In this document: piece after piece, positions 1 through 38,144 of the stretch | How positions within the stretch are numbered: position 1 is the stretch's first letter | How the letters are laid out: each line of letters begins with the position of its first letter | NCBI GenBank assembly: GCA_003211275.1 | Contig: QCTE01000013.1 | Coordinates: 1-38,144 of the forward strand | From: Synechococcus sp. AG-673-A03 | Lineage (GTDB): Bacteria > Cyanobacteriota > Cyanobacteriia > PCC-6307 > Cyanobiaceae | Direction of reading: 5' to 3' | Length of the DNA: 38,144 nucleotides | Notes under the pieces: model-generated | Seen by the model: the letters and a program-made list of their open reading frames with translations, nothing else | What the model was told of the DNA's origin: nothing | Database searches by the model: none | Translations under genes and position numbers: made by a program

Positions 1-62
1 CCAGTTGGGGCCTTTCACAGCCCCTGCTGGGTCTGCTCCTGCTAAGGCCCCCTAAAGTCCCT

Positions 63-1448
63 TTGTTTCGTCGTGGTGGGAGGGTTGTGGCCGCAGGGAC
101 TGGAGATCACCGCCGCGGCAAGACGGTCTGCTTCTTGGCGGCCTGTGGCTGGGCCGGCGCGGCGCCCCATTGGCTGGACCCATCCCGGAGCCTGATTCCT
201 GCCTTCACTCTGGCGATATTGCTCGGGGGATACGCCCTGCGCATCTTGATGCGAGGTTCTGATCAGCAGATCACGCAGAGCAATGGCAGCGACCCGGATG
301 ATTCCCCGTCCTTTTCAGCGGCCATGTCAGCGGAGCTCTTCCCCACTGTGGATGTGGTGGTTGCCGCCCGTGATGAGGAATCGGTGGTCACTCGCCTGGT
401 GGAGCGCCTCAGTGCCTTGCGCTACCCCGACGGTCGTCTGAGCTTGTGTGTGGTGGATGACGGCAGCGAAGACCGCACTCCCGACCGTCTCGCAGAGCTT
501 CAGATCCGTTTCCCTGCTTTGCGGGTGATCAGTCGGCCTCGGAATGCAGGAGGAGGGAAGTCGGGCGCTCTCAATGCCGCTCTGGCTCAAACCCAGGGTG
601 AATGGCTGTTGATTCTTGATGCTGATGCCCAGCTGAGTTCAGATCAGCTGGAACGGTTGATGCCCTTTGCAACCAGCGGTGATTGGTCCGCTGTTCAGAT
701 GCGCAAAGCGGTGACGAATGCAAGCAGCAACTGGTTAACCCGTGTTCAGGCCATGGAGATGGCCTTTGATGCCCAGCTTCAGGATGGACGGCTTGCCGGT
801 GGTGGAGTGGCTGAACTGCGTGGCAATGGTGAGCTGTTGCGCCGGGATCTGCTGGAAGCCTGCGGTGGTTTCAACGAGGACACCGTCACTGACGATCTGG
901 ATCTGAGTTTTCGTTTGATGCTTCAGGGAGCTCGCATTGGCATCCTCTGGGATCCACCTGTGCAGGAGGAGGCCGTTGAGTCGCTTCAGGCACTCTGGAA
1001 GCAGCGCCAGCGATGGGCCGAAGGAGGCTTGCAACGCTTTCTCGACTACTGGCCGGGATTGATTTCTTCACGTCTGACCCCATCCCAGCGCAGGGATGTG
1101 GCCTGTTTCTTCCTGCTTCAGTACGCCCTTCCGGTGGTCTCCTGGGCGGATCTGTTCACGAGTTTGATCAGCCGCACCACGCCGGCTTACTGGCCTCTGT
1201 CGATCGTGGCCTTCAGCGTGTCCGGGGTGGCCTATTGGCGTGGCTGTCGACGCCCCAGCGAAGGGCCCGATTTGCCCTCGCCTGGTCTGTTCAATCTTCT
1301 GCTGGGCATCGCTTATCTCAGTCACTGGTTCCTTGTGATCCCCTGGGTCACCATGCGTATGGCGTTTCTTCCCAAACGACTGGTCTGGGCCAAAACCACG
1401 CACAGCGGACAGGACGAGACGCTTCAGGCTTCAGAACCTGGGATCTAG
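63..1448 (+). CDS. Membrane-associated family 2 glycosyltransferase
   Basis: This is probably a processive, cellulose-synthase-like family 2 glycosyltransferase that moves a sugar from a nucleotide donor at the inner face of the membrane. Numbering from the TTG at 63, a hydrophobic segment lies near residues 43-62 and the GT-A domain starts near 95. The expected motifs are present: VVDDGS at 130-135, DAD at 186-188, TDDLD at 276-280 and QRQRW at 314-318 (the QxxRW motif of processive enzymes). Two or three more membrane segments follow near 345-440. The start is uncertain. The reading frame is open back to the window edge, no good ribosome site precedes the TTG, and residues 1-40 are not typical, so the true start may be upstream of the window or further in. 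The gene converges on dnaX with a 4-base overlap. The product sugar cannot be read from the sequence. Confidence 0.82.
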   Translation: MFRRGGRVVAAGTGDHRRGKTVCFLAACGWAGAAPHWLDPSRSLIPAFTLAILLGGYALRILMRGSDQQITQSNGSDPDDSPSFSAAMSAELFPTVDVVVAARDEESVVTRLVERLSALRYPDGRLSLCVVDDGSEDRTPDRLAELQIRFPALRVISRPRNAGGGKSGALNAALAQTQGEWLLILDADAQLSSDQLERLMPFATSGDWSAVQMRKAVTNASSNWLTRVQAMEMAFDAQLQDGRLAGGGVAELRGNGELLRRDLLEACGGFNEDTVTDDLDLSFRLMLQGARIGILWDPPVQEEAVESLQALWKQRQRWAEGGLQRFLDYWPGLISSRLTPSQRRDVACFFLLQYALPVVSWADLFTSLISRTTPAYWPLSIVAFSVSGVAYWRGCRRPSEGPDLPSPGLFNLLLGIAYLSHWFLVIPWVTMRMAFLPKRLVWAKTTHSGQDETLQASEPGI

Positions 1449-3385
1449 TTGTTGAGGTCCACGTCCAGGACCTGACCGTTGAAGAAGTCAGCGAAGCGCT
1501 TCACCTTTTCATCCATGGCTGAAGGCTCAGGGCGCACTGGCGGGACTGTTGTTGATTGCGCCGACACGGCGGCAGTGCCTGTCTGAACGGGTGCTGCCTG
1601 GCTGGTGGCAACCGAGGGCGCTGCGGTCGCCTGCGGCGGCTGGGCAGAAGCCGTTGCTGATGTGGGTGCTGGAGATGCTGCATTGTTCGGCACCACAGCG
1701 GCCGACGGAGGGGGGGAAGGCAGCTGAACGCCATTGCTGGGGGCTGGTGCAGGTGGTGGTGCCGTTGTGGATGCTGTTGGGTTCGGCATGGCTGCCATGG
1801 GAGCTGCGCCTCCATGGTTTTCGAGGACCAGCTGACGGTTGCCTCCCATGGCAGTTGCAATCGCTTTTTCCAGCAAGGTTGCGCGGCTCTGCACCATTCC
1901 CATCCAGTTCCCGGAGACCTGCACGACAGCGCGGTGGCTGTCGATCCGCACTAGCCGTGCCTGCTGCGACAGCAGCATGCGCGTGGAGGGAAGTTCCAGA
2001 CTGGCCAGGATTTGTTGCCAGAGCTCTCCGAGGTCTTCCCCTGGGGCGGGAGTGGTTGCAGCTGCTTTCTCTGGGGGCTCGGATGCTTCAGCTGCCTGTG
2101 AAGGCGGCGAGTGGGTGTTGGATGTGTCGGGAAGGCTCACCGCTGACACGGCTGTTGAGGGATCAGCTGTTGGAGCAACAACTGATGCGGGGGAAGGCGC
2201 TGGTGTTGGAACAGCCGCTGAGGCCACAGGAGCTGCAGAACTCACTCGAGCTGGTACCGGTGCAGAGGCTGCTGCGCTTGTCGCGGCGGCTGGTTCAGCC
2301 AGCAAACCGAGCAGCAGCACCTCCAGCCAGAGGCGAGGTTGCACGCTCTGACGCAGCTGTTGTTCAGCGCCTCGAAGTTGGGCCTGCCACTGCAGCAGTC
2401 GTGTCCGGCCAATGGATTTGGCGAGGCCCGGCAGTTGATCGCGGAACTGTGGGGAGACACCGGTGAGTTCAGGTCGATCTGGAGCAGCGGCCATCAGCAC
2501 GAGATCCCGCAGGATCCCCGCCATCCCCTGCAGTACTGATCCGGCATCACGGCCACGGTCAAGCAGTTGCCGGCTTGCTTCCAGCAGCGTCACGGGCTCA
2601 CTGGTGCTCATGGCCTTCACCAGCTCCAGCAACTCCTGCTCAGGAACCGCTCCCAGCAGATCCCATACCGCTCCGGCTTCGATCGGTCCGGGTAGAAGGC
2701 TGAGCTGATCCAGCAAGCTCTCGGCATCGCGCAGGCCCCCCTGGGCTCGTTGGGCCACCACATGCAGAGCTTCCGGTTGGATTGGAATTGACTCCTCTGA
2801 GGCGATCCATTGGAGGTGTTGTTCGAGCGCATCGAGAGGAATGCGCCGAAAGTCAAATCGCTGGCAGCGGCTGAGGATGGTGGGCAGAACCCTCTGTGGG
2901 TCGGTTGTGGCCAGCACGAACACCACCTGTGGGGGTGGTTCCTCCAGCGTCTTGAGCAGCGCATTGAAGGCGGCGGTGGAGAGCATGTGGCACTCGTCCA
3001 CCACATAAACCTTCCAGCGCGCCTGCACGGGAGCAAACCTTGAGCGCTCGATCAGGTCGCGAATGTTGTCGACGCCGGTGTTGGAAGCGGCATCAATTTC
3101 GATGACATCCAGTGCTGTGCCTGAGGCGATCGTGTTGCACAGTTCGCAGTTGCCACAGGGTTCCGGCGTCGGACCGTCGTTGCCGAGGCAGTTGAGTGAA
3201 CGGGCCAGGATGCGAGCGCTTGAGGTTTTACCCGTTCCGCGAGGTCCGCTGAAGAGATAGGCCGGGGCAATGCGTCCGGTGCGCAGGGCATGCCCGAGGG
3301 TGGCCGCAATCGCTTCCTGACCCACCAGCTGATCAAGCCTTTGGGGCCGGTACTTGTGATGCAGTGGCTGGTACGGCTGGCTCAT
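1445..3385 (-). CDS. dnaX: DNA polymerase III subunit gamma/tau (clamp loader ATPase)
   Basis: DnaX is the motor subunit of the clamp loader, which opens the beta clamp and places it on primed DNA. The 646-residue protein has Walker A GPRGTGKT at 47-54, a four-cysteine zinc module at C66, C77, C80 and C83, Walker B with the clamp-loader DECH sequence at 130-133, and the sensor/arginine-finger stretch LSRCQRF. Domain III ends near residue 365. An Ala/Pro-rich linker (about 368-455) follows, then a small conserved-looking tau domain (about 455-530), and another Ala/Pro-rich tail. No intein interrupts the ATPase, unlike dnaX of some freshwater cyanobacteria. It is the last gene of the leftward tig-clpP-clpX-LRAT run, 38 bases after the LRAT-like gene. 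holA, for a partner subunit, is at 18874-19863. Confidence 0.97.
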   Translation of the reverse strand: MSQPYQPLHHKYRPQRLDQLVGQEAIAATLGHALRTGRIAPAYLFSGPRGTGKTSSARILARSLNCLGNDGPTPEPCGNCELCNTIASGTALDVIEIDAASNTGVDNIRDLIERSRFAPVQARWKVYVVDECHMLSTAAFNALLKTLEEPPPQVVFVLATTDPQRVLPTILSRCQRFDFRRIPLDALEQHLQWIASEESIPIQPEALHVVAQRAQGGLRDAESLLDQLSLLPGPIEAGAVWDLLGAVPEQELLELVKAMSTSEPVTLLEASRQLLDRGRDAGSVLQGMAGILRDLVLMAAAPDRPELTGVSPQFRDQLPGLAKSIGRTRLLQWQAQLRGAEQQLRQSVQPRLWLEVLLLGLLAEPAAATSAAASAPVPARVSSAAPVASAAVPTPAPSPASVVAPTADPSTAVSAVSLPDTSNTHSPPSQAAEASEPPEKAAATTPAPGEDLGELWQQILASLELPSTRMLLSQQARLVRIDSHRAVVQVSGNWMGMVQSRATLLEKAIATAMGGNRQLVLENHGGAAPMAAMPNPTASTTAPPPAPAPSNGVQLPSPPPSAAVVPNNAASPAPTSATASAQPPQATAAPSVATSQAAPVQTGTAAVSAQSTTVPPVRPEPSAMDEKVKRFADFFNGQVLDVDLNN

Positions 3386-3423
3386 GCACTGCCGGCAGGA
3401 TTCTGAGGCTACCGAGGTTCAGG

Positions 3424-4113
3424 TCATGAGACTGTGTTTTCTGCTTGAGAGGTCTCATCCAGCAGTGAATGGAGCTTGTCTTCCATGTCTTCCACGGCTG
3501 CGAGTTCATCGGCGATGCTCCGGCCTGTTAGCAACAGCTGACGACTGCGTCGATTTACGCGGTCATCAGCACCCTGACCAGGCATGCCTTGCATCCAGGT
3601 CTCCGCCTGTTCCAGGGTGCTGTCCAGTTTCTGCATCAGTCGGATTCGCAGTTTCTGAAGTTGTTCCAGAGCTCGCTTGGCACGTTGGCGTGACTGTTCA
3701 TCGATGACTCCCTTGCGCAGCAGCACACCCAGGCCGGTGAGCAGGGCCGCAGGCATCAGCTGGCCGAATGCCAGTGCACCGAGGCTGCCTGTATGGAGCC
3801 AGTCCTCCACCTGGCCGCTCCTGTGCCGCCCTGTTTTGCACCAGTTGGCGAAGTGCTCGCAATTGTTGAACAGCAGGTTGTAGTTCTGTTCGCCAACCCT
3901 GCTCATCGCCCTTCTCAGGGTCACCCCCGCCGGTGAGGACTGTTCATGGCTGACCATGCTCACCTCTTGCCCCCTGCTGAACTCTTCGAGGGAGCTGCGC
4001 AGGATTTCCCGACCTTCCAGGTAATGGGCGACCGAGCCATCGCCCAGATCGATCCCGTGGTGCAGGAACAAACCGTGCTGACGAGGAACCCTCAGATGGT
4101 CGGCGGTGGCCAT
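3424..4113 (-). CDS. LRAT-like (NlpC/P60 superfamily) acyltransferase or hydrolase domain protein
   Basis: The first 100 residues match the lecithin:retinol acyltransferase-like fold of permuted NlpC/P60 enzymes. HHGIDLGDGSVAHY places H18 and H30 twelve residues apart, the same spacing as H60 and H72 of vertebrate LRAT, and the nucleophile would be C85 in NNCEHF. Such enzymes form a thioester on cysteine and move or hydrolyse acyl groups, but the substrate here is unknown. A hydrophobic stretch near 108-133 could anchor the protein to a membrane. After it comes a charged, probably coiled-coil region of about 60 residues and an acidic tail. The start fits the family, since ADHLRVPR lies just before the first histidine. 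The gene sits 136 bases after clpX and 38 bases before dnaX. Nothing in the sequence ties it to either function, so co-transcription may be incidental. Confidence 0.75.
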   Translation of the reverse strand: MATADHLRVPRQHGLFLHHGIDLGDGSVAHYLEGREILRSSLEEFSRGQEVSMVSHEQSSPAGVTLRRAMSRVGEQNYNLLFNNCEHFANWCKTGRHRSGQVEDWLHTGSLGALAFGQLMPAALLTGLGVLLRKGVIDEQSRQRAKRALEQLQKLRIRLMQKLDSTLEQAETWMQGMPGQGADDRVNRRSRQLLLTGRSIADELAAVEDMEDKLHSLLDETSQAENTVS

Positions 4114-4249
4114 GGCCTTGATCGAGGGATGACCTGAGTCTCTCGCGAAGTTCCTGTTCAGACAGGCTCAGAGAGTGGGGGCTTCCGAACCGCAGGGGTT
4201 GGGGTCGGATAATTTCCTGTTGGGCACCACCGAAGGTTTGTTCGTCCGA

Positions 4250-5605
4250 TCAGGCTGATTCCTGCTGGCGATCCTTGCCCGTCAGAGACACCACTTTGCC
4301 GCCTGTGTGCTCATCCACCATGGCGCGAGTGATCGTGAAGTCCGCAACGTTTTTGCTTGAGGGGAGCTCGTACATGAGATCGAGCATCAGCTCTTCGACA
4401 ATGCCGCGCAAAGCTCTGGCACCGGTCTTGCGTCGAAGCGCCTCCTGGGCAATGGCTTCGATGGCTCCTGCCTCGAAGTCAAGTTTCACGTTGTCCATGC
4501 TCAACAGCGTTCGGAACTGCTTGACCAAGGCATCCCTGGGTTCGGTGAGGATGGACTCAAGGGCATGTTCGTCCAGTGGATCGAGGACAGCGCTCACCGG
4601 CATCCTGCCGATGAACTCGGGGATCAATCCGTACTTGACCAGGTCATCTGGCTCGAGGTGACGCAGGACTTGTGACGCCTGAAGATCGCGTGTGGCCTTG
4701 CCGCGACCGCGGCCGTCGCTGGGTACGAAGCCAATGGCGTTACGACCCATGCGTTTCTGCACCACATCATCCAATCCCACGAAGGCACCGGCACAGATGA
4801 ACAGGATCTGGCTGGTGTCGATTTGGATGCAGTCCTGATAAGGATGTTTGCGACCCCCCTGAGGTGGAACATTGGCCACGGTGCCTTCCAGCATCTTGAG
4901 CAGTGCCTGCTGTACCCCTTCACCTGAGACATCCCTGGTAATCGACGGGTTTTCGCTTTTGCGGGAGATTTTGTCGATTTCATCGATATAGATGATCCCC
5001 CGTTGGGCGAGATCCACATCCATGTCGGCCTTCTGCAGCAGCCTCAGCAGGATGTTCTCCACGTCCTCGCCCACGTAGCCCGCTTCCGTGAGGGTGGTGG
5101 CGTCAGCGACGGCAAACGGCACATCCAGCATCTCCGCGAGAGTTTGAGCAAGCAGCGTCTTTCCACAGCCTGTGGGGCCGATCAGAAGAATGTTGGATTT
5201 GTGCAGCCTGGTGGCGGTTTGTTCTGTTTCCCCTTTGCCGTCGCCCTGCCAGGCCAAGCGCTTGTAGTGGTTGTAAACCGCCACCGACATCACTTTTTTG
5301 GCAGCGTCCTGTCCCACGACCTGCTGGTCAAGGAAACCCTTGATCTCCTGTGGTTTGGGAATGGAGGCGAGGGTCGGGGCAGGCTTTGTGGTCTTGCGGG
5401 TCTGAGTTGAGCCGCTTTTGCGCGTCGGCTCACTGCCCTGGCGGCCACCACCCTGCGCGTCGATCAGTTCTTCATCCAGGATCTCGTTGCAGAGATCGAT
5501 GCACTCATCACAGATGTAGACACCTGGGCCTGCAATCAGCTTGCGAACTTGCTCCTGGGACTTTCCGCAGAAGGAGCACTTCAGATGGGCGTCGAACTTG
5601 GCCAT
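4250..5605 (-). CDS. clpX: ATP-dependent Clp protease ATP-binding subunit ClpX
   Basis: ClpX is the AAA+ unfoldase that feeds substrates into ClpP. The 451-residue protein has the N-terminal zinc-binding domain (C10, C13, C32, C35), a Ser/Thr/Lys-rich linker, Walker A GPTGCGKT at 143-150, pore loop GYVG at 176-179, Walker B with D208 and E209, the RKH pore loop at 252-254, the ClpP-docking IGF tripeptide at 291-293, and the conserved arginine in EFIGRMP near 334. All catalytic features are intact. It follows clpP by 88 bases on the same strand, in the tig-clpP-clpX order known from many bacteria, and is probably translated from the same message. Confidence 0.98.
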
Positions 5606-5693
5606 CGGGCGCTTCGCAGGTCAGTCGGAACACAGGGCTGGGTCAGACGGATCAGAACCCAGATACTGAGGATCGCGACAGAACGGGCTGATG

Positions 5694-6383
5694 TCAGCCC
5701 TCCGTAACGATTTCTCCGTCTCCGAAACTGTCCACCACTCGATCAATCAGGCCGTAATCAACGGCTTCGGCAGGAGACATGAAATTGTCACGGTCCGTGT
5801 CTTCGGCAATCTTGTCCAAGGGCTGGCCGGTGTGATCGGCCATCAGACCGTTGAGAGTTTCCTTGAGGAACAGGATTTCCTTGGCTTGGATTTCGATATC
5901 CACAGCCTGTCCCTGAGCACCACCAAGAGGTTGGTGAATCATGATCCGTGCATTGGGAAGCGCCAGTCGCTTGCCTTTGGCACCTCCAGACAGCAGGAAC
6001 GCTCCCATGGACGCTGCCAAGCCATAGCAGATGGTGACAATGTCCGGTGCCACCTGCTGCATGGTGTCGTAGATCGCCAGACCCGCAGTCACAGAGCCGC
6101 CTGGGGAGTTGATGTAGATCTGTATGTCCTTTTCGGGATCTTCCGCTTCGAGGAACAACAGCTGAGCCACAAGGGCGTCCGCTACCTGATCGTCCACACC
6201 AGTGCCGAGAAAGATGATCCGCTCGCGCAACAACCTTGAGTAGATGTCAAAGGCTCGGTCACCTCGACCGGACTGTTCAACCACCGTGGGCAAGACCCCG
6301 GGAGCTGCCTGAGGATGCTGTGAGACAGGTTGAATTCCCTGCCAGCGGTTCTGAATTGGATGGTGACTGCGGACGTCGATCAC
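5694..6383 (-). CDS. clpP: ATP-dependent Clp protease proteolytic subunit ClpP
   Basis: ClpP is the serine peptidase chamber of the ClpXP protease. The chosen start is the GTG at 6383, which gives 229 residues beginning (V)[10 protein letters not shown]. An ATG at 6410 in the same frame would add nine residues that look unlike the family. Numbered from the GTG, the catalytic triad is S125 (GLAASMGAF), H150 (MIHQPLGG) and D199 (TDRDNFMS), with the 25 and 49 residue spacings seen in E. coli ClpP. The 30-odd residues before the mature domain fit the cyanobacterial form that pairs with ClpX. It lies between tig, which ends 41 bases upstream, and clpX. Cyanobacteria usually carry several clpP or clpR paralogs, but only this one is in the window. 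Confidence 0.96.
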
Positions 6384-6424
6384 TCGGCAGCTGGCGGGCT
6401 TTGCATGCAATCTATGGCTGAAGA

Positions 6425-7870
6425 TCAGGCTTCGGCGTCATCACTGTCCTTCTTGGCGCTTTTCGCCTTGGTGGTTTTTTTCTTTTCAGCGGGTTTGCCA
6501 CTCTTGTCCGCGGCCTTCTTGGCTGTTCCCTTGCTCTCTTTGCCTGAGTCTTCAGGTGCCTTGTCGGTGACGGTGCTGTTGTCTTCCAGCCACCCCAGGA
6601 GCTTCTCCTGAAGCAGATCGTCCAACACGGCCTGACGAAGACGCTCGGGGTCGATGTCGCGTTCGCCGGCGAGTTGCTGCTTCACATCCTCGAGCTTGGC
6701 GTCGATTTCACCGTCTTCGACTGTGAGTTTTTCACTCTCTGCCAGGGCTGTTAAAGCAAGGCTTCGGCGTAGGCGCTCCTCCGCTTCAGGGCGCGAGGAG
6801 TCCATCAGGTTGCGGACCAGTTCGGGAGTGAACAGAGATTTCACATCCATTCCCTGCTGGGCAAATTGTCCAGCGGTCTGTTCCACCAGATTGCGAACCT
6901 CCTGCTGGATCAGGCTTTCGGGAAGCTCAACCTCCAGCTGTTCCACGAGTGCGGCCAGCAAGGCGTCGTGCCGGTTGCTGCGTGCGCGGCGCTCGGCGTC
7001 ATCCTTCAGACGCTTTTCAAGGTCGCTGCGTAGATCATCCAGAGACTCCTGTTCGCTGGCCTGCTTGGCGAAGTCATCGTTCAGTTCAGGTAGCTCGCGG
7101 GTCTTGAGGTCTTTCAGTTCGATCTCAAAGTTGGCCTTGCGACCGCGTGCATCCTCCTTGGGATAGTCGTCGGGGAATGTGCACTCCACGGTTTTGCTGT
7201 CGCCGACCGCCATGCCCACCACGCCTTCAATGAAGCCGGGGATCATGCGGCCGTGCTCGAGGTCCACATCCATGGAATCGGCGCTGCCGCCCTCGATCTC
7301 ACTGCCGTCGTCGCTGTAGCTGCCTTTGAATCCCACAACAGCGATATCTCCCTTCTCTGCTTTGCGTCCTTCCACGGGAACCACGGTGGCCAGCTGGCGG
7401 CGTGAGTCTTCGAGCATTTCGTCCACGCGGGCCGGGTCGTAGCTGACGCTCTCCGCTTCGGCCTTCAGACCTTTCGTGCTCTTCAGCTTCGGTGTGGGAG
7501 CCACATCGGTTTCCAGCGTGACCGTGATGCCTTCACCCGGTTTGAAACTCTCCAGCAGTTCATCGAAGCCGCCGCTCAGTTCAGGCTGGCCGAGAGCTTC
7601 GATGGTTTCTTGTTCGAGGGCATCGCGCCAAACGCTGTCGACCAATGTCTCCAGCGCTGTGGCTCGGATTCGCAGAGCTCCCAGCTGCTGCACCAGAACA
7701 GTGCGGGGAATCTTGCCTTTGCGGAACCCCGGCAGATTGACACTGCGGCTCAACCGCTTGATCGCTTCCTCGTAACTGGCTTCACAGCGTTCCGCAGGAA
7801 CAGCGACCTCCACGGCCAGTCGGCTACCGGGACGGGAGGAGGTGGAAACCTTCAGGCTGGCGGCACTCAT
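6425..7870 (-). CDS. tig: Trigger factor, ribosome-associated chaperone and prolyl isomerase
   Basis: Trigger factor binds at the ribosome exit tunnel and shields new chains. The ribosome-docking signature GFRKGK is at 48-53, the FKBP-type isomerase domain spans about 160-250, and the helical substrate-cradling domain follows to about 430. The final 45 residues are a Lys/Ala-rich tail that ends in an acidic patch, and they are probably disordered. The whole protein is 481 residues against about 430 in E. coli, and the tail accounts for the difference. It is the first gene of the leftward run and is divergent from asd, so its promoter should lie in 7871-8036. Confidence 0.97.
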
Positions 7871-7941
7871 CGGCTGGGTCGCAGGTACAAGCAGCCCAAC
7901 ACATTAATTAAGTGCCTGACCAGCACCCCCGCGTAAGCTGC

Positions 7942-7971
7942 TTTGTAGGAAAAGCCACACCCTGGCTTCAA
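7942..7971 (-). promoter_or_regulatory. Candidate promoter for tig-clpP-clpX
   Basis: Read on the minus strand, TTGAAG (7966-7971) and TACAAA (7942-7947) are separated by 18 bases, each matching four of six bases of the sigma-70 consensus. They lie about 70 bases before the tig start. The match is modest and was found by eye. Confidence 0.28.
7952..7968. other. Short inverted repeat in the tig/asd divergent region
   Basis: AAGCCA and TGGCTT form a perfect 6-base stem with a 5-base loop (CACCC). It overlaps the candidate tig promoter and precedes asd. It has no T-run, so a terminator is unlikely. It could be a protein site, a leader hairpin or chance. Confidence 0.3.
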
Positions 7972-8036
7972 GTGTTCAGGGTCGTTGCAGCCGGTGGTTG
8001 CACCACCTGCCCGTCAGTCTCTGTGTCCCTGTCCGT

Positions 8037-9068
8037 TTGACCCCCGTTTACTCGTTACCGAATAGACCTCTAACGGTGGCCGTTCTTGGTGCCAGTGGTG
8101 CGGTGGGGCAGGAATTGCTTCAGCTGCTTCAGGAACGCAACTTTCCGGTTGGTGAGCTGCGTCTGCTGGCCTCTTCCCGTTCCGCTGGGCAGGTCTGTCA
8201 ATGGAACGGAGAGACGATCACGGTTCAGGAAGTCTGCGAGTCCTCATTTCAGGGCGTTGATCTGGTGCTCGCATCCGCTGGCGGTTCGGTGTCGCGCCAA
8301 TGGCGTGAAGCGATTGTTTCCGCCGGTGCCGTGATAGTGGATAACTCCAGTGCCTTCCGTATGGAAGACGGCGTGCCCCTTGTGGTTCCTGAGGTGAATC
8401 CGCAGGCTGCTGCTGAGCACAACGGTGTGATTGCCAATCCCAACTGCACCACGATCCTGCTCACGCTGGCTCTGGCCCCTCTGGCTGCAAAGCGTCCGAT
8501 GCACAGGGTGGTCGTGAGCACCTATCAGTCAGCGAGTGGTGCCGGAGCCCGGGCCATGGAGGAGCTGAAGGATCTTTCCCGAGTAGTGCTTGATGGCGGC
8601 ACACCCAAGAGTGAGGTTCTCCCCCACTCATTGGCTTTCAACCTTTTTCTGCACAACTCACCATTGCAGCCCAACAGTTATTGCGAAGAGGAAATGAAGA
8701 TGGTCCATGAAACCCGCAAGATCATGGGTTTGCCGCAGCTTCGCTTCTCAGCGACGTGTGTACGGGTCCCGGTCCTGCGCGCCCATTCAGAAGCAGTCAA
8801 TGTGGAATTCGCTGAGCCTTTCCCAGTGACGGAAGCCCGCGAGTTACTCGACGCTGCCCCCGGGGTGGAATTGCTCGAGGACCCTGCCAGCAATCGCTTT
8901 CCCATGCCGACGGACGTAACTGGCCGTGATCCGGTGGTTGTGGGGAGGATTCGACAGGACATCAGTGAAGAGAACGCTCTTGAGTTCTGGCTGTGTGGGG
9001 ATCAGATCCGCAAAGGTGCGGCTCTCAATGCCATCCAGATCGCTGAACTGCTGTTGCCCGCCGCCTGA
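8037..9068 (+). CDS. asd: Aspartate-semialdehyde dehydrogenase
   Basis: Asd reduces aspartyl phosphate to aspartate semialdehyde with NADPH, the step shared by lysine/diaminopimelate, threonine and methionine synthesis. The nucleotide-binding loop VLGASGAVG is near the N terminus, and the catalytic cysteine is C137 in NPNCTTI, numbering from a TTG at 8037 (343 residues). The frame is open further upstream to another TTG at 7998, which would add 13 residues. Neither start has a clear ribosome site, and I prefer the shorter one because the protein core begins only about ten residues later. dapA follows after 5 bases, so the two are surely co-transcribed. The enzyme before it in the pathway, LysC, is encoded at 17041-18843. 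Confidence 0.95.
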
Positions 9069-9073
9069 ACGCC

Positions 9074-9982
9074 ATGAGCACTTCTGCAGAACTCTCTCCC
9101 ACCCCTTTTGGCCGTTTGGTGACAGCCATGGTCACCCCTTTCGATGCAGAGGGCGGCGTGGATCTGGCGCTCGCTGGTCGTCTGGCACGTCACCTGGTGG
9201 ATGAGGGATCGGAAGGCCTAGTGGTGTGCGGCACCACCGGAGAATCCCCCACGCTCAGCTGGAGCGAGCAACTGAAGATGCTCGAGGCAGTGCGTCAGGC
9301 CGTGGGCCCTGGCGTTCATGTGCTGGCGGGAACCGGCAGTAACTGCACGCGTGAGGCGGTGGAGGCCACCCGTGAGGCGGCGGCAGCCGGTGCCGATGGT
9401 GCATTGGTGGTGGTTCCCTACTACAACAAACCCCCTCAAGACGGGATGGAAGCCCATTTCCGTGCCATTGCGGAGGCTGCGTCTGACCTGCCGTTGATGC
9501 TTTACAACATTCCCGGCAGGACAGGTTGCAACATGCAGCCGGCTTCAGTTGCCAGGCTGATGAATTGCGCCAATGTGGTGAGCTTCAAGGCCGCCAGCGG
9601 AACCACGGAAGAAGTCTCCCAACTACGACAGGCCTGCGGTCATCGCCTGGCGATTTACAGCGGTGACGACGCTCTCACCCTGCCCATGCTCTCGGTGGGC
9701 GCCGTGGGCGTGGTGAGTGTGGCCAGTCATGTGGTGGGGCGCCGACTGCGCAACATGATTGAGGGCTATCTGTCTGGTCAGAATGCGGTTGCCCTTTCGC
9801 AGCATGAGCAGTTATTGCCGCTGTTCAAGGCCCTGTTCGCCACCACCAATCCCATTCCGGTGAAGGCCGCTCTCGAGTTGAGTGGCTGGCCGGTGGGTGC
9901 TCCCCGACTTCCCCTCGTTCCACTGGAGCCCGCCATGCGCGCTGCCCTCTCCGAAGCCCTTGATGCCCTGCGTCAGACCTGA
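9074..9982 (+). CDS. dapA: 4-hydroxy-tetrahydrodipicolinate synthase
   Basis: DapA condenses pyruvate with aspartate semialdehyde, the first committed step to diaminopimelate and lysine. The 302-residue TIM-barrel protein has the Schiff-base lysine K172 (SFKAASG), the tyrosine Y144 in LYNIPGRTG, and the CGTTGE loop with T54 and T55. The Y-to-K spacing of 28 equals that of the E. coli enzyme. The ATG is 5 bases after asd, so the product of one gene is the substrate of the next. rnj follows after 67 bases. A dapA/RNase J neighbourhood is also known from Bacillus. Confidence 0.97.
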
Positions 9983-10049
9983 CGCCAAGGCTGTTCACAG
10001 CGCTGATGTGCGCCTCCCTGATTGATTTTTTCCATACGCAAGCGAACCC

Positions 10050-12110
10050 ATGACCGTCACAACTGCCCAAACCAAGCAACCCACCCTGAGAGTGATTCCT
10101 CTTGGAGGACTGCATGAAATCGGCAAGAACACCTGCGTTTTTGAATACGGCGATGACCTGATGCTGGTTGACGCCGGCCTCGCCTTCCCCAGCGATGGCA
10201 TGCACGGCGTGAACGTGGTTCTGCCCGATACCAGCTTTCTGCGCGAAAACCAGAAGCGCATCCGCGGCATGATCGTCACCCATGGTCATGAAGACCACAT
10301 CGGTGGCATCGCTCACCATCTCAAGCACTTCAACATCCCGGTGATCTATGGGCCGCGTCTGGCTCTTTCGATGCTCACCGGAAAGATGGATGAGGCGGGC
10401 GTCGCCGATCGCACCACCTTGCAGACCGTTGGACCTCGCGACGTGGTGAAGGTGGGTCAGCACTTCTCAGTGGAGTTCATCCGCAACACCCACTCGATGG
10501 CCGACAGCTTTTCGCTGGCGATTTCCACACCAGTGGGAACCATCATTTTCACGGGTGACTTCAAGTTCGATCACACCCCTGTTGACGGCGAGCACTTCGA
10601 TCTGGCTCGGCTGGCTCATCATGGCGACAAGGGAGTTCTCTGCCTGTTCAGCGATTCCACCAACGCCGAGGTGCCGGGTTTCTGTCCTCCCGAGCGATCG
10701 GTGTTCTCCAACCTTGACCGTCACATCGCCGAGGCCGAGGGGCGTGTCATCGTCACCACCTTTGCCAGTTCCATTCATCGTGTGTCGATGATCCTTGAGC
10801 TTGCTCTCAAGAACGGTCGCAAGGTTGGCTTGCTGGGTCGCTCCATGCTCAACGTGATTGCCAAGGCCCGTGAGCTGGGCTACATGCGTGCTCCGGATGA
10901 GCTGTTTGTGCCGATCAAGCAGATCAACAATGTCTCCGATCGTGAAACCCTTTTGCTAATGACCGGCAGTCAGGGTGAGCCCCTTGCCGCGCTGAGCCGC
11001 ATCTCCCGCGGTGAACACCCGCAGGTGAGAGTCAAGAGCTCCGACACGATCATCTTCTCAGCGAGTCCGATTCCCGGTAACACCATTTCCGTGGTGAACA
11101 CGATCGACCGACTGATGATGCTGGGCGCCAAGGTGGTGTACGGCAAGGGAGAGGGCATTCATGTCTCTGGCCATGGCTTCCAGGAGGACCAGAAGCTGAT
11201 GCTGGCTCTCACTCGTCCGAAATTTTTCGTGCCCGTGCACGGTGAGCACCGCATGTTGGTGCGTCATGCCAGGACCGGACATTCCATGGGCGTTCCTGAG
11301 GACAACACGCTGATCATTGATAACGGCGATGTTGTTGAGCTCACCGCAGACTCAATCACCAAGTCGGATCCAGTGAAGGCTGGTATCGAGCTGCTCGATC
11401 AGTCGCGCAACGGAATTGTTGATGCTCGCGTGCTGAAGGAACGTCAGCAACTGGCAGAAGATGGCATCGTCACGATCCTTGCTGCTATCAGCACCGACGG
11501 CGCCATGGTGGCTCCACCTCGCGTGAATCTTCGCGGTGTCGTCACCACTGCCGATGCCCGCAAGATGTCGCTGTGGACGGAACGCGAAATCAAGTGGGTG
11601 CTTGAGAATCGCTGGAAGCAGCTCACGCGCAACACCGGTGGCAAGGCCCCGGATGTCGACTGGATGGGTGTGCAGCGGGAGGTTGAGGTTGGCCTCAGCC
11701 GCCGCATGCGCCGTGAACTTCAGGTGGAGCCTTTGATCCTCTGTCTGGTGCAGCCGGCACCAGCAGGAACACCTGTGTATCAAGGCCGTGCGGACGCCGA
11801 ACCGGATGACCGTCCAGCGCCCCGTGGACGTGGTAGTCGCCATGGCGGTGGTCATGGAGCTGGTCGGCACGGTGGTGGTGGTGGCCGAGATCGCAACCGC
11901 GAAGGCACTCCAGCGCGGGTGATCACGACAGCTCGCTCAGCTGCTGTTGAGGTCAAGTCGGCTCCAGCGAAGCAACCTGTGGTCGCAGCTTCGCAAGCCC
12001 CCGCGCCAGCCAAGGAGCCTGCGCCCGCTGCACCTACCTCTGCGGCGCCAGCAGTCGATCAAGATATGCCCACTGGCCGTACCCGTCGTCGCCGCTCAGC
12101 TGCGGCGTAG
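10050..12110 (+). CDS. rnj: Ribonuclease J with a glycine- and arginine-rich tail
   Basis: RNase J is a metallo-beta-lactamase/beta-CASP nuclease with endonuclease and 5'-3' exonuclease activity, central to mRNA turnover. The metal-binding motif HGHEDH is at 78-83. Further ligands follow in NTHSMAD and GDFKFDH, and the beta-CASP motifs include PVHGEHRM. The nuclease and C-terminal domains end near residue 570. About 115 more residues follow: first Gly, His and Arg-rich (near 590-615), then Ala/Pro/Lys-rich, ending in an Arg cluster. This low-complexity tail could bind RNA or partner proteins. The last 15 bases overlap the convergent gene 12096-13040. It is third in asd-dapA-rnj, though the 67-base gap leaves room for its own promoter. 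Confidence 0.96.
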   Translation: MTVTTAQTKQPTLRVIPLGGLHEIGKNTCVFEYGDDLMLVDAGLAFPSDGMHGVNVVLPDTSFLRENQKRIRGMIVTHGHEDHIGGIAHHLKHFNIPVIYGPRLALSMLTGKMDEAGVADRTTLQTVGPRDVVKVGQHFSVEFIRNTHSMADSFSLAISTPVGTIIFTGDFKFDHTPVDGEHFDLARLAHHGDKGVLCLFSDSTNAEVPGFCPPERSVFSNLDRHIAEAEGRVIVTTFASSIHRVSMILELALKNGRKVGLLGRSMLNVIAKARELGYMRAPDELFVPIKQINNVSDRETLLLMTGSQGEPLAALSRISRGEHPQVRVKSSDTIIFSASPIPGNTISVVNTIDRLMMLGAKVVYGKGEGIHVSGHGFQEDQKLMLALTRPKFFVPVHGEHRMLVRHARTGHSMGVPEDNTLIIDNGDVVELTADSITKSDPVKAGIELLDQSRNGIVDARVLKERQQLAEDGIVTILAAISTDGAMVAPPRVNLRGVVTTADARKMSLWTEREIKWVLENRWKQLTRNTGGKAPDVDWMGVQREVEVGLSRRMRRELQVEPLILCLVQPAPAGTPVYQGRADAEPDDRPAPRGRGSRHGGGHGAGRHGGGGGRDRNREGTPARVITTARSAAVEVKSAPAKQPVVAASQAPAPAKEPAPAAPTSAAPAVDQDMPTGRTRRRRSAAA

Positions 12111-13040
12111 GGCTTTTCGTAGCCAAGACCATCGGCTAATGGCCTCGCCGCTGTCCGAGTTGTCCTCGGATGGCGGTAAGGCTCTTTCTGGAAGTTTCAC
12201 CACGATCCTGCCTTCCGCTAAACGATTGCGGATTGTGTCGCTGATCTCCGTGTCGGTATTGGGCTTGGTTGCTGCGATTACGGCTTCAGTCGCTGACTTC
12301 TGGATGAGTTCATCGTCTGGTTCAGGTTCGGTTTCTGGCTCAGGCTCAGCTACGGCGTTGATCTCGATGGAGATTGTTTGGTCGAGACTGTCGTCTGATT
12401 GTTCGTCGTTGAGCTTGGTGATCACTGATGTTGTCTCAGGCTCAGGTTCCTGCTCACTAATGGGCTGAGGTTCGGTTTCTGGCTCAGGCTCAGCTACGGC
12501 GTTGATCTCGATGGAGAGCGTTTGTTCATCACCGTCGTCTGATTGTTCGTCGTTGTTGAGCCAGGGCATCGCGGTTGTGACGACGCTTGGCCGCACAGAG
12601 TCCACTGCGGGAGATGTCTCGTTGAGAAACGGGTCAGCCACTAAAGCAAGCGAGCCCTTGGTTGGTAGAGACTCCGTGAATCGGTCCTCACCTGGATCGC
12701 TCGCCTGCGTGGATCTGGTCACCGACTCACGATCGCTCCGGATCCGTTCCAGTCCCTGTTCCGCCAGTTCCCGCAGGGTGTCCTGTGGGTGACTGGCCAG
12801 CACCAGCTGGTAATGCTTTTCAGCTTGATCAGGGGCTTGAAAGCCGTAGAGGTCGACGTGGCCCGCCAGTAGAGCCACGAAGGCTCGCCAAGCCAGAACC
12901 GCATTCTGTTCAGCACCTTCTTCCGGTACTGGCTCCAGCTGATTGAGTAGTTCAACAGTGATGGATTGCGCCGTCTCAAAGTCACCAGCTCCGTAGGCCT
13001 GTTCAGCGGCGAGATAGTTGCTCTGGAAGTCGCCGTCCAA
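12096..13040 (-). CDS. Hypothetical acidic protein with 48-residue repeats
   Basis: I do not recognise this gene by name. The first 105 residues are helical and resemble TPR hairpins (YLAAEQAYGAGDFETAQSI and a later AEKHYQLVLASHPQDTLREL). Residues 105-270 are acidic, rich in Glu, Pro, Asp and Ser. They hold two copies of a 48-residue unit with the core SIEINAVAEPEPETEP. The C-terminal 20 residues are basic with two tryptophans (WSWLRKALRRS). The start is a TTG at 13040, with AGGA a short way upstream. It begins 6 bases after the tilS stop and is probably co-transcribed with it. Its 3' end overlaps rnj by 15 bases. No signal peptide or membrane helix is evident. The layout suggests an adaptor: a folded head, an acidic disordered middle and a basic tip. 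Confidence 0.75.
   Translation of the reverse strand: MDGDFQSNYLAAEQAYGAGDFETAQSITVELLNQLEPVPEEGAEQNAVLAWRAFVALLAGHVDLYGFQAPDQAEKHYQLVLASHPQDTLRELAEQGLERIRSDRESVTRSTQASDPGEDRFTESLPTKGSLALVADPFLNETSPAVDSVRPSVVTTAMPWLNNDEQSDDGDEQTLSIEINAVAEPEPETEPQPISEQEPEPETTSVITKLNDEQSDDSLDQTISIEINAVAEPEPETEPEPDDELIQKSATEAVIAATKPNTDTEISDTIRNRLAEGRIVVKLPERALPPSEDNSDSGEAISRWSWLRKALRRS
12324..12410 (-). repeat. Direct repeat copy A inside the acidic protein gene
   Basis: First of two 87-base units that start 144 bases (48 codons) apart. Bases 12324-12373 are identical to 12468-12517, and 12390-12410 to 12534-12554. The part between differs at several bases. Confidence 0.9.
12468..12554 (-). repeat. Direct repeat copy B inside the acidic protein gene
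   Basis: Partner of 12324-12410. The exact 50-base identity, including third codon positions, points to a recent in-frame duplication or gene conversion instead of two old units kept alike by selection on protein. Confidence 0.9.
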
Positions 13041-13046
13041 GTGAGT

Positions 13047-14066
13047 TCAGTTCCTGTCTTCCAGTTGTACCCAGTCCCGGCACCAGTGGAGTCGCTTCCG
13101 ACCGGCCAGATGACGCTCACCGGGCGGTTGGCTTGGACCGATAGCTGTGCTCAGTTCTTCAAGCTGCCTGGCCGAGAGTGCTGACAAGCCCTGGGTCTGA
13201 AGCCATCCGTGCAAGAGCAGTCGTCGTGCTGAACCGGGGAGTTGTTGCAGTGGAGACCGTCTCAAGGCTCCGTCCTGTCGTTTCAGGTGGTCCAGACTCA
13301 GCGTCACCAGTGCGCTCTGGGTGTCCTGCAGCTGGGACACTCGCTCGCTCAGCTCAGCCATCCGCCTGCTGCAGCCGGGGTGCATGGCCTCCAGTACCGG
13401 CAGGACCTCCTGGCGGATGCGGTTGCGATCGAAGCGTGGATCACCGTTGCTTGGGTCTGTCCAGATCGGCAGTTTCAGGTCCTGGCAGATGGCGGCGGTG
13501 TCGTCACGGCTGAATTGCAGCAGTGGACGGACGAGGCGAATGTCATCCGTTGCCGCGTTATTGAGGGTCCGCTGCCAACGCAGGTTGCCCAGCCCGGCCA
13601 GATCCGTTCCTCTGCTGAGTTGCAACAGCAGTGATTCGGCTCGGTCGCTGGCGGTGTGTCCGGTCACGACCGTGCGGCAAGGGTTGGCAGGGCTGTTGAG
13701 GTTGAGCTGCTCACAGGCCTGATGCAGCTCGGTGTAACGCCATGCACGGGCCTTGGCTTCGCTGCCGGTGGTGCTGAACGTGCTGGTGCTGATCAGCAGT
13801 GGCAGCTGTTGCGTCTGGCACCAGCTGGCCAAATCGCTGGCAATGCGTGCCGACTTTGGATGCCAGCCGTGGTCTCCATGCCAAAGCTGCAGGGTCCAGT
13901 GGTGTCGAGAGGACAGATCCCTCAGCAGCCCCAGCAGAGCCATCGAGTCCTGACCGCCGGAAACCGCCAGCAACAGTGTTGCCCCTTTGGGCAGCAGCTG
14001 GGGATTCTTTAGAAGTTGGCGGTGAAGTCTGTCGTGCCAGTTCAGCCAAGGCTCGTTGGCTGTCAT
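13047..14066 (-). CDS. tilS: tRNA(Ile)-lysidine synthase
   Basis: TilS uses ATP to join lysine to C34 of the CAU-anticodon tRNA-Ile, so that it reads AUA and not AUG. The N-type PP-loop SGGQDS is at 36-41, and the family's second motif appears as GHTASDRAES followed by LSRGTDLAGL. At 339 residues it is a short form: the catalytic domain is complete and the C-terminal tRNA-binding part is reduced, as is common in cyanobacteria. The ATG at 14066 is well placed before the first beta strand. It diverges from ycf23, with 75 bases between, and is followed after 6 bases by the acidic repeat protein. Confidence 0.94.
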   Translation of the reverse strand: MTANEPWLNWHDRLHRQLLKNPQLLPKGATLLLAVSGGQDSMALLGLLRDLSSRHHWTLQLWHGDHGWHPKSARIASDLASWCQTQQLPLLISTSTFSTTGSEAKARAWRYTELHQACEQLNLNSPANPCRTVVTGHTASDRAESLLLQLSRGTDLAGLGNLRWQRTLNNAATDDIRLVRPLLQFSRDDTAAICQDLKLPIWTDPSNGDPRFDRNRIRQEVLPVLEAMHPGCSRRMAELSERVSQLQDTQSALVTLSLDHLKRQDGALRRSPLQQLPGSARRLLLHGWLQTQGLSALSARQLEELSTAIGPSQPPGERHLAGRKRLHWCRDWVQLEDRN

Positions 14067-14141
14067 TGCTCTGAGTGAATGTTGCTTCGATCCTGCCCGT
14101 TCGTGCGGTGGGAGAATGCATCCATCTGATGTCAGAGCTTG

Positions 14142-14915
14142 ATGTCCCGCCTTTCTCTGCTGCCTGCTGCTCTCCGCCGCAGCCTGGAACAGCGTTCCTC
14201 GCTGAAGGTGATCGCTGGTCTGATGAACTTCAATGCAGACTCGGTCGCTCGCGTGTCCCGCGCCGCTGGATTGGGTGGTGCGGATCTGATTGATGTGGCT
14301 TGTGATGCCGAACTGGTGAAATTAGCGGTTGAGGCCTCCGGTGGCCTGCCGGTCTGCGTGTCGTCTGTGGAGCCCGAGCAGTTTCCGGCCGCTGTGGCGG
14401 CAGGAGCCGCAATGGTGGAGATCGGCAATTTCGATGCCTTTTATCCCCAGGGGCGTGTCTTCGGAGCTGAAGAGGTGCTGGAACTCACGCGCCGCACCCG
14501 CGGATTGCTGCCTGAGGTGGTGCTGAGCGTCACCGTTCCCCATGTGTTGCCGATGGATCAGCAGGAACAGCTGGCGGTGGATCTGGTGGCGGCCGGTGCC
14601 GATCTGATCCAAACCGAAGGTGGCACCAGCGCCAAACCTTTCAGTGCCGGCAGCCTTGGCCTGATTGAGAAGGCTGCGCCCACTCTGGCCGCGACTCACA
14701 GCATCAGCGCTGCTCTGCAGCACGCCGGTGAGACGGCACCGGTGCTCTGTGCATCGGGTCTTTCGGCTGTCACCGTGCCGATGGCGATCGCAGCCGGCGC
14801 AGCCGGTGTGGGCGTTGGATCTGCGGTGAATCGCCTCGATGATGAGCTGGCCATGGTGGCTGTGGTGCGCGGTCTGCGTGAAGCCTTAGCCAGTGCGGTC
14901 ACCAGCCGGGTCTGA
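14142..14915 (+). CDS. ycf23: Ycf23/DUF561 family TIM-barrel-like protein
   Basis: This matches the Ycf23 (DUF561) family, found in cyanobacteria and in red-lineage plastid genomes. Its biochemical function is not established. The sequence has the rhythm of a (beta/alpha)8 barrel: [82 protein letters not shown] and a closing [14 protein letters not shown]. The last segment looks like the phosphate-binding end of such barrels. The ATG at 14142 is preferred to the adjoining in-frame TTG at 14139, giving 257 residues. It lies between tilS and uvrB, and the uvrB start is 73 bases downstream. It may be an enzyme on a phosphorylated metabolite, but that is inference from the fold only. Confidence 0.88.
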
Positions 14916-14988
14916 TTGCTGCAGACACGCGCGCGCCAATGGGCCCCGTAACGTGGGTGCCCCATTCAGGGTTTACAGCGCGAGGACC

Positions 14989-17025
14989 ATGCCTGCCTAC
15001 GACCTGACTGCGCCCTACACCCCCAAAGGTGATCAGCCGACGGCGATCACTCAATTGGTGGGGGGTGTGAATGGTGGTCGTCGTTATCAGACCCTTCTGG
15101 GTGCGACCGGCACGGGCAAGACGTTCACGATGGCCAATGTCATCGCTCAGACCGGTCGTCCTGCCCTGGTGTTGGCACATAACAAGACTTTGGCGGCACA
15201 GCTTTGCAATGAGCTGAGGGAATTCTTTCCCAATAATGCTGTGGAGTATTTCATCTCCTATTACGACTATTACCAGCCGGAAGCGTATGTGCCGGTGAGT
15301 GATACTTACATCGCCAAAACAGCATCGATTAATGAAGAGATCGACATGCTGCGTCACTCAGCGACGCGATCGTTGTTTGAACGCCGAGATGTAATTGTTG
15401 TGGCTTCCATCAGCTGCATCTACGGCCTGGGAATACCCAGTGAATACCTGAAGGCATCGGTGCAGTTTCGGGTGGGCGAGTCTCTCGATCTCCGTGGTTC
15501 ATTGCGCGAACTGGTGAATAACCAGTACAGCCGCAACGACATGGACATCACCCGTGGTCGCTTCCGCGTCAAGGGCGATGTGCTTGAAATCGGACCTGCT
15601 TATGAAGACCGTTTAGTTCGGGTGGAGCTGTTCGGTGATGAGGTGGAGGCGATCCGCTATGTCGACCCCACCACCGGCGAAATCCTGCAGAGTCTTGAAA
15701 CCATCAACATCTATCCGGCCAAGCACTTTGTGACGCCGAAGGATCGTTTGGACTCGGCCATCAAAGATATTCGGTTCGAGCTCAAGGAACGACTGGAGTT
15801 TCTGCAGACCGAAGGCAAGTTGTTGGAAGCTCAGCGCCTGGAGCAACGCACCACCTATGACCTGGAGATGCTGCAGCAGGTGGGCTACTGCAATGGCGTT
15901 GAGAACTACGCCCGTCACCTGGCCGGACGTGAACCGGGTTCAGCCCCGGAATGCCTGATCGATTACTTCCCCGACGACTGGCTGCTGATTGTTGATGAGA
16001 GCCATGTCACCTGTTCACAGCTACAGGCGATGTACAACGGCGATCAGGCCCGCAAGAAGGTGCTGATCGATCACGGTTTTCGTCTGCCCAGCGCAGCCGA
16101 CAATCGGCCGCTCAAAGGCGAAGAGTTCTGGACGAAGGCTCGTCAGACCGTGTTTGTGAGTGCCACCCCCGGTGACTGGGAAGTGAAGGTGAGTGATGGT
16201 CAGGTGGCGGAGCAGGTCATCAGACCCACCGGAGTGCTCGATCCGATTGTGGAAGTGAGGCCGACGACGGGTCAGATCGATGACTTGCTTGGAGAGATCC
16301 GCACGCGGGCCGAGAAGCAGCAGCGGGTGCTGGTGACCACTCTCACCAAGCGCATGGCGGAAGATCTCACGGATTACCTGGCCGAAAACAAAGTGAGGGT
16401 GCGCTATCTGCACTCGGAGATTCATTCGATTGAGCGGATCGAGATCATCCAGGACCTGCGCCTGGGTGAGTACGACGTGCTGGTAGGTGTGAACCTGCTG
16501 CGTGAAGGCCTTGATCTGCCCGAGGTGAGCCTGGTGGCGATTCTGGATGCCGATAAAGAAGGTTTTCTGCGAGCGCAGCGTTCTTTGATTCAGACCATGG
16601 GTCGTGCAGCACGCCATGTGGAAGGCGTGGCGTTGCTCTACGCCGACAACATGACCGATTCGATGGCCAAGGCGATCGAGGAAACCGAACGCCGGCGCAA
16701 AATCCAGCATGCTCACAACGAAAAGCATGGAATTGTGCCGACGGCGGCCGGTAAAAAAGCCAGCAATTCGATTCTTTCGTTTCTGGAGCTCTCCAGGAAA
16801 CTCAAGAACGACGGTCCCGATGCCGATCTGGTCCAGGTGGCCGGTAAAGCAGTTCAGGCCTTAGAGAATGACTCCTATGGCATGGCTCTCGAGGCCTTGC
16901 CTGAGCTGATCGACCAGCTTGAGGTCAAGATGAAAGACGCTGCCAAGAAGCTCGATTTCGAAGAAGCTGCGAACCTTCGCGACAGGATCAAGAAGCTGCG
17001 CCAGAAGCTGGTGGGTCAGAGCTGA
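14989..17025 (+). CDS. uvrB: Excinuclease ABC subunit UvrB
   Basis: UvrB is the damage-verifying helicase of nucleotide excision repair. It accepts the lesion from UvrA and positions UvrC. The start at 14989 gives the usual beginning [17 protein letters not shown] and 678 residues. An upstream extension of the frame to 14893 would overlap ycf23 and is not credible. Walker A GATGTGKT is at 38-45, the DNA-separating beta-hairpin with [10 protein letters not shown] is at 91-100, DESH is Walker B, and the helicase motif QTMGRAARH comes later. The C-terminal UVR motif that binds UvrC occupies about the last 35 residues ([11 protein letters not shown]). It converges on lysC with only 15 bases between stops. 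Confidence 0.98.
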
Positions 17026-17040
17026 GTTGCTGAGGTTCAG

Positions 17041-18843
17041 CTAGGCCACCAGAGGTGATTCGCTTCCTTTGGCGGCATGACGAGTGCTGCCGCCCAGCTT
17101 GAAGCCGGCATGCACGGCTTGAAGTGCTGCCACACCATCGGCCTCAGCGACCACGCAGCTGGTGCGGATTTCACTGGTGGCGATCATTTCGATGTTCACG
17201 CCTGCTTCCGCCAGAAAACGGAACATGCGACCTGCGGTGCCCGCCGTGGCAGGCATGCCTGCGCCCACGGCACTGACCCTGGCAATGGCTGGACCGTCTT
17301 CGAGCAGGGCTCCAGGCCACTGGGCCAGCAGAGCCCTCAGGGCGCGATCCGCTGCACTGCGGTCTTCGCGTTTCAGGGTGAAACTGATATCTCGGCTGCC
17401 ATCGCTGTGCTGGCGTTCGGACTGGACGATGGCATCGAGGCTGATGCCCGCGTCGGCCAGCGCATTGCAGAGGGCTCCGGCGGTTCCGGGTTTGTCGGGA
17501 ACATGGCGCACGCTGACCTGGGCCTGGTCCCGGTCGAGGGCTACGCCGCGCACTTCCGGCTCCCCTTCGCCGCTTGCGCAGGGATTCAGGCTGATCTGAT
17601 CAGCCTCCAGTTCGAAGGCCTCCTGGGTGGCGTGAAGGGCTTTGCTGCCAACGTCGGCGTTGATCACACAGCTGACCTTCACTTCACTAGTTGCGATCAC
17701 ACGCAGATTGATGCCCACTCGGGAGAGGGTCTGAAACAAACCGGCGGCAATGCCGGGACGGCCCATGATGCCGGCGCCGCCGATGCTCAGCTTGCTCATC
17801 CCGGACTGGGCGACCAGCTCACCGCCCAGTTTCTGGATCAGGGATTCACAGATGCTGCGAGCCCTCTTCAGGTCAGTTTCAGCCACGGTGAAGGTGATGT
17901 CGTTGCTGTTGCCGTCGTGGGTGGCCTGGATGATCAAATCCACATTCACGCCACCCTCAGACAGGCTTTCGAACAGCTGGGCGGCAACGCCGGGTTGATC
18001 GGACACATGCGAGAGAGCCAGCACGGCTTGATGTTCCACCAGTTCGGCGCCGTCCACCGGTCTGCCCAGTTCCAGACCTTCGCGGCCAATGGGCCGCGAG
18101 TTGCGGCTGGTGAGTGTTGTGCCGGGTTCATCACTCCAGCTGGAGCGCACCACCATGGTGACGCCATAGTTGCGCGCGATCTCCACGGCGCGCGGGTGCA
18201 GTACGGCAGCGCCGAGGCTGGCCAGTTCGAGCATTTCGTCGCAGCTCACCTGAGACATCAGCTGGGCGTCTTCCACCTTGCGGGGATCGGTGGTGAGCAC
18301 CCCAGGAACATCGGTGTAAATCTCACAGGCCTCCGCACCCAGGGCTGCTGCCAGGGCTACGGCTGAGGTGTCGGAGCCTCCACGACCCAGTGTGGTGATT
18401 TCGGCGGTGCCGCCGCTGCTCTGGCTGGTGCCCTGAAACCCGGCCACCACCACCACGCGACCTTCGGCCAGTCGGCTGCGCAGACGATCGGTGCGCACGT
18501 CGAGGATGCGTGCCTTGCCATGGGCGGATTCGGTCACGATGCCCACCTGGGGGCCAGTCATGGAGATGGCCGGCACGCCCAGCTCATGCAACGCCATGGA
18601 GAGCAGCGCAATCGACACCTGTTCACCGGTGGCCAGCAGCATGTCCATCTCCCGCTGGGGTGGATTGCTGCTGATGGCGTTGGCCTTGGCGGTGAGCTCA
18701 TCGGTGGTGTGACCCATGGCCGAGACCACGATCACCAGATCGTGTCCTTCCTCCTTGCAGCTGGCGATACGCCTGGCCACGGCCTGGATGCGCTCCACGC
18801 TGCCGACGGAGGTTCCGCCGAACTTCTGCACCAGCAGGGCCAT
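17041..18843 (-). CDS. lysC: Aspartate kinase with four ACT domains
   Basis: LysC phosphorylates aspartate, the entry to the aspartate amino-acid family. Its product goes to Asd (8037-9068). The 600-residue protein begins with the kinase motif KFGGTSV at 7-13 and has the aspartokinase catalytic domain to about residue 250 (TTLGRGGSDTSA, TDVPGVLTTDPR). Four ACT-like segments follow, recognisable from repeated starts such as QPGVAAQLFESLSEGGVNVD, RPGIAAGLFQTLSRVGINL, KPGTAGALCNALADAGISLD and TAGRMFRFLAEAGVNIEMIA. Two ACT pairs in one chain is the cyanobacterial arrangement, in which lysine and threonine inhibit the enzyme. It is 30 bases after holA and probably in one transcript with it. Confidence 0.97.
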   Translation of the reverse strand: MALLVQKFGGTSVGSVERIQAVARRIASCKEEGHDLVIVVSAMGHTTDELTAKANAISSNPPQREMDMLLATGEQVSIALLSMALHELGVPAISMTGPQVGIVTESAHGKARILDVRTDRLRSRLAEGRVVVVAGFQGTSQSSGGTAEITTLGRGGSDTSAVALAAALGAEACEIYTDVPGVLTTDPRKVEDAQLMSQVSCDEMLELASLGAAVLHPRAVEIARNYGVTMVVRSSWSDEPGTTLTSRNSRPIGREGLELGRPVDGAELVEHQAVLALSHVSDQPGVAAQLFESLSEGGVNVDLIIQATHDGNSNDITFTVAETDLKRARSICESLIQKLGGELVAQSGMSKLSIGGAGIMGRPGIAAGLFQTLSRVGINLRVIATSEVKVSCVINADVGSKALHATQEAFELEADQISLNPCASGEGEPEVRGVALDRDQAQVSVRHVPDKPGTAGALCNALADAGISLDAIVQSERQHSDGSRDISFTLKREDRSAADRALRALLAQWPGALLEDGPAIARVSAVGAGMPATAGTAGRMFRFLAEAGVNIEMIATSEIRTSCVVAEADGVAALQAVHAGFKLGGSTRHAAKGSESPLVA

Positions 18844-18873
18844 CCATGCCGCCTCATTTCGCAGGCGATTGTC

Positions 18874-19863
18874 TCACTGTGCTGCTCCCAGTAGCCCATC
18901 GCGGAACGCATCTCCGGGCTGGGTTCCACGTTTGAGTGCTGCTTCCACATCCAGCAGGCGGCCCAGCAGGTTGAGGCAGCGCTGGGGTGAACGCCCCTGC
19001 AGCTGTTTGCGCATGACATAAATGCGCTTGGGGTTGCCGATTCCCGCCGCTTTGGCGATCACCCCCACGTCCCGCTCCCCCTGTTGTTCCAGCAGCATCA
19101 CCCAGAGCCAACCCCTGATCTGACCGGTGAGCGTGGCAACAATGCGCAGTGCTGGTTCGCCGGCATCGTTGAGGGCATCCAGCAAGGCAATCGCCTGGCC
19201 TGGATCGCCCGCCAGCAGTGCGTCCCCCACCTGCAGAGCGTTGGTGCTAACTCCCTCAATCAGGCTGTCAACAGAGTTGGCACTGATGCGTGCCTCTCCG
19301 CTGCTTTCAGCATGCAGAGCCAGCTTTTGCAGTTCCATGGTCAGCCTGGCGCTGTCGTTGCCGATGGCATCGATCAGGGCATCCACCGCACCGGGCTCCA
19401 GCTTCAGGTTCAGTTCCTCAGCGGTGCGTTCCACCAGCTGGCGCTGGCCAGCACCGTCCCAGACCGCCGGCAACTTGAAACTGCGCTCGCAGGCCTCTCC
19501 TGCCTTGATGCGTTTCATCAGGGCTTTGGTGGTGCGCAGACGACCGTCAGGTTTGGAGGGATGGCAAAGCAGCAGCTCTGTGCTTTCAGGGATGCCATCC
19601 AGAGAGGCTTCGAAGCGATCGGCCAGCTCGCTGGGACAGGCGTTGCAGAAGGGAGATCGCTGCAGCAGCACCACCCTGGAACCAGCACCGAACGGTGGTG
19701 TGCGTGCTTCTTCTAGGGCCTGTCTGGCCTGTCCCGCCTCGCTGCCATCCAACCGACTCACATTCACGCTCGCCCAGCTCGGATCCACCGCCTGCTCGAT
19801 CAAGGCCTGAACCGCCCGTTCCAGCGCGGCGGAATCATCGCCCCAGAACAACTGGATCGGCAT
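18874..19863 (-). CDS. holA: DNA polymerase III subunit delta
   Basis: HolA is the clamp-opening wrench of the clamp loader and works with DnaX (1445-3385). The 329-residue sequence matches the family pattern, beginning MPIQLFWGDDSAALERAV with the FxGDD element, then LLLCHPSKPDGRLRTTKALMK, the EELNLKLEPGAVDALIDAIGNDSARL block, and the C-terminal collar with IVATLTGQIRGWLW. Like other delta subunits it has no functional P-loop. Its ATG faces cobH across a short divergent gap, and lysC lies 30 bases downstream. Confidence 0.92.
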   Translation of the reverse strand: MPIQLFWGDDSAALERAVQALIEQAVDPSWASVNVSRLDGSEAGQARQALEEARTPPFGAGSRVVLLQRSPFCNACPSELADRFEASLDGIPESTELLLCHPSKPDGRLRTTKALMKRIKAGEACERSFKLPAVWDGAGQRQLVERTAEELNLKLEPGAVDALIDAIGNDSARLTMELQKLALHAESSGEARISANSVDSLIEGVSTNALQVGDALLAGDPGQAIALLDALNDAGEPALRIVATLTGQIRGWLWVMLLEQQGERDVGVIAKAAGIGNPKRIYVMRKQLQGRSPQRCLNLLGRLLDVEAALKRGTQPGDAFRDGLLGAAQ

Positions 19864-19932
19864 TGAGGCGTGTCGTCGGACAATGACGAAGTCTGCCCTG
19901 ACTGGCAGTCCTCGTCAGAGCAATGTGCAGCA

Positions 19933-20568
19933 ATGGCCGACCATCCGATCTTCACGGAAAGCATCCGCCGAATTCGGGTCTTGCTTGGGGAGACGGGACT
20001 CGATCCTTTGCAGCAGCAGGTGTTGGAACGCCTGGTGCACAGCAGTGGAGATCCAGGTCTGCAGCCGTTGCTGCGGTTCAGCGAGGGGGCCTGCAAGCAG
20101 GGGCTTGCAGCGTTGGAGGGCGGGGCAGCGATCCTCACCGATACGGCCATGGCCGCGGCTGCCGTGACGCCGATGGCCACGCGCACACTGGGCACCTCCG
20201 TGTGCTGCTTGCTCGACTGGGCACCTGCGGTTTCACCGCAAGACTCCACCCGTTCCGCCGCGGCGATGCTGAGGGCTTGGCCGGAGCTCACGCAGGCGGC
20301 CAGCGCGCAGGGTCAGCCCATGCCGGTGCTGCTGGTGGGCAGTGCCCCGACGGCTTTGGAGCAGTTGCTCGACCAACTGGAAGGCGGCGCCCCTGCCCCT
20401 TCGCTGGTGATCGGCATGCCGGTTGGCTTTGTGGGCGTCCCTGAAAGCAAGCGACGTCTGGCGGCGACGGCTCTGGCTCAGATCCGCCTGGAGGGAACGC
20501 GCGGTGGTGCAGGTTTGGTGGCTGCAGCCGCCAATGCCCTGTTGCGAGCTGCTCAGGCCGCCAGCTGA
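19933..20568 (+). CDS. cobH: Precorrin-8X methylmutase
   Basis: CobH moves a methyl group from C11 to C12 of precorrin-8X to give hydrogenobyrinic acid (CbiH/CbiC-type chemistry), a late corrin-ring step of cobalamin or pseudocobalamin synthesis. The start at 19933 gives 211 residues beginning [11 protein letters not shown]. The frame is open to a GTG at 19870, but those 21 extra residues look non-conserved. The catalytic histidine is H36 in RLVHSSGDP. The motifs DTAMAAAAV and [14 protein letters not shown] are also typical. It is divergent from holA, and its last 16 bases overlap the end of mutS on the other strand. No other corrin gene is in the window. Confidence 0.95.
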
Positions 20569-23294
20569 TCGAGCACCTGCCGGGCCCGTTGCACAACGCG
20601 GGAGGGCACTCCTGCCAGGCGGGCGGCTTCGATGCCGTAGCTGCGGCTGGCACCGCCGATCTGCACCTGATGCAGAAACACCAGATCCTCGCCGGTTTCC
20701 TCCACCATCACCTGGAAGTTGGCCACGTTGGCTCTCTGCTCCGCCAGGTTGTTGAGCTCGTGATAGTGGGTGGCGAACACCGTGCGTGCCTTGAGATCGC
20801 CGGCCAGATGTTCGCTCACGGCCCAGGCGATCGAGAGGCCATCGAAGGTGGCGGTGCCTCGGCCGATTTCATCAAGAAGCACCAGGGATCGGTCGCTGGC
20901 ATGGTGAAGGATGTTGGCGGTTTCGGCCATTTCCACCATGAAGGTGGACTGGCCTGCGGCCAGATCATCCACGGCGCCCACCCGCGTGAAGATGCGATCG
21001 GCAAGGCCGACCTGAGCGGATGATGCAGGCACCCAGCTGCCGATCTGGGCCAACAGTTGGATCAGGCCGATCTGGCGCAGATAACAGCTTTTGCCGCTGG
21101 CATTGGGCCCCGTCAACACGATCAGGTCGGTGTCAGCTCCCAAGCCAAGATCGTTCGGGGTGAAGGCAGTTTCCACCAGCAACTGTTCCACCACGGGGTG
21201 GCGGCCAGCGGTGATCTTGAGGGCGCGATCGTCGCTCAGTTGCGGAGCACACCAGCCTGCTGTAGCAGCCGTGTCGGCCAGGGCGGTGAGTGCGTCCAAC
21301 CCCGCTATGGCACGGGCGGCCTCGCGGATTGGTGTTGCCATGCTGCCCACCTGGTCGCGCAGCTTGCAGAACAGCTCGTATTCGCGCTGAAAGGCCCGTG
21401 CCCGCAGCTGGAAGATGCGGCCTTCGCGCTCTTTCAGCTCGGGCGTGATGAAGCGTTCTTCGTTGGCCAGGGTCTGGCGGCGGATCCAGTGGTCGGGCAC
21501 GGAGGACGCCTTCGCTTTGCTCACCGCCAGGAAATATCCAAAGGTGCGGTGGTACTGCAGACGCAGGTTGCTGATGCCGCTGAGCTCTTTCTCCAAACGC
21601 TCCTGCTCGGCCAGCCAGGCGTCCTGGTCATCGAGTTGATTGCGCAGGCCATCCAGCAGCGGATCCACTCCGTCGTGGATGAGCCCGCCTTCGCTGAGGG
21701 AGAGCGGCGGAGCGTCCACCAAGGCATGGCGAACGGCGGCTGCCAGTTCAGCGAGCGCTGGGTTGGGCGGCAGCAACGCCTCCAGCACCTGTGGCCATCT
21801 GTCCAGGGTTCCCTCCAGGCGACTGGCCAGTCGTGGCAGGCGTTCCAGTCCATCGGCGATGGCCACTAGGTCACGGGCGCTGGCATGACCGGCGCCGGCT
21901 CGACCCGCCAACCGTTCCAGATCTCCCATGGGCCTGAGCAGGCGCCGCAGGCTCTGGCGCAGGGGCCTCTGGTTCACCAGCAGACTCACCACACTTTGCC
22001 GCTCCCGGATGGCATTGAGGTCCATCAGCGGTGCTTCCAGCCAGCGGCGCAGACATCGTCCACCCATGGCGGTGAGGGTCTGGTCGATGGCCCAGAGCAG
22101 TGAGCCCTGGAGTTGCCCGTCGCGTTGGGTGGCCGTCAGCTCCAGATTGCGGCGCGTCTGGGCATCGAGCACCAGGGCATCGCCGGCCTGCACGATGCTT
22201 GGCACATCCAGGGGCACCCGTGTGGCCTCTTCGAGCGGCTGGGTGTCATTGACGTACTGCAGCAGACCACCAAAAGCTCTGAGGGCCAGCGGTAGTTCCT
22301 GCAGGCCAAGGCCATCCAGCCCAGCCAGCCGGTAGTGCGTGATCAGGGCTTGTTCGGCCTGGGGGCGGCTGAAGGGTGTGAGCGCCATCGGGCTGAGCCT
22401 CAGCCGTTCAGGACACCAGGCAGGTCGTTGCTTGGTGGCGTCGTCGCTGGCTGCCCAGAGCAGTTCCGAGGCCTCCAGCTGGGCCAGGTGCTGGTGTAAG
22501 GCATCGCTGCCACTGCGTTCCATCACCTGAACATCGCCCGTGCTCACATCGGCGCTGGCCAGACCCCAGCGCAAGGGTTGCTTGTTGCTGGCAGGTTCCA
22601 CCACCACCGCTGCCAGCCAGTTGTTGCGGCGTGCAGCGAGCATGCCCTCTTCCAACACCGTGCCCGGGGTGAGCACTCGTGTAATTCCGCGCTTGAGCAG
22701 GGCCCCCTTGGCCGGGGTCGTCTCCAACTGGTCACAGAGCGCCACGGAGTAGCCGCGTCGGATCAGCTCAGCGCAGTAGCGCTCGGCGGCGTGATGGGGA
22801 ATTCCCGCCATCGGCACGCGTCCGATCGCCTTGCCCCCTTCTTTGCCGGTGAGAGTGAGTTCCAGCACCCGCGAGAGCTCGACGGCGTCCTCGAAGAAGC
22901 ACTCGAAGAAATCACCGAGTCGGTAGAGCAGCACGCGCTCAGGGTGCTCTGCCTTGAGCTCCACGTAATGGCGCAACATCGGCGTCAGCAGGGTCTGATC
23001 CACCTGGCTGTGGTGGGCCCAGGGAGGGGCATCGCTGTCGTCGCTGTCTGAGCCGGTCAGCTCCTCGACCTGATTGGACGCTTGGTCGAGATCACTGTTG
23101 TTGCCCTGTCGCTGCCTGGGGCGGGCAGAGGCATCAGCGCTGAGGCTGGCGTCAGTGAGCTCAGCCAGTGCATCCGCGCCCAAGGCCTCAGAAGCTCTGG
23201 TGGAGCTGGCTGAGGGTTGATCAGTCGGTTCCGGAGCGCCGAACAGATTTCCCTGCAGCGACTGCTCCTCGGGCTGGGGGCAGGTGCGGGGCAT
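20553..23294 (-). CDS. mutS: DNA mismatch repair protein MutS
   Basis: MutS binds mismatches and small loops and starts repair. The 913-residue protein has an N-terminal extension of about 98 residues, acidic and Ser/Asp/Gln-rich, before the usual beginning ([17 protein letters not shown]). The mismatch-wedging F-x-E motif is FFE at 129-131, the Walker A GPNASGKS is near residue 727, and [19 protein letters not shown] is Walker B plus the family signature. The protein stops soon after the ATPase domain ([14 protein letters not shown]) and lacks the C-terminal extension that in E. coli carries the beta-clamp motif. QGNLF at 14-18 in the N-terminal extension resembles a clamp-binding peptide. 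The gene diverges from psbZ and overlaps the cobH 3' end by 16 bases. Confidence 0.97.
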
Positions 23295-23337
23295 GGGACA
23301 TCCGGAAGTGGCTGGATCGTACCGATGGTGTTCACCA

Positions 23338-23353
23338 CAAGCTGTGAAGCTTG
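23338..23353. promoter_or_regulatory. Inverted repeat upstream of psbZ
   Basis: CAAGCT, a four-base loop GTGA and AGCTTG form a perfect 6-base stem in the mutS/psbZ divergent gap. It has no T-run. It could be an operator or a leader hairpin, and chance is possible. Confidence 0.3.
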
Positions 23354-23380
23354 ATGCGCAGACGACGAAGACGACTCTCC

Positions 23381-23392
23381 CTCACATGTGAG
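23381..23392. promoter_or_regulatory. 12-base perfect palindrome upstream of psbZ
   Basis: CTCACATGTGAG lies 37-48 bases before the psbZ ATG. It has the dyad form of a dimeric regulator site and sits where a promoter or 5' leader of psbZ is expected. It does not match the NtcA consensus GTA-N8-TAC. No regulator can be named from the sequence. Confidence 0.35.
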
Positions 23393-23428
23393 AATCTCCG
23401 AGAACGACCTGGCGTCGACCGATACACC

Positions 23429-23617
23429 ATGCAAATCCTTAACACCCTCACCGTTCTGGCATTGGTGGTGATGTCCTTCGCGTTGATCGTGGCTGTGCCT
23501 GTCCTTTACGCCTCGAATGAGGACAGCGGCCGCTCTAATCGCTTGATCTTGCTCGGTGGCATCGCCTGGGTGGCCTTGGTGCTGGTGAACTGGGGCATGA
23601 GCTTCTTCGTGGTCTGA
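23429..23617 (+). CDS. psbZ: Photosystem II protein PsbZ (Ycf9)
   Basis: PsbZ is a small two-helix thylakoid protein at the edge of the photosystem II core that stabilises its interaction with antenna components. The 62-residue protein starts [17 protein letters not shown]. Helix one is about residues 5-25, a charged loop [12 protein letters not shown] follows, and helix two is about 38-58, ending WGMSFFVV. An ATG-like frame extension to 23351 would add 26 Arg-rich residues and is rejected because it breaks the usual length. The gene marks the organism as an oxygenic phototroph. It is divergent from mutS and 77 bases before ribH on the same strand. Confidence 0.97.
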
Positions 23618-23694
23618 GACCAGGCCGACGCGCATCTTTTTTATCCAGTTCACGCCGGCCAGGTGTGAACATGGAATGAACGGATCAAGGCGTC

Positions 23695-24177
23695 ATGGCC
23701 ACCTTTGAAGGACGGTTCACCGATGTGCAGGGCCTGCGCGTCGCCGTCGTTGTTGCCCGATTCAACGATCTGGTCACGGCCAAGTTGTTGAGCGGCTGCC
23801 TTGACTGTCTTGGACGCCATGGGATTGACACCAGCGCAGACAGCACTCAACTGGATACGGCCTGGGTGCCGGGCTCTTTTGAGTTGCCTCTGGTGGCCCA
23901 GCAGTTGGCTCGCAGCGGTCGCTATCAGGTGGTGATCACCCTTGGAGCTGTGATCCGTGGGGATACGCCCCATTTCGATGTTGTTGTGGCCGAGGCCAGC
24001 AAGGGGATTGCCACCGTGTCTCGTGACACCGGTGTGCCCGTGATCTTCGGGGTGCTCACCACCGACACGATGCAACAAGCGCTCGAGCGGGCAGGGATCA
24101 AGAGCAATCTGGGATGGAGCTATGCCCTGCAGGCTTTGGAGATGGGTTCTCTTGTGAAGGCATTGCCAGCGGCTTGA
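23695..24177 (+). CDS. ribH: 6,7-dimethyl-8-ribityllumazine synthase
   Basis: RibH joins 5-amino-6-ribitylaminouracil with 3,4-dihydroxybutanone phosphate to give lumazine, the step before riboflavin. The 160-residue protein has VVVARFND at the first substrate loop, PGSFELP at 59-65, the [12 protein letters not shown] loop with catalytic H93, and the FGVLTTDT strand. The phosphate-binding tail reads [15 protein letters not shown], slightly shorter than the common ERAG-x3-NKG form. AAGG lies about eight bases before the ATG. It follows psbZ by 77 bases. No FMN riboswitch-like leader fits in that gap. Confidence 0.97.
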
Positions 24178-24185
24178 ACAGTGGA

Positions 24186-24215
24186 TTGACCAACGGCCCC
24201 TTTGTGGTGCATGCT
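24186..24215 (+). promoter_or_regulatory. Possible promoter for tRNA-Gly
   Basis: TTGACC (24186-24191) matches five of six bases of the -35 consensus. CATGCT (24210-24215), 18 bases on, is a weak -10. The tRNA starts 35 bases later. The tRNA may instead be transcribed from the ribH message. Confidence 0.25.
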
Positions 24216-24250
24216 CATCGGGTCGTCAGGTGACATTCACCGGCTGGCCT

Positions 24251-24322
24251 GCGGATGTAGCTCAGTGGTAGAGCATCTCCTTGCCAAGGAGAGGGTCGAG
24301 AGTTCGAATCTCTTCATCCGCT
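24251..24322 (+). tRNA. trnG-GCC: tRNA-Gly (anticodon GCC)
   Basis: The cloverleaf folds completely. The acceptor stem GCGGATG pairs with CATCCGC, the D arm is GCTC/GAGC, and the anticodon stem TCTCC/GGAGA encloses TTGCCAA with the GCC anticodon at 24283-24285. The variable loop is five bases, and the T arm GAGAG-TTCGAAT-CTCTT has one G-U pair. The discriminator is T at 24322 and CCA is not encoded. It reads GGC and GGU glycine codons. The GNAT gene on the other strand ends 8 bases downstream. Confidence 0.97.
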
Positions 24323-24329
24323 TGTTGAA

Positions 24330-24791
24330 TCATTGTTTTCGGATCAGCAAGTGCTGAGAGGAAACGTTGATGAATCCCATTTGCTCATAGAACCCATTGC
24401 TGTTGGTGGTCATCAGATACACCCGCTCCACCTCACGCAGTCTGGGAGAAGCCAGCAACGCTTCAACGACCCGCCGCCCGAGTCCACGACCCTGCAGGTC
24501 GCCGGCCACCACCACATCCCAGAGCACGGCCCTGTAGATCCCATCACTGCTGGCTCGCCCGAAGCCCACCATGCGTTTGCCGCGCCAGAGGCTCACAACC
24601 ACCTGGCTGCCTTTGAGCATTTCACGCAGTTGTTGGCGGCTGCGGCCCTGGGCCCAGAAGGCGTGTTTGTTCAGTAACAGCCGAAGTTTGAGCAGACCGC
24701 GCGTCGGGCGTAGGTTTGGCCCCATCCCCATCAGGCGCAGGCCTGGGGCTCCTGGTGCATGTTTAACCAGATGGATGCGGGCCATGGTCAT
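24330..24791 (-). CDS. GNAT family N-acetyltransferase
   Basis: This is a single-domain acetyltransferase of the Gcn5 superfamily that would use acetyl-CoA. The acetyl-CoA pyrophosphate-binding motif A is seen in DVVVAGDLQGRGLGRRVVEALL (the QxxGxG/A core is QGRGLG), preceded by the beta-4 strand region RAVLWDVVV. The family's C-terminal NGFYEQMGF block follows. Length is 153 residues from the ATG at 24791, or 151 from an equally good ATG at 24785. The first 40 residues are basic. The substrate cannot be told. It is encoded away from the secA side, converging on the tRNA-Gly gene. Confidence 0.88.
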   Translation of the reverse strand: MTMARIHLVKHAPGAPGLRLMGMGPNLRPTRGLLKLRLLLNKHAFWAQGRSRQQLREMLKGSQVVVSLWRGKRMVGFGRASSDGIYRAVLWDVVVAGDLQGRGLGRRVVEALLASPRLREVERVYLMTTNSNGFYEQMGFINVSSQHLLIRKQ

Positions 24792-24882
24792 TTGATGCAG
24801 GCCTCATCATCCGTCTCCCTGTGTCCTCACTTGTTGTGTGCAACAAAATTCACCTGTTCCAAGGCTTTGATGCGCCGAGGTC

Positions 24883-26094
24883 ATGACTTCAGTGCCTGAT
24901 GAACAATGGCTGATTGAACAGCGGCCTCAACCCATCCAACAGCTGCTGCGCGAGTGGCCACCGGGGTATGGCGGGGTGGAACGGGTGGCTCACGAGTTGG
25001 CCATGGTATGGGGAGGGGCGGTCTGGAGTCTGGATGCGCAGGACCGCAGCCTGAGCGAACAGGACGCCATCGCAGCCCGCTACCCGCGCAGACGGCTTGC
25101 GCGGACTCCTCCCCTGGGGCGACTGGTCTTACCGCTGCCGTCGGCGCAATTGTGGTCGTTGTTGCGCTCGCACCAGCCTCTGCATGGCCACCTGCCCTCG
25201 ATCGGGGTGCTGTTGGTTCTGCTGTTCGCTCGCCTGGTCCGTCCTCGGCGTCGTGTAACGGCCCACTGGCACTTCTTTTTTGAACCTGCTTCAGGATTCA
25301 AGGGATGCTTTTTTGGCGTCTACCAATGGCTGGCGCTCAGGTCTGTGTCCTGGCTCTCCGGGGTGATCACGACCTCGCCTTTGCTTCAAAAGGAGTTGGT
25401 GCGTTGCGGTTGCCGGCTTGAACGGGTTGCGGTGCTGCCCTGCTGCCTCAGCCACGACCAGGAAGCTGCGGCTCTGGTGGCGACGCATGCATCGGCCCAG
25501 ATGCAAGACAACCCGGCGATGCGTGTGCTGTTCATCGGTCGCCTTGGCAGCTACAAGCGTCTGGATTGGCTGTTGGAAAGCTTGGCGAGTGTTGAGAGCT
25601 CCTGGTCACTGGATGTCGTCGGAGACGGGCCGCGGCGTGCTGACTTTGAAGCACTCAGCGCGCAGCTGATGGCATCGCGCCCTGATGGCGTGGTGCGATT
25701 TCATGGTCGCTTGCCTGAGGCCGACAAATTGAGCCAGTTGCTGGCGGCTGATCTGCTGGTTCTGCCCTCGGAAAGTTCCAATGAGGCATTCGGCATCGTT
25801 CAGCTGGAGGCGATGGCTGCTGGTCTGCCCGCACTGGCTTTTCAGCGTTGGCGCTCTGGCATGGGATGGGTTTGTCAGCTGGCTGATCTCGACTGGTCGC
25901 AGACGCCGGAGGATTTGCCGCATGTGCTGCAGAAGCTTGCTGATGATCCAGTTTTGCGACGCCATCTCGGCGTACAGGCACGCCTTCGTTATCAGCAGCT
26001 TTTCTGCCGCAGGATCTGGCTGGATCAGCTCCAAAGCTGGAGCAACCCGATGGATTGTTCCCAGACCCCGGTAGGCTTTCGGGCTCGAGGGTAG
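24883..26094 (+). CDS. Family 4 (GT-B) glycosyltransferase
   Basis: This is a nucleotide-sugar glycosyltransferase of the GT4 type, probably cytoplasmic or at the inner membrane. The N-terminal half has the glycine-rich acceptor loop [15 protein letters not shown] and HWHFFFEP, with hydrophobic stretches near 112-123. The donor domain starts near residue 210 with [21 protein letters not shown], continues with [13 protein letters not shown], and has the E-x7-E signature in [16 protein letters not shown] near 300-315. A good ribosome site (GAGG, two to three bases before the ATG) supports the start. secA begins 12 bases after its stop, so both may share a transcript. It may act with the surface glycan genes further right, but that is proximity only. 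Confidence 0.9.
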
Positions 26095-26105
26095 TAGCCA
26101 ACACC

Positions 26106-28961
26106 ATGCTCAAGCTCCTGCTGGGTGACCCCAATGCCCGCAAGCTGAAGCGGTATCAGCCGATTGTTTCGGATATCAATCTGCTGGAGGAGGAGATTGC
26201 GCCGCTCACGGATGACGAACTACGCGCCAAGACGGCTGCGTTTCAGGAGCGTCTGGCTGAGGCTGGCAGCCTTGAGAATCAACGCCCCATTCTTGATGAG
26301 ATCCTGCCCGAGGCCTTCGCAGTGGTGCGCGAAGCCGCCAAGCGGGTGCTGGGCATGCGCCATTTCGATGTGCAGTTGATCGGCGGAATGGTCCTGCACG
26401 AGGGCCAGATCGGTGAAATGAAAACCGGTGAAGGCAAAACCCTGGTTGCCACGTTGCCCAGTTATCTGAATGCTTTAACAGGACGTGGCGTTCACGTGGT
26501 GACGGTGAATGATTACCTCGCCCGTCGTGATGCTGAGTGGATGGGCCAGGTGCACCGTTTCCTGGGCCTCTCAGTGGGTTTGATTCAGCAGGATATGGCT
26601 CCTGCCGAGCGCCGCATTAATTACGGCTGCGATATCACTTACGCCACCAACTCTGAGCTTGGTTTTGATTATCTGCGCGACAATATGGCCGCGGATATCA
26701 GTGAAGTGGTTCAACGCCAGTTTCAGTATTGCGTGATCGACGAGGTCGATTCGATTCTGATTGATGAAGCGCGGACGCCTCTGATTATTTCCGGTCAGGT
26801 GGAGCGTCCGCAGGAGAAATACCAGAAGGCTGCCGAGGTGGCGACCGCCTTGGTGCGTGCTGCGGAGATGGGCAAAGACGGTATTGACCCTGAAGGTGAT
26901 TACGAGGTGGATGAGAAGCAGCGCAGCTGCACTCTCACCGATGAAGGCTTTGCCAAGGCCGAGCAGATGACGGGCGTGAATGATCTGTATGACCCTCAGG
27001 ATCCCTGGGCCCACTACATCACCAACGCCCTCAAGGCCAAGGATCTGTTCACCCGCGATGTGAATTACATCGTTCGCGATGGTGAAGCCGTGATCGTCGA
27101 TGAGTTCACCGGTCGGGTGATGCCGGGTCGCCGTTGGAGTGACGGACAGCACCAGGCGATTGAAGCCAAGGAAGAACTGCAGATCCAGCCGGAAACCCAG
27201 ACTCTGGCGTCAATTACTTATCAGAACTTCTTCCTGCTTTATCCGCGCCTGGCAGGCATGACCGGCACGGCCAAGACTGAGGAAACTGAGTTCGAGAAGA
27301 CCTACAAGCTCGAAACCACGATCGTGCCCACCAACCGGGTGCGTGCTCGTCAGGACTGGGTGGACCAGGTGTACAAGACCGAAGAAGCCAAGTGGCGTGC
27401 AGTCGCCCAGGAGACCGCTGAGGTACACCAGCAGGGCAGGCCGGTGTTGGTGGGGACCACCAGTGTGGAAAAGAGTGAGTTGCTCAGCTCCCTCCTGGCG
27501 GAACAGAACATTCCCCACAACCTGCTCAACGCCAAGCCGGAAAACGTGGAGCGGGAGGCTGAGATCGTGGCTCAAGCCGGCCGCTCGGGTGCCGTCACCA
27601 TCGCCACCAACATGGCCGGTCGCGGCACCGACATCATCCTTGGCGGTAACAGCGACTACATGGCCCGCCTGAAGTTGCGGGAAGTGTTGCTGCCCCGGCT
27701 GGTGCGTCCGGAAGAGGGCCATCGTCCACCCGTGCCGTTGCAGCGCAGCACGGATGGGGGTGATGGCTTTGCCGCCAAAGCAGCGCCGGCTTCCGGGCCC
27801 CATGGCAGTGCCCCCAGCGAAGCCAGAGCGATTGGCAGCCTCTATCCCTGTCAGCTCACGGACAGCACGGATCAAGCTCTTGCTGAGCTGGCCAGGGATC
27901 TGGTTAAGGCCTGGGGCGATCGTGCTCTCACGGTGATCGAATTGGAAGACCGCATTGCCACGGCGGCAGAGAAGGCTCCCACCGACGATGCCCAGATTGC
28001 GGCTCTGCGTGCTGCCATCGCCATGGTGAAGGGCGAATACGACGAGGTGGTGAAGCAGGAAGAGGGCCGGGTGAGAGAAACCGGAGGCCTGCACGTGATC
28101 GGCACCGAGCGCCACGAATCCCGTCGAGTTGATAACCAGCTGCGCGGCCGCGCCGGGCGTCAGGGCGACCCTGGCTCCACTCGCTTCTTCCTGTCGTTGG
28201 GCGACAACCTGTTGCGCATCTTTGGTGGTGAGCGCGTGGCCGGTCTGATGAATGCCTTCCGCGTGGAAGAAGACATGCCGATTGAATCGGGCATGCTCAC
28301 TCGCTCTTTGGAGGGGGCTCAGAAAAAAGTGGAGACCTACTACTACGACATCCGTAAGCAGGTGTTCGAGTACGACGAGGTGATGAACAATCAGCGCAAA
28401 GCGGTCTATTCAGAACGCCGCCGAGTGATCGATGGTCGTGAGCTCAAGAAGCAGGTGGTGGGCTACGGCGAGCGCACCATGAATGAGATCGTGGAGGCCT
28501 ATGTGAATCCGGACCTGCCACCCGAGGAATGGGATATGGCTCAGCTGGTGAGCAAGGTTCAGGAGTTTGTGTATCTGCTTGAGGATCTCAAGGCCGATCA
28601 GCTGCAGGGACTCTCGATGGAGGAGCTCAAGGCCTTCATGCAAGAACAGCTGCGCAATGCCTACGACCTCAAGGAAGGACAGATCGAACAACAAAGGCCT
28701 GGCCTGATGCGCGAAGCCGAGCGCTTTTTCATCCTTCAACAGATCGACACACTTTGGCGTGAACATCTGCAGGCCATGGATGGCCTGCGCGAGTCAGTCG
28801 GTCTGCGCGGCTACGGCCAGAAAGACCCCCTAATCGAATACAAGAACGAGGGTTACGACATGTTCCTGGACATGATGACCAACATGCGTCGCAACGTGAT
28901 CTATTCCATGTTCATGTTCCAGCCGGCACCGCCTGAAGCGCAGAGGAGCACAGTCGCTTGA
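26106..28961 (+). CDS. secA: Preprotein translocase ATPase SecA
   Basis: SecA drives proteins through SecYEG at the plasma and thylakoid membranes. The start at 26106 gives [17 protein letters not shown] and 951 residues. Walker A is in [10 protein letters not shown], Walker B is [17 protein letters not shown], and [13 protein letters not shown] and [12 protein letters not shown] belong to the second nucleotide-binding fold. Between those last two motifs lie about 150 residues against about 40 in E. coli. The insertion contains a Pro/Gly/Ala-rich stretch near 535-585. The C terminus ends [16 protein letters not shown] with no cysteine-rich zinc tail. Both traits are usual for cyanobacterial and plastid SecA. 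It sits directly downstream of the GT4 gene. Confidence 0.98.
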
Positions 28962-28967
28962 AGTTGA

Positions 28968-28988
28968 GCCTGACTTAAAGCTTCAGGC
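28968..28988 (+). terminator. Hairpin after secA
   Basis: GCCTGA and TCAGGC form a 6-base perfect stem with a 9-base loop, starting 7 bases after the secA stop. There is no T-run directly after it. The seven T's at about 29037-29043 are too far away for a classic intrinsic terminator. It may end or stabilise the secA message. Confidence 0.35.
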
Positions 28989-29115
28989 GACCCAATTGAT
29001 CTGAGCACTGCTCCGTCAACGCCATTCTTTGTTCGGTTTTTTTAGTTCCGCTGATTCAGGTGAGGTATCGAATTCCACATGCTGGAATAAAGGTCAGCTG
29101 ATCAGATTCAGATCG

Positions 29116-30033
29116 ATGGCGCGAAAAGGGATCATCCTGGCCGGCGGCAGCGGCACTCGGCTTGCACCCTTAACTTCGGCGGTCAGCAAGCAGCTGATGC
29201 CTGTTTATGACAAGCCGATGATTCATTACCCTCTCAGCACGCTGATGTTGGCTGGGATTCGTGATGTTTTGATCATCACCACGCCGCATGATCAGCCTGC
29301 TTTCCAGAGGCTTCTGGGAGATGGCAGCGCCTGGGGCATGTCAATTGCTTATGCCATTCAACCAAGCCCTGATGGCCTTGCCCAAGCGTTTTTGATCGGG
29401 GCTGAATTTCTGGATGGTGCACCAGCTGCTCTCATCCTGGGAGACAATCTTTTTCACGGTCATGAACTGATTCCCCAACTGCAGGATGCGGCACATCAAC
29501 AACAGGGTGGAACAGTCTTTGCCTACCCAGTTCGTGATCCTGAGCGTTATGGAGTGGTTGAGTTTGATTCGGAAGGGAAGGTGCTGAGTATTGAGGAGAA
29601 ACCAGAGCAGCCCCGCAGTCGTTATGCAGTGACAGGTCTCTATTTCTATGACTCCTCAGTGGTTGAACGTGCTCAACTGGTGCAGCCCTCAGCTCGGGGA
29701 GAGCTTGAGATCACCACTTTGAATCAGATGTATCTCGAGGATGGCTGTCTTGAGGTCGAATTAATGGGTCGTGGAATGGCCTGGCTGGACACTGGTACGT
29801 TCGATTCCTTGCATCAGGCGGGTTCTTACATACGTACGTTGGAACAACGTCAAGGACTCAAAGTGGGTTGTCCGGAGGAAGTGGCCTGGCGACAAGGTTG
29901 GATTGAAGATCGGCAACTTGAGGTTTTGGCGCAGCCCTTGCTCAAAAGCGGCTATGGCACATATCTACTGCAGATGCTCAATGAGGGGAATGGTGATCAT
30001 GCTCTATTGCAGCGCAATATTAATCCCAGGTGA
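29116..30033 (+). CDS. rfbA: Glucose-1-phosphate thymidylyltransferase
   Basis: RfbA (RmlA) joins dTTP and glucose 1-phosphate to dTDP-glucose, the first step to dTDP-L-rhamnose. The start at 29116 gives 305 residues beginning [20 protein letters not shown], with the nucleotide-binding GGSGTR loop. An upstream frame to 29029 is not plausible. [29 protein letters not shown] and YFYD are further family hallmarks. Its end overlaps the end of the convergent wzt gene by 30 bases. The other rhamnose genes, rfbC and rfbD, lie about 5 kb to the right, beyond the exporter and TPR genes. rfbB is not in the window. Confidence 0.97.
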
Positions 30034-31377
30034 TGATTGGTTTGAGTTAATTGGTTGGTGCTGAATTAATTCAGCAGGTCGGCTGGTTAGATCGCAGATG
30101 CCGGATGGAGTGCTGTCGGGATTTATAAGAATACGAAAGGCACAGAAATCCACAACGCGATGCAGGAATGCACCGGGCTGGTCAGCTGGCCAGACTCCTC
30201 CCCCAATGAAATAGACCCCGGGGAGAAGACCTGCTCCGAAGCTGAAAATGACCTCCCACTGGTCTCCGGCTTTGGGGGTGAATAGTTCTCCTGACATTGG
30301 GAAGGCCTGTCCAGTGATTCTCAACCCCTGGTTATTGGCGATATGGCATCCGCATCGCAATAATTGCGGATTGTGATCAGGCTCTGTGCTGTAACTGAAA
30401 CGCAACTGAAATGCAGCTCCAAAAGTGATCTGATTGCATTCGCGGCCATCCGGGTACTCCACTGTCACTGATTCGATTGTGATTCCTTCACTGGGATAGA
30501 TCTCGCGGCTTTGTGGGATCAGGTTGGGATCATGTTCTTCATCGGTTTCAGCGGAACTGAATTCGCTGTTAGTTGGATCGCTGTCTTGTGAATTGATTAA
30601 TGCTTGCCTGCGATTGATGACTGCTTCCCATTGTTCATCGGGGGCATTGGCCAGTTGTTGATAAGTGGTCGTGATGACTGATGGCTGTCCAAGCAATTGT
30701 GGCTGTCCTTTATGCAGCAGCAGGGATACATCGCAATGCTGAATGATCTGTGCACAACTATGGGTGACGAGCAGGATTGATGTGCCTTGTTGTTTGAGTT
30801 GGCTCAGGCGTGCAAAACATTTTTTCTGGAACAGCTCATCACCGACTGCCAGAGCTTCATCCACGATCAAGATGTCGGGATCAATGCTCGCTTGAACAGC
30901 GAATGCCAGCCTTAAAGCCATGCCGCTGGAATAGGTCTTGACCGGTTGTTGAATGTGATCGCCGATATCAGCAAAGGCAAGAATCGAATCGAGGCGCATC
31001 TCGATTTCTTTTTGCTTGAGTCCAAGCAGAGAGGCATTGAGAAAAACATTTTCCATGCCTGTGAATTCAGGGTTAAATCCACTGCCGAGTTCCAGCAATC
31101 CGGCAACGCGGCCGCGGCAGCTCAGTTCTCCTTCCGTTGGAGTCAAGGTTCCGCACAGCATCTGCAGCAGGGTGCTTTTGCCGGAGCCATTGCGGCCGAC
31201 AACTCCAAGGGTTTGTCCTCGGAGGAGTTCGAAATTCACGCTACGGAGAGCCCAGAATTCTTGATAGAACTGCCTTCGCTCACCGATGAGCCCCTGCAGC
31301 AGTCTTGCTTTGGGTGATGGAAAAACGCGGTAGCACTTTCCCAGGTTGTTCACGCTGATTGCGATGGAATCCGACAT
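30004..31377 (-). CDS. wzt: Polysaccharide ABC exporter ATPase (Wzt-type) with C-terminal glycan-binding-like domain
   Basis: This is the nucleotide-binding subunit of an exporter for lipid-linked polysaccharide. The ABC domain fills about residues 1-245: Walker [10 protein letters not shown] at 61-69, signature [12 protein letters not shown] at 149-160, Walker B ILIVDEAL at 169-176 and the switch histidine in LVTHS. After an acidic Ser/Glu linker (about 250-300) comes a beta-rich domain (about 300-430) like the Wzt C-terminal domain. In E. coli O8/O9a that domain recognises the finished chain end. The ATG is 10 bases after the wzm stop, so the pair is an operon. It overlaps rfbA tail-to-tail by 30 bases. 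Its C-terminal part looks more AT-rich than the housekeeping genes and may be the exchangeable specificity module. Confidence 0.93.
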
Positions 31378-31387
31378 GGCAAGCGGG

Positions 31388-32191
31388 TTAAATCACGTCG
31401 GCAAAGCCCTTGCGCGCTTTTTGAAAAAGCCGGCAACTGAGCTCGCAGAATCCCAGGCTCAATGGAATGCCCAGTAGGAGGTACAACATCGATGGAGGTG
31501 TTCCCCGTACGAGCACGGCGCGTGTCGCTTCGATGACATGGACGAGGGGATTGAGTAGCAGCACAGGCTGCCATCGTTCGGGAAGGGCGCTGATTGGGTA
31601 AAACACAGCGCTGAGAAACATCAACACGCTCAGCAGAACGTTCACCAATTGCGGCAGATCCCTGAGGTAGACCCCTGCTGCTGACAGCAGCCAGGCCAAG
31701 CCCAGACAGCCGGCCAGAAATGGCATCCACACCACTGGCAACAGAAACGCAGTTGCTGGGATTCTGCCCGTGGCGAGAAGTTCAAAAACGGCCAGAACCA
31801 CCAAGCTGGTGATGGCATGGAAGCATGCTGCACCAACGGCAGTGGCACTGAGGAGCTCCAGGGGAAACACCACTTTTTTCACATAGCTGGGCTGGCTCAG
31901 GATCAGCGTTGGAGCCTTGCCGATGCATTCCGAGGCCAGGTTGAAGACAATGAGTCCTGCAAACAGGTTGATCGCAAATCCCAGCGGCCCAGCTTGTTGC
32001 AGGTCAGGCCAGCGCGCTTTGAAGACTGTCGAAAACACAAAGGTGTAGACGGCCAGCATCAACATTGGTTGAAGAAGGGTCCAACCCCAGCCGAGCAGTG
32101 AGCCGCGGTACCGGCTCACAACTTCACGCTCGCACAGGCGCCAAAGAAGTTCCCTGTTTAGGTTCAAGGCTCGCCAGCTGCGCATTTTCAT
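31388..32191 (-). CDS. wzm: Polysaccharide ABC exporter permease (Wzm-type)
   Basis: Membrane subunit of the Wzm/Wzt exporter, of the ABC-2 type. The 267-residue protein from the ATG at 32191 begins MKMRSWRALNLNRELLWRLC. It has the conserved amphipathic CEREVVSRYRGSLLGWGWTLLQP entry segment, then about six membrane helices. The family's YLRDLPQLVNVLLSVLMFLSAVFYP and NPLVHVIEATRAVL blocks are present. The same frame stays open to 32638, which would add about 149 residues of atypical sequence. I reject that extension because the 267-residue length is normal and another ORF with better codon use occupies 32188-32517. The ATG overlaps that ORF's stop as ATGA, the usual sign of translational coupling. 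wzt follows after 10 bases. Confidence 0.93.
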   Translation of the reverse strand: MKMRSWRALNLNRELLWRLCEREVVSRYRGSLLGWGWTLLQPMLMLAVYTFVFSTVFKARWPDLQQAGPLGFAINLFAGLIVFNLASECIGKAPTLILSQPSYVKKVVFPLELLSATAVGAACFHAITSLVVLAVFELLATGRIPATAFLLPVVWMPFLAGCLGLAWLLSAAGVYLRDLPQLVNVLLSVLMFLSAVFYPISALPERWQPVLLLNPLVHVIEATRAVLVRGTPPSMLYLLLGIPLSLGFCELSCRLFQKARKGFADVI

Positions 32192-32517
32192 GACGGCAAA
32201 GCGCTCATCGAATTGAGCGGAAGCTTGTTGAGGTAATGCAGAAATGAGGGATGCCCGTGTTCGATGAGTAAAAACGTCCAGTTCTTGAGGTTGGGTTTCA
32301 TCACAGGAAAGTTCTGTAGCACCATCAATTTTGCGGCTGTTTCTAGTGGGCTCACGAATCCCAACTGCGGCAGATTCAGGAAGACGTTGATGCAGTGTCC
32401 CATTGCCAGACTGCGCTTCAGCATTGCTTTCTTGCGCAGCGACCCATAGCCATTGGGATTGGCAGCTGGATCCACCTGTTCTTGGATGTAATGCGGTAGG
32501 CAGACGTTGACCCGCAT
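32188..32517 (-). CDS. Small unknown protein translationally coupled to wzm
   Basis: A 109-residue ORF in a frame different from wzm. Its TGA overlaps the wzm ATG as ATGA. The N terminus (MRVNVCLPHYIQEQ) resembles a beta strand opening a sugar-nucleotide enzyme. NGYGSLRKKAMLKRSLAMG follows, then a leucine-rich middle and a His-rich part (LIEHGHPSFLHYL). Third codon positions are mostly G or C, as in the neighbours. In the competing frame (the would-be wzm extension) they are mostly A or T over the same bases. No strong ribosome site precedes the ATG at 32517. I do not recognise the family. It could be a complete small protein of the export operon, or the start of a longer gene cut short by a frameshift. 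Confidence 0.5.
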   Translation of the reverse strand: MRVNVCLPHYIQEQVDPAANPNGYGSLRKKAMLKRSLAMGHCINVFLNLPQLGFVSPLETAAKLMVLQNFPVMKPNLKNWTFLLIEHGHPSFLHYLNKLPLNSMSALPS

Positions 32518-32587
32518 TCCAGGAGTTCGACTGGGGAGGGCACTCTCTCATTCCCTTCTCTTCAGCGCCAGGTTTTGATTCAGCGTC

Positions 32588-32593
32588 GATAAT
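32588..32593 (+). promoter_or_regulatory. Possible -10 element for the TPR-glycosyltransferase gene
   Basis: GATAAT matches five of six bases of TATAAT, about 100 bases before the chosen start at 32695, in the divergent gap 32518-32694. No convincing -35 box is at the right distance. Confidence 0.25.
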
Positions 32594-32694
32594 TGTTGCG
32601 CTGTTGCGAGCACCCGTTGGCGGACGGTTTTCGATCATCCAAGTCCACGAACCGCAGGCCCTCCCCGCGCAGCGATAAGGGTCAGGGCGTTTCG

Positions 32695-34590
32695 ATGTCG
32701 GAGATCCAACAGATTCTTCAGGTGCATGCCAAGGGTGATCTTGATGACCCTCTTTCCACCTATCGCGATCTTTATGTCCGTGGGTCTCGTGATCTTGGAG
32801 TCCTAATCAACCTGGCTCAGCTTGAGCTAGCTGCGGATCATCCCGATCAGGCTGTCCGTTATGGCCAGGCCTTCGTGGCCAAGAACGCTGACTTTGCTCC
32901 TGCCTGGTTGATGCTCGGTGTGGCCCAGCGGAGGCTGGGTCGACGCCGGGCAGCTATTCAGTCGCTTCGACAGGCGGTGACGCTTGATCCGCATCAACAC
33001 GGGGCCTGGGTCAGTCTTTCGGTGGCTCTGCATGATTCAGGTGAGCTTGATGCCGCTTTGGAGGCATGTCACACGGCGCTAGGGCTTGATCCGGCATCGG
33101 CAGCGGCCTGGACCAATCTGTCGATGGTGCATCTGTCGCTCGCTCAGGTTGACGAAGCTCGCTCCGCAGCCGAGGAAGCAATCCGACTGGATTCGCAATT
33201 GCCTGAGGGGCATCTCAATCTGGGCAATGCCCTTCATGCCCAGGAGTCCTGGGTTGAGGCCATTAATGCCTTCCGCCAGGCCTTGGCCCTGAAGCCTGAT
33301 CTGGTGGCGGCTCTTTCAAGTCTGGGCAATGCCCTTCGGGCTAATGATCAGCTGGACGAAGCCTTGACTGCGTTTGATCAGGCGATTGCCTTGAACCCAA
33401 ACTATTTTCAGGCCCATTCCAATCGGGCGATCACCCTCAGGGCTCTGGGGCGCTCGCAGGAAGGCTTGACCAGTTGCCAGGTGGCCCTGAAGCTCTCGCC
33501 TGATTCGGCCGACGTGCACAGCAATCACGGTGTGCTCCTGCATGAGCTCGGCCTGCTGAAGCAATCCGAGCATGCCTACCGCCGAGCCATTGCCTTCGAC
33601 CCCGAGCATTGCGAAGCCCAGTTTTCGCTCTCGATGCTCTTGTTGCAGCAGGGGATCTACAAGGAAGGTTGGCAGCGCTATGAGTGGCGCTTTGCCCATA
33701 ACGCTCGCCACCCGATTGTTCAGGTGATTCCCGATGTATCGCATTGGCCCGGGCCTGAAGATGATCCGGTGGAGGAGTTGGTGCTGCTGCATGAGCAGGG
33801 ATTGGGCGACAGTTTTCAGTTCCTCAGGTTTGCTCCGCTGTTGCGCCCCTTTGCACATCGATTGTTGTTCTGTGCACCCAAGCCCCTGGAGTCGCTCGTT
33901 GCGTCCTCTGAGCTGGTGGATGCTGTCCTTCCTTTGAAGGTCAGTGCCGATCAATTGCAGGTTGGTGCCAGAACGTTGCCCTTGATGAGTGTGCCGGGGA
34001 TTCTGGGTTTGGAGGCTGAGGAGTTCGCAGCTGCGGTGCCTTATTTTCCCGTCGAGCAGCAGCGCTGTCATCTCTGGCAACAGCGCTTGCAGATCGAAGC
34101 CTCTTCCAGTGAGCGGTTCCTGATTGCGCTCAATTGGCAAGGCAATCCGGACCATGAGAAAACAACCTCCAGAGGACGTTCGATTCCTCTGGAGGCACTG
34201 GCCCCCCTGGCATCGCTTCCTGAAGTGCGCTTTGTCTCACTGCAGAAGGGTTTTGGTTCTGAACAGCTGGAGTCGTGCAGTTTCCGGGATCGTTTTGTGG
34301 CGTGTCAGCCGCAGGTCGATGAGGCCTGGGATTTTGAAGACGCCGCTGCTCTGATGCACTGCGCAGATCTGACCATCAGTTCAGATACGTCCGCTGCCCA
34401 TCTGGCTGGTGCGATTGGTGCCACGCTCTGGATCCTGTTAAAGCATGTTCCCGAGTGGCGTTGGGGACTGTCTGGATCCACGACGCCCTGGTACCCAACG
34501 GCGCGGTTGTTCCGGCAGACGCAGGCCGATGACTGGTCAGCTCCAGTGGAGGAAATCCGTGCTGCTCTGATTGCAGGGATACTGAGCTGA
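32695..34590 (+). CDS. TPR-repeat protein fused to a GT9-like glycosyltransferase domain
   Basis: The start at 32695 gives 631 residues beginning MSEIQQILQVHAKGDL. The in-frame extension to 32593 adds 34 low-quality residues. Residues 20-330 are about eight to nine TPR units, clear in the repeats ending ALGLDP, AIRLDS, ALALKPD, AIALNP, ALKLSPD and AIAFDP. From about 340 the sequence becomes a GT-B-like domain related to heptosyltransferases (GT9): HEQGLGDSFQFLRFAPLL near 365, NWQGNPDHEKTTSRGRSIPL, and the donor-site stretch MHCADLTISSDTSAAHLAGAIG before the C terminus. This layout is common in cyanobacterial and proteobacterial proteins and may glycosylate protein or lipid-linked glycan. The DUF6165 gene begins 17 bases after its stop, suggesting one message. 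The substrate is unknown. Confidence 0.88.
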   Translation: MSEIQQILQVHAKGDLDDPLSTYRDLYVRGSRDLGVLINLAQLELAADHPDQAVRYGQAFVAKNADFAPAWLMLGVAQRRLGRRRAAIQSLRQAVTLDPHQHGAWVSLSVALHDSGELDAALEACHTALGLDPASAAAWTNLSMVHLSLAQVDEARSAAEEAIRLDSQLPEGHLNLGNALHAQESWVEAINAFRQALALKPDLVAALSSLGNALRANDQLDEALTAFDQAIALNPNYFQAHSNRAITLRALGRSQEGLTSCQVALKLSPDSADVHSNHGVLLHELGLLKQSEHAYRRAIAFDPEHCEAQFSLSMLLLQQGIYKEGWQRYEWRFAHNARHPIVQVIPDVSHWPGPEDDPVEELVLLHEQGLGDSFQFLRFAPLLRPFAHRLLFCAPKPLESLVASSELVDAVLPLKVSADQLQVGARTLPLMSVPGILGLEAEEFAAAVPYFPVEQQRCHLWQQRLQIEASSSERFLIALNWQGNPDHEKTTSRGRSIPLEALAPLASLPEVRFVSLQKGFGSEQLESCSFRDRFVACQPQVDEAWDFEDAAALMHCADLTISSDTSAAHLAGAIGATLWILLKHVPEWRWGLSGSTTPWYPTARLFRQTQADDWSAPVEEIRAALIAGILS

Positions 34591-34607
34591 TCCAGAGTTT
34601 TGCTTGT

Positions 34608-35000
34608 ATGAACCTGCTGATTCCCGCTTCAGTTGGTGAGCTGATCGACAAGATCACGATCCTGGAGATCAAGGCGAAACGCATCGATGACTCAGCCAAA
34701 TTGGCCAATGTCAATAAAGAGCTGCATGCTCTGATGGCGGTGGTTACTCAACAAGGCCTTGGTTATCCCACTGGAGCTCTCGCAGAGCTGGGCCGTCAGC
34801 TGGCCTCGGTGAATCTCCAGCTCTGGGAGATCGAAGACGAGATTCGAGACTGTGAGCGTCAAGCCTGTTTTGATGATCGTTTTGTTGACTTGGCACGCTC
34901 GGTGTATCAACGCAATGACGAACGTGCGCGGATCAAGCAAGTGATCAATGCAGAGTGTGGATCCGCTTTGGTGGAAGAGAAAAGCTATGCGGCGTATTAA
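34608..35000 (+). CDS. DUF6165 family protein
   Basis: A 130-residue soluble protein beginning MNLLIPASVGELIDKITILEIK, the hallmark of the DUF6165 family. The function of this family is not established. It is almost all alpha-helical: residues 10-45 and 60-115 are charged helices likely to form a coiled coil or helical bundle (LWEIEDEIRDCERQACFDDRF). The C terminus ends EEKSYAAY. It begins 17 bases after the TPR-glycosyltransferase gene and ends 29 bases before rfbC, so it sits inside an operon for surface glycan synthesis. It could be a partner of the adjacent TPR protein, which is inference from position only. Confidence 0.85.
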   Translation: MNLLIPASVGELIDKITILEIKAKRIDDSAKLANVNKELHALMAVVTQQGLGYPTGALAELGRQLASVNLQLWEIEDEIRDCERQACFDDRFVDLARSVYQRNDERARIKQVINAECGSALVEEKSYAAY

Positions 35001-35029
35001 GCGATGATCGGTCGTGGTTTGAGGGATCT

Positions 35030-35614
35030 ATGCGAGCCGAACGCTTATCAACAACTGCGGGAGTTGAGATCAAGGGTCCTCTGCTGATTAAGCCGCGTGT
35101 GTTCGGTGATGCACGTGGCTTTTTTATGGAGAGCTGGAATCAGCAGGTGTTCGCATCGGCCTTGGAAGCGGACGGTCAGGCTGCGGCTGTCTTTGTTCAG
35201 GACAATCACTCACGCTCAGCGAAAGGTGTGCTGAGGGGTTTGCACTATCAGGTTCCTCCCCATCCTCAGGGAAAACTCGTGCGCTGCGTGCTGGGAGAGA
35301 TCTTTGATGTGGCTGTGGATCTGCGCCGAGATTCCTCCAGCTTTCGTCACTGGGTTGCTGCACGTTTAAGTGGTGAGAATCACCAGCAACTCTGGGTTCC
35401 TCCAGGTTTTGGCCATGGTTTTCTCACCCTTAGTGAGCACGCGGAAGTGTTGTACAAAACCACAGACTTCTGGAATCGCGAGTGTGAGCAGGCTGTCCGC
35501 TGGAATGATCCAGAGATTGCCATTGCATGGCCTTCTGATGACGGGCTTCAACCCCAGCTCTCAGAGAAAGATGCGGCGGCACCATTACTTGTGGACCAGA
35601 CATGCGTGTTCTGA
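35030..35614 (+). CDS. rfbC: dTDP-4-dehydrorhamnose 3,5-epimerase
   Basis: RfbC (RmlC) inverts C3 and C5 of dTDP-4-keto-6-deoxyglucose, the third step to dTDP-rhamnose. The ATG at 35030 is chosen because GAGGGA lies about five bases upstream and the protein then starts MRAERLSTTAGVEIKGP at 194 residues. The longer frame to 34955 would overlap the DUF6165 gene. H72 in VLRGLHYQ and Y142 in VLYKTTDFW are the catalytic pair, 70 residues apart as usual. The cupin core is intact. It overlaps rfbD by 13 bases, so the two are translated together. Confidence 0.96.
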   Translation: MRAERLSTTAGVEIKGPLLIKPRVFGDARGFFMESWNQQVFASALEADGQAAAVFVQDNHSRSAKGVLRGLHYQVPPHPQGKLVRCVLGEIFDVAVDLRRDSSSFRHWVAARLSGENHQQLWVPPGFGHGFLTLSEHAEVLYKTTDFWNRECEQAVRWNDPEIAIAWPSDDGLQPQLSEKDAAAPLLVDQTCVF

Positions 35615-36471
35615 TCACAGGGGCCCGCGGGCAGCTCGGTCAGCAATTGGCCCAGTGTGTTCCGCAATCGGTCGATGCCAGATTTGTTGGCCGAGCTGAG
35701 CTTGATCTTTCCGATTCACAAGCTTGTGCTGAAGCAGTAGAGAACTGGAAACCCGATTGGCTGATCAATGCCGGTGCATACACAGCGGTGGATCAGGCTG
35801 AGTCCGATCAGGATGTGGCTTCTGCCGTCAATGCCGGCGCTCCGCAATCATTTGCTCAGGCCTTGCATCGCTGCGGTGGTCATTTGCTTCAGGTGAGCAC
35901 GGATTTTGTCTTTGATGGTGCGCAGGGGTTTCCCTATCAAGTGGATCAGCCTGTGTCTCCGCTGGGGATTTATGGATCCACCAAAGCTGATGGTGAAGCG
36001 CGGGTTGCTGCTGCGCTTCCAGTTGATCGTTTCTGCATCCTGCGCACGAGCTGGGTCTATGGCCCGGTGGGCCGAAATTTCATGCGCACCATGCTGAACT
36101 TGCATGCTGAGCGGGATCAGCTGCGGGTTGTTGACGATCAGGTGGGATGTCCAACGGCAACAGTGGGGCTTGCCTTGGCCTGTTGGCGCACTTTGGAGCG
36201 ACAACAGTCTGGAGTGCGCCATTGGAGTGATGCTGGAGCCGCAAGTTGGTACGACTTTGCAGTGGCCATCGGTGAGCTGGCGCAGATGAGAGGTTTGATT
36301 ACTTCGGCCGCTGCAGTGGAACCCATTCCTGCATCGGCCTATCCAACGCCGGCGCGCAGACCTTCCTATTCCTTACTGGAGTGCAAGGGCACACGAGCAG
36401 CTCTGGACTTACCGGCAGTTCACTGGCGCGAACGTCTCGATCAGGTGATTCGTTCGATGGTTCAGCTTTAA
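35602..36471 (+). CDS. rfbD: dTDP-4-dehydrorhamnose reductase
   Basis: RfbD (RmlD) reduces dTDP-4-keto-L-rhamnose to dTDP-L-rhamnose with NAD(P)H. The 289-residue short-chain dehydrogenase-like protein starts MRVLITGARGQLGQQL (GxxGQLG cofactor loop). It has NAGAYTAVDQAESD, STDFVFDG and the catalytic YGSTKADGE with Y124 and K128. The later block RTSWVYG and the Pro-rich ending (YPTPARRPSYSLLECKG) are also typical. It overlaps rfbC by 13 bases and is followed after 23 bases by the sugar transferase gene. Confidence 0.97.
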   Translation: MRVLITGARGQLGQQLAQCVPQSVDARFVGRAELDLSDSQACAEAVENWKPDWLINAGAYTAVDQAESDQDVASAVNAGAPQSFAQALHRCGGHLLQVSTDFVFDGAQGFPYQVDQPVSPLGIYGSTKADGEARVAAALPVDRFCILRTSWVYGPVGRNFMRTMLNLHAERDQLRVVDDQVGCPTATVGLALACWRTLERQQSGVRHWSDAGAASWYDFAVAIGELAQMRGLITSAAAVEPIPASAYPTPARRPSYSLLECKGTRAALDLPAVHWRERLDQVIRSMVQL

Positions 36472-36494
36472 TTGGTATCAATTGAAGTGTTGGC

Positions 36495-37814
36495 TTGGCC
36501 TGGCAGGAACCACGCCACAAATTGCTGATCTGTGCTGGCTTTGATCTCCTTGGTCTGATCGCTTTCGCTGTGCTGATTGCGGCGTTCAAGCCTCTGCCGC
36601 TTTGGCCACAGATCGACTGGTTGGTGCTGCTGGCCTTCCTTTATCTCGGTTTGGGGTGGTTGTTCGGTAGCTACACCGTGTTGCGTTGGAGAAGCCTGCC
36701 AACGCAGTCGTTGCTTCAGCGTGTGCTGGTGACCGGTGTGATTGTCGCAGTGGGAATGGCTTTGTTGCGCCAGATCGTTAACCCCCCTGATCAGATCTGG
36801 CTGGTGCATCGCAGCACGCAGATCCTGTTGTTACCAACGCTGATGCTCTGGTCAGCCCTATGGCGAGTGTTGCTGCGTCGTGGTGTGATTGTTCCTGCTC
36901 CACCGGCATGTGTGTTGGTGAGTGATGGAGATGAGCGCTCGATCGTTCGCGATGTCTGGCAGCGCACTCCACCGCGTGAGCCCCTGCAGGAGCTTGCGTT
37001 AAGAGATGTGGTGACTGTTCCACCACCTTTGGTGGTCGCGGTGGGTCATTCGCTGCAACGCAATCCTGAGCAGCTGCGTTTACTTGCGCAGCTGGAGAGC
37101 AGAGATCCTCGTGAAACGGTGCTCACAACTCCATTGGCTTTGATTGAACGTCAACTTGAGCGACTGCCACCTCGCCTGTTGCCCGAGCCCTGGCTGCAGT
37201 TCGCAGAGCTTCCCAGTAACCGCATGTTCAGCTTTGAACGTCAGTTGAAACGGGTCGCCGACCTGATAGTGGCGTTGGCTTTGCTGGTGGCGACAAGTCC
37301 ATTGATAGTCATGGCCATGTTGTTGATCTGGCTGGAAGATCACGGTCCTGTTTTTTATGTTCAGGGCCGAAGTGGGTGGCTTGGTCAGCCATTTCGTGTG
37401 TACAAATTGCGCACCATGACGGTGGCTTCATCGCTTGCTGATCCTCACTGGACAAAGCCTGGTGATCAACGAATCACTCGGGTTGGAAAGTGGTTGCGCA
37501 AGCTGCGTCTTGATGAATTGCCGCAACTCTTTAATGTGCTTCGCGGCGATATGAGCCTGATTGGTCCACGACCAGAATTGCCTGAATTTGAGGAGGCACT
37601 TGAAGAACAAATCCCTCATTATCGTAAACGACATTGGATGCGTCCAGGGCTCAGTGGTTGGTCGCAGGTGTGTGCCCCTTATGCGGCGAGTGTTGACGAC
37701 TCTGAACTCAAATTGTCATACGACCTTTACTACCTCAAAAACTTCAGTATTTGGCTCGATCTGATCATTCTGTTCCGCACCATCAAAACGGTGTTGAAAG
37801 CCAGCGGTCGTTGA
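36495..37814 (+). CDS. Polyprenyl-phosphate sugar-1-phosphate transferase (exopolysaccharide initiating enzyme)
   Basis: This enzyme class moves a sugar 1-phosphate from UDP-sugar to undecaprenyl (or similar) phosphate, starting a lipid-linked glycan at the membrane. The 439-residue protein has about four N-terminal membrane helices (residues 10-125), a cytoplasmic middle domain (about 135-235), one more hydrophobic hairpin (about 250-285) and the bacterial sugar transferase domain. That domain contains [47 protein letters not shown] and [10 protein letters not shown]. It resembles WbaP/WcaJ/CpsE-type proteins, and which sugar it uses cannot be told. The start is a TTG at 36495, because the in-frame stop TGA is only 12 bases further upstream. 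It follows rfbD by 23 bases and meets the next gene tail-to-tail after 3 bases. Confidence 0.93.
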
Positions 37815-37817
37815 AGA

Positions 37818-38144
37818 TCAGATGCCTAGGTTTCGAGTGGCGACTTTGCGGATCAACTTCAGCTGACGCGGCAAGCACTTATCCAGGCTGTAATTTTTGA
37901 TTGCGTCTTTTCTTGCTTGTGCGCCAAGTTTTGCCGCCAGTTTACGATCTCTTAAAAGGTGATCAATCTGCTCGGCGATCCTTTCTGGAGCGAAGAAATC
38001 AACAAGAAGTCCATTGTGCTCATTTTCAATCACCTCCATCACCGGTAGAGTACTTGAGCCCACAATGGCGCAGCCAGTGCTCATCGCCTCCAATAGGCTC
38101 CAGCTCAGCACGAAGGGATAAGTGAGATAGACATGTGCCTGGCT
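37818..38144 (-). CDS. Glycosyltransferase group 1, C-terminal part (cut by window edge)
   Basis: Only the last 108 residues are visible, and the frame runs off the right edge of the window. They match the donor-binding end of GT4-type enzymes: AHVYLTYPFVLSWSLLEAMS with the conserved glutamates, CAIVGSSTLPVMEVI, NGLLVDFFAPERIAEQI, and a terminal helix. It is on the strand opposite the sugar transferase, with 3 bases between stops. It probably belongs to the same glycan assembly region. Confidence 0.88.
   Translation of the reverse strand, partial: SQAHVYLTYPFVLSWSLLEAMSTGCAIVGSSTLPVMEVIENEHNGLLVDFFAPERIAEQIDHLLRDRKLAAKLGAQARKDAIKNYSLDKCLPRQLKLIRKVATRNLGI

Follow-up and report, generated by a model that had tools for sequence, protein, structure and literature searches.

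Wzm/Wzt systems have been described that export O-antigen and further polysaccharides (PMC4594306), and for gene pairs whose stop and start codons overlap as ATGA PMC6728339 reports that coupling was strict in 13 of the 14 pairs tested. Both arrangements meet in the window, that is, the whole 38,144-nucleotide stretch of Synechococcus sp. AG-673-A03 (contig QCTE01000013.1) analysed here, in which the permease gene wzm is preceded by a short ORF (Table 1) and the surrounding cluster also holds dTDP-rhamnose genes and a sugar transferase. We consider it very probable that this short ORF is the internally deleted remnant of a gene for a glycosyltransferase (GT)-like protein of about 300 residues, the middle of which has been lost. 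Read directly from the DNA are the two halves, the order in which they stand and the fact that they are joined in frame, together with the arrangement of the genes and the ATGA overlap.

Table 1. Features of the exporter locus and of the short ORF in the window (G numbers denote reference genomes)
Feature	Position	Strand	Basis
Short ORF, ATG start, 109 codons, TGA stop	32188..32517	(-)	
N-terminal remainder of the putative parent gene, codons 1-49 (MRVNVCLPHY...FLNL)	32371..32517	(-)	55% to G015 residues 1-49
C-terminal remainder of the putative parent gene, codons 50-109 (PQLGFVSPLETAAKL...)	32191..32370	(-)	61% to G015 residues 238-293
Putative deletion junction, Leu49 codon (CTG) and the next C	32370..32373	(-)	overlap of the two match ranges
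ATGA, TGA of the putative remnant overlapping the wzm ATG	32188..32191	(-)	sequence; same overlap type in G021, G010, G015, G082
wzm, ABC-2 type polysaccharide exporter permease, 267 aa	31388..32191	(-)	PF01061, E 9.6e-27
wzt, exporter ATPase with Wzt_C domain	30004..31377	(-)	PF00005 and PF14524
Open stretch of the wzm frame upstream of wzm, judged non-coding	32192..32638	(-)	low third-position G+C, not conserved

Two-part homology and the junction

In four reference genomes, G021, G010 and G015 of the same genus and G082 of the same family, wzm and wzt are immediately preceded, on their own strand, by an intact gene for a protein of 293-308 residues. When 60 genomes (the window's own genome and relatives) were searched with the short ORF, two separate matches to this one gene were obtained in several same-genus genomes: the first 49-83 ORF residues matched the gene start and the residues from about 48 on matched the gene end, with E = 1.5e-14 for the N-terminal half against G010 and E = 1.2e-19 for the C-terminal half against G021. 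With the intact G015 protein as query (Synechococcus sp. AG-679-A04, contig QCUI01000007.1, 4881-5789 plus stop), residues 1-49 matched window 32371-32517 (55% identity) and residues 238-293 matched window 32206-32373 (61% identity). These two ranges overlap by a single codon, a leucine that corresponds in the G015 protein to Leu49 for the N side and to Leu238 for the C side, and the C-terminal remainder is 66% identical to its counterpart in G171 over residues 48-105. Compared with each of the four intact homologues (G021, G010, G015 and G082), 189 whole codons are missing, and therefore the deletion is in frame.

A scan of genome contigs with the 109 residues yielded no relative, and the same scan with the intact protein yielded one genome (AG-679-A04). 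Within the order, the short ORF was matched by 50 of the 399 genomes, the window's included, and apart from the window's own every match with E < 1e-4 lay in an open frame of at least 212 codons. The original prediction had offered a distinct small protein or the truncated head of a longer one. The former had to be given up, the matching gene having 285-360 codons, counted from chosen starts, in 39 aligned homologues (alignment A2, which consists of these 39 and the window row). The latter came closer, since the head is indeed present (residues 1-49), but the tail is present too and it is the middle that is gone.

We propose that the parent, coding for a glycosyltransferase-like protein of about 300 residues, would have stood first in a GT-wzm-wzt operon. 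An in-frame deletion of 189 codons (about 567 bp) would have joined its first 49 codons to the last 60 or so, possibly between short matches around CTGC, and the operon's first gene, having lost its catalytic core, would now be at most a translated lead-in to wzm. CTGC lies on both sides of the would-be junction in G021 and G082 and not in G010 or G015; a deletion between such matches is plausible, with CTGC shared in two of four relatives as weak evidence for it. No direct repeats explaining the deletion were found within 31300-32750. An imperfect 18-nt direct repeat (83%) is present at the start and end of wzm (32188-32205 and 31393-31410), and may be due to chance. No full-length copy of the gene was found elsewhere in the 93 contigs of the window's genome, the assembly of which is 70% complete.

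Constraint, decay and the integrity of the assembly

The evidence on whether the remnant decays is mixed. Of the 30 columns with a conservation of 90% or more, it departs from the family at 6, and each of the seven closest intact rows at 0; as many departures are reached by only two of the 31 intact rows, both divergent (6/31 and 7/31). The reference for this comparison was the 31 homologues of the order's close group, without the 8 remoter rows of A2. In a quick tree of the same 31 homologues and the window (97 of 100 columns), in which the remnant was flagged for unusual letter make-up, it was placed inside a supported clade of eight rows (SH-aLRT 97) on an end branch of 0.52, the longest in the clade (0.014-0.18 for the other seven). 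The tree-based distance ratio does show that the remnant is accelerated at matched wzm distance, being 1.3-2.3 for six window pairs against 0.9-1.7 for six intact pairs, a comparison that omits, from 14 pairs in total, G171-G095 (0.70) and G021-G015 (3.05), which have shorter wzm distances; the wzm tree comprised 20 chosen loci and the window, of 39 genomes matched. Pairwise dN relative to wzm, about 1.5-1.7 for the remnant (4 pairs) and about 2.1-3.2 for intact copies (6 pairs), argues against fast decay. The remnant probably evolves under relaxed constraint.

When neutral substitution was simulated, 38% of such frames were still open after 0.1 changes per site, and 6% after 0.4. A fairly young deletion would therefore account for the open frame even without selection, and because the frame is still open the deletion appears not to be ancient. 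That start, frame and overlap have all been kept is equally compatible with a young deletion and with a function that has been retained.

The same deletion could also have given rise to a short form that is now a functional derived small protein, be it a decoy, a regulator or an exporter partner. The open frame with its ATG and ATGA kept is in favor of this, as are the few frames that neutral substitution alone leaves open at the rates above, and third codon positions are the most divergent from relatives in 7 of 8 half-by-genome comparisons (4/4 for the C half and 3/4 for the N half; in the eighth, the N half against G010, first and third positions tie). However, this third-position bias may wholly predate the deletion, highly conserved positions have changed (6/30), and no other genome was found to carry the short form (31 of the genus, 399 of the order), so that we regard a derived small protein as quite improbable. 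With respect to the internally deleted remnant itself, ribosomes may translate it and re-initiate on wzm, which we put forward tentatively, and it is unlikely that selection keeps it, either as a translated leader that mainly supplies wzm with ribosomes or as a small decoy protein acting at the exporter. Its product, without the acidic core, would probably be catalytically inactive.

It is very improbable that the deletion is an artefact of assembly, the real genome having the gene intact and a 567-bp stretch having been dropped. The assembly is fragmented, as its contig number and completeness indicate, and the species is represented by one strain, which would allow for an assembly error or a rare allele, but the two halves meet in frame and in register, at a single homologous residue, a search of 31300-32750 showed no long repeat at this join, and there are changes at conserved columns, which would be unusual for a working gene.

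Reading frames, wzm start and gene order

A stand-alone small-protein gene, in favor of which the ORF and its coding statistics could be cited, is ruled out by the clear two-part homology to one long gene and is next to impossible. Codon-position G+C (positions 1/2/3) is 0.54/0.34/0.65 in the short ORF, 0.66/0.55/0.34 for the same bases in the wzm frame, and 0.61/0.43/0.66 in wzm itself. Among order-1 Markov sequences of the region, the frame is open for at least 119 codons at a fixed place in about 2%, and the openness of the short-ORF frame alone is only moderate evidence for coding. The decisive support for the short ORF being real is homology, as judged from the sequence comparisons, and the short-ORF frame is 51-67% identical to the four homologues, compared with 22-36% for the other two frames. 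These values bear out the original prediction of a real ORF with G/C-rich third positions (0.65 against 0.34 in the wzm frame), read in the minus-strand frame as the coding one and coupled in position to wzm, the stop of the intact gene overlapping the wzm start as ATGA in 4/4 relatives with that gene order. The warning that a gene caller could extend wzm over the ORF was also justified, because the longest wzm-frame ORF (31388-32638, 416 codons) runs on over it.

Equally close to impossible is that the short-ORF bases form an N-terminal extension of wzm (the 416-aa form): the wzm frame is open to 32638, but its third positions over the short ORF are A/T-rich, the extension is 23-36% identical to the relatives, and stops interrupt it inside the compared stretches of G015 and G082 and, in G010, 7 codons before wzm begins. 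The extension is therefore ruled out by its codon positions, its low identity in that frame and its lack of conservation. Conservation of the extension in relatives, which the original prediction had named as the finding that would speak against the short ORF, was not observed.

A wzm of this kind is present in 39 of the 399 genomes of the order, and the window wzm is 74-77% identical to wzm of the four relatives. Among 32 wzm loci including the window's, each with about 1.5 kb on either side, the gene is located within about 1.5 kb of wzm only in the window and in those four, so that the gene and the exporter do not always stand side by side; gene order was compared in 20 chosen neighbourhoods. 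The four reference genomes resemble one another closely and therefore do not count as four independent witnesses. The window ATGA is situated about 17-18 nt (about six codons) further into wzm than the ATGA of the relatives, and in a comparison with G021 there seem to be net changes of -2 and -1 bases near the overlap, as though two small indels had been followed by its re-formation. Since the relatives start wzm some six codons before the aligned place, the most likely start of wzm in the window is 32191. A promoter scan upstream found no sigma-70-like site.

Within 29029-36471 of the window, rfbA stands apart from rfbC and rfbD, and between them lie the wzt-wzm-remnant block, which runs on the opposite strand, and two additional genes. 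Because rfbA-rfbC-rfbD are contiguous in G021, G010 and G015, where they are divergent from the exporter genes, and split in the window, a local rearrangement of the rfb genes in the window is suggested. Beside the rhamnose genes we also observed a 130-codon ORF of the DUF6165 family (PF19662) at 34608-35000, and a DUF6165 homologue is also found near the GT-like gene in G172 (L076).

Parent family and comparison with known systems

In A2, the near-invariant residues E135 D136 D137, D181 G182, and N217 P218 H219 are all inside the missing block. The central motifs EDD, DG and NPH are accordingly absent from the remnant, deleted with residues 50-238 or thereabouts. The family residues P8 H9, G25 S26, R35, and A38 of the N-terminal part and F243, P246 L247 E248, A251, K263 P264, and H276 of the C-terminal part are kept, with L39 changed to M and T252 changed to K (T63K). 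Because the list of invariant columns counts the window row, it hides any column in which the window alone differs; such columns are visible in the comparison of the 30 conserved columns above. The acidic motif and the rhamnose/ABC-exporter surroundings suggest that the parent was a metal-dependent glycosyltransferase. Sequence searches of Pfam, NCBIfam and PDB found no convincing match to the parent family; the few hits among the 40 rows scanned were isolated, weak and to unrelated families (best E 0.021 in Pfam and 0.03 in NCBIfam), and the single-sequence AlphaFold2 model of an intact homologue had a mean pLDDT of 34, too low for the model to be of use.

A relationship of the parent to GT25 (PF01755) was considered and rejected, one GT25 protein having an hhalign probability of 0.3% against the family profile; GT25 matches over the cut-off were present in only 3 of 145 genomes of the class. 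A viral origin was rejected as well, no relative being found in viral contigs by pattern search combined with tblastn, and PHROGs gave isolated weak matches only (best E 0.0095). No literature on the parent gene was found, which has little weight for a family that lacks a name under which it could be sought.

The cyanobacterial family of about 300 aa includes L002, L003 and others of A2 and has a near-invariant EDD, again without a convincing match in Pfam or NCBIfam. A second broken copy of the family was observed in L118 (G177:C1:353500-357000), where the N-terminal part is in another frame with an in-frame stop and about 205 C-terminal residues are open. Loss of this GT-like family gene may be recurrent.

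The analysis settles the likely nature of the ORF and removes a candidate new small protein, and it supports 32191 as the wzm start. Further, it points to a cyanobacterial family with a near-invariant EDD that is sometimes linked to an ABC polysaccharide exporter, and it indicates that surveys of small ORFs can be misled by in-frame deletions after which a coupled remnant persists. The remnant itself is largely ordinary gene decay, still abutting the exporter gene.

Among known genes, the remnant resembles the family gene of about 300 aa of the AG-679-A04 type in its N-terminal 49 and C-terminal 52 or so residues and in its position before wzm-wzt with the ATGA overlap; that gene is intact, whereas the window copy is without the 189 central codons that hold EDD, DG and NPH. 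The ATGA termination-reinitiation pairs of PMC6728339 have the same-strand overlap of stop and start seen between the remnant and wzm, but coupling was tested experimentally in those pairs, whereas the window pair is known from its sequence arrangement and its upstream gene is broken. Finally, the Wzm/Wzt exporters (PMC4594306) combine a permease with a Wzt_C ATPase and a dTDP-rhamnose cluster as in the window, and no such exporter is known to have the remnant as a component.
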